Below, in pieces: positions 1 to 64,000 of a stretch of 64,000 nt of DNA. A program made the translations under genes and the position numbers. The notes under the pieces were generated by a model that made no database searches, was not told the origin of the DNA, and was given only the letters and a program-made list of their open reading frames with translations. This stretch comes from Thiohalospira halophila DSM 15071 (GTDB taxonomy: Bacteria; Pseudomonadota; Gammaproteobacteria; Thiohalospirales; Thiohalospiraceae): the NCBI RefSeq assembly GCF_900112605.1, contig NZ_FOMJ01000008.1, positions 15,001 to 79,000 on the forward strand. The letters run 5' to 3'. The stretch's first letter is position 1. Every line of letters begins with the position of its first letter.

Positions 1-366
1 GGAATTGAAGACCACGCGGGTCCGCTCGGGATCCAGGATATTGAAGATCTGCTCCCGGTAGGTTGCGGCGTTGGCAGCGACCTCCTCCTCGGTGAGCGGC
101 TTGCGCGTGGCGGACTTGCCCGACGGGTCGCCGATCATCCCGGTGAAGTCACCAATAAGGAACAGGACCTCGTGGCCGAGCTCCTGGAACTGGCGTAGCT
201 TATTGATCAGGACGGTATGGCCCAGGTGCAGATCCGGCGCGGTGGGGTCGAACCCGGCCTTGATGCGCAAGGGGCGCTCCAGGGCGAGGCGGTTGCGCAG
301 CTCGTCTTCCGGCAGGACCTCCTCCACCCCCCGGAGCAGGTCAGCGATGGCGTCGACCTCGGTCAT
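1..366 (-). CDS. tyrS: Tyrosyl-tRNA synthetase, N-terminal part (cut by window edge)
   Basis: This gene charges tRNA-Tyr with tyrosine in the cytoplasm. Only the first 122 residues are in the window; the rest lies to the left of base 1. The class I signature HLGH is visible at residues 47-50 within the family stretch [14 protein letters not shown], followed by LNK-type and [13 protein letters not shown] motifs ([22 protein letters not shown]). The ATG at 366 is preceded by GGAGAG, which fixes the start. It is divergent from the M23 peptidase and anmK, the arrangement usual in pseudomonads, so the identification is firm. Confidence 0.97.
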
Positions 367-481
367 GGCTCTCTCCTAGGGGAAATGTGCGGAGGTTAAC
401 ACACTCGCAGTCGGGCACCCCGGGGCGCTTCCAGCGGCGGCGTGGAGGGAATACCATGGTCCGAAACGAGGGAGGTGATCG

Positions 482-1798
482 ATGCAGCGACCAGGCGGGA
501 AAGCGAAAAAGGTGGCCGGAACGGGGCTGGCACTGGCCGGGCTCGTGGCGTTGAGCGGCCTTCTCGGGGGACTGACATCCGAGGGCGCCTCGGCCTTCCG
601 CTACGAGGCCGCATCCCGGGCACTCCCCGACGCCGCCCCCGCCCCCCTGCCGCCGGCGCCCGAAGCGGCCACGCAGGAGGAGGAGCCCCGCCGCATCGTC
701 ATGGAGGTCAGCCCGGGGGACACCCTCTCCACCCTGTTCGAAGGGGCCGGCCTCGGCCAGAGCACCCTGCTGGCCATGCTCGAGGTACCGGCCTTCCGCC
801 GGGCCGGTCGCAACCTTCGCCCCGGGCAGACCCTGGTCGTCACCCTGGACCAGGCGGGCGAGCCGTCGGCGCTGGCCTACCAGCGTGCCGAGGGCGAGAC
901 CCTCCACCTGAAGCGGGACGGGGGAAAGTATCACGCACGTACCGAGACCCGCGCAGTGGAGCGGCGCCAGCGCTTCGTTACCGGCACCATCCGGGACTCC
1001 CTTTTTGCTGCGGCCTCGCGCGCCGGCCTGAGGGAGGGGCTGGTCATGGAGATGGCCGGGATCTTCGGCTGGGATATCGACTTCGCGCTGGATATCCGCG
1101 AGGGCGATGAGTTCGCGGTCCTGTACGAGGAGCTCTGGCGGGACGGCGAGCACGTGGGCGATGGCGCCATCCTCGCGGCCGAGTTCACCAACCAGGGGCG
1201 GACCGTCCGCGCCGTCCGGTATACCGATGCCGATGGGCGGAACAATTACTACACCCCCGACGGCCGCAGCATGCGCAAGACCTTCATGCGCTCGCCGGTG
1301 GAGTTCACCCGGATCAGTTCCAGCTTCGGCAACCGCAAGCACCCGGTCCTCAACCGCATGCGCCGGCACAATGGCGTGGACTATGCCGCCCGGTCCGGTA
1401 CCCCCATTCGCGCCACCGGCGAGGGCCGGGTCATCTTCGCCGGACGCAAGGGCGGATACGGCAACACCCTCGTCATCCGCCATGCCGGCCGGTACACCAC
1501 CCTCTACGCCCATATGTCCGGCTTCGCCCGCGGCGTGTACGGCGGGGCCCGGGTGGAGCAGGGCCAGACCATCGGCTACGTGGGCCAGAGCGGTCTGGCT
1601 ACCGGCCCCCATCTCCACTACGAATTCCGGGTCAACGGCGTGCACCGCAACCCGGTGACCGTCGACCTGCCCCGGGCCGATCCCATCGATCCGGCCCATC
1701 GGGCCGCCTTCGAGGCTCGCGCCGAGCCCCTGCTCAGCCGCCTGGACCTGCTCCAGCGGACCCGGCTGGCGGCCTCGGAGTCCGAAGGCGGGCGCTGA
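482..1798 (+). CDS. M23-family peptidoglycan endopeptidase (MepM/OapA-like)
   Basis: Predicted periplasmic murein hydrolase of 438 residues that would cut peptide cross-links. It begins with a basic stretch and one hydrophobic segment (about residues 14-34, signal anchor), then an OapA/LysM-like region around residues 75-120 (EVSPGDTLSTLF), a linker domain, and a C-terminal lysostaphin-type M23 domain from about 270. The zinc motifs HNGVD (about 296-300) and HLH (about 377-379) are intact, so it is likely active. The ATG follows GGAGGTG closely. It abuts anmK with no gap, linking murein cutting to recycling of its products. MepM of E. coli is the nearest known type by architecture. Confidence 0.92.
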   Translation: MQRPGGKAKKVAGTGLALAGLVALSGLLGGLTSEGASAFRYEAASRALPDAAPAPLPPAPEAATQEEEPRRIVMEVSPGDTLSTLFEGAGLGQSTLLAMLEVPAFRRAGRNLRPGQTLVVTLDQAGEPSALAYQRAEGETLHLKRDGGKYHARTETRAVERRQRFVTGTIRDSLFAAASRAGLREGLVMEMAGIFGWDIDFALDIREGDEFAVLYEELWRDGEHVGDGAILAAEFTNQGRTVRAVRYTDADGRNNYYTPDGRSMRKTFMRSPVEFTRISSSFGNRKHPVLNRMRRHNGVDYAARSGTPIRATGEGRVIFAGRKGGYGNTLVIRHAGRYTTLYAHMSGFARGVYGGARVEQGQTIGYVGQSGLATGPHLHYEFRVNGVHRNPVTVDLPRADPIDPAHRAAFEARAEPLLSRLDLLQRTRLAASESEGGR

Positions 1799-2890
1799 AT
1801 GGGCGCCGACGCCTATATCGGCCTCATGTCGGGCACCAGCCACGACGGCATCGACGCCGCCGTGGTCACCTTCGACCCGGCGCCGAATGTCATCACCGCC
1901 AATACCCGCCCCTACTCCACCGACCTCGCCGACCGGCTCCTCTCCGTGACCAATGAACCGCGGCAGGCCATCGACGAGGTTCTCGGGCTCGATGCCCAGC
2001 TCGGCGAAGCCTTTGGCGAAGCGGCTCTGGCGGCCATCACAGAAGCCGGCATTGCCCGGCAGGCCATCCGGGCCATCGGCTGTCACGGGCACACCCTGCA
2101 CCACGCCCCCAGCGGCCCCCACGGGAATTCCTGGGCCCTCGGCGACCCCAACTGGATCGCGGAGGCCACCGGCCTCCCGGTGGTTGCCGATTTCCGGCGC
2201 CGGGATATCGCCGCCGGGGGACAGGGCGCACCACTGGCGCCCGCCTTCCACGCCTTTGCGCTGGGGCATCCACGCGAAAACCGGGCCGTGGTCAACCTGG
2301 GCGGGATCGCCAACATCACGCTCCTTCCCCCCGCCGGACCCGTGAGCGGCTTCGATACCGGCCCGGCCAACACCCTCCTGGATAGCTGGGTACGGGAGCA
2401 TCGGGGGACCCCGTATGATACCGACGGCACCATGGCGGCCGCCGGTACGGTGATCCCGGAGCTACTGGAGTCCCTGCGAGCCGACCCCTACTTCCAGCGA
2501 CCGTCCCCCAAGAGCACGGGTCGCGAACACTTCTCGCGGGAATGGCTGGAGCGATTCCAGCCGGGCCGCTGGCGGGCGGTGGACGTGGCCGCCACCCTGG
2601 CCGCCCTGACCACCACCACGGTCGCCGACGCCCTGCGCCCTGCCGGGCCGGAACGGGTCCTGGTCTGCGGCGGCGGCGTCCACAATCCGGTGCTCATGGC
2701 GGGGCTGCGCGAGGCCCTGCCCGGCACCACGGTGGAAGGAACCCGGCGCCACGGCCTGGATCCGGACATGGTGGAGGCGGCGGCCTTCGCGTGGTTGGCG
2801 CGGGAACGGCTGGCCGGTCGGCCGGCCAACGAGCCGGCGGTCACCGGCGCCCGGGAGCGGGTGGTCCTGGGGGGACTCTACTCGCCCTGA
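1799..2890 (+). CDS. anmK: Anhydro-N-acetylmuramic acid kinase
   Basis: AnmK phosphorylates and opens 1,6-anhydro-MurNAc, the sugar released by lytic transglycosylases, giving MurNAc-6-phosphate for recycling. The 363-residue product has the family N-terminus GLMSGTSHDGIDAA, a GCHGHT motif, a GGIANIT block, a FDTGPANTL block and a C-terminal VCGGGVHN stretch, and its length is normal. Its ATG begins at the base after the stop of the M23 gene, so the two are almost certainly translated from one message. The last 13 bases overlap the convergent gltA. Confidence 0.97.
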   Translation: MGADAYIGLMSGTSHDGIDAAVVTFDPAPNVITANTRPYSTDLADRLLSVTNEPRQAIDEVLGLDAQLGEAFGEAALAAITEAGIARQAIRAIGCHGHTLHHAPSGPHGNSWALGDPNWIAEATGLPVVADFRRRDIAAGGQGAPLAPAFHAFALGHPRENRAVVNLGGIANITLLPPAGPVSGFDTGPANTLLDSWVREHRGTPYDTDGTMAAAGTVIPELLESLRADPYFQRPSPKSTGREHFSREWLERFQPGRWRAVDVAATLAALTTTTVADALRPAGPERVLVCGGGVHNPVLMAGLREALPGTTVEGTRRHGLDPDMVEAAAFAWLARERLAGRPANEPAVTGARERVVLGGLYSP

Positions 2891-4050
2891 CCGCCGCGCT
2901 CCGCCATGGGGCGGTAGGGGCGCACGGGCTCGCCGGTATAGACCTGGGTGGGCCGGAAGATCCGGTTGTCCCCGAGCTGCTCCCGCCAGTGGGCCAGCCA
3001 GCCGGCGGTGCGGGAGACCGCGAAGATGGGCGTGAACTGGTCCACCGGGATATCCATCATGTCGTAGAGGATCCCGGAGTAGTAGTCGACGTTGGGATAG
3101 ACCCCCTTGGGCCCCAGCCGCTCGGCGGCGGCCTCCTCCAGGGCCAGCGCGACCTCCATGCGCTTGCTCACATGCCCCTGGCGCCGCTCCATGAACTCCA
3201 TGACCAGCCGCTGGAGGATGTTCGCCCGCGGGTCCTTCACCTTGTACTCCCGGTGGCCCATCCCCCAGATCTTCTCCTTGCGCTCCAGCTTCCGATCCAG
3301 CCAGGTGCGGGCGCGCGACGGCTCACCGATGTCGTCGAGCATGTCGAGCACCCGCTCGTTGGCACCGCCGTGCAGCGGGCCGGCCAGCGTCCCGATGGAG
3401 GCGGACATCACCGCGTAGGGGCTGGCCAGGGTGGAGCTGGTCACCAGCGTGGCGAAGGTCGAGGCGTTGATGGTGTGCTCGGCGTGGAGGATGAGGCAGA
3501 CATCCAGGATCCGTGCCAGGAAGGGGTCCGGCTCCTCCCCGGTGAACATGTGCAGGAAGTTCTCGGCGAAGCCGAGATCGGTGCGCGGCGGCACCGGGTC
3601 GTAGCCCTTGCGGATGTGCTCCCACATGGTCACGAAGACCGGCATCCGGGCCAGGATCTTCACCGTCATCTCGTGGACGTAGTCCAGCCCCTCGCAGGCG
3701 TCGGCGTCGGTGAGACACTCCCGCCCGGCGTAGAACATCCCCAGGCTGGCCACCGCCGACTGGAGCATGTCCATGGGATGCCCGCTGGGCGGCAGGTGCT
3801 TCATCATCTCGCGGATATTGAACTTCACCCGCCGGTTGCGGCGGAGCTGGTCATCGAAGACCGCCAGCTCATCAGCGGTGGGCAGATCGCCGTCGAGCAG
3901 CAGCAGCGCTGCCTCCTCGAAGGTACTGTTCTCGGCCAGGTCCTCGATGCTGTAGCCGCGATAGGCCAGCAGCCCCTGCTCCCCATCGATGAAGGAGATG
4001 TTCGAACGGGTGGCGGGGACGCCTTCCAGTCCCGGGAGGTATTCGTTCAT
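2878..4050 (-). CDS. gltA: Citrate synthase
   Basis: Condenses acetyl-CoA and oxaloacetate to citrate, the entry step of the TCA cycle. The 390-residue form starting MNEYLPGLEG has the family motifs HAEHTINAS, PLHGGANE and MGHREYK, containing the active-site histidines, and RTAGWLAHW near the end. An ATG further upstream (4119) is possible, but the extra residues are not family-like and the 4050 start has AGGAG upstream. The length is typical of short citrate synthases, not of the 430-residue NADH-sensitive type; a 2-methylcitrate synthase is less likely since no prp genes are near. It lies inside a block where pseudomonads have anmK next to erpA. Confidence 0.93.
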   Translation of the reverse strand: MNEYLPGLEGVPATRSNISFIDGEQGLLAYRGYSIEDLAENSTFEEAALLLLDGDLPTADELAVFDDQLRRNRRVKFNIREMMKHLPPSGHPMDMLQSAVASLGMFYAGRECLTDADACEGLDYVHEMTVKILARMPVFVTMWEHIRKGYDPVPPRTDLGFAENFLHMFTGEEPDPFLARILDVCLILHAEHTINASTFATLVTSSTLASPYAVMSASIGTLAGPLHGGANERVLDMLDDIGEPSRARTWLDRKLERKEKIWGMGHREYKVKDPRANILQRLVMEFMERRQGHVSKRMEVALALEEAAAERLGPKGVYPNVDYYSGILYDMMDIPVDQFTPIFAVSRTAGWLAHWREQLGDNRIFRPTQVYTGEPVRPYRPMAERGGQGE

Positions 4051-4117
4051 AGCCTGCGTGCTCCTGCCCTTCCTACAAGGGAGCAAGACTAACAGATGGC
4101 AGCGGTCCATGCCCTGC

Positions 4118-4147
4118 AAACAAGAACGCCGGCGCGAGGCCGGCGTC
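4118..4147 (-). terminator. Intrinsic terminator downstream of erpA
   Basis: Read on the minus strand, an 8-bp stem (acgccggc at 4126-4133 pairing with gccggcgt at 4139-4146, 5-base loop) is followed by TTCTTGTTT. It sits 25 bases past the erpA stop and before gltA, so it should separate erpA from gltA transcription. Confidence 0.8.
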
Positions 4148-4171
4148 CAGGGCTGCGTTCATCCGAGCCGT

Positions 4172-4507
4172 TCAGACGGAGAAGGAGGAGCCGCAGCCGC
4201 AGGTCGTGGTGGCGTTGGGGTTGCGGATGACGAACTGCGCGCCCTCCAGCCCCTCGGTGTAGTCGATCTCCGCGCCGGCCAGGTACTGGTAGCTCATGGG
4301 ATCCACCACCAGGGTCACGCCGGCGGTCTCGACCGCGGAGTCACCGTCGTTGATGTTCTCGTCGAAGGTGAAGCCGTACTGGAAGCCGGAGCAGCCGCCA
4401 CCGGCGACGAAGACCCGCAGCTTGAGATCCGGATTGGCCTCCTCGGCGATGAGGTCGCCGACCTTCTGGGCCGCGCTATCGGTAAAGATGAGGGGACTCT
4501 CGGTCAT
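4172..4507 (-). CDS. erpA: Iron-sulfur cluster insertion protein ErpA
   Basis: A-type carrier that delivers Fe-S clusters to target proteins such as those of isoprenoid synthesis and respiration. The 111-residue product has the three invariant cysteines C39 ([10 protein letters not shown]), C103 and C105 (TTTCGCG). The ATG at 4507 is chosen over one five codons upstream (4522), because GGAG lies at correct spacing before 4507 and the resulting N-terminus [10 protein letters not shown] aligns with ErpA proteins. It stands alone between two convincing ends: a terminator downstream, and the bactofilin gene 63 bases upstream. The TGGGxSGF and CGCG context favours ErpA over IscA. Confidence 0.95.
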
Positions 4508-4570
4508 GGTGCTCTCCGTCATATTCGGTTCCCGCGATGGTGAGAAGTCTGCCTTACCCGAGTAAGTCAG

Positions 4571-5065
4571 TCAAGTTTTGCCGGCCTGTTCCTCGTCCTC
4601 GCCGGTCGGGGCCTCGCTTTCGCTTTCCGGGTCGACCTCGGCCTTGCGGGCCGCCTCCTCGGCGTGGGTCAGTCGCGGCTGGGAGCCCTCGGCGCAGTGG
4701 ACGAGGTTACCATTGACCTCCGCGCCCATCGCCATCTCGATGAGACTGTAGTAGACATTGCCGGTGACCCGGGCCTGGGTGGCGAGCTCGATGTGCTCCA
4801 GCGCATGGACATCGCCGATGACCGTGCCGTTGATGACCACATTGGGCACGCGGACCTCGCCCTCGATGGTCCCGCGCTCGGAGAGGCTCAGGACGGAGCG
4901 CCCCTCCTCGGCCGCGATGACGTTGCCCTTGATGGTGCCGTCCACATGGAGGCCGCCGCTGAACTCCACGTCACCGCGCAGCTCGGTATGCTGCCCGATG
5001 AGTGATTCGATCTTGGCGGTACCCTTGGCGCCGCGGTTCTTCTTGCTGCTCGTCTGTCCCCACAT
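4571..5065 (-). CDS. Bactofilin (polymer-forming cytoskeletal protein)
   Basis: Bactofilins polymerise without nucleotide into filaments that scaffold envelope enzymes. The 164-residue product has the central beta-helical domain (about residues 20-125, with repeating hydrophobic-glycine turns such as IKGNVIAAE, IEGEVRVPN, VIGDVHALE and VTGNVYYS), a short basic N-terminus and an acidic disordered C-terminus. It follows the DUF6776-like gene by 29 bases and has GAGGAGAG upstream. The neighbouring murein genes across gltA fit a role in cell-wall organisation, but no partner is proven here. Confidence 0.92.
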   Translation of the reverse strand: MWGQTSSKKNRGAKGTAKIESLIGQHTELRGDVEFSGGLHVDGTIKGNVIAAEEGRSVLSLSERGTIEGEVRVPNVVINGTVIGDVHALEHIELATQARVTGNVYYSLIEMAMGAEVNGNLVHCAEGSQPRLTHAEEAARKAEVDPESESEAPTGEDEEQAGKT

Positions 5066-5094
5066 GCGGGTCTCTCTCCTCGCGTCGCCGGCGG

Positions 5095-5835
5095 CTACAG
5101 GTTTTCCAGCTCGATGAGACTCCCCACCGGCCAGTCGAAGGTCTCCTCGATGGTGCCGTAGCGGCCCCCACTGGGATGGACTGTCACGATCACCCGGAAG
5201 GGCACGAACCCCTCCGGGAGCTCCAGGTCGCCGCGGAAGTCCTGGAAATAGCGGAAGCGGAAGCGCAATTGCTCGGTTTCGTCAGCGGATATCTCGGCGA
5301 GATCCAGCCGCTCGCGGGAGCCGCCATCCTCGTGTACACCCTCGACTTCCAGGCTGGCATAGCCGCTGGTGAAGCTATCATTTTTCAATACCTGGGTTAA
5401 CACGAGCTGGTAGTGGAAAAGGTCATCGCTGGCGTTCTTCTCCACGTCGAAGCTCTGCACCCGCAGACCCGAGGCAGTGTCCTCCGGGGAGACGATGCCG
5501 CGATAGAAGGCCAGCTCCTCCTTGATCTCCAGCAGCTCGTCCTGGAGGCGCTTGAGGTCTTCGCGGACCTGTTCGTGCCCCTGTTCCTCGATGTCCCGGG
5601 CCCGCTCCAGGGCGACCTTCTGGGAGCGGAGTTCCTCGACCCGCTCCTGGAGCGCCTCCCGCGCCTCCAGAAGGCGCTGCCGCTCGGCCCGCGCCTCGGC
5701 AGCATCGAAGCCGCCCTGGTAGCGCCCGAGTTCGTAGATCCCCCACAGGCCGGCCGCCACTGCCAGGATCAGCGCCGCGAGGAGGAACCGCCAATTCCGG
5801 GGCCGCTGGGGTCGGACGATGACGCGATGGCTCAT
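5095..5835 (-). CDS. DUF6776-like single-pass membrane protein with coiled coil
   Basis: Function unknown. The 246-residue product has one transmembrane segment (about residues 17-35, [18 protein letters not shown]), a long charged coiled coil (about 42-115, rich in Glu, Arg and Leu), and a C-terminal beta-rich domain (about 120-246) that should be periplasmic. The same gene order, argC then this family then a bactofilin, is found in pseudomonads, so a link to the bactofilin is plausible. Its ATG overlaps the argC stop as ATGA, indicating translational coupling. Confidence 0.85.
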
Positions 5836-6860
5836 GGCATCAATCCGATGCCCTCGAGACCCCGTGTCTCGGGGAGGCCGAAGAGGAGATTCAGGTTCTG
5901 CACTGCCTGGCCGGCCGCACCCTTGACCAGATTGTCGATTACCGACTGCACCACCACGGTCTCTCCGTTACCGGGACGCAGGGCCGCCAGCCGGCAGACA
6001 TTGCTCCCGCGCACGCTCCGCGTCTCCGGCTGGCTGCCGGCCGGCATGACGTCGACGAAGGGCTCATCGGCATAGGCCGACTCGAACAGCGCCTGGACAT
6101 CGGTCTCCAGCTTCGCCAGGCGCGCATAGAGGGTCGCCTCGATCCCCCGGACCATGGGGACCAGGTGGGGTACAAAGGTGAGTTCCAGTGGTCCACCCAC
6201 CCACTCCAGGACCTGACGGATCTCCGGCTGATGCCGGTGACCGGCGACCCCGTAGGCGCGCAGGCTCTCGCCGGCCTCGGCCATGAGCGTACCGACGCTC
6301 GCCCGGCGCCCGGCACCGCTGGTCCCCGACTTGGAGTCGGCGATGAGGGAGTCCGGCTGCACCACGCCGGCCCCCACCAGCGGCAGCAGCCCCAGGGTCA
6401 CCGCGGTGACGTGGCAGCCGGGGTTGGCCACCAGCCGCGCCGACTGGATGGCCTCGCGGTTGAGTTCGGGCAGACCGTAGACCGCCTCCGCCAGCCGCTC
6501 CGGGCAGGCGTGGTCCGTGCCGTACCAGCGGCGCCAGAGTTCGGGGTCGGTCAGGCGGAAGTCCGCGGCCAGATCGATGACGCGGACCCCGGCATCCAGC
6601 AACGCGGGGGCGGCCTCCATGGCCACCCCGTTGGGCGTGGCGAACAGGACCACGTCGCAATCGGCCAGGGGGGCCTGCTGGGGGTCCTCGAAGTCGAGCT
6701 CGACCACGCCGCGCAGATGCGGGAAGGTCTCGGCGACCGGCGTTCCGGCGTCTCCCCGGGAAGTGACGGTCCGGATAGCCACATCCGGATGGGGCGCCAG
6801 AAGCCGCATGAGTTCAGCGCCACCGTAGCCGCTTCCGCCGACGATTCCTGCCTGGATCAT
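5832..6860 (-). CDS. argC: N-acetyl-gamma-glutamyl-phosphate reductase
   Basis: Third step of arginine synthesis: NADPH-dependent reduction of N-acetylglutamyl phosphate to the semialdehyde. The 342-residue product opens with the Rossmann motif [12 protein letters not shown] and carries the active-site cysteine C149 in the NPGCH motif. A GTG two codons upstream (6866) is possible, but the AGGTG before the ATG at 6860 supports the shorter form. It is first in an operon with the DUF6776-like and bactofilin genes. No other arginine gene is nearby, as is usual in related bacteria. Confidence 0.96.
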
Positions 6861-6946
6861 GGTCACCTGCCGCGCCTGGGAGAGTCGGCATCATACTAAG
6901 GGTGGCAGCGAGATTTCCATGCCCCGGTTCCAACGGGGAGTCCTTT

Positions 6947-6960
6947 CCGCCGGCCGGCGG
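6947..6960. repeat. GC palindrome CCGCCGGCCGGCGG, copy 1
   Basis: A perfect 14-bp palindrome found again at 7177-7190, with the candidate small RNA between the two copies. It could be a regulator site, a hairpin, or coincidence in GC-rich DNA. Confidence 0.5.
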
Positions 6961-6973
6961 ATTTCGGGGGGCC

Positions 6974-7005
6974 GGACAAGACAAAGGCGGCCTGCCGAGG
7001 CCGCC
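6974..7005 (-). terminator. Intrinsic terminator of the candidate small RNA
   Basis: Perfect stem: ggcggcct at 6986-6993 pairs with aggccgcc at 6998-7005, with a 4-base loop. On the minus strand it is followed by TTTGTCTTGTCC. No annotated minus-strand protein gene ends here, which is the main reason for proposing an RNA gene upstream of it. Confidence 0.75.
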
Positions 7006-7098
7006 ACCCATCCGGGAAGCAGGGGCGACGGGACGCCACCCGATTGTTATGGTTGTTTATTGTTATTGTGAAGCCGGAACCCGACTCCTCCATCGTTT
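6974..7098 (-). ncRNA. Candidate small RNA between argC and the TlpA-like gene
   Basis: No protein gene lies in the 350 bases between argC and the TlpA-like gene. On the minus strand a sigma70-like promoter (TTGACG, 17-base spacer, TAGGGT) is followed about 100 bases later by a perfect 8-bp hairpin with a T-rich tail. The transcript would be about 125 nt. It has an unstructured A/C-rich stretch (CACAATAACAATAAACAACC) and GGA motifs (ATGGAGGAG, CCCGGATGGG). A short open frame starting ATGGAGGAGTCG runs through it but has no good ribosome site and enters the hairpin. It matches no RNA family I can name. Confidence 0.55.
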
Positions 7099-7104
7099 AC
7101 AGGA

Positions 7105-7133
7105 ACCCTATCGGGGGTTTCGGTGTCCGTCAA
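7105..7133 (-). promoter_or_regulatory. Sigma70-like promoter of the candidate small RNA
   Basis: TTGACG at 7133-7128 and TAGGGT at 7110-7105 on the minus strand, with a 17-base spacer. The -35 is 5/6 to consensus; the -10 is weaker. It directs transcription toward the terminator at 6974-7005. Confidence 0.55.
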
Positions 7134-7176
7134 GTTACTGATCTCATTTTAGTTTATTAGTGTTTGCTGATGTACG

Positions 7177-7190
7177 CCGCCGGCCGGCGG
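7177..7190. repeat. GC palindrome CCGCCGGCCGGCGG, copy 2
   Basis: Second copy of the 14-bp palindrome at 6947-6960; here it extends to 16 bp (7176-7191). It lies 20 bases before the TlpA-like start codon, so it could shape that leader or bind a regulator. Confidence 0.5.
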
Positions 7191-7210
7191 CTCACCGGGG
7201 AGAACGAGGA

Positions 7211-7717
7211 ATGGACAAGCGCAAGGGTCTGGCAGGAGTACTGGCGGTCATCGTCATCGTCGCGGGCATCTGGCTCTGGACGGGGTCCGGGGTGGATCGC
7301 GCCCCGGTGGTCACGATGCAGACGCTGGAAGGCGAGCGCCTGGAACTGGCCAACCTGCAGGGCCGGCCGGTACTCGTGAACTTCTGGGCCACCGACTGCC
7401 CGGGCTGCATCGAGGAGATGCCGCACCTCAAGGAGCTCTACGCCGATCTCTCCGACCAGGGGCTGCAGATGGTGGCCATCGCCATGAGCTACGACGACCC
7501 CGAGGCCATCGCCCGCCTGGCCCAGCGCCGCGAACTCCCCTGGCGGATCGCCCACGACGCCGACGGCTCCCTGGCCAAGGCCTTCGGCAACGTCAATCTC
7601 ACGCCGACGACCTTCGTCGTCGACCCGGAGGGCCGCATCGTCCAGCAGACCATCGGCATGCTGGACATGGAGAAGCTGCGCAACCGGCTCGCCCCCATGC
7701 TCGAGCCGGAGGCCTGA
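7211..7717 (+). CDS. TlpA/ResA-like membrane-anchored thioredoxin
   Basis: Predicted periplasmic thiol-disulfide oxidoreductase of 168 residues. It has an N-terminal membrane anchor (about residues 7-24), then an AhpC/TlpA thioredoxin fold with the active site C63-P-G-C66 in FWATDCPGC and the cis-proline region LTPTTFVVD. The ATG at 7211 follows GGGGAG at workable spacing; upstream in-frame codons would run into the palindrome. Such proteins reduce apocytochrome c or other exported thiols; the actual partner is not shown here. hemJ follows after 2 bases, so the pair is an operon and a link to haem or cytochrome biogenesis is reasonable. Confidence 0.9.
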   Translation: MDKRKGLAGVLAVIVIVAGIWLWTGSGVDRAPVVTMQTLEGERLELANLQGRPVLVNFWATDCPGCIEEMPHLKELYADLSDQGLQMVAIAMSYDDPEAIARLAQRRELPWRIAHDADGSLAKAFGNVNLTPTTFVVDPEGRIVQQTIGMLDMEKLRNRLAPMLEPEA

Positions 7718-7719
7718 CC

Positions 7720-8130
7720 ATGCTGTGGGTGAAGGCCTTCCACATCGTCTTCGTGGTGAGCTGGTTCGCGGGGCTCTTCTATCTGCCGCGGATCTTCGTC
7801 AACCACGCCATGGCCACGGAGCCGGCGGAGATCGAGCGTCTCAAGCTCATGGAGCGCAAGCTCCTGCGCTTCATGACGCCGCTGGCGGTGCTCGCCCTGG
7901 TGCTGGGGACCTGGCTCTGGCTGGGGTGGGGCTTCGGCGGCGGCTGGCTCCACGCGAAGCTCGCCCTGGTGGTCGGGCTCGTGGTCTACCACCTCTACCT
8001 GGCCCGGCTGCAGCGGGAGTTCGCCGCCGACCGCATCGGCCACGGCCACGTCTTCTACCGCTGGATCAACGAGCTGCCGGTGCTCATCCTCACCGCCATC
8101 ACCATCCTGGTGACGGTCAAACCCTTCTGA
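7720..8130 (+). CDS. hemJ: Protoporphyrinogen IX oxidase HemJ
   Basis: HemJ oxidises protoporphyrinogen IX to protoporphyrin IX, the second-last step of haem synthesis, in the inner membrane. The 136-residue product has four hydrophobic segments, the family N-terminus WVKAFHIVFVVSWFAGLFYLP with conserved H8, and the conserved lysine K80 in WLHAKLAL. Length is normal for the family. It starts two bases after the TlpA-like stop. Its presence suggests that this organism uses HemJ instead of HemG or HemY; that is inference from one gene. Confidence 0.93.
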   Translation: MLWVKAFHIVFVVSWFAGLFYLPRIFVNHAMATEPAEIERLKLMERKLLRFMTPLAVLALVLGTWLWLGWGFGGGWLHAKLALVVGLVVYHLYLARLQREFAADRIGHGHVFYRWINELPVLILTAITILVTVKPF

Positions 8131-8142
8131 GGTCGGGGCCGC

Positions 8143-8988
8143 CTAGCGCAGCCGGAACTCCACCGGGACGGTGAGTTCCATCTCGTCCGCCGGGATGGAG
8201 TCCGGGAAGGCCGGCATGGGCTCGGCCCGGTCGAGCATGCGCCGCGCGGCCCGGTCCAGGAGGACCGAGCCGGACGGCTCGGTGACCTGGGCGCCGGCGA
8301 CGGTCCCGTCCCGGCGCAGGGTGAAGGTCAGCTCCACCACGCCTTCCTGGCGCCGCCGCCGGGCGGCCACCGGGTAGTCCTTGTGGCGTTCCAGCCACGC
8401 CTGCAGCCGCGTTCGGTAGTCCTCGAAGGCCCCCGGATCACCCCCTCCCGGGCTGCCATCCCCCTGGAGGTCCTGTTCGGCGGTCTCTTCCGCCTCGCTC
8501 GCCTCCGCCGCGTCCGTGGCCTCGGTGGTTTCCTCGGGCTCCGGGTCGGGTTCGGGCTCCGGCTCTCGTTGGGGCTCCGGTTCTGGCTCTGGCTCCGGCT
8601 CTGGCTCTGGCTCTGGTTCCGGCTCCGGCTCTGGCTCCGGCTCTGGCTCCGGTTCGGGTTTCGGCTCCGGCTTGGGATCCGGCTCCGGTTTCGGGTCGGG
8701 CTCGGATTCCGCCGGCTCCTCGACTGGCTGGTCGGGCGTGGTGTTGGCCCGGGCGCGGGGACCCAGCCCGACCTCCAGGCCGCCGGAGCCGGCATCCCGG
8801 GCCCCCGCTTCGGGCTCGGGGAACCCCACCAGCACGGCGGCGTGAAGGCCGGCCGCCAGCGTCAGCGCAACGACCCAGGCGGCCGGCCGGATCCCGTGCG
8901 GGTAGGGAGAGCGCAACGGGGTCCGAGGCACCGTCTCCGGCGCCACCGGCTCCACCCGCTCCTCCAGCCGCTCGGCGGGGACGCTCAT
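8143..8988 (-). CDS. tonB: TonB energy-transducing protein with long Glu-Pro spacer
   Basis: TonB spans the periplasm and passes proton-motive force from ExbB/ExbD to outer-membrane receptors. The 281-residue product has one transmembrane segment (about 36-56, with a histidine in it as in known TonBs), a very regular Pro-Glu/Pro-Lys spacer (about 88-160), a Glu/Ala-rich stretch, and the C-terminal TonB fold (about 190-281, with [10 protein letters not shown] and GTVAGAQV). The start overlaps the end of exbD as ATGA. It is last in the exbB-exbD-exbD-tonB operon, divergent from an iron-type receptor. Confidence 0.95.
8538..8710. repeat. 6-bp tandem repeat region encoding the Glu-Pro spacer of TonB
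   Basis: Many near-identical 6-base units (GGCTCC or GGCTCT on the plus strand) encode the alternating Pro-Glu residues. Such tracts can change copy number by slippage in steps of two residues without breaking the frame. Confidence 0.85.
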
Positions 8989-9380
8989 TCCCCCTCCTTC
9001 CGGGTCACCAGCCGCACCCGTTCCAGGCCGGCCTCGCGCAGGGCCCGCATGACCTCGACCACGCGCACGCCCTCCACGGCGGCGTCGGCGCGCAGGAGGA
9101 TCTCTTCGCGCTCACCCACGGCCTCGGCCAGGCCCTCCAGCTCTACCGACTTCTCACCCAGGCTCAGGGCACCCTCCGCCGTGATGTACAAGGTCTGTTC
9201 GTCGCGATCGGGCTCCTCGCCCTCGACGGCGGCCTCCGGCGGCTCCACGTCCACCGCCTGGGGCGTGGTCAGGGCGCCGGCCACCATGAAGAAGATCAGC
9301 AACAGGAAGACGATATTGATGAGGGGGAGGATGTGGTCCTCCGTATCCCGCGGGGCGGAGTCGGGGCGGTGGAGCTGCAT
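8985..9380 (-). CDS. exbD: ExbD-family protein lacking the membrane aspartate
   Basis: ExbD forms a dimer inside the ExbB pentamer and couples proton flow to TonB. This 131-residue paralogue has the short cytoplasmic N-terminus, one transmembrane segment (about 18-37) and a periplasmic domain. At the place of the essential protonatable Asp (D25 in E. coli ExbD) it has Asn: the motif is LPLINIVF, with N22, where the neighbouring copy has TPLIDVVF. It may therefore act only together with the other ExbD. It overlaps tonB by 4 bases and follows the first exbD by 2 bases. Confidence 0.9.
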
Positions 9381-9382
9381 GG

Positions 9383-9766
9383 CTACTCCGCCCCCCCGGC
9401 GAGGCTGACGCTGGCCCCCGGGAGAGTCCGCAGGCGGGCCACGAGGTCCACCGCCCGCTGCAGCGCCACGCCCTCGCTCATTTCCACGCGGATCCGCTCG
9501 GCCCCCTCCTCCTCCAGATGGGGCAGGAGTTCATCCGCCTCCCAGAGGCGATCCTCGTGACGGATCCCCTCGGCGGTGAGATGGACGCGGGCCGCGGAGG
9601 GATCGACCTCCCCGCCTCCCTCGCCCCCGATCTGCAGGTCGATGAGGCGCCACTCCATGAAGGTGGAAGCCAGCATGAAGAAGACCAGCAGGATGAAGAC
9701 GACGTCGATGAGCGGCGTCAGACTGATAAGGCGCCGCCTGGACGGGGCGCCGCTCTCAATGTGCAT
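9383..9766 (-). CDS. exbD: ExbD, canonical copy
   Basis: Proton-channel subunit of the TonB system, 127 residues in the chosen form starting MHIESGAP. It keeps the essential membrane aspartate (D21, in LTPLIDVVF) in its single transmembrane segment, followed by a periplasmic domain. A longer frame starting at 9817 would overlap exbB by 62 bases and adds a non-family stretch, so 9766 is preferred; it overlaps the end of exbB by 11 bases. Together with the Asn-bearing ExbD just downstream it makes a two-ExbD operon. Confidence 0.92.
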   Translation of the reverse strand: MHIESGAPSRRRLISLTPLIDVVFILLVFFMLASTFMEWRLIDLQIGGEGGGEVDPSAARVHLTAEGIRHEDRLWEADELLPHLEEEGAERIRVEMSEGVALQRAVDLVARLRTLPGASVSLAGGAE

Positions 9767-10466
9767 GGCCCGGCCGTAGCTGGGTCGCCGGGTTGGCCAC
9801 GGAGTCGGCCTCACCACCCCCCGCCAGGGCGCCGGTGAAGATCCGGGTCACGCGGTCCTCCATGAGCTGGGCGGTGCGCTCCACGATCCGCTCCAGCAGG
9901 CTGAGCACCGCCACCACCGGGATGGCCACGGCCAGCCCCGCCGCCGTGGTCAGCAGCGCCTCCCAGATCCCGCCGGAGAGTACCGACGGGTCCACCTGGC
10001 TGCCGGCGGCCTCCAGCTCCCGGAAGGCCTCGATCATCCCCAGCACCGTGCCCAGCAGGCCGAGCAGGGGGCTCAGCGCCCCGATGACCTCCAGGACCTT
10101 GAGGTGGCTGCGCAGGCCGGCGAGCTGGGCCGCCGCCACCCGCTGGACCTCCTCGCGTACGGTGGCCGGCTCCACGTCCCCGCGCGACTGGCCGCGCAGG
10201 GCCGTCTCCAGCACCCGTGCGGCCGGATGGGGCGAGGCGGCCAGGCGCTCCAGCGCCTCGCCGACACGGCCGCTGCGCCAGAGCGCCTCGCCTTCGCCCA
10301 GGACAGCGGTGGAGCCCAGACGGAGCCGGGCGAACTGCCACGCTTTGAGCAGGATCACGGCCAGCGCCACCACCGACAGCCCCACGAGGATGGCCACCAC
10401 GGTCCCCCCGTTGGCATAGAGCCAGGCCAGGGGGCCCAGCAGACCCTGGGTGGTTTCGCTCTCCAT
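9756..10466 (-). CDS. exbB: ExbB/TolQ-type proton channel subunit
   Basis: ExbB pentamers form the membrane channel that drives TonB. The 236-residue product has three transmembrane segments (about 20-42, 128-150 and 170-195) and the family motifs GALSPLLGLLGTVLGMIEAF and TTAAGLAVAIPVV. The ATG at 10466 is preceded by GGAGGT; the longer open frame upstream is not family-like. The Fur-type site lies only 16 to 34 bases upstream of the start, so iron repression is expected. It is first of the exbB-exbD-exbD-tonB operon. Confidence 0.94.
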   Translation of the reverse strand: MESETTQGLLGPLAWLYANGGTVVAILVGLSVVALAVILLKAWQFARLRLGSTAVLGEGEALWRSGRVGEALERLAASPHPAARVLETALRGQSRGDVEPATVREEVQRVAAAQLAGLRSHLKVLEVIGALSPLLGLLGTVLGMIEAFRELEAAGSQVDPSVLSGGIWEALLTTAAGLAVAIPVVAVLSLLERIVERTAQLMEDRVTRIFTGALAGGGEADSVANPATQLRPGHAH

Positions 10467-10481
10467 GGGACCTCCACTGTT

Positions 10482-10500
10482 GAGAATGGTTATCATTATT
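10482..10500. promoter_or_regulatory. Fur box upstream of exbB
   Basis: GAGAATGGTTATCATTATT matches the 19-bp palindromic Fur consensus (GATAATGATAATCATTATC) at 15 positions. Its place next to exbB and across from a TonB-dependent receptor supports iron control. Confidence 0.75.
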
Positions 10501-10548
10501 TCAGACACGGCGCCCGGCGCAACCCCTGACGCCCCTCCGCGCCTCTTT

Positions 10549-10582
10549 ATCGAAATGCGAACGATTCCTGTTTGCGTTCGAT
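10549..10582. promoter_or_regulatory. Dyad overlapping the -35 of the receptor promoter
   Basis: ATCGAA at 10549-10554 and TTCGAT at 10577-10582 form the outer arms, with near-matching inner arms GCGAAC and GTTTGC. It overlaps the -35 element of the receptor promoter and may be a second Fur-type or other repressor site; its match to Fur consensus is poor. Confidence 0.4.
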
Positions 10583-10600
10583 ATCGGGTTCCCGTATAGT
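10572..10600 (+). promoter_or_regulatory. Sigma70-like promoter of the TonB-dependent receptor
   Basis: TTGCGT at 10572-10577, 17-base spacer, TATAGT at 10595-10600. Transcription would begin near 10607, giving a leader of about 128 bases before the receptor ATG. Confidence 0.65.
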
Positions 10601-10734
10601 CCTCTCCGGGTTGCCGGCGGGGTCTTCTCTCCCGTTTCCCCCGCCGCCATACCCCCGTTTTACGGCGGGCCGTCCCGGCGGCCCATCGATTGAGCAGGAC
10701 CATAAACAAAACCCGAACCCGAGGAGCTCGAGAG

Positions 10735-12903
10735 ATGTACCGACCCTTTCGCCTAGGAACCGTCGCCGCCCTGGTGGGGCTCGCCACCGGCACCGCCGTC
10801 GCCCAGGACGACAGCCAGCGGCTGGACCAGGTCTCCATCGTCGGCAGCCAGGCCGAGGCGCAGCAGCAGCCGGGCTCGGTCCAGTACGTTGGCGAGGAGC
10901 GCCTGGAGGACCACGAGTACACCGACATCAACCGAATCGTGCGCGAGATCCCCGGCGTGAACTTCCAGGAGGAGGAGGGCTACGGCCTGCGGCCCAACAT
11001 CGGCCTGCGCGGAACCGGCGTGGGGCGCACCTCCAACGTCACCCTCATGGAGGACGGCGTCCTCATCGCCCCGGCGCCCTATTCCGCCTCGTCCGCCTAC
11101 TACTTCCCCTCCGCCCCGCGCCTGGCCGGCGTCGAGGTGACCAAGGGCCCCGCATCCATCCAGTACGGCCCGCGCAGCCTGGGCGGGGCCATCAACCTCC
11201 TCTCCCGCCCCATCCCCGGCGACAAGCGCGGCCAGGTGGACGTGGCCGGTGGCGAGGACGGCTACTACAAGCTCCACGGCCACTACGGCGAGTCCGGCGA
11301 GACCTTCGGCGGCATGATCGAGGCGCTGCGCTACGGCGCCGACGGCTTCAAGGACCTGGACGGCGGCGGCGACACCGGCTTCGACAAGAACGACATCCTG
11401 GCCAAGTTCCGCATGAACTCCGGCGCCGACGCCGAGCGCTACCAGGAGCTGACGGTGAAGGTCGGCTACGCCGACGAGACCTCCAACATGTCCTACCTGG
11501 GCCTCACCGACGAGGATTTCGACGACGACCCCTACCGTCGCTATCGCGCCTCGGCCAGGGACCAGATGAACAACGAGCACAAGCAGCTCCAGGTGGGCCA
11601 CTACATCGAACTCGACCGCGGCATGGAGCTGGACACCACCGCCTACTACAACGAGTACTTCCGCAACTGGTACAAGCTCGACAGCGTCAACGGCACCGGC
11701 ATCGGTGACGCCCTGGAGGATCCGGGCCTCGTCTCCGTCATGAAGGGCAACACCGCGGGCAATCTCGACATCAAGGCCAACAACCGCAACTACGTCAGCC
11801 AGGGCATCCAGACCGCCCTGGGCCTGGATTTCACCACCGGCGGCGCAGAGCACGACCTGACCCTGGGCGCCCGCTACCACGAGGACGAGGTGGACCGCTT
11901 CCAGTGGGTGGACACCTACGACATGGGCGCCGACGGCAGCATTACCCTGGATTCGGCCAATGCCGACACCCCCGGCACCGAGTCCAACCGCATCCGCGAG
12001 ACCGAGGCGCTGGCCCTCTACGCCCACGACACCGTCACCATGGGCGACTGGCGCATCCAGGGCGGCATCCGCTACGAGAACATCCAGGGCGACGAGAAGG
12101 ACTACGGCACCGACGACCCGGGCCGCACCGGCAGCCCCGAGACCGCCAGCTCCGACCAGAGCGTGGTGGTCCCCGGCGTGGGTGCGACCTACAACGTCAC
12201 CGACGGCTGGCAGCTTCTCGCCGGCGTGCACAAGGGCTTCGCCCCGGCCGGCGTGGGTAGCGACGCCGACCCCGAGGAGGCCATCAACTACGAGGCCGGC
12301 ACCCGACTGTTCGGCAGGAACTACACCGCCAGCGTCATCGGCTTCTACAACGACTACGACAACCTGCTGGCCGAGTGCACCGCCTCTCGCGGCAGTGACG
12401 CCTGCAATATCGGCGATACCGAGAACGCGGGCGCCGCCGAGGTCCAGGGCCTGGAGGCCAGCCTCGACTACGCCGTGGAAGCCGCCGGCAGCCAGTGGCC
12501 CTTCCGGGTCGCCTACACCTGGACCGACACCGAGTTCGGCAGCGCCTCGGACACCGGCACCTGGGGCAACGTGGAGCCGGGCGACGAGATGCCCTACCTG
12601 GCCGAACACCAGCTCTTCGCCAGCGCCGGTGTGGTGCGCTCCGACTGGCAGGCCCACCTCTCTGCCAAGTACATGGACGAGATGCGCACCTCCCCGGGTT
12701 CCGGCTCCATCCCGGGCGACGAGGGCACCGACGCCCACACCGTCTTCGACCTGGCCGGTGAGTACCGGGTGACCGACAACGGCCGCGTCTACGTGAACGT
12801 CGAGAACCTCACCGACGAGGAATACGTCGCCGCCCGCCGTCCCGCCGGCGCCCGCCCCGGGATGCCGCGCACCGCCAAGGTCGGCTGGAAGATGGACTTC
12901 TGA
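10735..12903 (+). CDS. TonB-dependent outer-membrane receptor, FecA-like
   Basis: Outer-membrane beta-barrel receptor of 722 residues, probably for a ferric chelate. It has a signal peptide (about 1-24, cut after AVA-QDD), a TonB-box-like start (LDQVSIVGS, about 31-39), a plug domain (about 45-160) with MEDGVLIAPAPYSASSAYYF and VEVTKGPASIQYGP, and a barrel ending in the family KMDF with terminal Phe. The plug resembles FecA-type receptors, but the ligand cannot be named from sequence. The ATG at 10735 follows GAGGAG; the longer frame from 10690 is unlikely. The Fur site and the divergent exbB-exbD-tonB operon support iron transport. Confidence 0.93.
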   Translation: MYRPFRLGTVAALVGLATGTAVAQDDSQRLDQVSIVGSQAEAQQQPGSVQYVGEERLEDHEYTDINRIVREIPGVNFQEEEGYGLRPNIGLRGTGVGRTSNVTLMEDGVLIAPAPYSASSAYYFPSAPRLAGVEVTKGPASIQYGPRSLGGAINLLSRPIPGDKRGQVDVAGGEDGYYKLHGHYGESGETFGGMIEALRYGADGFKDLDGGGDTGFDKNDILAKFRMNSGADAERYQELTVKVGYADETSNMSYLGLTDEDFDDDPYRRYRASARDQMNNEHKQLQVGHYIELDRGMELDTTAYYNEYFRNWYKLDSVNGTGIGDALEDPGLVSVMKGNTAGNLDIKANNRNYVSQGIQTALGLDFTTGGAEHDLTLGARYHEDEVDRFQWVDTYDMGADGSITLDSANADTPGTESNRIRETEALALYAHDTVTMGDWRIQGGIRYENIQGDEKDYGTDDPGRTGSPETASSDQSVVVPGVGATYNVTDGWQLLAGVHKGFAPAGVGSDADPEEAINYEAGTRLFGRNYTASVIGFYNDYDNLLAECTASRGSDACNIGDTENAGAAEVQGLEASLDYAVEAAGSQWPFRVAYTWTDTEFGSASDTGTWGNVEPGDEMPYLAEHQLFASAGVVRSDWQAHLSAKYMDEMRTSPGSGSIPGDEGTDAHTVFDLAGEYRVTDNGRVYVNVENLTDEEYVAARRPAGARPGMPRTAKVGWKMDF

Positions 12904-13018
12904 GCCGACCTGCCCGGCGGAACCAAGGGGCCGCCGGGTTCATCCGCCGATGGAATACCCGTGGCCCCTGAACCGTCTTTTCTCCCGTGGGCGGTTTACT
13001 CCTCTCCACGCCACCCTT

Positions 13019-13062
13019 CGGGGCGCTCCCGGTCACTCAGCACCGGGGCGCCCCTTCTTTTT
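13019..13062 (+). terminator. Strong intrinsic terminator after the receptor gene
   Basis: A long stem formed by ggggcgctcccggt and accggggcgcccc around an 8-base loop, followed by TTCTTTTTG. It lies about 115 bases after the receptor stop. A weaker hairpin (CCCGGCGG/CCGCCGGG, 12912-12937) precedes it. Confidence 0.85.
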
Positions 13063-13089
13063 GTCCGGCCCCCGTGCGACGATTCCGCC

Positions 13090-13647
13090 ATGGATCCGCG
13101 CGCCGACCTCGTCCGCTACTACCACTGGCTCCACCGCTACGGCCTCAACGATGCCCACAGCGGCAACGCCTCGGTCCGCGACGGCAACACCGTCTGGGTC
13201 ACCCCCACCGGCGCCTGCGCCGACACCCTGCGCCCCTTCGAGCTGGTGGCGTGCTCCCCGGGCGACGGCCCCGGGCCCGGTGCCTCCCTGGATGGCGCCC
13301 TCCACCTGGCCGTCTACCACCACAATCCGGCGGCCGGCGCGGTCCTCCACGCCCACAACCCCCACACCGTGGCCCTGACCCTGGACGGCAGCGACTTCCA
13401 TCCGCCGGACTTCGAGGGGCAGTACTATTTCCCCCGGGTGCCGGTCCTCGACATCCCCTACGGCGAGTACCTGGAACGGGCCCCGGAGGCGGTGGCGGCA
13501 ACCCTGGCGGAATACCCCGTCACGGTGGTCCGCGGCCACGGCGTCTACGCCGCTGCCCCCACCCTGGATCGGGCCTACAAGTGGGTGGGCTCCCTGGAGC
13601 AGTCGGCGCACACCACGTGGCTGGCCCGGCAGGCGGGGACGCTCTAG
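13090..13647 (+). CDS. Class II aldolase/adducin-family protein
   Basis: Small aldolase-fold protein of 185 residues, the family of fuculose-phosphate aldolase; substrate unknown. The zinc ligands are present as H87 and H89 (LHAHNPH) and H150 (RGHGVYAA). At the place of the catalytic Glu of fuculose aldolase (E73) there is Asp (D68, ASLDGALH), so activity may differ. No sugar-use genes are adjacent: it stands between the receptor terminator and a convergent ligase gene. The ATG at 13090 has no clear ribosome site; the upstream bases belong to the terminator, so translation may start on a near-leaderless message. Confidence 0.8.
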   Translation: MDPRADLVRYYHWLHRYGLNDAHSGNASVRDGNTVWVTPTGACADTLRPFELVACSPGDGPGPGASLDGALHLAVYHHNPAAGAVLHAHNPHTVALTLDGSDFHPPDFEGQYYFPRVPVLDIPYGEYLERAPEAVAATLAEYPVTVVRGHGVYAAAPTLDRAYKWVGSLEQSAHTTWLARQAGTL

Positions 13648-13654
13648 CCGACCT

Positions 13655-14602
13655 TCAGAGGGGCTCCCGGGGGAAGGCCGCCTGCGCCCAGGCGGCGCGC
13701 CCCGCCGCCGGCCGTCCCTCGGGCTCCGCCTCCACCCGGTCCAGCCGGGGCTTCAGCCCCTCGCCGTTGGTCATCTGGATGGCGAGCCCCGGGCGGGCAT
13801 TGAGTTCCAGCAGCAGCGGGCCGCGGTCGCGGTCGAGTACCAGGTCGACGCCGAGATAGCCCAGGCCGGTCATGTCGTAGCAGGCGGCGGCCTCGGCCAG
13901 CAGGGCATCCCAGCCGGGGACGGCGAGGTGGGCGAAGTCGGTCCCGCTGTCCGGGTGCCGGCGGCAGGGCCGGTCGAACTGGACTCCCTGCACCGCCCGC
14001 CCGGTGGCCAGGTCCAGCCCCACCCCCACCGCCCCCTGGTGGAGATTGGCCTTGCCGCCGGAGACGCGGGTCCCCAGGCGGACCATGGCCATCACCGGAT
14101 AGCCGCGGAAGACCACCACCCGGATGTCGGGGACGCCGCCGCCGGCCCATTCCGCGAGCACCGGATCGCAGTCCACCAGCCCCTCCACCACGGCGACATC
14201 CGGTGCCCCGCCGAGGCTGTAGAGGCCGGAGAGGATGTTGGAGGCGTGGCGCTCCACCTCGCCGGGCGGCAGGGCCTCGCCCCCCTGGCGGAAGGTGCCG
14301 TCGGCGGTGTCGGTGACCACCAGGATCCCCTTGCCGCCGCTGCCCCGGGCCGGCTTCATGGCGAAGCCGGTCTGCCGGGCCAGGAAGGCCGCCAGCCCGC
14401 GGACCTGGAACTGGGTCTCCACCGTGGCCAGCAGGGGCGGCGTGGCCACGCCGTGGGCCGCCGCCAGCTCCTTGGTCCGGCGCTTGTCGTCCACCAGGGG
14501 GTAGAGGCGGCGATCGTTGTAGCCACCGACATACTGGATGTTGCGTCGGTTCATGCCGACGACACCCCGTCCCGCCAGCTTCCGCCACCGGCCCAGGAGC
14601 AC
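13655..14602 (-). CDS. Alpha-L-glutamate-ligase-like ATP-grasp protein
   Basis: ATP-grasp enzyme of 315 residues, predicted to join an amino acid (glutamate-like) to a carboxylate. Visible features are the nucleotide-binding region KPARGSGGKGIL (about 104-115), the motif VDLVLDRDRGPLLLELNARPG with the metal-binding Glu and Asn (about 252-272), and SGGKANLHQGAVGVG. It starts with GTG at 14602, four bases after the stop of the transglutaminase-like membrane gene, with GGAGG upstream. It is third in the conserved trio with that gene and the retropepsin-like lipoprotein, a set predicted in the literature on ATP-grasp amidoligases to make or trim a peptide tag. The target is unknown. Confidence 0.85.
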   Translation of the reverse strand: MLLGRWRKLAGRGVVGMNRRNIQYVGGYNDRRLYPLVDDKRRTKELAAAHGVATPPLLATVETQFQVRGLAAFLARQTGFAMKPARGSGGKGILVVTDTADGTFRQGGEALPPGEVERHASNILSGLYSLGGAPDVAVVEGLVDCDPVLAEWAGGGVPDIRVVVFRGYPVMAMVRLGTRVSGGKANLHQGAVGVGLDLATGRAVQGVQFDRPCRRHPDSGTDFAHLAVPGWDALLAEAAACYDMTGLGYLGVDLVLDRDRGPLLLELNARPGLAIQMTNGEGLKPRLDRVEAEPEGRPAAGRAAWAQAAFPREPL

Positions 14603-14606
14603 GCCC

Positions 14607-16106
14607 TCAGTCCTCCGTCATGGGGCGGAAGCGGCGCAGCTCCAGCAGGCGGTAGCCGGTGTAGCTGCCCAGCAGCAGGATCAGCCCCAGGAGGGCAAGC
14701 TGCAGCTCCGGGAAGTTGAAGGTCAGGTGGCGTACCCAGGGGTTGTCCATGGCCAGATAGGCCAGCACCGCGGTGAGCAGGCTCCCGCCGCCCTGGGCCA
14801 GCACCTCGCGACCGCCCTCCTCCTCCCAGAGGACGGACATCCGTTCGATGGTCCAGGCCAGGATGATGATGGGGAAGAAGGTGATGGTCATGGCCTGATT
14901 CAGCCCCAGGCGCCAGGCGAGCACCGAGAAGAGGGCCATGATGGCGATGACGGTGATGATGACCGCCGATACCCGGGCCACCAGCAGCAGGTTCAGCCGC
15001 GACAGCCAGCCGCGGATGAGCAGCCCCGTGGCCACCACCAGGGTAAAGGCGATGAGGCCGGTGGTCAGGGACATGCGCATGAAGGCCAGGGCGATGAGGA
15101 CCGGCATGAAGGTCCCCGAGGTCCGGATCCCCACCAGGACCCGGAGGAGGACCACCACCAGCGCCCCCACCGGGATGAGCAGCAGCGTCTTGAACAGCGC
15201 CTGCTCCTCCAGGGGCAGGGCGTGGATGGTGAGATCCAGCACCCCCGTGTCCCCCAGGTGGTTGCGCACCGCCAGCGCCGCCGGCTCCTGGTGGCGCAGC
15301 ATGGAGAAGTGGACCCGGGAGTTCTCGCCCCCCTCCACGGTGAGGACCGCGTCGCCCCCGCGCTCCCAGAGCAGCAGGTTCTCCGGCCGGCCCCACTCCC
15401 CGGTGGCCGGGTCGAAGAGGACGACGCCGTCGTCGGCGTGGACCTCCAGCCACGGCTCCAGGCTCTGGCGGCGCCGACCATCCTCCAGCCGCAGGCCGTG
15501 AACCACTCGCGCCCCGATCCCGGCATCGGCGAGCAGCCGCACCAGCAGCTCGGGGCGGGAATGGCTGGTCTCCAGCAGCCGTTCGCTCTGCCCCGAGCCC
15601 TCGCTGAAGGTCGCGATGAGCTGCCGGGCCAGACTGACGGCGTCGGCCGAGCGCGCCCGGGCCCGCTCCACGATGGCCCGGGCCGCCTCCTCGTTGGGGG
15701 GCTCCCAGAGGCTCGGATCCGCCTCCACCGGTTCCACCGGCGGGTCCACCGCCCCCGGCGCCGCCATGAGCTGGACGGAATAGTAGAGGTGTTGCTCTCC
15801 CCGGGCCTCGCGCACCGTCCACAGGGCGCGACGGCCGCCCTCCCCGGGCCGGTCCAGGCCGTAGCCGGAGGAGGCGGTATGCTCGGAGATCCGGCGGAAT
15901 CCGGCCTGCTGCTCCGGCAGTGCCAGCGAGGCGCGCACCGGCCCGCCGGTGGCGGTGAAGCGCACCTGCGCCTCCACCTCCCAGATGGCGCGCTGCTCTC
16001 CCGGCTTGAGGGGGACCCCCAGCTCCAGGGCGCGCCAGGCCATGGCCGCCAGCCCGGCGACCAGCAGCAGCGCCACCACGACGAAGAAGGGTCCGCGCCC
16101 GGCCAC
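14607..16106 (-). CDS. Inactive-transglutaminase / seven-TM membrane protein (UUP1 family)
   Basis: Membrane protein of 499 residues and unknown role. It has an N-terminal anchor (about 7-22), a large periplasmic region that includes a transglutaminase-like fold (about 190-290) without a recognisable Cys-His-Asp triad, and a C-terminal block of about seven transmembrane segments (from about 305), ending GYRLLELRRFRPM. It starts with GTG 2 bases after the retropepsin-like gene and ends 4 bases before the ATP-grasp gene, so the three are one operon. Related proteins in this operon type are thought to hold the ligase product or partner at the membrane. Confidence 0.85.
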   Translation of the reverse strand: MAGRGPFFVVVALLLVAGLAAMAWRALELGVPLKPGEQRAIWEVEAQVRFTATGGPVRASLALPEQQAGFRRISEHTASSGYGLDRPGEGGRRALWTVREARGEQHLYYSVQLMAAPGAVDPPVEPVEADPSLWEPPNEEAARAIVERARARSADAVSLARQLIATFSEGSGQSERLLETSHSRPELLVRLLADAGIGARVVHGLRLEDGRRRQSLEPWLEVHADDGVVLFDPATGEWGRPENLLLWERGGDAVLTVEGGENSRVHFSMLRHQEPAALAVRNHLGDTGVLDLTIHALPLEEQALFKTLLLIPVGALVVVLLRVLVGIRTSGTFMPVLIALAFMRMSLTTGLIAFTLVVATGLLIRGWLSRLNLLLVARVSAVIITVIAIMALFSVLAWRLGLNQAMTITFFPIIILAWTIERMSVLWEEEGGREVLAQGGGSLLTAVLAYLAMDNPWVRHLTFNFPELQLALLGLILLLGSYTGYRLLELRRFRPMTED

Positions 16107-16108
16107 GA

Positions 16109-16906
16109 CTAGCCGCCCCCTGCCCCGTTACCGGGCGCGTCGGCCCCGCTGGGGCCCGCGGCCTCCCCCTGGAAATCCGGTGGACCGCCGTGGATGTGCT
16201 TGCGGCCCACATCCACCAGGGCGATATCCATGAAGAAGCGCCGCCCCAGCAGCAGCGGGGTGGACAGGTCGGTGCGGTTGTTGAGGGTGAACTCCACCCG
16301 CTCGGTGATGGGGCCCAGCTCCATGGGGAGGGTGACCACGTAGCGCTCCTCCTCCCCGGCGGCCTGGATGATGGTCACGGTCCGCGCCACCGGCCGCTCG
16401 ATCGCCCCGGGCTCGGTCTCCGGGTGGATGGCGTGGTCCTCGCCCCGGGCGATGCGGAAGCGGACCCAGTCCTCGCCGTCGCGCTCGAAGGGGGTGATAT
16501 CGGTGGCGGAGAGGGAGGAGGTACTGGCGCCGGTATCCACCCGCGCCTCCAGGGCGACCTCCAGCGAGGGGAAGCGGGCCCACTCCCGGCGGCCCAGGAG
16601 GTATCGATCCGTGAGGGGGCCCTCCTCCACGGGGGTGCAGGCGGGGGCCAGCGGCGGCTCCACTGCCTCGCGCCGACAGGCGGCTGCCACCTCCGACGGC
16701 AGACCGTCCAGCTCGTCCTCCAGGGCCGAGAGGCCCGCGCCACGGCCCTCCTCCGCCTCGGACAGGACCTTCAGGCGCCGGTCCAGCTCCGCCATACGCG
16801 CCTCGAAGGCCTCGGCGGTCACCGGCTCCGGCGAGCGCTCCCAGGCCGCGCAGCCCGAGAGCGCCACGACCAGCGCCAGGGCGCTGACCCCCTCCCGTAG
16901 TCGCAT
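16109..16906 (-). CDS. Retropepsin-like lipoprotein ('ATP-dependent zinc protease' family)
   Basis: Predicted periplasmic lipoprotein of 265 residues. It has a signal peptide ending in the lipobox LSGC (about 16-19), a helical segment, and a C-terminal retropepsin-like aspartyl domain with VDTGASTSSL (about 150-159) and a second-half motif LLGRRFFMDIALVDVG. The family carries the name zinc protease in databases, but the visible motif is that of an aspartyl protease. The ATG at 16906 has GGGAGGGGGAG upstream. It is first in the operon with the transglutaminase-like and ATP-grasp genes and divergent from thiD. Confidence 0.85.
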   Translation of the reverse strand: MRLREGVSALALVVALSGCAAWERSPEPVTAEAFEARMAELDRRLKVLSEAEEGRGAGLSALEDELDGLPSEVAAACRREAVEPPLAPACTPVEEGPLTDRYLLGRREWARFPSLEVALEARVDTGASTSSLSATDITPFERDGEDWVRFRIARGEDHAIHPETEPGAIERPVARTVTIIQAAGEEERYVVTLPMELGPITERVEFTLNNRTDLSTPLLLGRRFFMDIALVDVGRKHIHGGPPDFQGEAAGPSGADAPGNGAGGG

Positions 16907-17042
16907 TGGCTCTCCCCCTCCCGGGCCTCCCCTGGCCGCTGTTTTATCTCTGTACGACGCATCGACCCGTGCAACTGATTGAAGTTCCCATACGGAGCGC
17001 CCATCATCTCCCAATTGTACGGCGCGATGCCAGGAGGAACCT

Positions 17043-17852
17043 ATGGCCCATGACCCCGAAGCCGTCCCCGTGGTGATGGTCTTCGCCGGCAACGACCCGG
17101 CCGGCGGCGCCGGCCTGGCCGCGGACACCGAGGCCATCGCCTCCATGGGCTGCCACACCGCCCCGGTGGTCACCGCCATCACCGTCCAGGACACCAGCAA
17201 CGTCCAGGACTTCCAGGCGGTGGGCGCCGACTGGGTGGTCTCCCAGGCGCGGGCGGTCCTGGAGGACATGCCGGTGGCCTGCTTCAAGCTCGGCATGCTC
17301 GGCAGCGTGGAGAACATCGAGGCGGTCCATACCATCCTGCGCGACTATCCGGACATCCCGGTGGTCACCGACCCGGTCCTCTTCGCCGGCGGCGGCGGCG
17401 ACCTGGCCGAGCGCGACGTCCCCGACGCCCTGCGCAGCCTGATCTTCCCCCAGACCACCCTGCTCACCCCCAACGCCCCGGAGGCGCGCGCCCTGGCCCC
17501 GGCCGCCGACACCCTGGACGCCTGCGCCCATCAGCTCATGAGCGACGGCTGCGAGTTCGTCCTGGTCACCGGGGCGGACGAGCCCTCCGAGCAGGTGACC
17601 AACAGCCTCTTCGGCAACGAGCGCCTGCTGGAGCGCTTCACCTGGGACCGGCTGCCGCACACCTACCACGGCTCCGGCTGCACCCTCGCCTCGGCCATTG
17701 CCGGCCTCCTGGCCCAGGCCAGCGAGCCCCGCTCGGCGGTCCACGAGGCCCAGGCCTACGTCCAGGAGGCGCTGGCCCACGGCTATCGCATCGGCATGGG
17801 GCAGCACGTCCCCAACCGCCTCTTCTGGGCCGACGGCGACGATGACGAATAG
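17043..17852 (+). CDS. thiD: Hydroxymethylpyrimidine/phosphomethylpyrimidine kinase
   Basis: ThiD phosphorylates HMP and then HMP-phosphate for thiamine synthesis. The 269-residue product has the ribokinase-family opening FAGNDPAGGAGLAADTEAI, the substrate and ATP motifs DPVLFAGGG and LLTPNAPEA, and the anion-hole and catalytic stretch YHGSGCTLASAIA. A near-perfect AGGAGG lies five bases before the ATG. It overlaps thiE by 11 bases. No TPP riboswitch could be found in the 136-base upstream region. Confidence 0.95.
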   Translation: MAHDPEAVPVVMVFAGNDPAGGAGLAADTEAIASMGCHTAPVVTAITVQDTSNVQDFQAVGADWVVSQARAVLEDMPVACFKLGMLGSVENIEAVHTILRDYPDIPVVTDPVLFAGGGGDLAERDVPDALRSLIFPQTTLLTPNAPEARALAPAADTLDACAHQLMSDGCEFVLVTGADEPSEQVTNSLFGNERLLERFTWDRLPHTYHGSGCTLASAIAGLLAQASEPRSAVHEAQAYVQEALAHGYRIGMGQHVPNRLFWADGDDDE

Positions 17853-18477
17853 GCCGACCGCCCCGGCCATCAGCGGCCTCTACGCCATCACCGACGACCA
17901 GCGCGAGGGGCCCGCGGCGCTGACCGAGCGCGTGGCCGCGGCCCTGGATGGCGGCGCCCGGGTCATCCAGTACCGGGACAAATCGGGCGATGGCGACCGC
18001 CGCCGGGCCGAGGCCGCCGCCCTGGCGGAGCTCTGCCGCGCCCGCGGGGCGACCTTCATCGTCAACGACGACCCCGACCTCGCCGCGGAGCTGGGCGCCG
18101 GCCTCCACCTGGGCGCCGATGACCCGGATCTCGCCGCCGCCCGCGCCCGGATCACCGGCCCCCTGGGCGCCTCCTGCTACAACGACCCGGAGCGCGCCCG
18201 GACGGCCGTGGCCGCCGGAGCCGACTACGTCGCCTTCGGCCGCTACTTCCCCTCGACCACCAAGCCGGACAACCCGCCCGCCGACCCCGCCCTCCTGGGC
18301 CGGGCCCGGGCGGAGCTGGGGGTGCCCGCCGTTGCCATCGGCGGGATCACCCCGGAGAATGGCGGCGAACTGGTCGCCGCCGGGGCCGATGCCCTGGCGG
18401 TGATCCACGGCGTCTTTGGCGCGGCGGACATCGCCGCCGCCGCGCGGCGCTACGCCGCCCTCTTCGACGCCGACTGA
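17842..18477 (+). CDS. thiE: Thiamine-phosphate synthase
   Basis: ThiE joins HMP-diphosphate and thiazole phosphate to give thiamine phosphate. The 211-residue TIM-barrel product has [39 protein letters not shown] and IGGITPEN, covering the diphosphate and Mg sites. The ATG at 17842 lies inside the end of thiD, giving an 11-base overlap and translational coupling; the longer open frame upstream is only the shadow of thiD. hemL follows, the same order as in pseudomonads. Confidence 0.95.
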
Positions 18478-18523
18478 TAATCCCGAACACCGAACCCGAC
18501 CACGAACCATCGAGGCCCGCGTC

Positions 18524-19807
18524 ATGCCGCACACCCACGAACTCTTCGAGGCCGCCAGCCGCCACATCCCCGGGGGCGTGAACTCCCCGGTCCGCGCCTT
18601 CAAGGGCGTGGGCGGGGAGCCCATGTTCTTCAAGCGCGGCGAGGGCGCCCGCATGATCAGCGAGAGCGACCGGTCCTACATCGACTACGTCGGCTCCTGG
18701 GGCCCCCTGATCCTCGGCCACGCCAACCCCAAGGTGGTCCGCGCCGTCCAGGAGACCGCCGCCCAGGGCCTCTCCTTCGGCACCCCGACGGTGCTGGAGA
18801 CCCGCATGGCCGACAAGGTCTGCGACCTGGTCCCCTCCATGGAGATGATCCGCATGGTCAACTCCGGCACCGAGGCGACCATGTCCGCCATCCGCCTGGC
18901 CCGCGGCTACACCGGCCGGGACAAGATCGTGAAGTTCGAGGGCAACTTCCACGGCCACGTGGACAGCCTGCTGGTAAAGGCCGGCTCCGGGGCGCTGACC
19001 TTCGGCAGCCCCAGCTCCCCCGGCGTCCCCGCCAGCCTCGCCGAGCACACCCTGACGCTCACCTACAACGACGCCGACGGCGTGCGCGAACTCTTCGAGC
19101 ACATGGGCGGCCAGATCGCCGGGATCATCGTCGAGCCGGTGGCCGGCAACATGAACTGCGTGCCGCCGGAGCCCGGCTTCCTGGAGACCCTGCGCGAGGT
19201 CTGCGACGCCCACGGCTCGGTCCTCATCTTCGACGAGGTGATGACCGGCTTCCGCGTCGCCCTGGGCGGCGCCCAGCAGCGCTACGGCACCACCCCGGAC
19301 CTCACCTGCCTGGGCAAGGTCGTCGGCGGCGGCATGCCGGTGGGCGCCTTCGGCGGCCGCCGGGCCATCATGGAGCAGCTCTCCCCGCTGGGCCCGGTCT
19401 ACCAGGCCGGGACCCTGGCCGGTAACCCGGTGACCATGGCCGCCGGCCTGGCCACCCTGGAGCAGATCGAGGAGCCCGGCTTCCACGAGCGGCTGGAGAA
19501 CCGCGCCCGGGAGCTGGCCGAGGGCCTGGAAGAGCGCGCCCGGGCCCACGGCATCGCCATGACCACCAACGTGGTTGGCGGCATGCTGGGGATCTTCTTC
19601 ACCGAGGACGAACAGGTCACCCGCTATCACCAGGTGGTGAACTCCAACCTCGACCGCTTCCGGCTCTTCTTCCACGGCATGCTCAACCGCGGCATCTATC
19701 TCGCCCCGGCGCCCTTCGAGGCCTGCTTCCTCTCCAGCGCCCACGGCGATGCCGAGATCCGGGAGACCCTGGAGGCGGCCGACGCCACCCTGGCGGAGCT
19801 GGGCTAG
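18524..19807 (+). CDS. hemL: Glutamate-1-semialdehyde 2,1-aminomutase
   Basis: HemL makes 5-aminolevulinate, the precursor of haem, from glutamate-1-semialdehyde using PLP. The 427-residue product has the family N-terminus [39 protein letters not shown] and the PLP lysine in [16 protein letters not shown] (about K265). The ATG at 18524 has GAGG upstream and matches E. coli HemL in length; the longer frame overlaps thiE. It lies 46 bases after thiE and is probably in the same transcript. Confidence 0.96.
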
Positions 19808-19912
19808 GACCTCCCGCCTGCGCCGCGGAAACGGCCAAAGGGCCGGGCGGTGCCTTAATGGCGACCACCGAGACGCGGGGTAGGACCAGAAGGGGACCAA
19901 GGAGAAAGCCCC

Positions 19913-20968
19913 ATGACCGACGATCTTCGCACCCGGCTCGCCAACCCGGATGACCCGGTCCTCTGCGCCGGCGGCTACCTCTTCGAACTGGAACGCCGCG
20001 GCTACCTCACCGCAGGCTCCTTCGTTCCCGAGGTCGCCCTGGAACACCCGGAGGTCCTCAAGCAGGTCTACCGCGAGTTCGTCCGGGCCGGCTCCGACGT
20101 CATCGAGGCCTTCACCTACAACGCCCACCGGGAGAAGATGCGGCTCATCGGCAAGGAGGAGCTGCTGGAGCCGCTAAACCGGAGCGCCCTGCGCACCGCC
20201 CGGGAGGTCGCCGCCGAGGGCTGGGATCGCCCCCCGCTGGTGGCCGGCAACATCTCCAACACCAACATCTACGACCCCGAGGACCCCGCCACCGCCGACC
20301 AGGTCCGCGCCATGTATACCGAGATGGTCGGCTGGGCGAAGGAAGAGGGGGTCGACTTCATCCTCGCCGAGACCCTCTACTACCGCGGCGAGGCCGAGAT
20401 CGCCATGGAGGTGATCCGCGACGCTGACCTGCCGGCGGTGATCACCTTCGGCGTCTTCGCCGACGGCCGCCTGCGCGACGGCGACGACCCGGCCACCGCG
20501 GCCGCCGCCCTGGAGGCCGCCGGGGCCGACGTGGTGGGGCTCAACTGCTTTCGCGGGCCGGCCACCATGCTCCCCTACCTGGAGGCCATCCGCGCCGCCG
20601 TCTCCATCCCGGTGGCCGGCCTGGCGGTGCCCTACCGCACCAGCCCCAACGAACCCACCTTCTTCAACATGCACGACCACTGCTGCTCCGTGCACCTGGA
20701 GGAGGGCCGGACCTTCCCCACCGACCTGGAGCCCTTCCTCTGCAACCGCCACGAGGTGGCCGACTACGCCCGGCGCGCCCGGGCCATCGGCGTCGACTAC
20801 CTGGGCCTGTGCTGCGGCAACGCCCCCCACTACATGCGCGCCCTGGCCGAGGCCGTGGGCCGCACCCCGCCGGCCTCGCGCTACAGCCCGGAGATGGACA
20901 AGCACTTCCTCTTCGGCACCGACCCGAGCCTCAAGCGCCACAATCGGGATTTCGCCGACAAGGCCTGA
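19913..20968 (+). CDS. Homocysteine S-methyltransferase, betaine-dependent type (BHMT-like)
   Basis: Predicted to move a methyl group to homocysteine, making methionine. The 351-residue TIM barrel opens with AGGYLFELERRGYLTAG and EFVRAGSDVIEAFTY, which follow animal BHMT closely. The three zinc cysteines are C212 (GLNC) and C300-C301 (LCCGN), the same spacing as in human BHMT. Use of glycine betaine as donor is therefore likely, and would suit a halophile that keeps betaine as a compatible solute, but a different donor cannot be excluded. AGGAG precedes the ATG. No riboswitch was recognised in the 105-base gap from hemL. Confidence 0.82.
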   Translation: MTDDLRTRLANPDDPVLCAGGYLFELERRGYLTAGSFVPEVALEHPEVLKQVYREFVRAGSDVIEAFTYNAHREKMRLIGKEELLEPLNRSALRTAREVAAEGWDRPPLVAGNISNTNIYDPEDPATADQVRAMYTEMVGWAKEEGVDFILAETLYYRGEAEIAMEVIRDADLPAVITFGVFADGRLRDGDDPATAAAALEAAGADVVGLNCFRGPATMLPYLEAIRAAVSIPVAGLAVPYRTSPNEPTFFNMHDHCCSVHLEEGRTFPTDLEPFLCNRHEVADYARRARAIGVDYLGLCCGNAPHYMRALAEAVGRTPPASRYSPEMDKHFLFGTDPSLKRHNRDFADKA

Positions 20969-20980
20969 GACTCGGGGCGG

Positions 20981-21027
20981 CCGTACCGGGGCTACTACTG
21001 GAAAGTTTGGCAACAATTCCGGTACGG
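20981..21027. repeat. 9-bp inverted repeat flanking the -35 of the AbgT promoter
   Basis: CCGTACCGG at 20981-20989 and its exact reverse complement CCGGTACGG at 21019-21027. The second arm sits in the spacer of the promoter and the first is upstream of the -35. This is a good candidate operator, or less likely the loop of a terminator for the upstream gene. Confidence 0.6.
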
Positions 21028-21034
21028 TTATAGT
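21007..21034 (+). promoter_or_regulatory. Sigma70-like promoter of the AbgT/regulator operon
   Basis: TTGGCA at 21007-21012, 16-base spacer, TATAGT at 21029-21034. It would give a leader of about 133 bases before the AbgT-family ATG. Confidence 0.65.
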
Positions 21035-21173
21035 CAGATCCTGAACAGGGCCGACCCGCGGCCCTATCGAGGACGCAGCGCCATGGAAGCCCTCCGGCTC
21101 CGGAAAAGGGACTCGGGAACCCACAGTCGGCGTCGCATTCGGTCTGCTCCCGACACGCGCCAAGGAGCTACCG

Positions 21174-22697
21174 ATGGCCGTTGAGGCCTCCCCGCGCTGG
21201 CTGGATCGGCTGGAGCGGGCGGGCAACCGGCTCCCCGAGCCCATGACCCTGTTCGCCCTCGCTCTGGTGGCGATCCTGATGATCAGCCACCTGGCCGAGC
21301 TGGCCGGCCTCGCCCTCCCCCATCCCCGCGGCGAGAGTACCATCCGGGCCCGCAGCCTCCTGGACAGCGACGGCGTCTGGTGGCTGACCAGCCACCTGGT
21401 GGAGAACTTCGTCGAATTCCGCCCCCTGGGCCTGGTCCTGGTGGCCATGCTCGGCATGGGCCTCGCCGAGCGCAGCGGCCTCTTCGCCGCCGCCTTTCGT
21501 CGCGCCATGCGCCGCCTGCCGGCGCGCCTGCTCACCCCCGGCGTGCTGGTCCTCGGCATCCTCATGGCCGCCGACCCCGGCTACATCATCCTGCCGCCGC
21601 TGGCCGCGCTGCTCTTCGCCGCGGCCGGGCGACCACCCCTGGCCGGCCTGGCGGCGGCCGCCGCCGGCGTGGCCGCCGGGTTCAGCGCCAACTACGTCGT
21701 CACCTTCCTGGATGCCATGCTGGCCGGCCTCACCGAGACGGCCGCCCATCTCATTGCCCCGGACTACGCCGTCTACATCACCGCCAACTGGTACTTCATG
21801 GCCGCCTCGGCGGTGATCCTCCCGCTGGTGGGCTGGTGGGTCACCAGTCGCTGGGTGGAGCCGCGCCTGGAGGGCCCGGGATCCGCGGCGGAGGAGGAGG
21901 ATGGCGCCGCCATCGATACCGCGGACGAGGGCGAGAACCCGGAGCGCGGCCTGCGCTGGGCGCGCCGGACCCTGGCGCTGACCGTGGCGGCCCTGGTGGC
22001 CGCCAGCACCCTCCCCGGCGCCCCGCTGGCCGGCACCGGCGAGGCGGGACCGCGCTGGATGGAGGCGCTGGTCCCCATGATGCTGCTGGTCTTCGCCCTG
22101 CCGGGACTCGCCTACGGCCTGGGGGCCGGCACCATCCGCTCCGACCGGGACGTGGCGAACATGCTCCACGAGACCATGGCACTCATGGGGTCCTACATCG
22201 TTCTGGCCTTCTTCGCCGCCCAGATGATCGCCGCCTTCGACCACTCCCGCCTGGGGACCCTGCTGGCCATCGGCGGGGGGGAGCTACTGGCCGGTATCGG
22301 GCTGCCGGCGACGCTGTTGATGATGGGGATGGCCGTAACCGCCATGGTCCTCAACCTCTTCATCGGCTCCGCCTCCGCCAAGTACGCCCTGCTCGCCCCG
22401 GTGTTCGTCCCCATGTTCATGCAGGCCGGGATCAGCCCCGAACTCACCCAGGCCGCCTACCGGGTGGGGGATTCGGTGACCAACGCCATCACCCCCATGA
22501 ACCCCTACCTGGTGGTCATCCTCACCTTCCTCCGGCGCTGGCGACCCGACGCCGGGCTGGGCACCCTCATGGCCCTGCAGCTCCCCTACAGCCTCGCCTT
22601 TGCCGTTGTCTGGCTGGCGCTGCTGGCGGGCTGGATCGCCCTGGGCTGGCCCCTGGGGCCCGGCGCCGGCCTCACCTTCGAGGGAGGCGGGGGTTGA
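21174..22697 (+). CDS. AbgT-family transporter
   Basis: Inner-membrane carrier of 507 residues in the family of AbgT (p-aminobenzoyl-glutamate uptake) and MtrF/YdaH (drug and sulfonamide export). It has about eleven hydrophobic segments, an acidic cytoplasmic loop (about 235-265), and the family C-terminal motifs NLFIGSASAKYALLAPVFVPM and GDSVTNAITPMNPYLVVIL. The substrate and direction cannot be told. The ATG follows AAGGAG at good spacing. Its TGA overlaps the TTG start of the large regulator, so the two are translated together. Confidence 0.9.
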   Translation: MAVEASPRWLDRLERAGNRLPEPMTLFALALVAILMISHLAELAGLALPHPRGESTIRARSLLDSDGVWWLTSHLVENFVEFRPLGLVLVAMLGMGLAERSGLFAAAFRRAMRRLPARLLTPGVLVLGILMAADPGYIILPPLAALLFAAAGRPPLAGLAAAAAGVAAGFSANYVVTFLDAMLAGLTETAAHLIAPDYAVYITANWYFMAASAVILPLVGWWVTSRWVEPRLEGPGSAAEEEDGAAIDTADEGENPERGLRWARRTLALTVAALVAASTLPGAPLAGTGEAGPRWMEALVPMMLLVFALPGLAYGLGAGTIRSDRDVANMLHETMALMGSYIVLAFFAAQMIAAFDHSRLGTLLAIGGGELLAGIGLPATLLMMGMAVTAMVLNLFIGSASAKYALLAPVFVPMFMQAGISPELTQAAYRVGDSVTNAITPMNPYLVVILTFLRRWRPDAGLGTLMALQLPYSLAFAVVWLALLAGWIALGWPLGPGAGLTFEGGGG

Positions 22698-25600
22698 GCG
22701 CCGCCCTGGAGGTGACCCTGCTGGGTCCGCCGCGCCTCCGCCCCGCGGTGCTGGGACCGGGGCACCCTCTGGCGCTCCTGGCGCTGCTCCTCGTCGATGG
22801 CGAGGTCACTCGCGAGGGCGCCGCCACCCTCCTCTGGCCGGAGAGCCGCCAGCCCCGGAGCGACCTGCGCCAGGCCCTGCACCGCCTCCGCCACGCCCTG
22901 CCGAAGGCCGGGGTGGATCCCGTTCTGGCCGACCGCAACCGGCTGCAGCTCCATCCGGAGTATTCCCTGGCCAGTGACGTCACGACCTTCCTCGCCGCCG
23001 TCCGCGCCGGAGGCGAGGCGGAGCCAGCGACGCTCCGCCGCGGCGTAGAGGCCTACGGCGGTCCCCTCCTGGATGGCTTCAAGTCCGGCCCTCACGGCTC
23101 CTTCGAGGAGTGGCTGGAGGCCCGCCGGACCTGGTTCCGGGAGCAGGCGCGCCTGCTCCATCTGCGCCTGGCGCACCGGGAGCTGGCCGAGGGCAACCGC
23201 GAGGCCGCCGTGCGTACCGCGGCCGCCTTTATCAGTCGGGAGCCCGACGACGCCGTGGGCCGCCGCCAGCTCGACGAGGTCCTCCACGCCAGCGACCGCT
23301 CCGACGCCCCCGGCCCGGAAGCCGCCTCGGCCGGCCTGCAGCAGCGCCACCTGGTCGTGGTCTGCTGCGATCCCTGCCCACCCGATACCGCCAACGAGGA
23401 GGCGCTGGTGGCAGCCATAACCCGGCTTCGCCAGCTCTGCCGGAGCAACCTGGAGGCCCGGGAAGGCCGTGTCGAGGCCGGACCGGACGGGGTGCTCTAC
23501 GGCTATTTCGGCCTCCCGCCCCGGGCCAGCCGCGCCACCACCGATGCCCTCACCGCCGCCACCACGCTCCTCGCCGCCGACGGCGAGGCACCGCCGGTGC
23601 GCGTCGGCCTCCACGCCGGGCGCGCCCTGACTGCCGGCAGCGGCCACCCGGACTTCCTGGGCAGTGTGGTCCGTCGGGCGCGACTGGCCGCCATGGCCGC
23701 GCCGGTGGGAGAACTCCGCCTCACCCAGGCCGCCGAGACAGCACTCCCCCCGGGCTGGCCTTCCCACCTCACCCCGGAAACCGACCCGGCCGGCTCCCTC
23801 TTCACGACCACCGCGCCGGCGCTTTCCGAGGCCCGCCACACCCCACTGGTAGGCCGGCGCCGGGAGCGGGCCCAGCTTCTGGCGGCCGTCCGGAAGCTGC
23901 GCTACAGGCGGGGGGACGCCTGTCTGCTGCGAGGCGAGGCCGGTATCGGCAAGAGCCGGCTGGCGGCCGCCGTGCGCGCCCGTACGGCCCAGTGGATCGG
24001 GACCGCCACCGTGGGCAGCGAGGGCCCGGAGACCGATCGCCCCCTGGAACCCTTCCTGCAGTTCGTGGAACAGCTCGCGGCACTCCACCCCGAGCAGCCG
24101 CGGACAGAGCGCCGCCGGCGGCTGGAAGACGCCCTGGCGAAGGTCGAGATCGCGGAGGCCGAGGGCGAGGTAGTCCTGCGACTGCTACTGGAGCCGCCAC
24201 GGGCCGATGACGAACTACCCGGCGAGGCCCACCGCGCCCTGGCGGCCCTGGTCCTGGCGCGGGCGGCTGTCACCCCCCTGATGCTGGTGGTTGAAGACAT
24301 CCACGTCGCCGATACCTCCAGCCGTCGAGTCCTGGTCGAGCTGGCACGCCACGCGCCGGACCATCCCCTCCTGCTCATCGCCACCGGCCGGCCGGAGAGC
24401 GTCCCCGTGGCGGGGCTGCACCCGCTGGATCTCGCCCCGCTGGGAGCGGCGGAGGTCGAGGCCATCATCGCCGGCACGGCCCCCTCTCCGCTGGACCAGG
24501 CGAGCAGCCAGGCGCTGGCCCGGATGAGCGAGGGGATACCGCTCTTCGCCGAGGAGCTGGCCCGAGCCGGCGGACCCGACGGAGAGGGCGGCTCGCCACC
24601 GAGCCTGGAGCAGCTCGCCACCGCCCGGCTGGACGCCGCCGGCCGCGCCGCGCGCACGGCGCGGCTGCTGGCCCTGGTGGGACGCGAGGCCACCGCCGGC
24701 TTCCTGGCCTGGCTGGATGAGCGCTCCATGGACGAGACCACCGCCGACCTCCAGTGGCTGGAGGCGGACGACCTGGTCCTGCGCCGCCCCCGACGCGAAG
24801 GGGTCTTCTACCGCATCCGGCACGCCCTCCTGGAACAGGCCTTCTACCACTCCCTCCCCCCCGGGGAGGCGGCCCGGCTCCACCGCCGGCTGGCCCGGGG
24901 TGTCGAGACCGATTATCCCACCGAGGCCGAGGCCCGCCCGGCCTGGCTCGCCGACCATCACCGCCGCGCCGGTCAGCCGGCCGCCGCGACTCGCCGCTAT
25001 CTGGATGCCGCCCGTCAGGCCGGCCGCTTCGGCGCCCACGAGGCGGCGACCAGCGCCCGGGAGCAGGCCCGAGCCGCCATCGCCGAACTCCCGGTGGGGT
25101 CCGAGCGCGAGGCCCTGGTCCACGAGCTGGAGCAGCTTACCGCCCTCCAGGGACTGGTGGTCGCCGGTCACGCCACCACCCGCTCCGCCCTGGAGCAACT
25201 GATCCCAGTGGACCCGGAGGCCGACTTCGACGCCGCCCTGGCCCGCATCATCGGCGGCGTCCACGCCACGCCGTGGGAGGCCCTCCTCCCCCGTACGGAG
25301 GAGCTGGTAGCCATTGCCCGAGCGCGCGGCGAGACCGGACGACTGCATACCGCCCGCCACCTGCTGGGCTTCATCGCCAACTATACCGGCCACCTGCCCC
25401 TGGCCCTGGAGCAGTTCCGGGCGCTGGTGGACGAGGGCGAGACGACCAGTGCCCCGGAGACGCTGCTGCAGGCCTACAACGGTCCGCCCCGGCCGGTGGA
25501 GATCGCCTACCTCGCCCTGCTCGAGCTTGGCCAGGGCCGGGCCGAGCGCTCCCGTCGGCTCCGGGACGAGGCCCTCGCGGCGGCCCGCGCCCACGGCAGC

Positions 25601-26242
25601 AGCAACCTCCTGGCTCACGCACTGGTGCTCATGGCCGCCCGGGCCCGCCACGACCTCGCACCGGAAGAGGCACTGGTCCTGGCCGAGGAGGCCATCCGCC
25701 TCAGCCGCGAGGAGGGGCTGCGCACCGCCCGCCTCATCGCCGGCGCCTGCGCCCGGTGGGCACGGTCCCGGCTAGGCTGGCCAGCGGCGGTGGACCGCAT
25801 GGACCGCGCCCTGGCCGCCGAGGGGGGCAATGCCGCCACCTTCGCCCGGAGCACCTACCTCGTCGCGGCGCTGGGGGCCCAGGGCCGGGATGGCGCCGCC
25901 ATCGGGCTCGCCCGCCGTCTGTGTCGCGGCCCGGAGCGCCCCCACGTCCCCACCAGCGCTCACCCCCTGGTAGCGCTGCAGCTCGGTCTGAGCCTGGAAA
26001 GCTGCGGTCATCCGCGGCCCGCCCGGCGGGCACTGCATGCCGGCCTGGAGCAGGCCCGGGCCAACCGTAACCCCCTCCAGATCGCCCGCTGCGCCGCAGC
26101 GCTGGCCGATCTCCAGGCGGCCGCCGGCGAGACCGCCACCGCGGCCATCACCCTGCGGGCGGCGGTCGCCGAACTCCCGCCAGAGGCCGATGCCGAGGCC
26201 ATCACCGCCCTGCGCCAGCGCGCAGGGCAGACCGCAGCGTAA
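22694..26242 (+). CDS. Large regulator: winged helix, BTAD, cyclase-like domain, STAND ATPase, TPR
   Basis: Predicted transcription regulator of 1182 residues. In order: a SARP-type winged helix (about 5-90, REGAATLLWPESRQPRSDLRQALHRLR), a bacterial transcriptional activator domain (about 97-213), a class III cyclase-homology domain (about 230-370, PPVRVGLHAG), a STAND-type ATPase with Walker A GEAGIGKS (about 415-422) and Walker B LVVEDIHVAD (about 531-540), and a long TPR region to the end. The cyclase domain lacks the usual Asn (VRRARL in place of NLAARL), so it probably only binds or senses. The TTG at 22694 follows GGGAGG and overlaps the AbgT stop as TTGA. The likely target is the operon itself. 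Confidence 0.85.
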   Translation: MSAALEVTLLGPPRLRPAVLGPGHPLALLALLLVDGEVTREGAATLLWPESRQPRSDLRQALHRLRHALPKAGVDPVLADRNRLQLHPEYSLASDVTTFLAAVRAGGEAEPATLRRGVEAYGGPLLDGFKSGPHGSFEEWLEARRTWFREQARLLHLRLAHRELAEGNREAAVRTAAAFISREPDDAVGRRQLDEVLHASDRSDAPGPEAASAGLQQRHLVVVCCDPCPPDTANEEALVAAITRLRQLCRSNLEAREGRVEAGPDGVLYGYFGLPPRASRATTDALTAATTLLAADGEAPPVRVGLHAGRALTAGSGHPDFLGSVVRRARLAAMAAPVGELRLTQAAETALPPGWPSHLTPETDPAGSLFTTTAPALSEARHTPLVGRRRERAQLLAAVRKLRYRRGDACLLRGEAGIGKSRLAAAVRARTAQWIGTATVGSEGPETDRPLEPFLQFVEQLAALHPEQPRTERRRRLEDALAKVEIAEAEGEVVLRLLLEPPRADDELPGEAHRALAALVLARAAVTPLMLVVEDIHVADTSSRRVLVELARHAPDHPLLLIATGRPESVPVAGLHPLDLAPLGAAEVEAIIAGTAPSPLDQASSQALARMSEGIPLFAEELARAGGPDGEGGSPPSLEQLATARLDAAGRAARTARLLALVGREATAGFLAWLDERSMDETTADLQWLEADDLVLRRPRREGVFYRIRHALLEQAFYHSLPPGEAARLHRRLARGVETDYPTEAEARPAWLADHHRRAGQPAAATRRYLDAARQAGRFGAHEAATSAREQARAAIAELPVGSEREALVHELEQLTALQGLVVAGHATTRSALEQLIPVDPEADFDAALARIIGGVHATPWEALLPRTEELVAIARARGETGRLHTARHLLGFIANYTGHLPLALEQFRALVDEGETTSAPETLLQAYNGPPRPVEIAYLALLELGQGRAERSRRLRDEALAAARAHGSSNLLAHALVLMAARARHDLAPEEALVLAEEAIRLSREEGLRTARLIAGACARWARSRLGWPAAVDRMDRALAAEGGNAATFARSTYLVAALGAQGRDGAAIGLARRLCRGPERPHVPTSAHPLVALQLGLSLESCGHPRPARRALHAGLEQARANRNPLQIARCAAALADLQAAAGETATAAITLRAAVAELPPEADAEAITALRQRAGQTAA

Positions 26243-26325
26243 CCTTCCCCGCCCACCGCGGCGCCATGTAGACTGGCCGGATCATCCAGGCCGCCCACAG
26301 CGGCCCCAGCCGACCGGAAGCCATC

Positions 26326-28242
26326 GTGCCCCTGCTGACCCTCGACCACATCACCCTCAATCTGGGTAAACCGCCGCTCATCGACGACGTCAGCCTCACC
26401 GTGGAGCGGGGCGAACGCCTCTGCCTGGTGGGCCGCAACGGCGCCGGCAAATCGACCCTGCTCAAGATCGTCGCCGGCGACGTGGAGGCGGACGAGGGCC
26501 AGGTCCGGGTGGACGGCGGCCGGGTGGCCACGCTGCCCCAGGATGTCCCCGAGGGGACCGAGGGCTCGGTCTACCACGTGGTCGCCGAGGGGCTGGGCGA
26601 GACCGGGGCGCTGGTGGAGCGCTACCACGCCCTCACCGAGGTCATGGCCGAGGGGGGCGAGATCGACTTCGACGAGCTCCAGCGGGTCCAGCAGGGCATC
26701 GACGCCGCCGACGGCTGGAACCTGCAGCAGCGGGTGGAGAGCGTCATCACCCACCTGGACCTGCCGGCGGAGGCGGAGATCAACAGCCTCTCCGGCGGTC
26801 TCAAGCGCCGCGTGCTCCTCGGCCAGGCGCTCGTCCAGCAGCCCGACCTGCTGCTGCTGGACGAGCCCACCAACCACCTGGACATCGACGCCATCGACTG
26901 GCTGGAGTCCTACCTCAAGGAGTGGTCCGGGGCGCTGGTCTTCATCACCCACGACCGGGCCTTCCTGCGCGCCCTGGCCACCCGGATCGTGGAGCTGGAC
27001 CGCGGCAAGATCCGCGACTATCCCGGCGACTACGACACCTACCTGGAGCGCCGCGAGCAGGAACTGGCCGCCGAGGAGAAGGCCCAGGCGGAATTCGACA
27101 AGCGGCTGGCCAAGGAGGAGGCGTGGATCCGCACCGGGATCAAGGCCCGCCGCACCCGCAACCAGGGCCGGGTGAAGGAGCTCCAGCGCATGCGCGCCGA
27201 GCGCGCCGAACGCCGCCACCAGAGCGGCACGGCGAAGGTCACCGTCCAGGAGGCCCAGCGCACCGGCAAGCTGGTGGTGGAGGCCGAGGGCGTGGGCTTC
27301 GCCTACCCGGACGGCAAGCGCGTCATCCAGGACCTGGACGCCACCATCATGCGCGGCGACAAGGTCGGCATCATCGGCCCCAACGGCGTGGGCAAGACCA
27401 CCCTGCTACGGCTACTGCTGGGCCAGCTGGAGCCCACCGAGGGGCGCATCCGCCGGGGAACCAACCTGGAGGTCGCCTACTTCGACCAGCACCGGGCCGC
27501 CCTGGACCCCGATGCCACGGTCCAGGACAACGTCGCCGGCGGCCGGGACAAGGTGACCATCAACGGGGCCGAGCGCCACGTCATCAGCTACCTCCAGGAC
27601 TTCCTCTTTGCCCCGGAGCGCGCCCGGCAGCCGGTGCGCAGCCTCTCCGGCGGCGAGCGCAACCGTCTGCTGCTGGCGCGGCTGTTCACCCAGCCGGCCA
27701 ATGTCCTGGTCCTCGACGAGCCCACCAACGACCTGGACGCCGATACCCTGGAGATGCTCGAGGCGCGGGTGGTCGAATTCGGCGGCACCGTGTTGCTGGT
27801 GAGCCACGACCGCGCCTTCCTGGACAACGTCGTCACCTCCAGCATCGCCTACGACCACGACGGGATCTTCCGGGAGTACGTGGGCGGCTACTCCGACTGG
27901 CTTCGCCAGCGGCCGGAGCCGGCCCGGGCCGAGGCGGCGACCCCGGCCAGCCAGGCGGCGCCGCAACCGAAGGCGCAGGCCGCGGAGGCCGAGGCCGAAA
28001 AGGCGGCACCCAAGCGTCTCTCCTACCACGAACAGCGCGAACTCGAGGCACTACCGGCCCGGATCGAGGAGCTGGAGACCGAACAGGGGGCACTGGAGCA
28101 GCAGATGGGCGACCCCGAGTTCTATCAGCAGGAGGCCGAGACCATCCGCCAGGCCCAGGAGCGGCTGGCGGCGGTCCAGTCGGAGCTGGCCACCGCCTAC
28201 GAGCGGTGGGAGGAGCTGGAGGCGCGCCGCGACATCCGCTAA
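26326..28242 (+). CDS. uup: ABC-F ATPase, Uup type
   Basis: Soluble tandem ATPase of 638 residues that acts on ribosomes or, for Uup, in genome stability and DNA-structure handling. It has two ABC domains with Walker A motifs GRNGAGKST (about 36-44) and GPNGVGKTT (about 351-359), signatures LSGGLKRRV and LSGGERNRL, and the ABC-F linker between them (about 220-310). The C-terminal coiled coil (about 560-635) after an Ala/Glu-rich hinge is the mark of Uup over EttA or YheS. It starts with GTG at 26326 (GGAAG upstream), 83 bases after the regulator gene. Confidence 0.9.
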   Translation: MPLLTLDHITLNLGKPPLIDDVSLTVERGERLCLVGRNGAGKSTLLKIVAGDVEADEGQVRVDGGRVATLPQDVPEGTEGSVYHVVAEGLGETGALVERYHALTEVMAEGGEIDFDELQRVQQGIDAADGWNLQQRVESVITHLDLPAEAEINSLSGGLKRRVLLGQALVQQPDLLLLDEPTNHLDIDAIDWLESYLKEWSGALVFITHDRAFLRALATRIVELDRGKIRDYPGDYDTYLERREQELAAEEKAQAEFDKRLAKEEAWIRTGIKARRTRNQGRVKELQRMRAERAERRHQSGTAKVTVQEAQRTGKLVVEAEGVGFAYPDGKRVIQDLDATIMRGDKVGIIGPNGVGKTTLLRLLLGQLEPTEGRIRRGTNLEVAYFDQHRAALDPDATVQDNVAGGRDKVTINGAERHVISYLQDFLFAPERARQPVRSLSGGERNRLLLARLFTQPANVLVLDEPTNDLDADTLEMLEARVVEFGGTVLLVSHDRAFLDNVVTSSIAYDHDGIFREYVGGYSDWLRQRPEPARAEAATPASQAAPQPKAQAAEAEAEKAAPKRLSYHEQRELEALPARIEELETEQGALEQQMGDPEFYQQEAETIRQAQERLAAVQSELATAYERWEELEARRDIR

Positions 28243-28264
28243 AACCGGGCCCCGGACCGGAAAA

Positions 28265-29833
28265 TCACCACAGAGGAATCACTTCCGGTCGCTGATCCCG
28301 GTACTCGGGCATCACCATCCCTGCTCGCGCATTGAGATAGGTCGGGTCAGCCACCATGAGGGCCCGGCCATCGATCTCCACCCGGACCCCCTCGCCACTC
28401 TGGAGACCCACCGCGGTGGCAACGTGACCGGGATAATCCAGGGCCGCCACCTCGAGGCCGAGGACCTCGCGGACGAGCCACGCAAAGAGGACCGAGCGGT
28501 CCTCACAGTCCGAGGCGGGATAGTAGAGCGTCTCTTCCGGGTAGAGGTAATCCTCCCGACCGAACTGCTCCTGGTCCGTCTGGTAGTTGAAGGCGGTCTG
28601 GACCAGCCGTAGCAGGAAGTCGACCTGGGAGCCCTGCTCCATCCCGGCGGTTACCTCCTGGAGGGGCTCCACCAGGTGTTCCTCCAGCGCCACCGGGCGC
28701 GCCTTGAAGTAGGCACCCACGGACTGCTGGGGGACGGTGCGCAGGTACTCCACCAGGGCCTTGGGGACCGGCACCTGGAAGCGGTGCCGGTCACCCCGGT
28801 ACTCCACGGCAATCTCGCGCTGAGCCACCTGCCCGCCGGCCCTGGGAGACTCCCGGAGGGCGACGGAGACGTCCCGGTCGGCTCCCTGGTAATCGGCGCG
28901 ATAGGTCCGGATACGGGGTATCGCGCCACCATCGTGGCCCAGCAGGTAATAGCGGTCGCCGTCGAGATCGAAATAGGGCACCCCGAAGAGCTGTCTCGCC
29001 GGCCGGAAGAGCAGCAGGACCTCACTGCCATCATGGGCCGCCCGGATGTCGTACCCCGACTTCAGCATCAGCGCCCAGGTCAGGGCCGCCGCGCTATCCC
29101 CTTCCCCGTGCACCGACCGGCTCAGCGCCTGGACCAGCTGGAGGTATCCCCAGCCATTGAGCCGGAGCCGCTCCCGCAGGCCGGACAGCTGTCTGACCAC
29201 CGGCGCCGCATCGGCACCGGCGAACTCGGCCCAGAAGTCGGCGATGCCGGATTCATTGGCCCGGCTCACGCGGGCGGCCTGCCAGGCGGCAGGCATAGAG
29301 ACGCGGAGTTCGTGCCCCAGGAATCGGAAGGCGGTTTGCTCGCCATCGGGTTGCGACCTCGACTCTTCCGGAGGCTGCCGGGACGGCGACTCGCGCACCG
29401 GTTCGGACCCGGTTTCGGACCCGATATCAGACCCGGGGCCGGCCCTTTCGGTCTCCTCGTCGTCCGGCTGCGGCGGCGGGGGCTCCACCTCCACGGCGCG
29501 GGGCTCGACGGTAAGGGGGCCCGGCATCGGCTCGCTTCCGCCCCCTGCCTCCTCGACGGGCTCGGGTTCGGGCTCCGGCTTCGATTGGGACTCCCCGGAA
29601 GGGGCTTCCGGGATCCTGCGGGGTTTGGGGGTGCCGTCCTCCCGCTCGCCCTGGTAGACGTCAAACGCCTCCCACTGCTCCTCGAGGAAGCCGTGGAAGG
29701 CCCGGTCCCGCTCCTCGCGAAAGGCCTGCACCTCGCGGTCTCTCGATTCCATCCAGTCCTGGAAGCTCTCCCCGGCCGCCACCCCGGGCGGAATGGCGAG
29801 CATCCCGGACAGAAGCCACACGGTCCTCCGCAT
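28265..29833 (-). CDS. Exported protein with C-terminal transglutaminase-like domain
   Basis: Unnamed exported protein of 522 residues. It has a signal peptide (about 1-20), an N-terminal helical module (about 22-60, AFREERDRAFHGFLEEQ), a long Pro/Glu-rich disordered linker (about 70-165), and a C-terminal domain with a possible Cys-His-Asp triad: C443 in SDCEDRS, H470 in YPGHVATAV and D496 in VADPTY. This is the pattern of transglutaminase-like cysteine proteases. The N-terminal module resembles that of the MltC-like protein three genes upstream, so it may bind murein or the same partner. A terminator separates it from the lipoprotein operon; function is not known. Confidence 0.75.
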   Translation of the reverse strand: MRRTVWLLSGMLAIPPGVAAGESFQDWMESRDREVQAFREERDRAFHGFLEEQWEAFDVYQGEREDGTPKPRRIPEAPSGESQSKPEPEPEPVEEAGGGSEPMPGPLTVEPRAVEVEPPPPQPDDEETERAGPGSDIGSETGSEPVRESPSRQPPEESRSQPDGEQTAFRFLGHELRVSMPAAWQAARVSRANESGIADFWAEFAGADAAPVVRQLSGLRERLRLNGWGYLQLVQALSRSVHGEGDSAAALTWALMLKSGYDIRAAHDGSEVLLLFRPARQLFGVPYFDLDGDRYYLLGHDGGAIPRIRTYRADYQGADRDVSVALRESPRAGGQVAQREIAVEYRGDRHRFQVPVPKALVEYLRTVPQQSVGAYFKARPVALEEHLVEPLQEVTAGMEQGSQVDFLLRLVQTAFNYQTDQEQFGREDYLYPEETLYYPASDCEDRSVLFAWLVREVLGLEVAALDYPGHVATAVGLQSGEGVRVEIDGRALMVADPTYLNARAGMVMPEYRDQRPEVIPLW

Positions 29834-29874
29834 CCTTACCCCCTGCCAGTACTCGAGCCCGGCTCACTCTCTGC

Positions 29875-29937
29875 GTAAACAAAGAGGCCGTCTGCCGCAG
29901 AAACAGCGCGGGGCGCCGTGACCCGACAGACGGCCTC
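29875..29937 (-). terminator. Terminator after the LPP20-like lipoprotein gene
   Basis: A perfect 11-bp stem (GAGGCCGTCTG at 29884-29894 with CAGACGGCCTC at 29927-29937) closes a 32-base loop that can fold further. On the minus strand it is followed by TTTGTTTACGC. It should end the envelope operon before the transglutaminase-like gene. Confidence 0.75.
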
Positions 29938-29972
29938 CGCCGCCCACGATCGGCCATCGCGGCCGATACGGC

Positions 29973-30545
29973 CTACTGGTTCAGCTGCTCATCCAGGGCT
30001 TCACGGGCCTGCTCGGCCTTGAACTCCTGGTAGAGGAGCTCCTCGTCCTGCGGGTCCACGGACTCGCCACTGGCATCGATGATGCCGTCGAAGATGTCCT
30101 GGAGTTCCGTGGAGCCAAAGGCCGCCATGACGCAGAGGTTCTTGGTACCGCCAAGATCCACATAGCCGGTCTTCACGATCCGCGAACCGTCGAGACGGGT
30201 CTGGGTCACCTGGCGGGAGACACTCTCGAAGGTCGAGCCGCTGCTCTCCTGCTCCTGACCGCGAGTCCGGCGCTGGTAGGTCTGATCCATCGCCTCGACC
30301 TTCAGGTTGATCTGCTGGGCCAGCCCCTGCCGGGCATTGGCCAGGGCCTCCTTGCGGTCCATGGAGAAGTTACTGGTGGCGGGGACACACTCGGTGACCG
30401 CGGTGCCGTCCTGGTAGGAGGGGCTGGTCACCCACTCGGGGATGCCGCTGAGGTTCTGCTCCTTCTGCTGCGGTTGCTCCTCGGTGGAGCCACAGCCGGC
30501 GAGAAGGAAGGTCACGCCGAGGGCCATGGTCAGTTGCTTTTTCAT
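29973..30545 (-). CDS. LPP20-like lipoprotein, last gene of the envelope operon
   Basis: Predicted lipoprotein of 190 residues with lipobox LLAGC (about 14-18), then a region that resembles LPP20-family proteins (GIPEWVTSPSYQDGTAVTECVPATSNF, DRKEALANARQGLAQQINLKVEAM). No catalytic motif is seen. LPP20-like proteins occur with LpoB and FlgO-type proteins and have no clear biochemical role. AGGAG lies before the ATG at 30545, and a strong terminator follows. It lies 50 bases after the MltC-like gene. Confidence 0.8.
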   Translation of the reverse strand: MKKQLTMALGVTFLLAGCGSTEEQPQQKEQNLSGIPEWVTSPSYQDGTAVTECVPATSNFSMDRKEALANARQGLAQQINLKVEAMDQTYQRRTRGQEQESSGSTFESVSRQVTQTRLDGSRIVKTGYVDLGGTKNLCVMAAFGSTELQDIFDGIIDASGESVDPQDEELLYQEFKAEQAREALDEQLNQ

Positions 30546-30595
30546 TCCTGCTCTCCTTGGTTGATGTAAGACTGAACTCCCCGGATCGCGGGGGC

Positions 30596-31783
30596 TCAGG
30601 AATTGCGGTACGCCTTGAGCCGCCGGACCACCCGCGGGAGATATTCCCGGGTCTCCGCATGAGGAAGGCCCTCGACCAGGGCGTGATAGACCTCCCCGGC
30701 CGGCCGGTTCTCCAGGGCCGCGGCAGCGGCCTCCACGCTGGTATTGCCGGTAAAGACGCGGGCCACGTTGCCCGCCCCGGTGTTGTAGGCGGCGATTGCA
30801 CAGTAGAGCCGGCTCTCCCGGTCCCGGATGGAGGCGAGGTAGCGGTGATAGAGGATGTGCAGATAGATGGCGCCGATCCGCAGATTCTTGCCCGCCTCGT
30901 ACAGGTAGGACGGTGCCAGGACCCGGGGCTCGCCGAAGAGTTCGGCACTGGCATCCCGCCCCGCCGACTCTGGCACGATCTGCATCAGGCCGTAGGCGGG
31001 GATATGGGAACGTGCCCGCGGATTGAACGTGCTCTCCGTGTGCGCCACGGCAAGGATCAGCGACTCCCCGATGTCCCACTCGGAGGCGAGCTCCCGCGCC
31101 CGGGGCCGGTAGTCCAGGGCCTGCTCCAGAGCAGTGCCTTCCGGCATGGGGATGGTGAGCGTCGTCGCCCACGCATCCCCGCCCTGTTCATCCTTGACGG
31201 GCTCCCGACCCTCGCTGGCTCCTTCCAGCAGGGAGGCCGCCTTGCGCACGGCATCGGCCCGCTCCGGGCGTGGCCGGGAAAAGAGGCCCCCGAGGATCTT
31301 CTCCTTCCCGGGGCTGCCCCGCTCGACGTCCACGGGCAATCCATCCACCGACTCTTCCACCTGCCGGGAGACGGGATCCCGCTGGAACGCCGTCTGCTCG
31401 TCCTCCAGCAGCAGGTCGGTCAACTCGGCGCGGGCCCTGCCCGCCTCGCTACCCGCCGGCAGCTTGAGGCGGATCTGGTTGCCCTGGAAATCCACCACGC
31501 GCTGGACAGAGACCCCGTCACGATACTCGACCCACTTGTGCCGATCCGTGAATTCCGGCCGCTGCCACACGCTCTGCACCCGGTCCTGGAAGGCCCGGAA
31601 GGCGGCCTCGTGCTGACGGCGATAGTCATCGAAGGCGGCACGCACTCGCTCCTTGTAGGCCTCGAAGGACTCTCCGGAGGCCTCCATGCCGGCCTGCTGC
31701 TGGCGGCGATATTCCTCGAACTCCTGGGCGCGGACCATGGTTGGTGCCAGGGCGGCCGCGCCCAGAAAATCGCGCCGTCTCAT
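30596..31783 (-). CDS. MltC-like lytic transglycosylase with Tat-type leader
   Basis: Predicted murein lytic transglycosylase of 395 residues. After a leader MRRRDFLGAAALAPTMVRA, whose RRRDFLG matches the twin-arginine pattern, it has an MltC-type helical N-terminal domain (about 22-150) and an SLT domain (about 225-375) with the catalytic E250 in AHTESTFNPRA, and AYGLMQIVP and AAYNTGAGNV. Known MltC proteins are Sec-exported lipoproteins, so the absence of a lipobox and the Tat-type leader are unusual. Its start overlaps the upstream lipoprotein stop as ATGA. The product of this reaction is the substrate of AnmK elsewhere in the window. Confidence 0.85.
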   Translation of the reverse strand: MRRRDFLGAAALAPTMVRAQEFEEYRRQQQAGMEASGESFEAYKERVRAAFDDYRRQHEAAFRAFQDRVQSVWQRPEFTDRHKWVEYRDGVSVQRVVDFQGNQIRLKLPAGSEAGRARAELTDLLLEDEQTAFQRDPVSRQVEESVDGLPVDVERGSPGKEKILGGLFSRPRPERADAVRKAASLLEGASEGREPVKDEQGGDAWATTLTIPMPEGTALEQALDYRPRARELASEWDIGESLILAVAHTESTFNPRARSHIPAYGLMQIVPESAGRDASAELFGEPRVLAPSYLYEAGKNLRIGAIYLHILYHRYLASIRDRESRLYCAIAAYNTGAGNVARVFTGNTSVEAAAAALENRPAGEVYHALVEGLPHAETREYLPRVVRRLKAYRNS

Positions 31784-32850
31784 CCCTGCACTCCGGCCCG
31801 CTTGAAGCTCTCCAAGAGGCTGCCAGCCAGCTTCTCGCCCAGCCCCTGGGCCAGCTTGCCGACCGCCCGGTCCCGCGCAATGCCGGGATCCACGGAGCCG
31901 GCCTTGACCCGTTCCTGGAACTCGGCAATGACGCGCCCGCTACGGTCCAGCACGGTGGCATTGCCATCCGCAAATACGAAGTTCCGGCCGTCCCGCTGCA
32001 CGGTCCGTAGCCCCCCTTCGTAGCGCAATACCAGATCACCCTCCCCGGACTCCCGGACCTGAACGCCCTCGTCGCTCAGGGCGCGGCGTAGGGTGGAATC
32101 GAGCTTGCGGGAGGCTTCGCCACCGGGACGGAGCACCACCACAAGAGAATCCAGAAGCTCGGCAATCCGGTTTTCCAGCTGCCGGAACTCGGCCGGCATG
32201 CGGTGGCCGGGATTCCCCGCGGCAACCAGGCTCAGCTTGCGGTGCACAGATTTGCGCTCGGCCAGCATGGGTAGCGCCGGCATCAGGGCCCTCAACTGCT
32301 CCAGGGAGTCGCCACGAGAGGGATCTCGGTTCACCTCCCGGATGGCCTCGTCGATCTCGCGCAACTCGCTGATGAGGTCCATCTCCGCCCGGGTCCGGTT
32401 GAGACGCGCCAGGGCGTACGCGGTCTTCCCCTCGCGATCCACATGGGTCTCGGTGATCTCGATATTGGCCAGCTCGGTATCCTGCACCTCGCTGCGAACT
32501 GTATCCATGATGGAGCGCGTGACCCGGCTCTGGCCGTCCTCCCGGGTCCGGCTCTGGCGAGATACGGTCTCCCCCGAGACCGTCACCTCCAGCCGCTTCA
32601 CGAGTTCGGTCCGGGCCTGGTCCTGCGCCCGGCTCAGCGCCGAGGTCGGATCGGTATAGACCCGGGCCGACCCGACCCCGTAGGCCATGCCGTCACCACT
32701 GGGGACGGACAGCGCCCATTCCGGCGGGCCGGAGGCGTTGCCCGTCCCGGACTCTGCCTCCTTGACCGCTACACCGCCACCGAGACAGCCGCTCAGCGGA
32801 AGGACCAGAGCGCCGATCAGGAGGGGGACGAAACACAGTCGTCGTTGCAT
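31780..32850 (-). CDS. Lipoprotein with LPP20/FlgO-like repeats, function unknown
   Basis: Predicted lipoprotein of 356 residues. It has a signal peptide with lipobox LSGC (about 20-23), an LPP20-like segment (about 40-165: GPPEWALSVPSGDGMAYGVG, then ALSRAQDQARTELVKRLEVTVSGET), a helical linker, and a C-terminal domain (about 225-345) with VVVLRPGG and RDGRNFVFADGNATVLDRSGRVIAEF. The ATG at 32850 is chosen over TTG at 32856. It overlaps the MltC-like gene by 4 bases, so it is translationally coupled to it. An outer-membrane place facing the periplasm is likely. Confidence 0.78.
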   Translation of the reverse strand: MQRRLCFVPLLIGALVLPLSGCLGGGVAVKEAESGTGNASGPPEWALSVPSGDGMAYGVGSARVYTDPTSALSRAQDQARTELVKRLEVTVSGETVSRQSRTREDGQSRVTRSIMDTVRSEVQDTELANIEITETHVDREGKTAYALARLNRTRAEMDLISELREIDEAIREVNRDPSRGDSLEQLRALMPALPMLAERKSVHRKLSLVAAGNPGHRMPAEFRQLENRIAELLDSLVVVLRPGGEASRKLDSTLRRALSDEGVQVRESGEGDLVLRYEGGLRTVQRDGRNFVFADGNATVLDRSGRVIAEFQERVKAGSVDPGIARDRAVGKLAQGLGEKLAGSLLESFKRAGVQG

Positions 32851-32868
32851 GTTCAATTGCCCTTCGGT

Positions 32869-33480
32869 CTAGAAGAGGCCGCCCTGCTCGGCAACCTTCT
32901 TGATCTTCTTCTGGCCATACCAGGCCTCCTGGGTCGTGGTCATGTCCACCAGCGTTAGGTCCACCTGGTAGAAGGTGACGCGCGTCCCATCGGCCTGCTG
33001 CACGTTGGAGTTGATACTCCCGGAAAGGGCAAAGTCCGCGCCGGACTCGGCTCCCATCTCGGCTCGCGTGTCCTCCGAGGCGTAGAGATCCTGCTCCTTG
33101 CGCTCCTCACGCACCTCGTCGCGCGCGGCGCCGCCGGAGACAAACTGGACCTTGCCATTCCGCAGCATGGCGCGCTTCAGATCATTGATGAAGGTGTCCG
33201 TGGGGATGTGCTCGTGGGACTTGTTCCGCACGGTCTTGATGATCACCCGCGGCGGCCGGTCGTGGTCCTGGTTCCAGCGGTCTAGCCAGGGGAAGGTCAC
33301 CATGTCCTCGATCATCTGCTGGGACACCTGGCGAGAGTCAGTGGAGTTCCACTCATCGGTGAGGTCAACGGCGGAATCGGAGTCCACGCGGGAGACCGTA
33401 GTGCTGCCGCAAGCCACCAAGGTCGTCCCGAGGATGCCCGCCAGCAGGAACCGGGGGACCATCTTCAGCAACATTTTCAT
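32869..33480 (-). CDS. lpoB: Penicillin-binding protein activator LpoB family lipoprotein
   Basis: LpoB-type outer-membrane lipoproteins reach through the murein to stimulate PBP1b. The 203-residue product has a signal peptide with lipobox LVACGS (about 21-26), a short linker, and the conserved domain (about 35-195) with PRVIIKTVRNKSHEHIPTDTF and ADFALSGSINSNVQQADG. It lacks the long Pro-rich linker of enterobacterial LpoB, as is common in other families. GAGGAG precedes the ATG at 33480. The upstream and downstream lipoprotein genes in this block suggest a murein-synthesis/turnover cluster. Confidence 0.88.
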   Translation of the reverse strand: MKMLLKMVPRFLLAGILGTTLVACGSTTVSRVDSDSAVDLTDEWNSTDSRQVSQQMIEDMVTFPWLDRWNQDHDRPPRVIIKTVRNKSHEHIPTDTFINDLKRAMLRNGKVQFVSGGAARDEVREERKEQDLYASEDTRAEMGAESGADFALSGSINSNVQQADGTRVTFYQVDLTLVDMTTTQEAWYGQKKIKKVAEQGGLF

Positions 33481-33542
33481 CGGATCATTCTCCTCGTCGG
33501 ATAGGAAATTCATGCAAACCGGATTCGCACCGAGGCTTCAGC

Positions 33543-35276
33543 TCAATCGGCCGGTGCCGTAGCCGTCTTGAGCCCCTTCTCCTGCGGACCACCGGGACCG
33601 CCGGCGCCCTGGATGGTCCGCTCCGTCAGCACGCGGACCTCCCCGGGCTCAAGTTCGACCTGGCGATGGCTCTGCGTCACCCCACCGGAGCCGAAGGTAG
33701 TATTGATGCCCACTTGGTATTCTCCAGGCTCCAGGGGTACGCGGGAGACACGAATCCCGTAGGGGAGGGTCAGCCAGTTGCGCGTCTCGGCCGCGCTGGT
33801 TCCCGAGGCCGCGGCCTTGGCCAGCATGCCGCCGAGACCGCCGCCCGCCGCGTTACCGCCCTCGAAGGCCAGGACATTCTTCAGCGTGGCTCGGGCCATG
33901 GCGCTGTTCAGGTCGCTACCCGCGTTGAGCAACTGGTTCTGCAGGAAGAGCTGATACATCGATTCCGCCCGGCGGAATTCATTCACGACCTCGCCGTTGA
34001 CCGCCAGCTGCGAGGAACCGGCCCGGTCCCGGAGGGGGGCGTAATAGGGGACGGTAACCCGGATGCCGGAGCTGCCGATGGCCTGGGGAATGCGCAGTTC
34101 CGCCGCCATATCCCACGCCGGGCCCAGGGTGACCGTCTTGCGGGAAACCGTCTCGGCCACGCCGTAGAGCCCGCCTTCCTGAAAACCATCGAGCATGTCC
34201 ATGACGCCCTTGTCACCGTACAGGAGGAAGAACCAGCTCCGCTGGTCGCGCTTCTCCCGTTCGGTGCCGGTAAGCACCGGCTCGAGCATCAGCGCCTTCT
34301 GGTCCGGATTGGCGGTCAGATGGAGGTTCATCTCGCGCCGTTGCGGGACCAGGCCCAGATGCTGGATCACCACTAGCTGGGCCGCCTCGGGATCCTGGTT
34401 CCGGAGCCGTTCCCGCCAGCCGCCAGAGAGCTTGTCCTCGGCAAAGCGCTGCCACTCCCCGTCCCAGCCGCCACCTCGACGCATCATGCGGATGGTGTCG
34501 AACCAGGCACGCTGGATCATGTCACCGCCGAGGTCGTACTGCTCATCGTACCCCGACTCGTAAGTCTTGGCCGCCTTCTGGTAGGCAATGCGCGCGTCAT
34601 CGAAATTGCCGGCCTTCTCGTACATCACGCCGGCGAGGTAGCGTGCATAGGCATCTTCGCGGAAAACCAGCCAGTCCTCGTCCAGCCAGTTCCCCCGGAA
34701 CTTGCTGAAGAGGTCCATGAGCTTGGCGAAGGTCTTCTCCTCTTCCTCCTTGACCTGCTCATAGTTGCCCTCTTCGAAGGAGATCGAGGAGAGGGTGTTG
34801 TCCAGACGCCGGATCTCGACCTGGGCCGACTCCAGATGCCCGGAACGCTCGGAAGCACTCTGGGCCCCCTGGGCGAGCATCAGGTAATTGAGGGCCTTGT
34901 AATAATTGATGTAGACCCGCTCCACATCGTTCCCGCGATAGGTGGTATGCCGCGGGTTGGCCATGGCCGCAGCCAGATAGTCCCCGGCCGAATCGGTATT
35001 CATGGTGTCGGCATGTTCGTGCGCCTTTTCCAGCTCGGCATTACTGGCCTCGTAGTTCCCGGCCAGATGCTGGATGGTTCCCAGTTCCAGGTGATAGAGG
35101 AGCTTGTCATCACCTTCCGGCTCCAGAGCCTTGTCGAGGGTCTGACTAGCCTGTTCATACTGGCCGGTCTCGACTTGCTGCAGGGTCTGATTGAGGCCGT
35201 CACCATAAGTGGCGCAGCCGGAGAGATAGAGCAACGATGCGAACGCACCGAGCCGACGGAGGGCCTTGCTGAACAT
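33543..35276 (-). CDS. COG3014-type TPR lipoprotein
   Basis: Predicted lipoprotein of 577 residues, first gene of the envelope operon. It has a signal peptide with lipobox YLSGC (about 17-21), then TPR-like helical repeats (about 30-270: LNQTLQQVETGQYEQASQTLDKAL, GNYEASNAELEKAH, GNFDDARIAYQKAAK), and a C-terminal beta-rich region (about 350-560). COG3014 proteins are often beside LpoB; their role is unknown. The 149-base upstream gap is AT-richer than its surroundings and holds the promoter; a GTTAA/TTAAC dyad lies 20 bases before the start. Confidence 0.82.
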   Translation of the reverse strand: MFSKALRRLGAFASLLYLSGCATYGDGLNQTLQQVETGQYEQASQTLDKALEPEGDDKLLYHLELGTIQHLAGNYEASNAELEKAHEHADTMNTDSAGDYLAAAMANPRHTTYRGNDVERVYINYYKALNYLMLAQGAQSASERSGHLESAQVEIRRLDNTLSSISFEEGNYEQVKEEEEKTFAKLMDLFSKFRGNWLDEDWLVFREDAYARYLAGVMYEKAGNFDDARIAYQKAAKTYESGYDEQYDLGGDMIQRAWFDTIRMMRRGGGWDGEWQRFAEDKLSGGWRERLRNQDPEAAQLVVIQHLGLVPQRREMNLHLTANPDQKALMLEPVLTGTEREKRDQRSWFFLLYGDKGVMDMLDGFQEGGLYGVAETVSRKTVTLGPAWDMAAELRIPQAIGSSGIRVTVPYYAPLRDRAGSSQLAVNGEVVNEFRRAESMYQLFLQNQLLNAGSDLNSAMARATLKNVLAFEGGNAAGGGLGGMLAKAAASGTSAAETRNWLTLPYGIRVSRVPLEPGEYQVGINTTFGSGGVTQSHRQVELEPGEVRVLTERTIQGAGGPGGPQEKGLKTATAPAD

Positions 35277-35425
35277 ATTGTCCCCATTGATTATTGTTAA
35301 TTCCCTTAACGCACACCCGGGTAGGTGAGCGGACGTTGAGCAATGCTGTCAATTTGCCAACAGTATCGCAAGCCCATTGCAGGGAAATAACACAATCGGG
35401 ACAAATCCTGAATCTAGCCTGGATC

Positions 35426-35905
35426 TTAAAGAAGGCCGGAACGCCGCAGGTCCTCCACGCCGGCCCGGAAGACCCTCTGCATGACTGCACTCATCCCCGC
35501 GCCGACAATGGCTTCCAGATTTCTGCACAGGGCATTATCTTCCGCTTTTCCGGCCTCTGCGAGACGGGCTTCCAGCCACTGCAGGGAATGCAGCTCCGCC
35601 TGAATCTCTGCCTGCTGAACACGCTCCCGGAGATCCCCGGCCGCCGGCTCCCCGGACTGCTCCTTCAGGTGGCGACGGACACTTCGCAACGGTTCAACCA
35701 CGACCTCCCGCCACGGGGCCGCTTCCTGCTCGAGCGCCCGCCACTCCAGGGGGGCCAGCCGCCGGCCCTGCGCCCCCAACCAGGCGCCGGCCAGTACCAG
35801 GACCACATCGCATCCAGCCTCGTCCTGGAGGTAGAGGCAGGCCTCGCGCACACCGAAACGGGCGTAGAGGCTCTTCGCGAATTCGGGGAGAGACAGGTCA
35901 GTCAT
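35426..35905 (-). CDS. TIGR02444-family conserved hypothetical protein
   Basis: Cytoplasmic protein of 159 residues with no known function. It opens with the family pattern MTDLSLPEFAKSLYARFGVREACLYLQDEAGCDV followed by LVLAGAWLGAQG, and is otherwise helical and charged. There is no signal or membrane segment. It is divergent from the DedA-PAP2 fusion, with 101 bases between them. Confidence 0.82.
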   Translation of the reverse strand: MTDLSLPEFAKSLYARFGVREACLYLQDEAGCDVVLVLAGAWLGAQGRRLAPLEWRALEQEAAPWREVVVEPLRSVRRHLKEQSGEPAAGDLRERVQQAEIQAELHSLQWLEARLAEAGKAEDNALCRNLEAIVGAGMSAVMQRVFRAGVEDLRRSGLL

Positions 35906-36006
35906 GGCCGCGTTTCCCGCAGACGAAAATCGGATTCCGGTCCCATCGGAGCACGGTCCCCATTGCCTTCAACCGCTATACTAGCCGCGGATTCCAGGGA
36001 GGCCCG

Positions 36007-38007
36007 ATGGGAGAGACGAGCTTCTTTGACGCCGTGATTCAATGGATCGGGGACCACGCCTTCTGGGCCGGCCCGCTGGTCTTCCTCATCGCCTTCGCCG
36101 AGTCGGTGGCCGTGGTGGGGCTGCTGGTCCCCGGGGCCGTCTTCCTCTTCGCGGCAGGGGCCCTCATCGGCCTGGGGGTACTGGAGGCCTGGCCCATGCT
36201 CCTCTGGGCCTTCGCCGGGGCCGTGGCCGGCGATGCGCTGAGCTACTGGCTGGGGCGCCACTACCACGAGGAGCTCCGTCGCCTCTGGCCCTTCTCCCGC
36301 TACCCCGACCTGATCCGGCGGGGCGAGGCCTTCTTCCTCCGCCACGGCGGCAAGAGCGTGGTCCTGGCCCGCTTCGTCGGTCCGCTGCGCCCCATCGTAC
36401 CCGCCATCGCCGGCATGCTGGACATGCCGGCGGGGCGTTTCTTTGCCGTGAATATCCTCTCCGCCGCTGGCTGGTCCCCGGCCTATCTGTTGCCGGGCGC
36501 CGTCTTCGGGGCCTCGCTGAGCCTCGCGGCGGAGGTGGCCGGCCGCCTGGCCGCCCTGGTCATCGTCGTGCTGGTCCTCCTCTGGGGAGGGGTCGCCCTG
36601 GTGCGCAAGCTCTACCGGGTGCTCCGTCCGCATTCCGGCGCCATGGTCGCCGGCCTGCTGCGCTGGTCCGGGCGCCACCCCGCTTCCGGTGGCCTCGCCC
36701 ACGCCCTGCTGGATCCCCATCACCCCGAGGCGCGCAGTCTGGGCACCCTGGCCCTCCTCGCCCTGATGATGACCGCCGCCTTCGTCGCCCTCCAGCTGGC
36801 CGCGCTGTGGAGCGCCCCGCTGCAGGAGCTGGATGAACTGGTCTTCCACCTCCTCCAGGGGCTGCGAACGCCGGGGGCCGACCTCGCCATGGCCTGGCTC
36901 ACCCGTCTGGGCGGGCAGGCCACCCTGGTCCCCGTAGTCGCCCTCACGGCACTCTGGCTGGTCTTCCGGGGTCACGGCCGCGCCGCCGGCTACCTGGTCA
37001 GCGGGGCGGTGGTGGTACCCCTCCTTACCTTCGCCCTCAAGGCGGCAACCGATCTCGCCCGGCCCGCCCCCGGCGAACTGGTCATGGCCTCCGCGGCCTT
37101 CCCCAGTGGCCATACCGCCGGGGCGGCGGTGGTCTACGGCTTCCTCGCCGTCCTCGCCGCTGCCCGGCTGGGGCCCACGGGCCGGCTCACCCTCTACGGC
37201 GCGGTGGCCGTCCCGGTACTCCTGGTCGCCTTCTCCCGTCTGTATCTCGGGCTGCACTGGCTCTCGGACATCCTTGGCGGACTGGCGCTGGCCCTGGCCT
37301 GGGTCACCGGGGCCGGTCTCATCTACCGCCGCCACCACGCCGCTGGACCACCCCCGTCGCTGACCGGAGTGGTCCTGGCCGCCCTCCTGGTTACCGGGCT
37401 GTTCCAGGCGATCGTGGCGCCCGCCGGCGCGCCGGAACGTGCCGCCCCCCCGCCGCAGGTCATGCCGGCGACGGTCTGGCAGGAGGCCGGGTGGCACGCC
37501 CTGCCCACCTGGCGACAGGATCTGGCGGCCCACCGTGACGATCCCCTGAACCTCCAGCTCGCCGGTAATCCGGAGCAGCTGGCGCGGGCCCTGGAACGCG
37601 AGGGCTGGCACAGGCCCGTGGCGCCTTCGGGCGCCGACCTCCTCCGCTTCCTGGCACCGACGACGAAGCCGGAGCGCCTGCCCCTGCTACCCCGGGTGCA
37701 TGATGGCCGCTACGAACAGCTCCGACGAATACGGATGAATGCGGCCGGGGAGCTCCAGGTGGTCCGGCTCTGGCCCACGACCTGGCGGCTCACCGACGGC
37801 CGGCCGTTGTGGGTGGGCCAGGCCGGCCGCCTCCGGCCCGTCAGCCCGGGGCGACTCTTCGCCGGGCTGGCCGGGGCGGAGGGCTACACGGGGGCAGCCC
37901 ACGCGGTGGCCCGCGCCCTGGAGGTGCAGGGCTGGCGCGTGAACCGGGGGCGGCTGCCGGGGGACGGCGGGCCGCTCTACCGGCTGGAGCCGCCCTCGGG
38001 GCCGTAG
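36007..38007 (+). CDS. DedA / PAP2 phosphatase / LssY fusion membrane protein
   Basis: Membrane protein of 666 residues that joins three modules. Residues 1-205 are DedA-like ([27 protein letters not shown]). About 225-430 is a PAP2 phosphatase with its three motifs [16 protein letters not shown] and [12 protein letters not shown], all catalytic residues present. About 470-665 is an LssY-like C-terminal domain. DedA proteins move phospholipids across the membrane and PAP2 removes phosphate from lipids, so the fusion suggests a lipid carrier recycling role such as undecaprenyl phosphate; this is inference. GGGAGG precedes the ATG. Its 3' end overlaps convergent ubiX by 31 bases. Confidence 0.88.
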
Positions 38008-38603
38008 CCCCAGCGCGGGCCCAGCTCGTGCTCCACCTCCAGGTGGTCCAGGATGCGACCGACCACCTGGTCCACCAGCTCGTCGATGGTGGCCGGCCGA
38101 TGGTAGAAACCGGGGCTGGCGGGGAGGATGGTCACGCCCAGGCGCGCCAGGGTGAGCATGTTTTCCAGATGGATGGCGGAGAGCGGCGCCTCCCGGGGCA
38201 CCAGGACCAGCCGCCCACCCTCCTTGAGGATAACGTCGGCGGCGCGCTCGATGAGGTTGTCGCTGGCCCCGGTGGCCACCGCCGCCAGGGTGCCGGTGGA
38301 GCAGGGGCAGATGGCCATGCGCCGCGGGGCGCTGGAGCCGCTGGCCACCGGCGAGGTCCACTCCTCGGGCCCCAGGACCCGGAGATTTCCCGGCTGCTCC
38401 CCGAAGTGGTCGGTGAGCGCCCGCTCCAGGGCCCGGGTATTCCCCGGCAGGGCCAGGTCGGTCTCCTCCGCCAGCACCACCCGCGCGGCGCGGGAAATCA
38501 GCAGGTGGACCGACTCGCCGGCGGCCAGCAGGGCCTCCACCAGGCGCAGTCCGTAGGGGCTGCCGGAGGCGCCGGTCCAGGCGACGGTGACCCCCTCCCT
38601 CAT
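37977..38603 (-). CDS. ubiX: Flavin prenyltransferase UbiX
   Basis: UbiX joins a prenyl group to FMN to make the cofactor of UbiD decarboxylases in ubiquinone synthesis. The 208-residue product has the FMN and substrate motifs [47 protein letters not shown] and [10 protein letters not shown]. The start is ATG at 38603, overlapping the mpl stop as ATGA. Gene order mpl-ubiX is the same as in pseudomonads. The longer open frame upstream is only a mpl shadow. The last 31 bases overlap the DedA-PAP2-LssY gene on the other strand. Confidence 0.94.
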
Positions 38604-39949
38604 GCCGCCCCCGCCAGGGTGGTCAGCAATTGTTCGTGGATCCCGCCGAAGCCGCCGTTGCTCATGACCACGACGGTATCCCCGGGGGCGGCGACGGCGG
38701 CGACCCCGGCGACCAGCTCCGGGACCTCGTCGGCCACCCGGGCCCGCTCGCCCAGCGGCGCCAGCGCCGCCGCCAGATCCCATTCCAGCCCCTCCGGGCG
38801 CAGGGCGAAGACGCCATCCGCCGCCTCCAGCGCCCCCGCGAGCGCCTGTTGATGGACGCCCCGGCGCATGGTCGCCGAACGGGGCTCGGTGACCACCCAG
38901 AGCCGCCCCTGCGGCCGGTCCTCGCGCAGGCCGGCCAGGGTGGTGCGGATGGCCGTGGGGTGGTGGGCGAAGTCGTCCAGCACCCGGATCCCGCGCGGCT
39001 CGCCACGCAGCTCCTGGCGCCGGCGGACCCCGCCAAAGCCGGCCAGCGCCCGGGTCGCCGCCTCCGGCGCCACACCCACGGAGGAGGCCGCCGCGACCGC
39101 CATGGCGGCATTCGCCCGGTTGTGCTCCCCGGTGAGGGGCCATTCCGTGGTGACCGCGGGCTCGTCTCCCCGCTGCAGGGTCAGCTGGTGGCCGCTCCCC
39201 GATACCTGCCAGTCCCCGCCGGCTCCCACCCGGGTCACGGGGGTCCAGCAGCCCATGGCCAGGACCTCCTCCAGCGCCGCATCGGCGGCCGGGGCGAGGA
39301 TGGCGCCCGTTCCCGGGACGGTCCGGACCAGATGGTGGAATTGCCGCTGGATAGCCGCCAGATCGGGGAAGATGTCGGCGTGGTCGAACTCGAGGTTATT
39401 CAGGACCAGGGTCCGCGGCCGGTAGTGGAGAAACTTGGAGCGCTTGTCGAAGAAGGCGGTGTCGTACTCGTCCGCCTCCACCACGAAGCAGCGGCCCTCG
39501 CCCAAACGGGCGCTGACGCCGAAATCCCCCGGCACTCCCCCGATGAGGAAACCCGGCTGCTCCCCAGCCGCCCCCAGGATGGCGGCCAGGAGGCTGGCGG
39601 TGGTGGTCTTGCCGTGGGTCCCCGCCACCGCCAGCACGTGGCGCTCGGCCAGGACGTGTTTGGCCAGCCACTGGGGCCCGGAGGTGTAGGGGATACCCCG
39701 GTCCAGGACGACCTCCACCACCGGATTGCCCCGGGAGAGGGCGTTGCCGATGACCACGACATCCGGGGCGGGGTCGAGCTGGGCCGGGTCCCAGCCCTCG
39801 GTGAGGGCGATTCCGGCCGCCTCCAGCTGGTCCGACATGGGCGGGTAGACCGCGGCGTCGGCACCGGTGACGCGATGGCCGGCGGCCCGAGCCAGCTGGG
39901 CCAGGCCGCCCATGAAGGTGCCAGCGATACCGAGGATGTGGAGGTGCAT
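38600..39949 (-). CDS. mpl: UDP-MurNAc:L-Ala-gamma-D-Glu-meso-DAP ligase
   Basis: Mpl recycles the murein tripeptide by joining it to UDP-MurNAc. The 449-residue product has the Mur-ligase opening [15 protein letters not shown], the ATP loop [13 protein letters not shown] (about 107-119), [17 protein letters not shown], the [10 protein letters not shown] block and the C-terminal [10 protein letters not shown] and [11 protein letters not shown] motifs. These mark Mpl and separate it from MurC. It abuts the membrane protein gene upstream with no gap and overlaps ubiX. With AnmK and the transglycosylase it shows active murein recycling in this organism. Confidence 0.96.
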
Positions 39950-40447
39950 TCAAAGGCTGCCGTAGAAGAAGGGCGCCAGCAGCGCCAGGCTCAGATAGGC
40001 GTAGGCCAGGGCGATGACCATACCCCACAGCAGGGTGGTGGACAAAGCGTGGCGCAGGATGTGGGCGGTGACCACCAGGCTCCAGAGTACGAGCAGGAGC
40101 TGCCACAGCGCCATCATGCCGCTCTCCGGCGCCAGGAGCGGCATCCCCGCGCGGGCGATGAGGCCAATGATCACATCCGCGCCGGCCAGGGCAGTGATGG
40201 TGCGCACCGCCCGTTCCGGGTGGTTCACCGCCGCCAGCAGGATGTTGGCCAGGACCACCAGGATCGCCGCCCCGGCCGCGGCGCTGAACAGGGCACGCCC
40301 CGGCTCCAGGCCGCGGACCTCCAGCAGCCAGCCGGTGCCGACGTGGAGGATGAGCATCAGCCCCAGCAGCCCCCGGGAATCGGGCAGCTCCTGAGGGGTG
40401 CGCCGGAGCAGGGTCAGCTCCCAGAAGAATCGGATCAGCGCGGCCAT
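39950..40447 (-). CDS. Small membrane protein, function unknown
   Basis: Inner-membrane protein of 165 residues with about four transmembrane segments (about 26-45, 52-72, 82-100 and 112-160). I see no known catalytic motif. The ATG at 40447 is chosen; the longer frame to 40507 would run into the divergent rnd gene. Its stop touches the mpl start, so it is in the mpl-ubiX operon. Similar small membrane proteins sit beside mpl in some gammaproteobacteria, but this one cannot be named from sequence. Confidence 0.72.
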   Translation of the reverse strand: MAALIRFFWELTLLRRTPQELPDSRGLLGLMLILHVGTGWLLEVRGLEPGRALFSAAAGAAILVVLANILLAAVNHPERAVRTITALAGADVIIGLIARAGMPLLAPESGMMALWQLLLVLWSLVVTAHILRHALSTTLLWGMVIALAYAYLSLALLAPFFYGSL

Positions 40448-40493
40448 GCCCCGAATTCTACACCCCTGCCGGCGCCGGGCGTAGAATGGCGCC

Positions 40494-41675
40494 ATGAGCC
40501 AAAACACGCCCCCCGGTCAGACCGACCTCTTCGACCTGCCGCCACTGGTGGACACCCCCGACGCCCTGGCGGAACTCGTCGCCGATCTGCGCGACCAGTC
40601 CTGGCTGGCGGTGGACACCGAATTCCTGCGCGAGCGGACCTACTACCCCCAGCTCTGCCTGATCCAGGTGGCCACGCCCACCGGCCGGGTGGCCTGCATC
40701 GACCCGCTGGCGCTCACCGACCTCGCACCGCTGTGGTCGGTCCTCACCGACCCGGGGATCACCAAGGTCTTCCACGCCGCCGCCCAGGATGTGGAGGTGC
40801 TGCTCCAGGCCGCGGGGGCGGTCCCCGCGCCACTGTTCGATACCCAGATCGCCGCCGCCCTCTCCGGCCTGGGTGACCAGGTGGGCTACGCCCGCCTGGT
40901 GGAGGCCCGCCTGGGGGTCAAGCTGGACAAGAGCGCCAGCCGCGCCGACTGGTCCCAGCGGCCGCTGGAGCCGGAGTTGCTGCGCTACGCCGGCGACGAC
41001 GTCCGCTACCTGGCCGAACTCTACCCCGCCCTGCGGGACGAGCTGGCCGCCCGGGGCCGGCTGGACTGGCTGGGCGAGGACTTTGCCCGCCTGGCCGACC
41101 CGGCCGCCTACGCCAACCCGCCAGCGGAGGCGTGGCGCCGGGTCCGCGGCCACCACCAGCTCGACGGCGCCGGCCGCGGGATCCTCCAGGCCCTGGCCGC
41201 CTGGCGGGAGGAGGCAGCCGCCGAGGCCGACATCCCCCGCGGATGGGTGGTCCGCGACGAGCTGCTGCTGGAGATCGCCCGGCGCCGCCCGCGCAACGCC
41301 CAGCGGCTGGGCAAGCTGCGCGGCAGCCACAAGCTGGACGAGGCCACGCGGGACGCCCTGCTTGGCCGCGTCAACGCCACCCTGGACGAGCCGCCGGCGC
41401 AGTGGCCGGCGGTGGAGGCCCGACCCCAGCTGGAACCGGCGGGCGAGGCCGCCGTGGATGCCCTGATGGCCGTCGCCCGCCTGGCGGCAGAGGAGGCCGG
41501 GGTCAGCGTGGCCAGCCTCACCGCCCGCAAGGAGCTGGAGCGGCTGGTGGCCGGCGAGACCGACCTCCCGGTCCTCCAGGGCTGGCGCGGCGAACTGGCC
41601 GGCCGCCGTCTGCACGCCTGGCTCGCCGGGGAGATCGCTCTGGTGGGCCGGGACGGCGGGGCGGCCCTGGCATGA
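40494..41675 (+). CDS. rnd: Ribonuclease D
   Basis: RNase D is a 3'-5' exonuclease that trims tRNA and other small RNAs. The 393-residue product has the DEDDy exonuclease domain (about 20-195) with DTEF (D40, E42), FHAAAQDVEVL and YAGDDVRYLAELY, then two HRDC-type domains. Length is slightly longer than in E. coli. It overlaps the next gene by 4 bases (ATGA). It is divergent from the small membrane protein, with 46 bases between. Confidence 0.94.
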   Translation: MSQNTPPGQTDLFDLPPLVDTPDALAELVADLRDQSWLAVDTEFLRERTYYPQLCLIQVATPTGRVACIDPLALTDLAPLWSVLTDPGITKVFHAAAQDVEVLLQAAGAVPAPLFDTQIAAALSGLGDQVGYARLVEARLGVKLDKSASRADWSQRPLEPELLRYAGDDVRYLAELYPALRDELAARGRLDWLGEDFARLADPAAYANPPAEAWRRVRGHHQLDGAGRGILQALAAWREEAAAEADIPRGWVVRDELLLEIARRRPRNAQRLGKLRGSHKLDEATRDALLGRVNATLDEPPAQWPAVEARPQLEPAGEAAVDALMAVARLAAEEAGVSVASLTARKELERLVAGETDLPVLQGWRGELAGRRLHAWLAGEIALVGRDGGAALA

Positions 41676-42106
41676 CGGAGCCGACGGTGGATCTCGACCG
41701 GCTGCTGGCGGGTCTGGCCACCATCGCCGTGGTCGGCCTCTCCCCTCGGACCGATCGCCCCAGCCACCAGGTCGCGGCGGGCCTCCAGGGGCTGGGGCTC
41801 GCCATCCGGCCGGTGCGCCCGGCCATCGACGCGATCCTCGGCGAGGCCGCCGTGGCCAGTCTTTCCGACCTCACCACGCCCACGGACGCCGTGGTGGTCT
41901 TCCGCAATCCGGCCGAGGTCCCCGCCATCGCCGAGGCCACGGTGGCCGGCGGTCACGGCGCCCTGTGGCTGCAGCCCGGCGCCGAGTCGGCGGAGGGGGC
42001 CCGGATCGCCACCGAGGCCGGGCTCCCCGCCGTGGTCGGTCGCTGCCTCTGGGTGGACTACCGCCAGTGGCTCGCCGGCGGTTGCAATCCCGGCCTGTCC
42101 CGGTAA
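41672..42106 (+). CDS. CoA-binding domain protein (YccU-like)
   Basis: Cytoplasmic protein of 144 residues made of one Rossmann-like CoA-binding domain, as in YccU. It shows TIAVVGLSPRTDRPSHQVAAGLQ, the DAVVVFRNPAEVP block and GALWLQPGAES. No enzymatic residue can be picked out; members of the family bind CoA or a nucleotide. The ATG overlaps the rnd stop. dapF begins 9 bases after its end, so rnd, this gene, dapF, DUF484 and xerC form one run. Confidence 0.88.
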   Translation: MTEPTVDLDRLLAGLATIAVVGLSPRTDRPSHQVAAGLQGLGLAIRPVRPAIDAILGEAAVASLSDLTTPTDAVVVFRNPAEVPAIAEATVAGGHGALWLQPGAESAEGARIATEAGLPAVVGRCLWVDYRQWLAGGCNPGLSR

Positions 42107-42115
42107 CCTGCTGCC

Positions 42116-42958
42116 ATGGCGCTGGAATTTACCAAGATGCAGGGGCTCGGCAACGACTTCGTGGTCATCGACAACCGCGCAGCCACCTTCGATCCGACCC
42201 CCGGCCACATCCGCTGGCTGGCGGACCGCCGCTTCGGCGTGGGCTGCGACCAGGTCCTGCTGGTGGAGGCCGCTCCCGATGACGGGGTGGACTTCGGCTA
42301 TCGCATCTTCAACGCCGACGGCGGCGAGGTGGACCAGTGCGGCAACGGCGCCCGCTGTTTCGCCCGCTGGATCCGCGAGCATACCGACTTCGCCGGCGAC
42401 CCCGTCCGCGTGGCCACCCGGGCCGGGCGGATGGCGCTGACCACGCACCCGGACGGCCAGGTGGACGTGGACATGGGCGAGCCGCGCTTCGAGCCGGCGG
42501 CGATCCCCTTCGAGGCACCGGAGCGGGCCGACGAGTACGAGCTGGTGCTGGAGGACCGGACCTTCCGCATTGGGGCCGTGGGCCTGGGCAATCCCCACGC
42601 CGTCATGCGGGTGGAGGCCCTGGACCGGGTCCCGGTGGCAACCATGGGCCCGGCCATCCAGGCGCTGGAGCGCTTCCCCGAGGGGGTGAATGTGGGTTTC
42701 GTCGAGGCCCACGGGCGCGATCACATCCGCCTGCGGGTCTTCGAGCGCGGCTCCGGCGAGACCCTGGCCTGCGGCAGCGGGGCCTGTGCGGCGGTGGCGG
42801 TCGGTCGCCAGCAGGGCTGGCTGGATGGTACCGTTACCGTCGATCTGCCCGGTGGCCGCCTGACCATCCACTGGCCCGGCCCGGGTTCGCCCATCACCCT
42901 GACCGGGCCGGCGAAGACCGTTTTCGAGGGACGCATCGACCATGACCCGGCAGTCTAG
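42116..42958 (+). CDS. dapF: Diaminopimelate epimerase
   Basis: DapF turns LL- to meso-diaminopimelate for lysine and murein. The 280-residue product has both active-site cysteines, the first in DQCGNGARCFARW (about C77) and the second in LACGSGACAA (about C222), plus MQGLGNDFVVIDN at the start. It overlaps the DUF484 gene by 17 bases. It lies in the dapF-DUF484-xerC run typical of gammaproteobacteria. Confidence 0.97.
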   Translation: MALEFTKMQGLGNDFVVIDNRAATFDPTPGHIRWLADRRFGVGCDQVLLVEAAPDDGVDFGYRIFNADGGEVDQCGNGARCFARWIREHTDFAGDPVRVATRAGRMALTTHPDGQVDVDMGEPRFEPAAIPFEAPERADEYELVLEDRTFRIGAVGLGNPHAVMRVEALDRVPVATMGPAIQALERFPEGVNVGFVEAHGRDHIRLRVFERGSGETLACGSGACAAVAVGRQQGWLDGTVTVDLPGGRLTIHWPGPGSPITLTGPAKTVFEGRIDHDPAV

Positions 42959-43640
42959 CGAAGCGGCCGACGCGGCCCTGCATGAGCAGCAGGTGGTGGA
43001 ATTCCTCCGCCACCACCCGGACCTCCTGCGCCGCCACCCCGACCTCCTGGCCGAACTCAACATCCCCCACGCCGCGGGCACCGGCGCCGTCTCCCTGGTG
43101 GAGCGCCAGGTGTCGCGGCTGCGTGAGCAGCGCGAGGAGATGCGCCACCGGCTGGATGAGCTCTACGCCCTGGCGCGGGACAACGAATCCCTGGCCCTCC
43201 AGTTCCACCAGCTGGTCCTCGACCTGCTCAGCGCCCGGGAGCCGACGGCGGTGGCCGAGGCCCTGGAGCGCGACCTGCACCGGGACTGCGGGGCGGATGC
43301 CGTCGCCCTGCGCCTCTACCCCGCTGGCGAGCACCACATCCCCGACCACCTCATCGGTCCCCGGGGGGCCGATCGCAACCGGCTGGAGCGGATCTTCGCC
43401 GCACCCAACCCGGTCTGCGGCCGCCTGGATGCGGAGATCGGCGCCCTGATCTTCGGCGACGGCGGCGAGGCCATGGTCTCCGCCGCCCTCATCCCGCTGC
43501 CCCTGCGCGGCCGCTCCCTGGGGCTCCTCGCCGTGGGCTCCACCGACCCGGAGCGCTTCCGCGCCGGCCAGGGGACGCTCTTCCTGGAGCAGCTGGGCGA
43601 GGCGGCCGCCGCCGCCCTGCACCCCCACCTGGCGGGCTGA
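42942..43640 (+). CDS. DUF484-family GAF-like protein
   Basis: Soluble protein of 232 residues, unknown role, between dapF and xerC in many gammaproteobacteria. It has a helical N-terminus (HEQQVVEFLRHHPDLLRRHPDLLAEL, about 14-40), a coiled coil (about 50-90), and a GAF-like domain (about 95-230: DAVALRLYP, ALIPLPLRGRSLGLLAVG, GQGTLFLEQLG). The GGDEF gene beyond xerC has the same type of N-terminal half, suggesting a duplicated sensor. It overlaps the end of dapF and xerC starts 3 bases after its stop. Confidence 0.9.
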   Translation: MTRQSSEAADAALHEQQVVEFLRHHPDLLRRHPDLLAELNIPHAAGTGAVSLVERQVSRLREQREEMRHRLDELYALARDNESLALQFHQLVLDLLSAREPTAVAEALERDLHRDCGADAVALRLYPAGEHHIPDHLIGPRGADRNRLERIFAAPNPVCGRLDAEIGALIFGDGGEAMVSAALIPLPLRGRSLGLLAVGSTDPERFRAGQGTLFLEQLGEAAAAALHPHLAG

Positions 43641-43643
43641 GCC

Positions 43644-44581
43644 ATGGCCGCGAGCGAGGGGCTGGCCAGCGACCTGGAGCGCTTCCTCGACCACCTGGCC
43701 CGGGAGCGGCGCACCAGCTCCGCCACCGTGGCCGCCTACCGCCGCGACCTCACCGGCCTGATCACCCGGCTCGTCGATGACGGGGTCCAACGGTGGGACG
43801 AGGTCGCGCCCCGCCACATCCGCGCCTGGGTCACCGCCCGGCACCGCAAGGGCATCGGCGCCCGCAGCCTGGCCCGGGGGCTCTCCGCCGCGCGCACCCT
43901 CTTCGGCTGGCTCATCCGGGAGCAGGTCATCCGCGCCGACCCGGCCGCCGATATCCGCGCCCCCAAGCAGGGGCAGCGGCTGCCCCGCACCCTGGAGGTG
44001 GATACCACCCAGCAGCTCCTGGACGAGACCGGCGGCGGCGAGGATCCCGCCGACCCCCTGCTCATCCGCGATCGGGCGCTGTTCGAGCTGCTCTATTCCA
44101 GCGGCCTGCGCCTGGCGGAGGTGGTCGCCCTGGAGCGCCAGCAGGTGGCCCCCGGCCAGACCCTGCTACGGGTGCTCGGCAAGGGGAACAAGGAGCGGGA
44201 GGTGCCGGTGGGGAAGGCGGCGCGGCGCGCGCTGGAGGCCTGGCTACCCCAGCGGGACGCGCTGGCAGCGGAGGGCGAGACGGCGCTCTTCGTAAGCCGC
44301 CGCGGGACCCGGCTGGGCGCGCGCTCGGTCCAGCAGCGGCTGCGCCGCCACGCCACCGCCCTGGGGCTGCCCCGGGTCCATCCGCACATGCTGCGCCACG
44401 CCTTCGCCTCCCACCTGCTGGAGTCCAGCGGCGACCTGCGCGCCGTGCAGCAGCTCCTGGGCCACGCCGACATCACCACCACCCAGGTCTATACCCACCT
44501 GGACTTCCAGCACCTGGCGGAGGTCTACGACCAGGCCCATCCCCGGGCCCGGCGCGATTCCTCCGGGGGCGAGGGGGAGGA

Positions 44582-44585
<4 letters not shown>
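43644..44585 (+). CDS. xerC: Tyrosine recombinase XerC
   Basis: XerC works with XerD at dif sites to resolve chromosome dimers. The 313-residue product has the SAM-like N-terminal domain (about 8-95) and the catalytic domain with the full set: R in SSGLRLAEV, K in GKGNKEREV, H-x-x-R in PHMLRHAFASH, H in GHADITTTQ and the nucleophile Tyr in VYTHLD. Its context after dapF and DUF484 identifies it as XerC and not XerD or a phage integrase. Its end overlaps the convergent diguanylate cyclase by 4 bases. Confidence 0.95.
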
Positions 44586-45610
<1,025 letters not shown>

Positions 45611-45614
45611 GGTT

Positions 45615-46235
45615 TCAGTCTGCCAGGGGCTGGCGGATCCGGTGGAACTGGACGGGGGGTACATACTGGATGACCTCCTTGCCATCCGGGTCCAGGGCGA
45701 CGTCGATGCCGCGCTCGGGGTAGAGGTAGTGGTGCTGCCGGCCGCTGCGCCGGACCTCCGTCGGCTCGCCGAACCGGCTGCGAATGATCCCGTCATCCAG
45801 GTCGGCATGGGGGATGAAGATCAGGGCGGTGACGGTGGCATCATCCAGCTCACCCTCGCGGGCATCCAGGTTCCAGCGGCGACCGCCCTCGATGGCGCGG
45901 CCCTCCCCCGCGGCCTCCTTGAGGGTGGCCACGGTCCCGTCCGACGGGTCCAGCTGGCCGTAGAGGCGCCCGGTGAAGCGGCCGAAGTAGACCTCCTTGA
46001 AGAAGACCTCGACGCTGCGCTCGCCCTCCTCCTCGAAGAGTGCAAACCGGGGGCGGGCCCGGGTCTGCGCCGCCAGCTCGGAGTAGGGACTGGCCCCCAG
46101 CTCGATCCCGAAGACGCGGCTGGTCTCGCCATCCGGGGCCGGCTCCACCTCCCAGAAGGTGGGGGCGTCGTCCTGGCCGCCGCAAGCGGTCAGGGAGAGG
46201 GCGAGGAGCAGGGGCAGGAGTCGGACGAAGAGCAT
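45615..46235 (-). CDS. Predicted lipoprotein, function unknown
   Basis: Predicted lipoprotein of 206 residues with lipobox LTAC (about 15-18) in a short signal peptide MLFVRLLPLLLALSLTAC. The mature part is acidic, mostly beta in character, and has a FKEVYFGRFTGRLYG stretch but no catalytic motif that I recognise. It lies four bases upstream of the diguanylate cyclase on the same strand, so the two may be co-transcribed. Confidence 0.75.
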   Translation of the reverse strand: MLFVRLLPLLLALSLTACGGQDDAPTFWEVEPAPDGETSRVFGIELGASPYSELAAQTRARPRFALFEEEGERSVEVFFKEVYFGRFTGRLYGQLDPSDGTVATLKEAAGEGRAIEGGRRWNLDAREGELDDATVTALIFIPHADLDDGIIRSRFGEPTEVRRSGRQHHYLYPERGIDVALDPDGKEVIQYVPPVQFHRIRQPLAD

Positions 46236-46291
46236 GGCAAAACGGTACCACCCCGGCCGCCTAGGTTCCAGCGAGCCGGCCGAATCGGGCA

Positions 46292-46325
46292 GCCCCGGAA
46301 TGCGAGCACTCGCTCACCCCGGGGC
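46292..46325. repeat. Nested inverted repeat between dtd and the lipoprotein gene
   Basis: Outer arms GCCCCGG (46292-46298) and CCGGGGC (46319-46325), inner arms GCGAG (46302-46306) and CTCGC (46309-46313). It can form a strong hairpin downstream of dtd, but lacks a T tract on the minus strand. Confidence 0.55.
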
Positions 46326-46341
46326 GCCATCCTCCCCGGAA

Positions 46342-46788
46342 TCAGCCCGGTGGCACCCGGAGTTCGAAGGTCACCGGCCCGTCGTTGACCAGCTCCACCG
46401 CCATGTCCGCGCTGAAGCGGCCGGTCTCCACCGTGGCCACCTCCGCGCGCGCGGCGGCCACCAGCTCCTGGAAGAGGCGCTCCCCCTCGGCGGGCTCGGC
46501 GGCGGAAGAGAAGCCGGGGCGGGTGCCCTTGCGGGTATCGGCGGCCAGGGTGAACTGGGGCACCAGTAGCAGGCCGCCACCCGAATCCACCAGGCTGCGG
46601 TTCATCCGGCCGGCATCATCGGGGAAGACGCGGTACCCCACCAGCCGCTGCGCCAGGCGACGGGCCCCCGCCTCGGTGTCGCCGCGCTCCACCCCCACCA
46701 GGACCAGCAGGCCGGCATCGATGGCGGCGATGGTCTGATCCTCCACGCGCACGGCGGCGCGGGTGACGCGTTGCAGCAGACCGATCAT
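46342..46788 (-). CDS. dtd: D-aminoacyl-tRNA deacylase
   Basis: Dtd removes D-amino acids wrongly joined to tRNA. The 148-residue product has the family N-terminus [15 protein letters not shown], the active-site region [21 protein letters not shown] and the GPVTFELRV end (the family NDGPVT motif is intact). Length is normal. The ATG at 46788 overlaps the stop of pip as ATGA, so the two are coupled. Confidence 0.95.
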
Positions 46789-47753
46789 CGGCCGGCGGGT
46801 CGACCGTCCAGGCGATCCGCCAGGCGGTCCGTCGCCCGGACCAGGGCGTCGACGATCCCCGGCTCGGAGGCGGCGTGGCCGGCCTCGGTCACCATCTCCA
46901 GCTCGGCCTCGGGCCATTCCCGGGCCAGGGCGTGGGCGGTGGCCGGCGGGCAGATGAGGTCATAGCGCCCCTGGACGATGGTCCCGGGGATGTTGCGGAT
47001 CCGCTCCACGTCCCGCAGGAGCTGGCCGGGCTCCAGGAAGCAGTGGTTGCGGAAGTAGTGCGCCTCGATGAGCGCCAGGGCCAGGGCGGTATAGCCCTCG
47101 GCGAAGTGGTCGGCCACCTCTTCACTGGCGGCCAGGGTGGCCAGGCGCCCCTCCCAGCGCGCCCAGGCGCGCGCGGCCGACATGCGGCCGATCTCGTCGC
47201 TCCCGGTGAGGCGGCGGTGGTAGGCGGCCAGCAGGTCGTCCCGCTCGGCCTCGGGGATGGGGGCCAGGAACTCCTCCCACGCCTCGGGGGCAAAGCGGTG
47301 GGCCCCGTCCTGGCAAACCCAGGCGACCTCTTCCGGGCTGCCCAGGAAGATCCCGCGCAGGATCAGACCGGTGACCCGCTCGGGATGGGCCTGGGCGTAG
47401 GCCAGCCCCAGGGTCGAACCCCAGGAGCCGCCGAAGACGGTCCACTGCTCGATCCCCAGATGCTCGCGCAGCGCCTCCAGGTCGCGGACCAGGGCGGCCG
47501 TGTCGTTGCCCTCCGTCTCGGCGTGGGGCGCGGAGCGTCCCGCTCCCCGTTGATCCGGCAGGACCACCCGCCAGCGGTCGGGGTCGAAGAAACGGCGGTG
47601 GTAGGCCTGGCAGCCAGAGCCCGGGCCGCCGTGGAGAAAGACCACTGGGTGGCCGTGGGCCGTCCCGCACTCCTCCATATGGAGCTGGTGGGGCGGGTCC
47701 ACCGGCAGCGTGTGCTGCACATAGGACTGGATGGCGGGATAGAGGGTGCGCAT
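46785..47753 (-). CDS. pip: Prolyl aminopeptidase (proline iminopeptidase)
   Basis: Alpha/beta hydrolase that removes N-terminal proline from peptides. The 322-residue product has HGGPGSGC for the oxyanion hole, the nucleophile elbow [12 protein letters not shown] (about Ser109), the acid in GRYDLICP and the histidine in EAGHAASEP, all of the S33 type. The ATG at 47753 is preceded by AGGAG; the longer frame to 47789 is not family-like. It is coupled to dtd. Confidence 0.93.
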
Positions 47754-47784
47754 GGGCCCGACTCCTGATGGCATGGGGAGACAA

Positions 47785-47810
47785 CTCACCCTCCCCGGAG
47801 GGAGGGTGCC
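47785..47810 (-). terminator. Weak terminator-like hairpin downstream of the 48.4 kb membrane gene
   Basis: CACCCTCC at 47787-47794 pairs perfectly with GGAGGGTG at 47801-47808 across a 6-base loop. The tail on the minus strand is AGTTGTCTCC, with few T residues. Confidence 0.4.
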
Positions 47811-47836
47811 ATCACGTCGGGACGGGCGGCCTCCGG

Positions 47837-48397
47837 TCAGTCACGGACCGGTTCACCTCGCCAGCCCATGGCGGCCGCGATACCGGCCAGCAACAGCCCG
47901 AGCAGGACCAGGGGCGGGCCGATGGGCTGAAGGATCGAGGTCAGTCCACCCAGGGTAACGCCGAACTGGGTGAGGTAGAGGACTCCCGAGTGCAGCAGCG
48001 CCCCGACGATGAAGACCCAAGATATCACCTGCTTGAAGATGGGGGCCACGGCGATGAAGACCAGGGCGATGCCCACGGCGATGTTGAGCAGCGCCTCCAG
48101 GTTGCCGTGGGCGTGGGGCCCGGCCTTGATCCCGTCGATGGGGGCGCGGGCGTTATCGAAGGTGCTCTGGGCCAGAAGGGCCTCGGTATTGGCGCGCGCA
48201 ATCTCCGCCCCGGTCAGCGGCTCCAGGTTCTCCTCGAAGTCACTGGCGGCCAGCTGCTGCAGCCGGGCCATGCTCTGCTGCCGCTCCTGGGCGGCGGCGC
48301 CGACATCCGGGTGGAGCTGGGTGACCATGTAGGGGCCGAGGGCGGCGGTGATCACGAGGTAGAGGAATCCGAAGACGATATTCTTGCGGCCAATCAT
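47837..48397 (-). CDS. Four-TM membrane protein, function unknown
   Basis: Membrane protein of 186 residues that I do not recognise. It has an N-terminal hydrophobic segment (about 8-25), a helical loop (about 30-85) that should be outside or in the periplasm (HPDVGAAAQERQQSMARLQQLAAS), and about three further segments (105-122, 128-146, 158-178). AGGGAG lies before the ATG at 48397. It stands alone on the minus strand, divergent from the phosphatase-like gene. Confidence 0.7.
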   Translation of the reverse strand: MIGRKNIVFGFLYLVITAALGPYMVTQLHPDVGAAAQERQQSMARLQQLAASDFEENLEPLTGAEIARANTEALLAQSTFDNARAPIDGIKAGPHAHGNLEALLNIAVGIALVFIAVAPIFKQVISWVFIVGALLHSGVLYLTQFGVTLGGLTSILQPIGPPLVLLGLLLAGIAAAMGWRGEPVRD

Positions 48398-48506
48398 TGG
48401 CGTTCTCCCTGCGACAGTCGTTTTTTGGTCTTCTCGAGGTTCGATCCAAACGTAGCCGCCAGGCCGGGGGGTGGCAAGGCGGCGCGCGGCGGCCGATCAT
48501 GGAGGT

Positions 48507-49676
48507 ATGGAGAGCGAAAAGATATCGACCGTGGAACCGGACTACACCGGTTCCGGCCTGGGGAATCTGGTCGCCTCGGTGGCCCGGGGCTTGGGGGCAT
48601 CGACGCCGGCCCCGCCGACGCCGCTGCTGGACCCCGCCCGGGTCGCCGAGGCGCGGGTGGTGGTATTCGCCCTGCTGGACGGGCTGGGCGCGGCGGCCCT
48701 GGAACGCCATCCCGATTCCTGGCTGGCCCGCCACTGCCAGGGGACGCTGACCTCGGTCTTCCCCTCCACCACCACCAGCGCCCTGACCACCTTCTACACC
48801 GGGCTGGCCCCGGCGGCCCACGGCCTCCCGGCCTGGTTTACCTGGCTGCGCGAGGCCGGGACGGTGGCCGTGCCGCTGGCCCACAACACCCGGTACGGCC
48901 ACCTGGATCTGGGCACCGCCGGCGTCCTGCCGGGGCCGCTCTATACCGCCACCCCCTGGGCAGAGCAGGCGGACCGCCCGGTGGCCACCTGCCAGCCCGG
49001 CTGGCTGCAGGGCACGCCCTACTCCCGCCACCACGCCACCGGCCGGCACCACGACCTCGAGGCCCCGGGCGAGCTACCCGGACTCGTGGGCCGGCTGGCC
49101 GGGGAGCCGGAGCCGCGGCTATTGCAGGTCTACTGGCCCGCCTTCGATGCCCTGAGCCACCAGCACGGCTGCGGGAGCGAGGCGGTCCGGGACCACTTCC
49201 ACGAGCTGGATGCGGCCCTGGCCGCCACGGCCGCCGCCCTCCCCGAGGACGGGCTGCTCATCGCCACCGCCGACCACGGCCTCATCGACGTCGACGACGG
49301 CGGCCTCCATGAGCTCAGCGCCCTGCCGGAACTGGCGGCCATGCTCACCGTGCCGCCCTGCGGCGAGGGGCGCGTCCCCTTCCTCTATCCCCATGCCGGG
49401 GCCGTCGAGGAGACCCGGGCCGCCGTGCAGGAGGCACTCGACCGGGCGGTCACCGCCATCCACACCCGGGAGGCCATCCTGGATCGCGGCTGGCTGGGGC
49501 CCGGGCCGGCGCATCCGGAGCTCTACCCGCGGATCGGGGACCTCGTGGTGGAGATGGCCCCCGGCCACGTCCTCACCGGCGACCCCTGGCGCCCGGGGAT
49601 CCGGCAGCGGGCGGTCCATGGCGGATTGAGCCGGGAGGAGATGGCCATCCCGGCCATCATCGCCGGGGGGCGGTGA
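48507..49676 (+). CDS. Alkaline phosphatase/nucleotide pyrophosphatase-family protein
   Basis: Cytoplasmic enzyme-like protein of 389 residues in the phosphodiesterase/alkaline phosphatase superfamily. Visible motifs are VFALLDGLGAAAL (first metal Asp), SVFPSTTTSALTTF (nucleophile Thr region) and TADHGLIDV (metal Asp-His), and a later His in VHGGLSREEMAIP. The substrate is not known. The start is uncertain: the GGAGGT touches the ATG at 48507, so translation may instead begin at a GTG upstream (48471) or downstream. No signal peptide is present. gpmA follows after 49 bases. Confidence 0.82.
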   Translation: MESEKISTVEPDYTGSGLGNLVASVARGLGASTPAPPTPLLDPARVAEARVVVFALLDGLGAAALERHPDSWLARHCQGTLTSVFPSTTTSALTTFYTGLAPAAHGLPAWFTWLREAGTVAVPLAHNTRYGHLDLGTAGVLPGPLYTATPWAEQADRPVATCQPGWLQGTPYSRHHATGRHHDLEAPGELPGLVGRLAGEPEPRLLQVYWPAFDALSHQHGCGSEAVRDHFHELDAALAATAAALPEDGLLIATADHGLIDVDDGGLHELSALPELAAMLTVPPCGEGRVPFLYPHAGAVEETRAAVQEALDRAVTAIHTREAILDRGWLGPGPAHPELYPRIGDLVVEMAPGHVLTGDPWRPGIRQRAVHGGLSREEMAIPAIIAGGR

Positions 49677-49725
49677 CCCCGGCGGCGGCGCGCCGTAGAC
49701 TGGGAGACGGGACAAGGAGGGGAAC

Positions 49726-50427
49726 ATGAGCCGAGTCATCCTGCTGCGCCACGGCGAGAGCGAATGGAACCTCGCCAACCGCTTCACCGGCTGGACCGAT
49801 GTGGACCTCTCGGAGACCGGCCGGGCTCAGGCCTGGGCGGCCGGGGAGACGCTGGCCACCGCGGGCCTGCTCCCGCAGGTGACCTTCACCTCGGTGCTGA
49901 CCCGCGCCATCCGGACGCTCTGGCTCGCCCTGGATGCCAGCGACCGGATGTGGCTTCCAGTCCACCGCGACTGGCGCCTCAATGAGCGCCACTACGGCGC
50001 ACTGCAGGGGGAGAACAAGACCGATTTCGAGCGGCGGTACGGCGCCGAACAGGTCCACGCCTGGCGGCGCTCCTACGCCACGCGGCCGCCGGACCTGGAA
50101 TGGGACGACGAGCGCCACCCGCGATTCGACCCGCGCTACGCCGCACTGGAGCCGGGGCAGCTACCGGCGGCGGAAGCCCTGGCGGACACGGTGACACGCG
50201 TCCGGCCCTGGTGGTCGGATACCCTGCGCCCCTGCATCGAAGCCGGGCGCGACGCCCTGGTCGTGGCGCACGGCAACAGCCTGCGCGCCCTCATCAAGGA
50301 TCTGGAGGGCTACAGCGACGAGGGAATCGCCGGGCTGGACGTGCCGCTGGCAGAACCGCTGATCTACGAGTTCGACCGCGCTGGCGAACTCGTCGACAAG
50401 ACTACGCTGACCCTATCGGAGGAATGA
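49726..50427 (+). CDS. gpmA: 2,3-bisphosphoglycerate-dependent phosphoglycerate mutase
   Basis: Interconverts 3- and 2-phosphoglycerate in glycolysis. The 233-residue product has the phospho-histidine motif LLRHGESEWN (His9), the FTGWTDVDLSETG block, ERHYGALQG and the second active-site histidine in VVAHGNSLRAL. Length is usual for GpmA. AAGGAGGGG precedes the ATG. The next gene starts 2 bases after its stop. Confidence 0.95.
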   Translation: MSRVILLRHGESEWNLANRFTGWTDVDLSETGRAQAWAAGETLATAGLLPQVTFTSVLTRAIRTLWLALDASDRMWLPVHRDWRLNERHYGALQGENKTDFERRYGAEQVHAWRRSYATRPPDLEWDDERHPRFDPRYAALEPGQLPAAEALADTVTRVRPWWSDTLRPCIEAGRDALVVAHGNSLRALIKDLEGYSDEGIAGLDVPLAEPLIYEFDRAGELVDKTTLTLSEE

Positions 50428-50429
50428 AC

Positions 50430-50747
50430 ATGTACGTCGTCGCCAATCGCGTCCCCGTCGCCGCCGGGTGGGAGCAGGCCTTCGAGGAGCGCTTCCGCCA
50501 GCGGGCCGGCCGCATCGAGCAGAACCCCGGGTTCATCCGCATGGAAGTCCTGCGACCCGCGGACGAGGAGAGCCCCTGGATCGTCCTCACCCACTGGGAG
50601 AGCGAGGACGCCTTCCGCCAGTGGCTGTCCAGCGACGACTTCAAGGAGGCCCACAACAACCCCCTGCCCCACGAGGCCTACACCGAGGAGGGCCGCCTGG
50701 AACGCCACGAGGTGGTTATCGCCAGCGATGGGGCCGCGACGAAGTAA
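50430..50747 (+). CDS. Antibiotic biosynthesis monooxygenase (ABM)-fold protein
   Basis: Small dimeric alpha/beta-barrel protein of 105 residues, the fold of haem-degrading and quinol monooxygenases. It shows ANRVPVAAGWEQAFEERF, NPGFIRMEVL and ILTHWESEDAFRQWLSSDDF, the family pattern with the conserved N-x-x-x-W region. The reaction is unknown. Two ATGs compete (50424 and 50430); GGAGG spacing favours 50430. It follows gpmA directly and is probably in its transcript. Confidence 0.85.
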   Translation: MYVVANRVPVAAGWEQAFEERFRQRAGRIEQNPGFIRMEVLRPADEESPWIVLTHWESEDAFRQWLSSDDFKEAHNNPLPHEAYTEEGRLERHEVVIASDGAATK

Positions 50748-50830
50748 GGGAAGCTCGCCATCGAAGGGGGGACTTTCTTGTGACTCGGATAGGCAGTGTC
50801 ACCGGGCGAGAGCTGTAATGCCCGATTGGA

Positions 50831-50907
50831 TGGTGGGCCCGGTCGGGCTCGAACCGACGACCCAGCGATTATGAGTCGCTTGCTCTGACCAGCTGAGCTA
50901 CGGGCCC
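50831..50907 (-). tRNA. tRNA with CAU anticodon, probably tRNA-Ile2 (Met by plain reading)
   Basis: Cloverleaf of 77 nt including an encoded CCA. Acceptor arms GGGCCCG and CGGGCCC pair fully; the D arm is GTAGCTCAGCTGGTCAGAGC and the T arm GTTCGAGCC. The anticodon loop is CTCATAA. The anticodon stem AGCGA/TCGCT and the C4-G69 and C5-G68 pairs are those of E. coli tRNA-Ile2, the substrate of TilS, and differ from elongator tRNA-Met. It lies 40 bases after rpoD on the same strand. Confidence 0.9.
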
Positions 50908-50915
50908 GGAGGGGC

Positions 50916-50935
50916 GGGCCGCCGGGCGGCGGCCC
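50916..50935. repeat. Hairpin between rpoD and the tRNA gene
   Basis: GGGCCGCCG and CGGCGGCCC form a perfect 9-bp stem with a 2-base loop. No T tract follows on the minus strand, so it may mark an RNA processing or pausing point between rpoD and the tRNA. Confidence 0.45.
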
Positions 50936-50947
50936 TTACCGGCGGGG

Positions 50948-52771
<1,824 letters not shown>

Positions 52772-52820
52772 AGAATTGAAGCCGTCGAGATTGGTTGAGG
52801 GTGGGGCCGAGCAATCGGGC

Positions 52821-52850
52821 AGTCTAGCAGAGCATACAAAGACTGCTCAA
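52821..52850 (-). promoter_or_regulatory. Internal promoter of rpoD
   Basis: On the minus strand TTGAGC (52850-52845), 18-base spacer, TAGACT (52826-52821). It lies in the 80-base gap between dnaG and rpoD, where rpoD operons usually have internal promoters. Confidence 0.5.
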
Positions 52851-52851
52851 G

Positions 52852-54636
52852 TCAGGAGGGTTTTTCACCAGCTCCCCGGCTCCGGCCCAGCAGGGTGCGA
52901 AGCTCGTCGCGTTCAGTCTGGTTCAGCGAACTCTCTCGCGCCAGGAGTTCGTCCAGGCGCTGGTCCCGCAGTCGATCCGAGAGACGGTTGAGGGTGTCGC
53001 GAAATTCCGCGGCCAGGGCCTGCTCGTCGGCCACCAGCAGGCCCTGGCCCGCGAGCCGCGCCAGCCCGCGACCGGCATCGGTCCCGCGCCAGCGCTCCAG
53101 GAGCGCGCCGGTGGATAGATGGGGATCGGCCTGCAATTGTTCAAGGAGCTCCGTCAGCAACTCGCCCCCCGGCGTCCCCAGGCGGGCGAAGCGCTCGGGC
53201 TCCGCGACCTCGCCGGCCAGCCCCGGCGCCTGCAGGAGGGTGGCAATGGCGTGGCGCTCCAGGGTGCGCGGCTGGGGCATACCGCTGGGCCGTCGCCGCG
53301 GTGGTGCGGGCCGTTCCGGGGGTGCGGCCTCCGGCTGGGCCGGCCCCTCCTCGCCGGGCTCGAGGTGCTCGGCGCCCACCCCGGCCCGCGTGGCGATCTC
53401 GCGGACCAGCTGCTCGCGCAGCACGGCATCGTGGGCGCGGGCGAGCAGCGGCCGAGCGGCGGCCACCAGCGCCCGGCGGCCGGCCACCGATTCCGGGTCG
53501 TGGTCCTCGATGAGCCGGCGCAGGAGGTAGTCCTCCAGCGCCTCGGCGTCAGTCTCCCGGGCCCCGAAGGCCTCGCCTCCCTCCCGGCGGACCAGGGTGT
53601 CGGGGTCATCGCCCTCGGGCAGAAAGAGGAACCGCACGCTCCGGCCGTCCCGCAGGACCGGCAGGGCGTTCTCCAGCGCCCGCCAGGCGGCCTCGCGGCC
53701 GGCCCGATCGCCGTCGAAACAGAAGACCACCTCGCCGGTGAGGCGGAAGGCGCGATCCAGGTGGTCGGCGGTGGTCGCGGTCCCCAGGGTGGCGACGGCG
53801 TGGTGGACGCCGGCGCCGGCCAGGGCGATGACATCCATGTAGCCCTCCACCACCAGCAGCCGGTCCACCCGGCGCAGGGCGCGGCGCGCCTCGTAGAGCC
53901 CGTAGAGCTCCCGGCCCTTGTGGAAGACCGGCGTCTCCGGGGAATTGAGGTACTTGGGCTCGCCGTCGCCGAGGATCCGGCCACCGAAGGCGATGGGTCG
54001 GCCACGATGGTCGTGGATGGGGAAGAGGATCCGGTCGCGGAAGCGGTCGTGGACGCCGCCGTCATCGCGCTCGATAAGCAGGCCGGCCTCCACCAGGCGC
54101 GCCCGGGTCTGTTCGCCGCCGCCCAGGGCCTCCAGGAGATTGCGCCAGCCCGGCGGGGCGAAGCCCAGGCCGTAGTCCCGGGCCGTGGTCCCGCTGACCC
54201 CGCGACCCTTGAGATAGTCCGCGGCACGACGGGCCTGCTGGTGACGGCGGAGCATGGTGCGGTAGTAGTCCGCCGCCGCCACCAGCGCCTCGTAGAGGGG
54301 GGTCCGATCCGGGGCCGGGGGCCGGCCGTCATCCCCCTCCCGGGGGACCTCGAGCCCCTGGCGGCCGGCCAGTTCCTCCACCGCCTCCGGGAAGGAGAGG
54401 TGGCCGTAGTCCATGAGGAAACCCAGGGCGGTGCCGTGGGCCCCGCAACCGAAGCAGTGGTAGAACTGCTTCTCGGGACTGACGTAGAAGGAGGGGGTGC
54501 GCTCGTCGTGGAAGGGGCAGCAGGCGGCGTACTCGCGGCCCTTGCGCTTCAGCGGGACGCGCTCACCGATGATCTCCACGATATCGCTTCGGGAGACCAG
54601 ATCATCGATGAAGTTCTGGGGGATCCGCCCGGCCAT
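52852..54636 (-). CDS. dnaG: DNA primase
   Basis: Makes RNA primers for DNA replication. The 594-residue product has the CHC2 zinc finger at C40, H43, C61 and C64, the same positions as in E. coli; the catalytic and TOPRIM core (about 115-380) with [13 protein letters not shown] and [17 protein letters not shown]; and a C-terminal DnaB-binding region. Length is normal. It follows the yqeY-like gene by 13 bases. Confidence 0.97.
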
Positions 54637-54649
54637 GGGGCGCCCGGGC

Positions 54650-55102
54650 TCAGCCGCCGAGGCGGGCCTTGACCCGCGCCGACACCTCGCCCATGTCGGC
54701 CCGGCCCTGGACGCGCGGCTTGAGCTCGCCCATGACCCGGCCCATGTCGGCCATGGCCGCGGCCCCGGTGGCGGTTATCGCCTCATCCACCAGGGCATCG
54801 AGTTCCGCATCGGAGAGTGGCTGGGGGAGATAGGCCTCGATGACGGCCAGCTCGGCGCGTTCGCGCTGGGCCAGCTCGTCCCGCCCGCCCTGCTCGTACT
54901 GCTCGATGGACTCCCGCCGCTGCTTGGCCATCTTGTCCAGCAGGGCGAGGACGCCGGCGTCATCCAGTTCGACGCGGTCATCCACCTCCTTCTGCTGGAG
55001 GCCGGCGGTGATCATGCGAAGGGTGGTCAGGCGGTCCTTGTCGCGGGCCCGCATGGCATCCTTCACATCCGCCTGGATACGCTCCTTCAGGCCCTCGGCC
55101 AC
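54650..55102 (-). CDS. YqeY-like GatB/YqeY domain protein
   Basis: Cytoplasmic helical protein of 150 residues with the YqeY/GatB-type tRNA-binding-like domain: [23 protein letters not shown], the acidic Glu/Asp-rich helix, and [27 protein letters not shown]. It resembles the tail of GatB, so a tRNA-related role is often supposed but not shown. It lies between rpsU and dnaG, the order seen in many Pseudomonas-type genomes. Confidence 0.93.
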
Positions 55103-55117
55103 GGCGGTGTCCCCCGG

Positions 55118-55330
55118 TTACTTGCGCTTGCCCCGGGTATTCTCCCGGGAGAGCTTCTTCTGATAGCGCTTGATGGCCGCGGCGCGCTTGCGCTTGCGCT
55201 CGGCGGTGGGCTTCTCGTAGTACTCACGACGGCGCACCTCGGAGAGGATTCCGGCCTTCTCGCAGGCGCGCTTGAAGCGCCGCAGCGCCACGTCGAAAGG
55301 CTCGTTCTCCTTGACTCGTACCTCGGGCAT
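55118..55330 (-). CDS. rpsU: 30S ribosomal protein S21
   Basis: S21 sits on the 30S subunit near the anti-Shine-Dalgarno region. The 70-residue product has the family sequence [17 protein letters not shown] and ends in the basic tail [11 protein letters not shown]. It leads the rpsU-yqeY-dnaG-rpoD operon. The sigma70-like promoter upstream (TTGGCA, 17, TACAAT) lies about 40 bases before the ATG. It is divergent from tsaD. Confidence 0.98.
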
Positions 55331-55370
55331 TGGGACCTCGATTCAGCGTCTTCAGTTGGGCGAATCGGGC

Positions 55371-55399
55371 ATTGTAGAAGGCAATCCGCCGCGTGCCAA
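55371..55399 (-). promoter_or_regulatory. Sigma70 promoter of the rpsU-yqeY-dnaG-rpoD operon
   Basis: On the minus strand TTGGCA (55399-55394), 17-base spacer, TACAAT (55376-55371). The -35 and -10 each match consensus at five of six positions, the best promoter seen in the window. Confidence 0.75.
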
Positions 55400-55444
55400 G
55401 GCCTGTGCTTGTCGGAAGACCGTCGCCCGGGTATGTTCCCCGCC

Positions 55445-56470
55445 ATGCGCGTACTGGGTATCGAGAGCTCCTGCGACGAGACCGCCGCCGCCCTCTACGG
55501 CGATGCGGGGCTGGAGGCGGACGTCGTCCACAGCCAGACCGACCTCCACGCCGAGCACGGCGGTGTGGTCCCCGAGCTGGCCTCGCGGGACCACATCCGC
55601 CGGCTCACGCCGCTGGTGGAGACGGTCCTCGACCGCGCCGGGCTCACCCCGGCCGATCTCGACGGCATCGCCTACACCGCCGGCCCCGGCCTGGTGGGGG
55701 CGCTGCTGGTGGGGGCGACGGTGGGGCGCAGCCTGGCCTGGGCGCTGGACCGGCCGGCGGTGGGGGTTCACCACATGGAGGGGCATCTGCTGGCGCCGCT
55801 GCTGGAGCCGGAGCCGCCGGCCTTCCCCTTCGTCGCCCTGCTGGTCTCCGGCGGCCACACCCTGCTGGCCGAGGTCCGCGGCGTGGGGGAGTACCGGCTC
55901 CTGGGGCGTTCCGTGGACGACGCCGCCGGGGAGGCCTTCGACAAGACGGCGAAGATCATGGACCTCGGTTATCCCGGCGGGCCCGCCCTGGCGGCGCTGG
56001 CCGCCGAGGGCCAGCCAGGAGTCTACCGGCTGCCCCGCCCCATGACCGACAAGCCCGGCCTGGACTTCTCCTTCTCCGGGCTGAAGACGCGGGTGCGGCT
56101 GGAGCTGGAGGCGCTGGGCGAGGACCGCCAGGCGCGCGCCGACCTCGCTCGCGGCTTCGAGGAGGCGGTCGCGGAGACCCTGGCCATCAAGGCGACCCGG
56201 GCCCTGGGGGCCACCGGCCTGGAGACCCTGGTGGTGGCCGGCGGCGTCAGCGCCAATGCGCGCCTGCGCGCCACCCTGGATGCCCGGGTCGCCGAGCGCG
56301 GCGGCCGTGTCTACTACCCGCGACCGGCCTTCTGCACCGACAACGCCGCCATGATCGCCTACGCCGGCTGGTGTCGTCTGGGCGCCGGCCAGAACGAACC
56401 GGCGGCCATCACGGTCCATCCGCGCTGGTCCCTGGAGGCCCTGGCGGCGGTCCGAGCCGGCCCTGCCTGA
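55445..56470 (+). CDS. tsaD: tRNA t6A threonylcarbamoyltransferase TsaD
   Basis: TsaD transfers threonylcarbamoyl to A37 of ANN-decoding tRNAs. The 341-residue product has the ASKHA opening [13 protein letters not shown], metal histidines in [38 protein letters not shown] and the late metal Asp in [10 protein letters not shown]. The ATG at 55445 (MRVLGIESS) is chosen over one four codons upstream. It is divergent from rpsU. The tRNA-Ile2 nearby would be one of its substrates. Confidence 0.97.
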
Positions 56471-56486
56471 ATCAGCGCCGCCCGAA

Positions 56487-57086
56487 CTAATCCTTCCGGC
56501 CGATCCGGGACTCCGTCCCGTTGGCGATATTGGCGATATTGCTGCGGTGGCGCCAGAGCAGCAGCACGGCCATCACCGCGGTGGCAAGGACCACCGACTG
56601 GGCCAGCCCCAGATACCACGCCGCCACCGGCGCGGCCACGGCGGCGACCAGCGCGGCCAGGGAGGATATCCGGAAGACCGCGGCCACCGCCAGCCAGACC
56701 AGCGCCCCGATACCGGCTACCGCTGGAGCCAGGGCGATGAGCCCCCCCAGCGCCGTCGCCACCCCCTTGCCGCCCCGGAAACCGAAGAAGACCGGGTAGA
56801 GGTGGCCCAGGAAGGCGGCCAGCGCCGCCGCGGCCGGGATCAGCTCGCCGGGTGCCCAGGCGCGGGCGAGGAGCACCGGGATCACGCCCTTGAGGACATC
56901 GCCCCCCAGGGTGGCCGCGGCCGCCCCCTTGCCCCCCAGGCGCAGGACGTTGGTGGCGCCGGGATTCCCGGACCCGCCCTGGCGCGGGTCCGGCAGCCCC
57001 AGCAGGCGGCTCACCAGGATCCCGGCGTTGAGGGACCCCAGCAGGTAGGCCGCAATGACGATGGACCAGGCCGCGTTCGGCTCCAT
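56487..57086 (-). CDS. plsY: Acyl-phosphate:glycerol-3-phosphate acyltransferase PlsY
   Basis: PlsY makes lysophosphatidic acid from acyl phosphate in the inner membrane. The 199-residue product has five hydrophobic segments and the conserved loops GSGNPGATNVLRLGGK (motif 1), GHLYPVFFGFRGGKGVAT (motif 2) and WRHRSNIANIANGTE (motif 3). Length is normal. It is convergent with tsaD (16 bases apart) and divergent from folB. Confidence 0.96.
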   Translation of the reverse strand: MEPNAAWSIVIAAYLLGSLNAGILVSRLLGLPDPRQGGSGNPGATNVLRLGGKGAAAATLGGDVLKGVIPVLLARAWAPGELIPAAAALAAFLGHLYPVFFGFRGGKGVATALGGLIALAPAVAGIGALVWLAVAAVFRISSLAALVAAVAAPVAAWYLGLAQSVVLATAVMAVLLLWRHRSNIANIANGTESRIGRKD

Positions 57087-57186
57087 GTTCGGCGCGCTCC
57101 GAATGGTGTACGGGCCGGCTACTATACCGCGCCGCCGCCGGGGCCGGCGAATATCCTTCCCGGATGCGGGCCGCTAGAATGGGCCC

Positions 57187-57540
57187 ATGGATACCATCTA
57201 CCTTACCGACCTGCGCCTGGAGGCGACCCTGGGCGTCCCCGCCTGGGAGCGTGCCCTGCCCCAGCCGGTCCGCCTGGACCTGGAGCTGGAGGTCGAACTG
57301 GCCGCCGCGGGCGCCAGCGACGACGTCGCCGATACCGTGGACTATGCCGCCGTGACCGAGCGGTTACGGGCCGTGGCGGCCGACGGCGAATACCGCCTGC
57401 TGGAGGCGCTGGCCGAACGCCTGGCGGCCACCGTGCTGGGCGAGTTCCCGGTAGCCGCCGCCCGGCTGCGGCTGGACAAGAGCGGGGCCGTCCCCGGCTG
57501 CGGCCCCACCGGTGTGGCCATCCGGCGCGAGGCCGGTTGA
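57187..57540 (+). CDS. folB: Dihydroneopterin aldolase
   Basis: Cleaves 7,8-dihydroneopterin in folate synthesis. The 117-residue product has the family pattern GVPAWERALPQPV, VDYAAVTERLRAV with the conserved Tyr, LLEALAERLA with the conserved Glu, and the catalytic lysine in RLDKSGAVPGC. The order plsY (divergent) then folB is usual. A Pho-type site follows its stop, ahead of phoB. Confidence 0.95.
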   Translation: MDTIYLTDLRLEATLGVPAWERALPQPVRLDLELEVELAAAGASDDVADTVDYAAVTERLRAVAADGEYRLLEALAERLAATVLGEFPVAAARLRLDKSGAVPGCGPTGVAIRREAG

Positions 57541-57544
57541 GCAT

Positions 57545-57588
57545 CTGTGACACGCCGTGTCACATGGTCACACGGCTGTAACATGGCG
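57545..57588 (+). promoter_or_regulatory. Pho-type operator region upstream of phoB
   Basis: A perfect 19-bp palindrome (TGTGACACG-C-CGTGTCACA, 57546-57564) is followed by CTGTAACATGG (57576-57586). CTGTGAC and CTGTAAC resemble half-sites of the Pho box (CTGTCAT), though here the spacing is not a strict 11 bases. Autoregulation of phoB would be expected. Confidence 0.55.
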
Positions 57589-57632
57589 CTGCTGGAATAA
57601 CCGGTAATGACCCGCTACCCCCGAGACACGCC

Positions 57633-58322
<690 letters not shown>

Positions 58323-58331
58323 CCGCCCGCC

Positions 58332-59654
58332 TTGACGAATCGCTGGTCCACGGAGCTCGGCCGCGTCGGCCTGCTCGCCCTCCTCGGCCTCGGTCTGGGG
58401 CTCTTCACCCCCTGGCCGCTGGTGCCGGTGATCCTCGTCCTCCTCGGCTACCTCACCTGGCACCTCTACAATCTCGCCCGCCTGCAGCGCTGGCTCTACG
58501 CCTCCGGCCAGACCGAGCCGCCCCAGTCCCAGGGGATCTGGGAGGACATCTTCAACGGCCTCTACCGCCGCCAGATCCGCCAGCGCAAGCGGCGCAAGCG
58601 TCTGAGCCGGCTCATCCACCGCTTCGAGGAATCGGCGGCGGCCATGCCGGATGCCACCATCATCCTGGGCGAGCGCGGCGTCATCGAGTGGTGGAACGAC
58701 GCCGCCGGCCGCCTGCTGGGCCTGCGTACTCCCGGGGATCACGGCCAGCGCATCCACAACCTGGTCCGCCATCCCGCCTTCACCGATTACCTCGCCGCCG
58801 AGGACTTCAGCGACTCGGTGGAATTCCCTTCCCCGGTGGACCCCAACCTGATGCTCTCGGTGCGCGTGGTCCGCTACGGCCGCGACCAGCGCCTGCTGCT
58901 CGCCCGGGACGTCACCCGGCTCCACCAGCTGGAGCAGATGCGCCGGGACTTCGTCGCCAACGTCTCCCACGAGCTGCGCACCCCGCTCACCGTCCTGGCC
59001 GGCTACATCGAGACCCTGCAGGACGATGTGGGCAAGGACGACCCGGCGCAGGCACGCCCGCTGGCACTCATGGAGCAGCAGACCACCCGGATGCGCGCCC
59101 TGGTGGACGACCTCCTCTACCTATCCCGGCTGGAGATGGACGGCGACCGGGGGCCGGCCCCGGAGGCGGTGGACGTCCCGGAGCTGGCCGAAACCCTGGC
59201 CGAAGAGGCCCGGCAGCTCTCCGGGGACCGGGCGCACGTCATCACCGTGGATGCCGATCCCGACCTGCTCCTCCACGGGGTCCCCAATGAACTGCGCAGC
59301 GCCTTCGCCAACCTGGCCTTCAACGCGGTGCAGTACACCCCGGCAGAGGGCACCATCCGGCTCTCCTGGACCCGTCGGCCCGAGGGCGGCGGCTGCTTCG
59401 CCGTCAGCGACACCGGCATCGGGATCCCGGCGCGCCACCTGTCCCGGCTCACCGAGCGCTTCTACCGGGTGGACGTGGGCCGCTCCCGGGACAAGGGCGG
59501 CACCGGCCTGGGGCTGGCCATCGTCAAGCACATCCTCCAGCGCCACGAGGGCTGGCTGGAGGTAGAGAGCGAGGCGGAGCAGGGCTCCACCTTCCGCTGC
59601 TGCTTCCCGGCAACGCGAGTCAGCAGCCGAAGTGACGGTGTAACAAAAACGTAA
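58332..59654 (+). CDS. phoR: Phosphate regulon sensor kinase PhoR
   Basis: Membrane histidine kinase of 440 residues that controls PhoB. It has two hydrophobic segments (about 10-28 and 29-48), a basic stretch, a PAS domain (about 95-185, MPDATIILGERGVIEWWNDAAGRLLG), and a kinase core with the phospho-His in VSHELRTPL, the N box NLAFNAVQYTP, and the G boxes DTGIGIP and GGTGLGLAI. It begins with TTG at 58332; no better ATG fits the usual short N-terminus. Its last codons overlap the Pho boxes of pstS. Confidence 0.95.
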   Translation: MTNRWSTELGRVGLLALLGLGLGLFTPWPLVPVILVLLGYLTWHLYNLARLQRWLYASGQTEPPQSQGIWEDIFNGLYRRQIRQRKRRKRLSRLIHRFEESAAAMPDATIILGERGVIEWWNDAAGRLLGLRTPGDHGQRIHNLVRHPAFTDYLAAEDFSDSVEFPSPVDPNLMLSVRVVRYGRDQRLLLARDVTRLHQLEQMRRDFVANVSHELRTPLTVLAGYIETLQDDVGKDDPAQARPLALMEQQTTRMRALVDDLLYLSRLEMDGDRGPAPEAVDVPELAETLAEEARQLSGDRAHVITVDADPDLLLHGVPNELRSAFANLAFNAVQYTPAEGTIRLSWTRRPEGGGCFAVSDTGIGIPARHLSRLTERFYRVDVGRSRDKGGTGLGLAIVKHILQRHEGWLEVESEAEQGSTFRCCFPATRVSSRSDGVTKT

Positions 59655-59666
59655 CGCCCCCGTCAT
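59639..59666 (+). promoter_or_regulatory. Tandem Pho half-boxes upstream of pstS
   Basis: TGTAAC (59639-59644), CGTAAC (59650-59655) and CGTCAT (59661-59666) recur at exact 11-base steps, the spacing of PhoB binding. They overlap the 3' end of phoR and lie about 66 bases before the pstS ATG. Confidence 0.8.
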
Positions 59667-59731
59667 AGGATTACAGCGTACGGCTCCGCGCCGACCCCTA
59701 GACCACCATGCAGGAATGCAGGAGTGACACC

Positions 59732-60697
59732 ATGCGACTCAAGCAGCTCGTCCTGACCCTCGGCCTGGCCGCCGGCTTCACCGGTACGGCCGCTGCCGCC
59801 GACGTCGACCCGAATCTTCCCGAATACGAGTCCGCCAGCGGCGTCTCCGGGAACATCTCCAGCGTCGGCTCCGACACCCTGGCCAACCTCATGACCCTCT
59901 GGGCGGAGAACTACAAGGAGGAGTATCCCAACGTCAACGTCCAGATCCAGGCGGCCGGCTCCTCCACCGCCCCGCCGGCGCTCACCGAGGGGACCTCCAA
60001 TCTCGGCCCCATGAGCCGGAAGATGAAGCCCGAGGAGCTGCGCGCCTTCGAGGAGGAGCACGGCTACAAGCCCACGCCCATCCGCGTGGCCATCGACGCC
60101 CTGGCGGTCTTCGTCAACCAGGACAACCCCATCGAGGGGCTCACCATCCCCGAGGTGGACGCCATTTTCTCTTCCACCCGCGGCTGCGGCTACGGCGAGG
60201 ACATCAATCGCTGGGGACAGCTCGGTCTCGAGGGCAGCTGGGCCAACCGCAGCATCCAGCTCTACGGCCGCAACTCCGTCTCCGGCACCTACGGCTACTT
60301 CAAGAAGCACGCCCTGTGCGGCGGCGACTTCCGCAACGATGTCAACGAGCAGCCCGGCTCCGCCTCGGTGGTCCAGTCGGTCACCGCCTCCAACAGCGCC
60401 ATCGGCTACTCCGGCATCGGCTACCTGACCTCCGGCGTGAAGACCGTCCCGCTGGCCGAGGAAGAGGGAGGCGAGTACATCCCCGCCAATACCGAGCACG
60501 TCCTCACCGGCGAGTACCCGCTGGCGCGCTTCCTCTACGTCTACGTGAACAAGCACCCCAACGAGCCGCTGGATCCCAAGACCCGGGAGTTCATCAAGCT
60601 CATCCTCTCCCAGCAGGGCCAGGAGGTGGTGAACAAGGACGGCTACGTCCCGGTGCCCAACGCCGTGGCGCAGCAGGAGCTGAAGAAGCTCGATTAA
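59732..60697 (+). CDS. pstS: Phosphate-binding periplasmic protein PstS
   Basis: Captures phosphate in the periplasm for the Pst ABC transporter. The 321-residue product has a signal peptide (about 1-23, cut after AAA-ADVD), [26 protein letters not shown], a phosphate-site stretch [16 protein letters not shown], and [17 protein letters not shown]. The ATG at 59732 has AGGAG upstream; an earlier ATG at 59708 has none. It follows phoR within 78 bases and the Pho boxes precede it. A strong terminator lies after it. Confidence 0.96.
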
Positions 60698-60721
60698 CCC
60701 GGCCCGTCAGCCGGTGACTGG

Positions 60722-60753
60722 CGCCCGCCCCGGTTCCGGGGCGGGCGTCTTTC
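60722..60753 (+). terminator. Intrinsic terminator or attenuator after pstS
   Basis: CGCCCGCCCCGG (60722-60733) and CCGGGGCGGGCG (60736-60747) form a long stem followed by TCTTTCG. It would allow more PstS than permease to be made; pstC has its own Pho promoter downstream. Confidence 0.8.
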
Positions 60754-60782
60754 GTCGGATGGTCGCCATCGTCGCCGTCGAG

Positions 60783-60816
60783 TTGTAACATTCCTGTCAT
60801 ATGACAGGGCTAGCAT
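60783..60816 (+). promoter_or_regulatory. Pho box and promoter upstream of pstC
   Basis: TTGTAAC (60783-60789) and CTGTCAT (60794-60800) are exactly 11 bases apart; the second also forms the palindrome CCTGTCATATGACAGG (60793-60808). A -10-like TAGCAT lies at 60811-60816. This is the best Pho box in the window. Confidence 0.85.
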
Positions 60817-60861
60817 GGCCCGTTCGTCGCCCCGGCACCCCATCCGCGATATCCTGAGGCC

Positions 60862-63105
60862 ATGGCCCGTTCCCGACTCGACTCCACTCGCGATCGCTGG
60901 CGTTCCGCCAAGGACCACCTCGCCCGCTACGGCGTAGCCGCCGGCGGGATCAGTGTCATCATCGCCCTGGTCCTGATCTTCTTCTATCTGCTCTGGGTGG
61001 TCCTGCCGCTCTTCGACAGCGCCGAACTGGCCGCCGGGGAGACCGTACCCGTGGCCGCCCCCGGTGAGCCGGCCCACCTGGCGCTGGAGGAGTATACCGA
61101 GGTGGGGGTGCGCTTCTCCGAATCGGGCCACATCACCTTCTTCCGTACCGTCGACGGGCGGACCGTGCGGCAGGAGCGGATCGACCTCCCCGAAGGCGTG
61201 GAGGTAACCAGCTTCAGCGCCGCCTCCCCCGATTCCCGGATGGTCGCCTGGGGGCTCTCCAACGGCGAGGTCGTCGTGGTCCGCCACGCCTACGATATCG
61301 ACTACCCCGACGGCCAGCGCCGGATCACGCCGAAGCTGGAATACCCGCTGGGCGAAGAGCCCATCACCGCCCGGGAGGACGGCGGCGCCATCCAGCATCT
61401 CTCCCTGCAGAGCGGCGAATCGGGCCACACCATCGCCGCCGGCGGCGCCGATGGCCAGCTGGAGGTGAGCCGCTTCGAGGTCGATACCAATTTCATGACC
61501 GGGGAGAAGGAGACCACCCGCTCCGGCCAGACCATCGACGAGGTCCGGGGCCTCATCCGGGACGTACGCGTCGGCGGCGATCGCGACCGGCTCTACGTCA
61601 CCCACCCCGGTGGGGCGCTCTCCTTCTACGAACTGGACGGAGAGGAGGCCCGGCTGGCCCAGTACCTGCCGGAGGTAACCCCGGGGGGCGCCGACATCAC
61701 CGCCCTGGAACTCCTCTCCGGTGGGAACTCCCTGCTCATCGGCGACGGCAACGGCGGCATCGGCCAGTGGTTCGCCGTGCGCGACGAGGACGGCGACGGC
61801 CACCGAAAGCTCCGGGAGATCCGGCGCTTCGAGACCGACATGGACGCCATCCTCGCCATCGCCCCGGAGTACGCACGCAAGGGCTTCATGGCCTCGGATG
61901 CCGGCGGGCGCATCGGGATCTTCCACGCCACCGCCCACCAGCAGCTCCTGCAGCAGCAGGTAGCCGGCTCCCCGGTGAACCGGATCACCATCGCCCCCCG
62001 GGCCGATGCCGCCCTGACCCGCTCCGCCGAGGGGACGCTGCGCTACTGGCACATCGACAACCCCCACCCCGAGGTCTCCCTGTCCGCCCTCTGGGGCAAG
62101 GTCTGGTACGAGGGCTACGAAGAGCCGCGCTTCCTCTGGCAGTCCACCTCCGCCAGCGACGACTTCGAACCCAAGCTCTCCCTGGTGCCGATCTCCTTCG
62201 GCACCCTGAAGGCGGCCTTCTACGCCATGATCGTCGCCGTGCCGCTGGCCATCATGGGCGCCATCTTCACCGCCCAGTTCATGAACCGGCGCATGCGCTC
62301 CATGGTCAAGCCGACCATCGAGATCATGGAGGCGCTGCCCACCGTCATCATCGGCTTCCTGGCCGGCCTGTGGCTCGCCCCCATCATCGAGCGCCACCTG
62401 ACCTCGACGCTGCTGCTCTTCCTCGCCCTGCCGCCCGTGGTAGTGCTCGCCGCCCTGGGCTGGCAGGGGCTGCCCCGCGCCCTACGCGAGGCCGTTCCCG
62501 ACGGCTGGGAGGCGGCCCTGCTCTTCCCGGTGGTCATCGTCGCCGGCTGGCTCGCCTTCCAGATCGGCCCGGTACTGGAGCTGGCACTCTTCAAGGGCGA
62601 CCTGCCGCTGTGGCTCACCTACGAGCTGGGCGTGGACTACGACCAGCGCAACTCCATCGTCATCGGCCTGGCCATGGGCTTCGCCGTGATCCCGACCATC
62701 TTCTCCATCGCCGAGGACGCCATCTTCGGGGTGCCGCGCCACCTCACCAACGGCTCCCTGGCCATGGGCGCCACGCCGTGGCAGACGCTGGTCCGGGTGG
62801 TCCTGCTCACCGCCAGCCCGGGGATCTTCTCCGCGGTGATGATCGGCCTCGGCCGGGCCGTGGGTGAGACCATGATCGTCCTCATGGCCACCGGGAACAC
62901 GCCGGTGATGGACATGAGCCTGTTCACCGGCATGCGCACCCTGGCCGCCAATATCGCGGTGGAGATGCCGGAGTCGGCCGTGGGCAGCACCCACTACCGG
63001 GTGCTCTTCCTCGCCGCTCTGGTGCTGTTCGCCTTCACCTTCCTCGTCAACACGCTGGCCGAGGTGGTCCGCCAGCGTCTGCGCAAGAAGTACAGCACCC
63101 TATGA
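60862..63105 (+). CDS. pstC: Phosphate ABC transporter permease PstC, large form
   Basis: Membrane permease of the Pst phosphate importer. It has 747 residues, against about 320 in E. coli. After one transmembrane segment (about 25-50) there is a large periplasmic domain (about 55-440) that looks beta-rich and repeat-like, then the permease core (about 450-745) with six segments, EALPTVIIGFLAGLWLAP and the cytoplasmic loop GATPWQTLVRVVLLTASPGI. Large PstC forms occur in pseudomonads. Its stop overlaps the ATG of pstA (ATGA). Pho box control is expected. Confidence 0.92.
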   Translation: MARSRLDSTRDRWRSAKDHLARYGVAAGGISVIIALVLIFFYLLWVVLPLFDSAELAAGETVPVAAPGEPAHLALEEYTEVGVRFSESGHITFFRTVDGRTVRQERIDLPEGVEVTSFSAASPDSRMVAWGLSNGEVVVVRHAYDIDYPDGQRRITPKLEYPLGEEPITAREDGGAIQHLSLQSGESGHTIAAGGADGQLEVSRFEVDTNFMTGEKETTRSGQTIDEVRGLIRDVRVGGDRDRLYVTHPGGALSFYELDGEEARLAQYLPEVTPGGADITALELLSGGNSLLIGDGNGGIGQWFAVRDEDGDGHRKLREIRRFETDMDAILAIAPEYARKGFMASDAGGRIGIFHATAHQQLLQQQVAGSPVNRITIAPRADAALTRSAEGTLRYWHIDNPHPEVSLSALWGKVWYEGYEEPRFLWQSTSASDDFEPKLSLVPISFGTLKAAFYAMIVAVPLAIMGAIFTAQFMNRRMRSMVKPTIEIMEALPTVIIGFLAGLWLAPIIERHLTSTLLLFLALPPVVVLAALGWQGLPRALREAVPDGWEAALLFPVVIVAGWLAFQIGPVLELALFKGDLPLWLTYELGVDYDQRNSIVIGLAMGFAVIPTIFSIAEDAIFGVPRHLTNGSLAMGATPWQTLVRVVLLTASPGIFSAVMIGLGRAVGETMIVLMATGNTPVMDMSLFTGMRTLAANIAVEMPESAVGSTHYRVLFLAALVLFAFTFLVNTLAEVVRQRLRKKYSTL

Positions 63106-64000
63106 TTCGCGACTGGTTCCGCAGCGGACGCCCCTGGATCTGGCTCAACGCCGCGGCGGTGAGTACCAGCGTCATCGCGGTGGTGGCGCTCATCCTGCTC
63201 ATCGCCGTCAACGGCCTGGCCCACTTCTGGCCGGCCCAGGTCATCGAGGCGGAATACAACCCGCCCAACGGCGAACCCTACCGCCTTATCGGCGCCGTCA
63301 CCGACAGTGAGCAGGTGGCCGGCGTCCGCCTGCGGGACAGCGGCGTTCCCGTGGACGATGTCGAGGAGTTCTACACCCGCTACACGGTGAAGACCGGCAA
63401 CCGCCAGGCCCTGGGCATGGACTTCCGGCCCATCCTCGCCCACCGGATGTCCGACATCTCCACGCCCGAGGACCTCATGGTCCTGGAGCGCCGGGAGTGG
63501 GGGGACTTCATCGGCCGCCTCAAGACCGTCCGCGAGCAGGGCGAGGTGGTCGCCGAGGGCGACGAGGCTCGGCCGGCGCTCATGGAGCGGCTGGAGCGGG
63601 CACGCGGCCTGGCCGATCGGATCGAGGCCATCGAGTCCGGCCGCATGGCGGACATCAACTACCAGATCGATCAGCTCCGCCTGGATCGCCGCGGCCTGGA
63701 GCTGCGCGGGGTGGAGGACGAGTCCGCCTACGCCGCCATCGAGGAACAGAAGGCGGCGCTGGAGGCCGAGTTCGCCGACCTCCGCGCCGAGCTGGAGCGG
63801 CTCAAGGAGCAGGCCCAGCGCGACAGCCTCACCGCCGAGATCATGGATGGCCGGGTCATCGAGGTCCCGCTGGCCAACATCGTCCGCCTCCACTACCCCA
63901 ACGAGATGGGCTGGACCGACGCCGTCGGCCACTACCTGACCATGCTCTGGAACTTCGTCTCCGAGGAGCCCCGGGAGGCGAACACCGAGGGCGGTATCTT
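63102..64000 (+). CDS. pstA: Phosphate ABC transporter permease PstA, N-terminal part (cut by window edge)
   Basis: Second permease of the Pst importer; only the first 299 residues are in the window. It has an N-terminal transmembrane segment (about 15-40) and then a periplasmic-type region with a long charged coiled coil (about 165-255), similar in plan to the large PstC. The permease core must lie to the right of base 64000. The ATG at 63102 overlaps the pstC stop by 4 bases. pstB and phoU probably follow. Confidence 0.9.
   Translation, partial: MIRDWFRSGRPWIWLNAAAVSTSVIAVVALILLIAVNGLAHFWPAQVIEAEYNPPNGEPYRLIGAVTDSEQVAGVRLRDSGVPVDDVEEFYTRYTVKTGNRQALGMDFRPILAHRMSDISTPEDLMVLERREWGDFIGRLKTVREQGEVVAEGDEARPALMERLERARGLADRIEAIESGRMADINYQIDQLRLDRRGLELRGVEDESAYAAIEEQKAALEAEFADLRAELERLKEQAQRDSLTAEIMDGRVIEVPLANIVRLHYPNEMGWTDAVGHYLTMLWNFVSEEPREANTEGGI

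Follow-up and report, generated by a model that had tools for sequence, protein, structure and literature searches.

We analyzed a gene pair of Thiohalospira halophila DSM 15071 that is located within a window of 64,000 nucleotides (the whole stretch of DNA that was analyzed; positions refer to it). The pair consists of an abgT gene (ATG 21174, TGA 22695-22697) and the gene of a large regulator, whose frame runs from TTG 22694-22696 to TAA 26240-26242. The abgT stop and the TTG start of the regulator overlap in the sequence TTGA. The features of the locus are listed in Table 1.

Table 1. Features of the abgT-regulator locus
Feature	Position	Strand	Basis
Inverted-repeat left arm CCGTACCGG, upstream of the -35; candidate operator	20981..20989	.	
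Sigma-70-like promoter TTGGCA-16-TATAGT (probable)	21007..21034	+	only match in 20900-26400
Inverted-repeat right arm CCGGTACGG, within the -35/-10 spacer	21019..21027	.	
Shine-Dalgarno AAGGAG of abgT	21162..21167	+	sequence
AbgT-family transporter, Tyr-type subfamily, 507 aa	21174..22697	+	Pfam, alignment, tree
Shine-Dalgarno GGGAGG of the regulator, within abgT, spacer of 6 to TTG	22682..22687	+	
BTAD / cyclase-like / STAND / helical-repeat regulator, 1182 aa	22694..26242	+	
Winged-helix DNA-binding domain, residues 1-94	22694..22975	+	family profile vs AfsR/EmbR; AlphaFold model
BTAD, residues about 96-203	22979..23302	+	Pfam on segment; family alignment
Cyclase-like domain, residues about 216-372, catalytic residues lost	23339..23809	+	profile, model, residue check
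NOD ATPase core (AAA_16), residues 384-562	23843..24379	+	Pfam, alignment
C-terminal helical-repeat (TPR-like) sensor region, residues about 749-1182	24938..26239	+	model, PDB match

Arrangement of the genes and the upstream region

The mechanical ORF list opened the regulator frame farther upstream (GTG 21380, 1620 aa). We regard TTG 22694 as the best-fitting start, since it is preceded by GGGAGG and marks the beginning of the family alignment, where the homologues open with the same LxVxLLG strand. An earlier note on this DNA had described an AbgT gene coupled to a 1182-residue regulator by a TTGA overlap, a TTG start with a good ribosome site, a winged-helix/BTAD/cyclase-like/STAND/TPR architecture and a putative regulatory region at 20981-21034. 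Both genes, the overlap and the site six bases before TTG were confirmed, the upstream region proved to be real and the architecture was recovered by Pfam, the family profile and an AlphaFold model.

Judged from the sequence, translational coupling of the transporter and the STAND regulator is well supported. A start/stop overlap as such is ordinary in this window, for which alone the base rate was taken: with a rough gene caller, 4 of 38 same-strand neighbours overlapped in this way. The abgT/regulator pair adds to these four, because the caller had fused it into one ORF.

Downstream of the regulator and on the same strand lies uup, after a gap of 83 bases (26243-26325). This gap showed no terminator-like site, thus uup may be on the same transcript. 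A frame of 33 codons (21083-21184), preceded by GAGGA, terminates inside the start of abgT and may be a chance frame or a leader peptide.

The promoter scan of 5.5 kb (20900-26400) yielded one match compared with 0.1 expected, and this is likely the promoter of an operon. It is overlapped by a perfect 9-bp inverted repeat, the two arms of which occur as a pair only once in the whole genome. An inverted repeat of such length with the same gap was obtained by chance in about 3.5% of Markov simulations. The single 9-mer had 55 genomic matches versus 140 for a reversed-pattern control; as the matches are not above the control, there is no sign of a regulon. Both arms together were not found near other regulator homologues. 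An operator shared with the two paralogues of the regulator in this genome was rejected, with no arm upstream of either even at one mismatch. A regulatory RNA in the leader was rejected as well, the folding energy being the same as that of shuffles (z 0.02).

Composition of the transporter and the regulator

The transporter matched Pfam ABG_transport (PF03806) over residues 8-499 (E 2e-168, 561 bits, gathering cut-off 27) and belongs to the AbgT family over its full length. Full-length homology to MtrF and YdaH (4r1i, 4r0c) was found with E values of about 1e-116 and 1e-110, respectively. The score for YdaH antimetabolite efflux in NCBIfam (TIGR00819) was 447.7 bits and lay below the cut-off of 753.55. 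The MtrF/YdaH core residues, which we take to be Asp193, Ser417, Trp420, Arg446, Asp449 and Pro457 in MtrF, were all kept except for Trp, which is Tyr in this transporter. According to the structure papers, this Trp (Trp420 in MtrF, Trp400 in YdaH) is said to be important. A tree built from 59 AbgT proteins placed the transporter in a clade of 15 members (support 100/100), 14 of which carry Tyr and one Phe at this position. It can be assigned to a well-supported Tyr-type AbgT subfamily apart from MtrF/YdaH.

Against Pfam, the whole regulator gave AAA_16 as the sole match (E 4.5e-18, residues 384-562). When the segment 22958-23338 was scanned alone, BTAD (PF03704) reached 29.3 bits (cut-off 22.1); in the alignment this domain lacks about 40 C-terminal residues relative to the homologues. 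No Pfam match was obtained for the winged helix on its own or, in the regulator itself, for TPR. Among 18 aligned family proteins, AAA_16 was detected in all, BTAD in 15, Trans_reg_C in 10 and Guanylate_cyc in five. The family profile matched AfsR (1.9e-29), EmbR (2.1e-24) and adenylate cyclases (to 2.1e-21) in the PDB. The AlphaFold model (mean pLDDT 82, pTM 0.60) contained a winged helix, BTAD helices, an alpha/beta cyclase-like domain, the NOD and a long helical array. A Foldseek search with the model returned the STAND/TPR protein 6mfv first, then Apaf-1 and CED-4, and also the cyclase 5oyh. Since the TM-scores were low (6mfv 0.27 by query length), these hits support the individual domains rather than similarity across the entire protein.

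Walker A (GEAGIGKS, 414-421) and Walker B (ED, 534-535) were both intact. With its NOD core, the Walker motifs and the C-terminal repeats predicted by the model, the protein classifies as a putative STAND ATPase, and a predicted OmpR-type winged helix followed by BTAD places it among the AfsR-like BTAD regulators.

Fold and profile of the cyclase-like domain match class III cyclases, as would be expected if it were active and the regulator signalled via cAMP. However, one of six catalytic residues is left (the first metal Asp), so that the domain falls outside the class III nucleotide cyclases as defined by two metal Asp, Lys/Asp for the base, Asn and Arg. Other residues stand in place of Lys, the second metal Asp, the base-specifying Asp, Asn and Arg; the complete set was present in no homologue of the alignment. 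With five of the six residues gone the domain should make no cAMP; an active cyclase was rejected on these residues and appears highly improbable. A role as anti-phage STAND (Avs) or in other defence was rejected too, with no PADLOC match at E 0.01.

The GC3 of the regulator gene was 0.88 compared with 0.94-0.97 in its neighbours, although its overall GC content is higher (75%). The low GC3 would fit a separate origin of the regulator.

Distribution of the pair and relatives of the regulator

The closest sample comprised 11 genomes of the same family, with the genus itself outside the set, and neither gene was found in any of them. By coordinates, a survey of 369 Gammaproteobacteria gave no adjacent pair outside the source genome. 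Five other genomes (G131, G177, G189, G251 and G373) had matches to both genes, which were located on separate contigs or at least about 0.9 Mb apart. An adjacent pair was also absent from 399 Pseudomonadota, the nearest matches being 36 kb apart (G491, N-terminal match of 28%). Because searches this broad score only a few candidates in each genome, the sequence flanking 59 other AbgT loci (up to 1.5 kb) was scanned directly with the regulator family profile, which detected one unrelated cyclase and no pair. Some genomes belong to more than one of the sets, which together hold more than 700 sampled genomes. Among these the pairing is known from the source genome alone. A conserved AbgT-STAND two-gene system was not found in them, and the conservation in relatives to which the earlier note had tied its proposal was not borne out.

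A second AbgT-STAND pair at locus L125 was rejected. The strong profile match there, upstream of AbgT, comes from the gene of a membrane-bound class III adenylate cyclase that has its catalytic residues but is without the BTAD/STAND parts. In an insertion-site test no empty site was readable at uup in the same-family genomes, because the gene upstream of uup varies among them; no close homologue of the gene upstream of abgT was found in these genomes. A GTDB-based contig collection gave one distant match (Paraburkholderia, 27%), and no plasmid relative covered 80% of the protein.

The neighbours of some 20 homologous regulators were all different, and most of these regulators were stand-alone genes. 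Two tandem paralogues were present in this genome on contig C5 (L070:9850-15887, minus strand). They encode 747 and 1237 aa, are 80 bases apart and precede the genes of a 230-aa protein and a CobW-like GTPase. The first paralogue terminates soon past the NOD and is without most of the repeat region. A membrane protein gene at 14607-16106 has a homologue (L074:1-666) about 4 kb from a regulator homologue of G131, possibly a remnant of common gene order or a coincidence.

Known systems and possible function

AfsR, the SARP-NOD-TPR activator of Streptomyces, has winged helix, BTAD, NOD and TPR in the same order and is matched by positions 3-267 of the family profile. In contrast to the regulator described here, which lies behind a transporter gene, it is without a cyclase-like domain and controls antibiotic genes. 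The TOMM kinase/cyclase fusion (TIGR03903) matched weakly (172.9 bits, cut-off 705.75) over residues 376-1070, leaving the N-terminal third uncovered. MalT of E. coli is a STAND activator with an ADP/ATP switch that controls maltodextrin uptake genes; unlike the regulator here it is without BTAD or cyclase-like domain, and it carries a LuxR-type C-terminal HTH. The DNA-binding part of GutR of B. subtilis is of another type than that of our regulator, and AbgR of E. coli is LysR-type.

The earlier note knew of no described STAND sense-and-transport arrangement. This has to be corrected, since in gutRBP the STAND activator GutR adjoins a transporter, as here, and is activated by the transported glucitol and ATP (PMC10936776, PMC3217849). 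The GutR system (gutB/gutP) differs from the AbgT pair in its H+/glucitol symporter family and its known ligand. E. coli abgRABT likewise combines an AbgT transporter with a locally encoded regulator (PMC6415869); there the hydrolase genes abgA/B are present, whereas none lies beside this abgT. In a literature search for AbgT with BTAD the exact combination was not found, and the AbgT-STAND combination is a single instance assembled from known families.

Most likely, the locus is either an operon with a STAND regulator possibly acting on that operon or a lineage-specific juxtaposition. We tentatively prefer one operon under local control by its own STAND regulator, although our confidence stays short of even. 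Local control is the leading guess because the regulator is presumably co-expressed with abgT and because a repeat lies at the promoter. The putative promoter would drive a single abgT-regulator operon, and ribosomes finishing abgT would go on to make the regulator. At rest the regulator would be ADP-bound and inactive, as AfsR and MalT are. A signal on the C-terminal repeats would let it take ATP and assemble, after which the winged helix would bind the promoter of its own operon, or DNA close to it, and change abgT transcription. The cyclase-like domain might be a non-enzymatic spacer or sensor. The switch is taken as the default because in MalT, GutR and AfsR it is triggered at the C-terminal repeats (PMC10936776, PMC6389857). 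The TTGA overlap, the sole regional promoter match upstream of abgT, the genome-unique repeat pair and the BTAD/AAA/STAND architecture with Walker motifs argue for local control, as do GutR and MalT as precedents for control of nearby transport genes. Against it stand the absence of the pair from all other sampled genomes, the unrelated neighbours of the homologues, the repeat arms missing near homologues and paralogues, and the GC3.

Next after local control ranks the possibility, somewhat unlikely in our view, that the regulator gene came to lie downstream of abgT in this lineage and uses the abgT transcript for its expression, with no functional tie to the transporter, as an orphan with targets elsewhere or none. 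The unconserved pair, both in the sampled genomes and at the other AbgT loci, would agree with this, as would the varied neighbours, the commonness of overlaps in the window and the atypical GC3. However, the intact frame of 1182 codons, the Walker motifs and the tight coupled start suggest that co-expression with abgT is maintained. AfsR-type regulators control distant gene clusters, and the regulator could be co-made with AbgT and control wider or different genes (folate, amino-acid, stress), with AbgT as one output or mere host transcript. The two paralogues elsewhere in the genome indicate that such regulators need not adjoin a transporter, but the number of 9-mer matches does not point to a regulon, and we consider this unlikely. 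The self-contained sense-and-transport unit of the earlier note goes further than local control. In our version of it, a BTAD-type STAND protein would sense the substrate of the Tyr-type AbgT pump by means of its inactive cyclase-like domain and its repeats and would activate its own operon via the repeat at 20981-21027. Coupling is supported and local control plausible, but the pair is unconserved in the sampled genomes, and the complete unit seems rather doubtful. If true, it would be the first case in which an AbgT transporter is controlled by a STAND protein.

If the regulator answers the AbgT substrate, its ligand would reveal the cargo of the uncharacterised Tyr-type subfamily. The locus would then be a compact model for target choice by the BTAD-STAND regulators of Gammaproteobacteria, which are mostly orphan-looking; as it stands, it is one lineage-specific gene arrangement. 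At the Tyr-type loci L011, L013, L051, L053 and L054 a DUF1820 gene, for which no match was found in this genome, often adjoins abgT. A metallophosphoesterase gene was also located beside some Tyr-type AbgT genes, forming a conserved neighbourhood.
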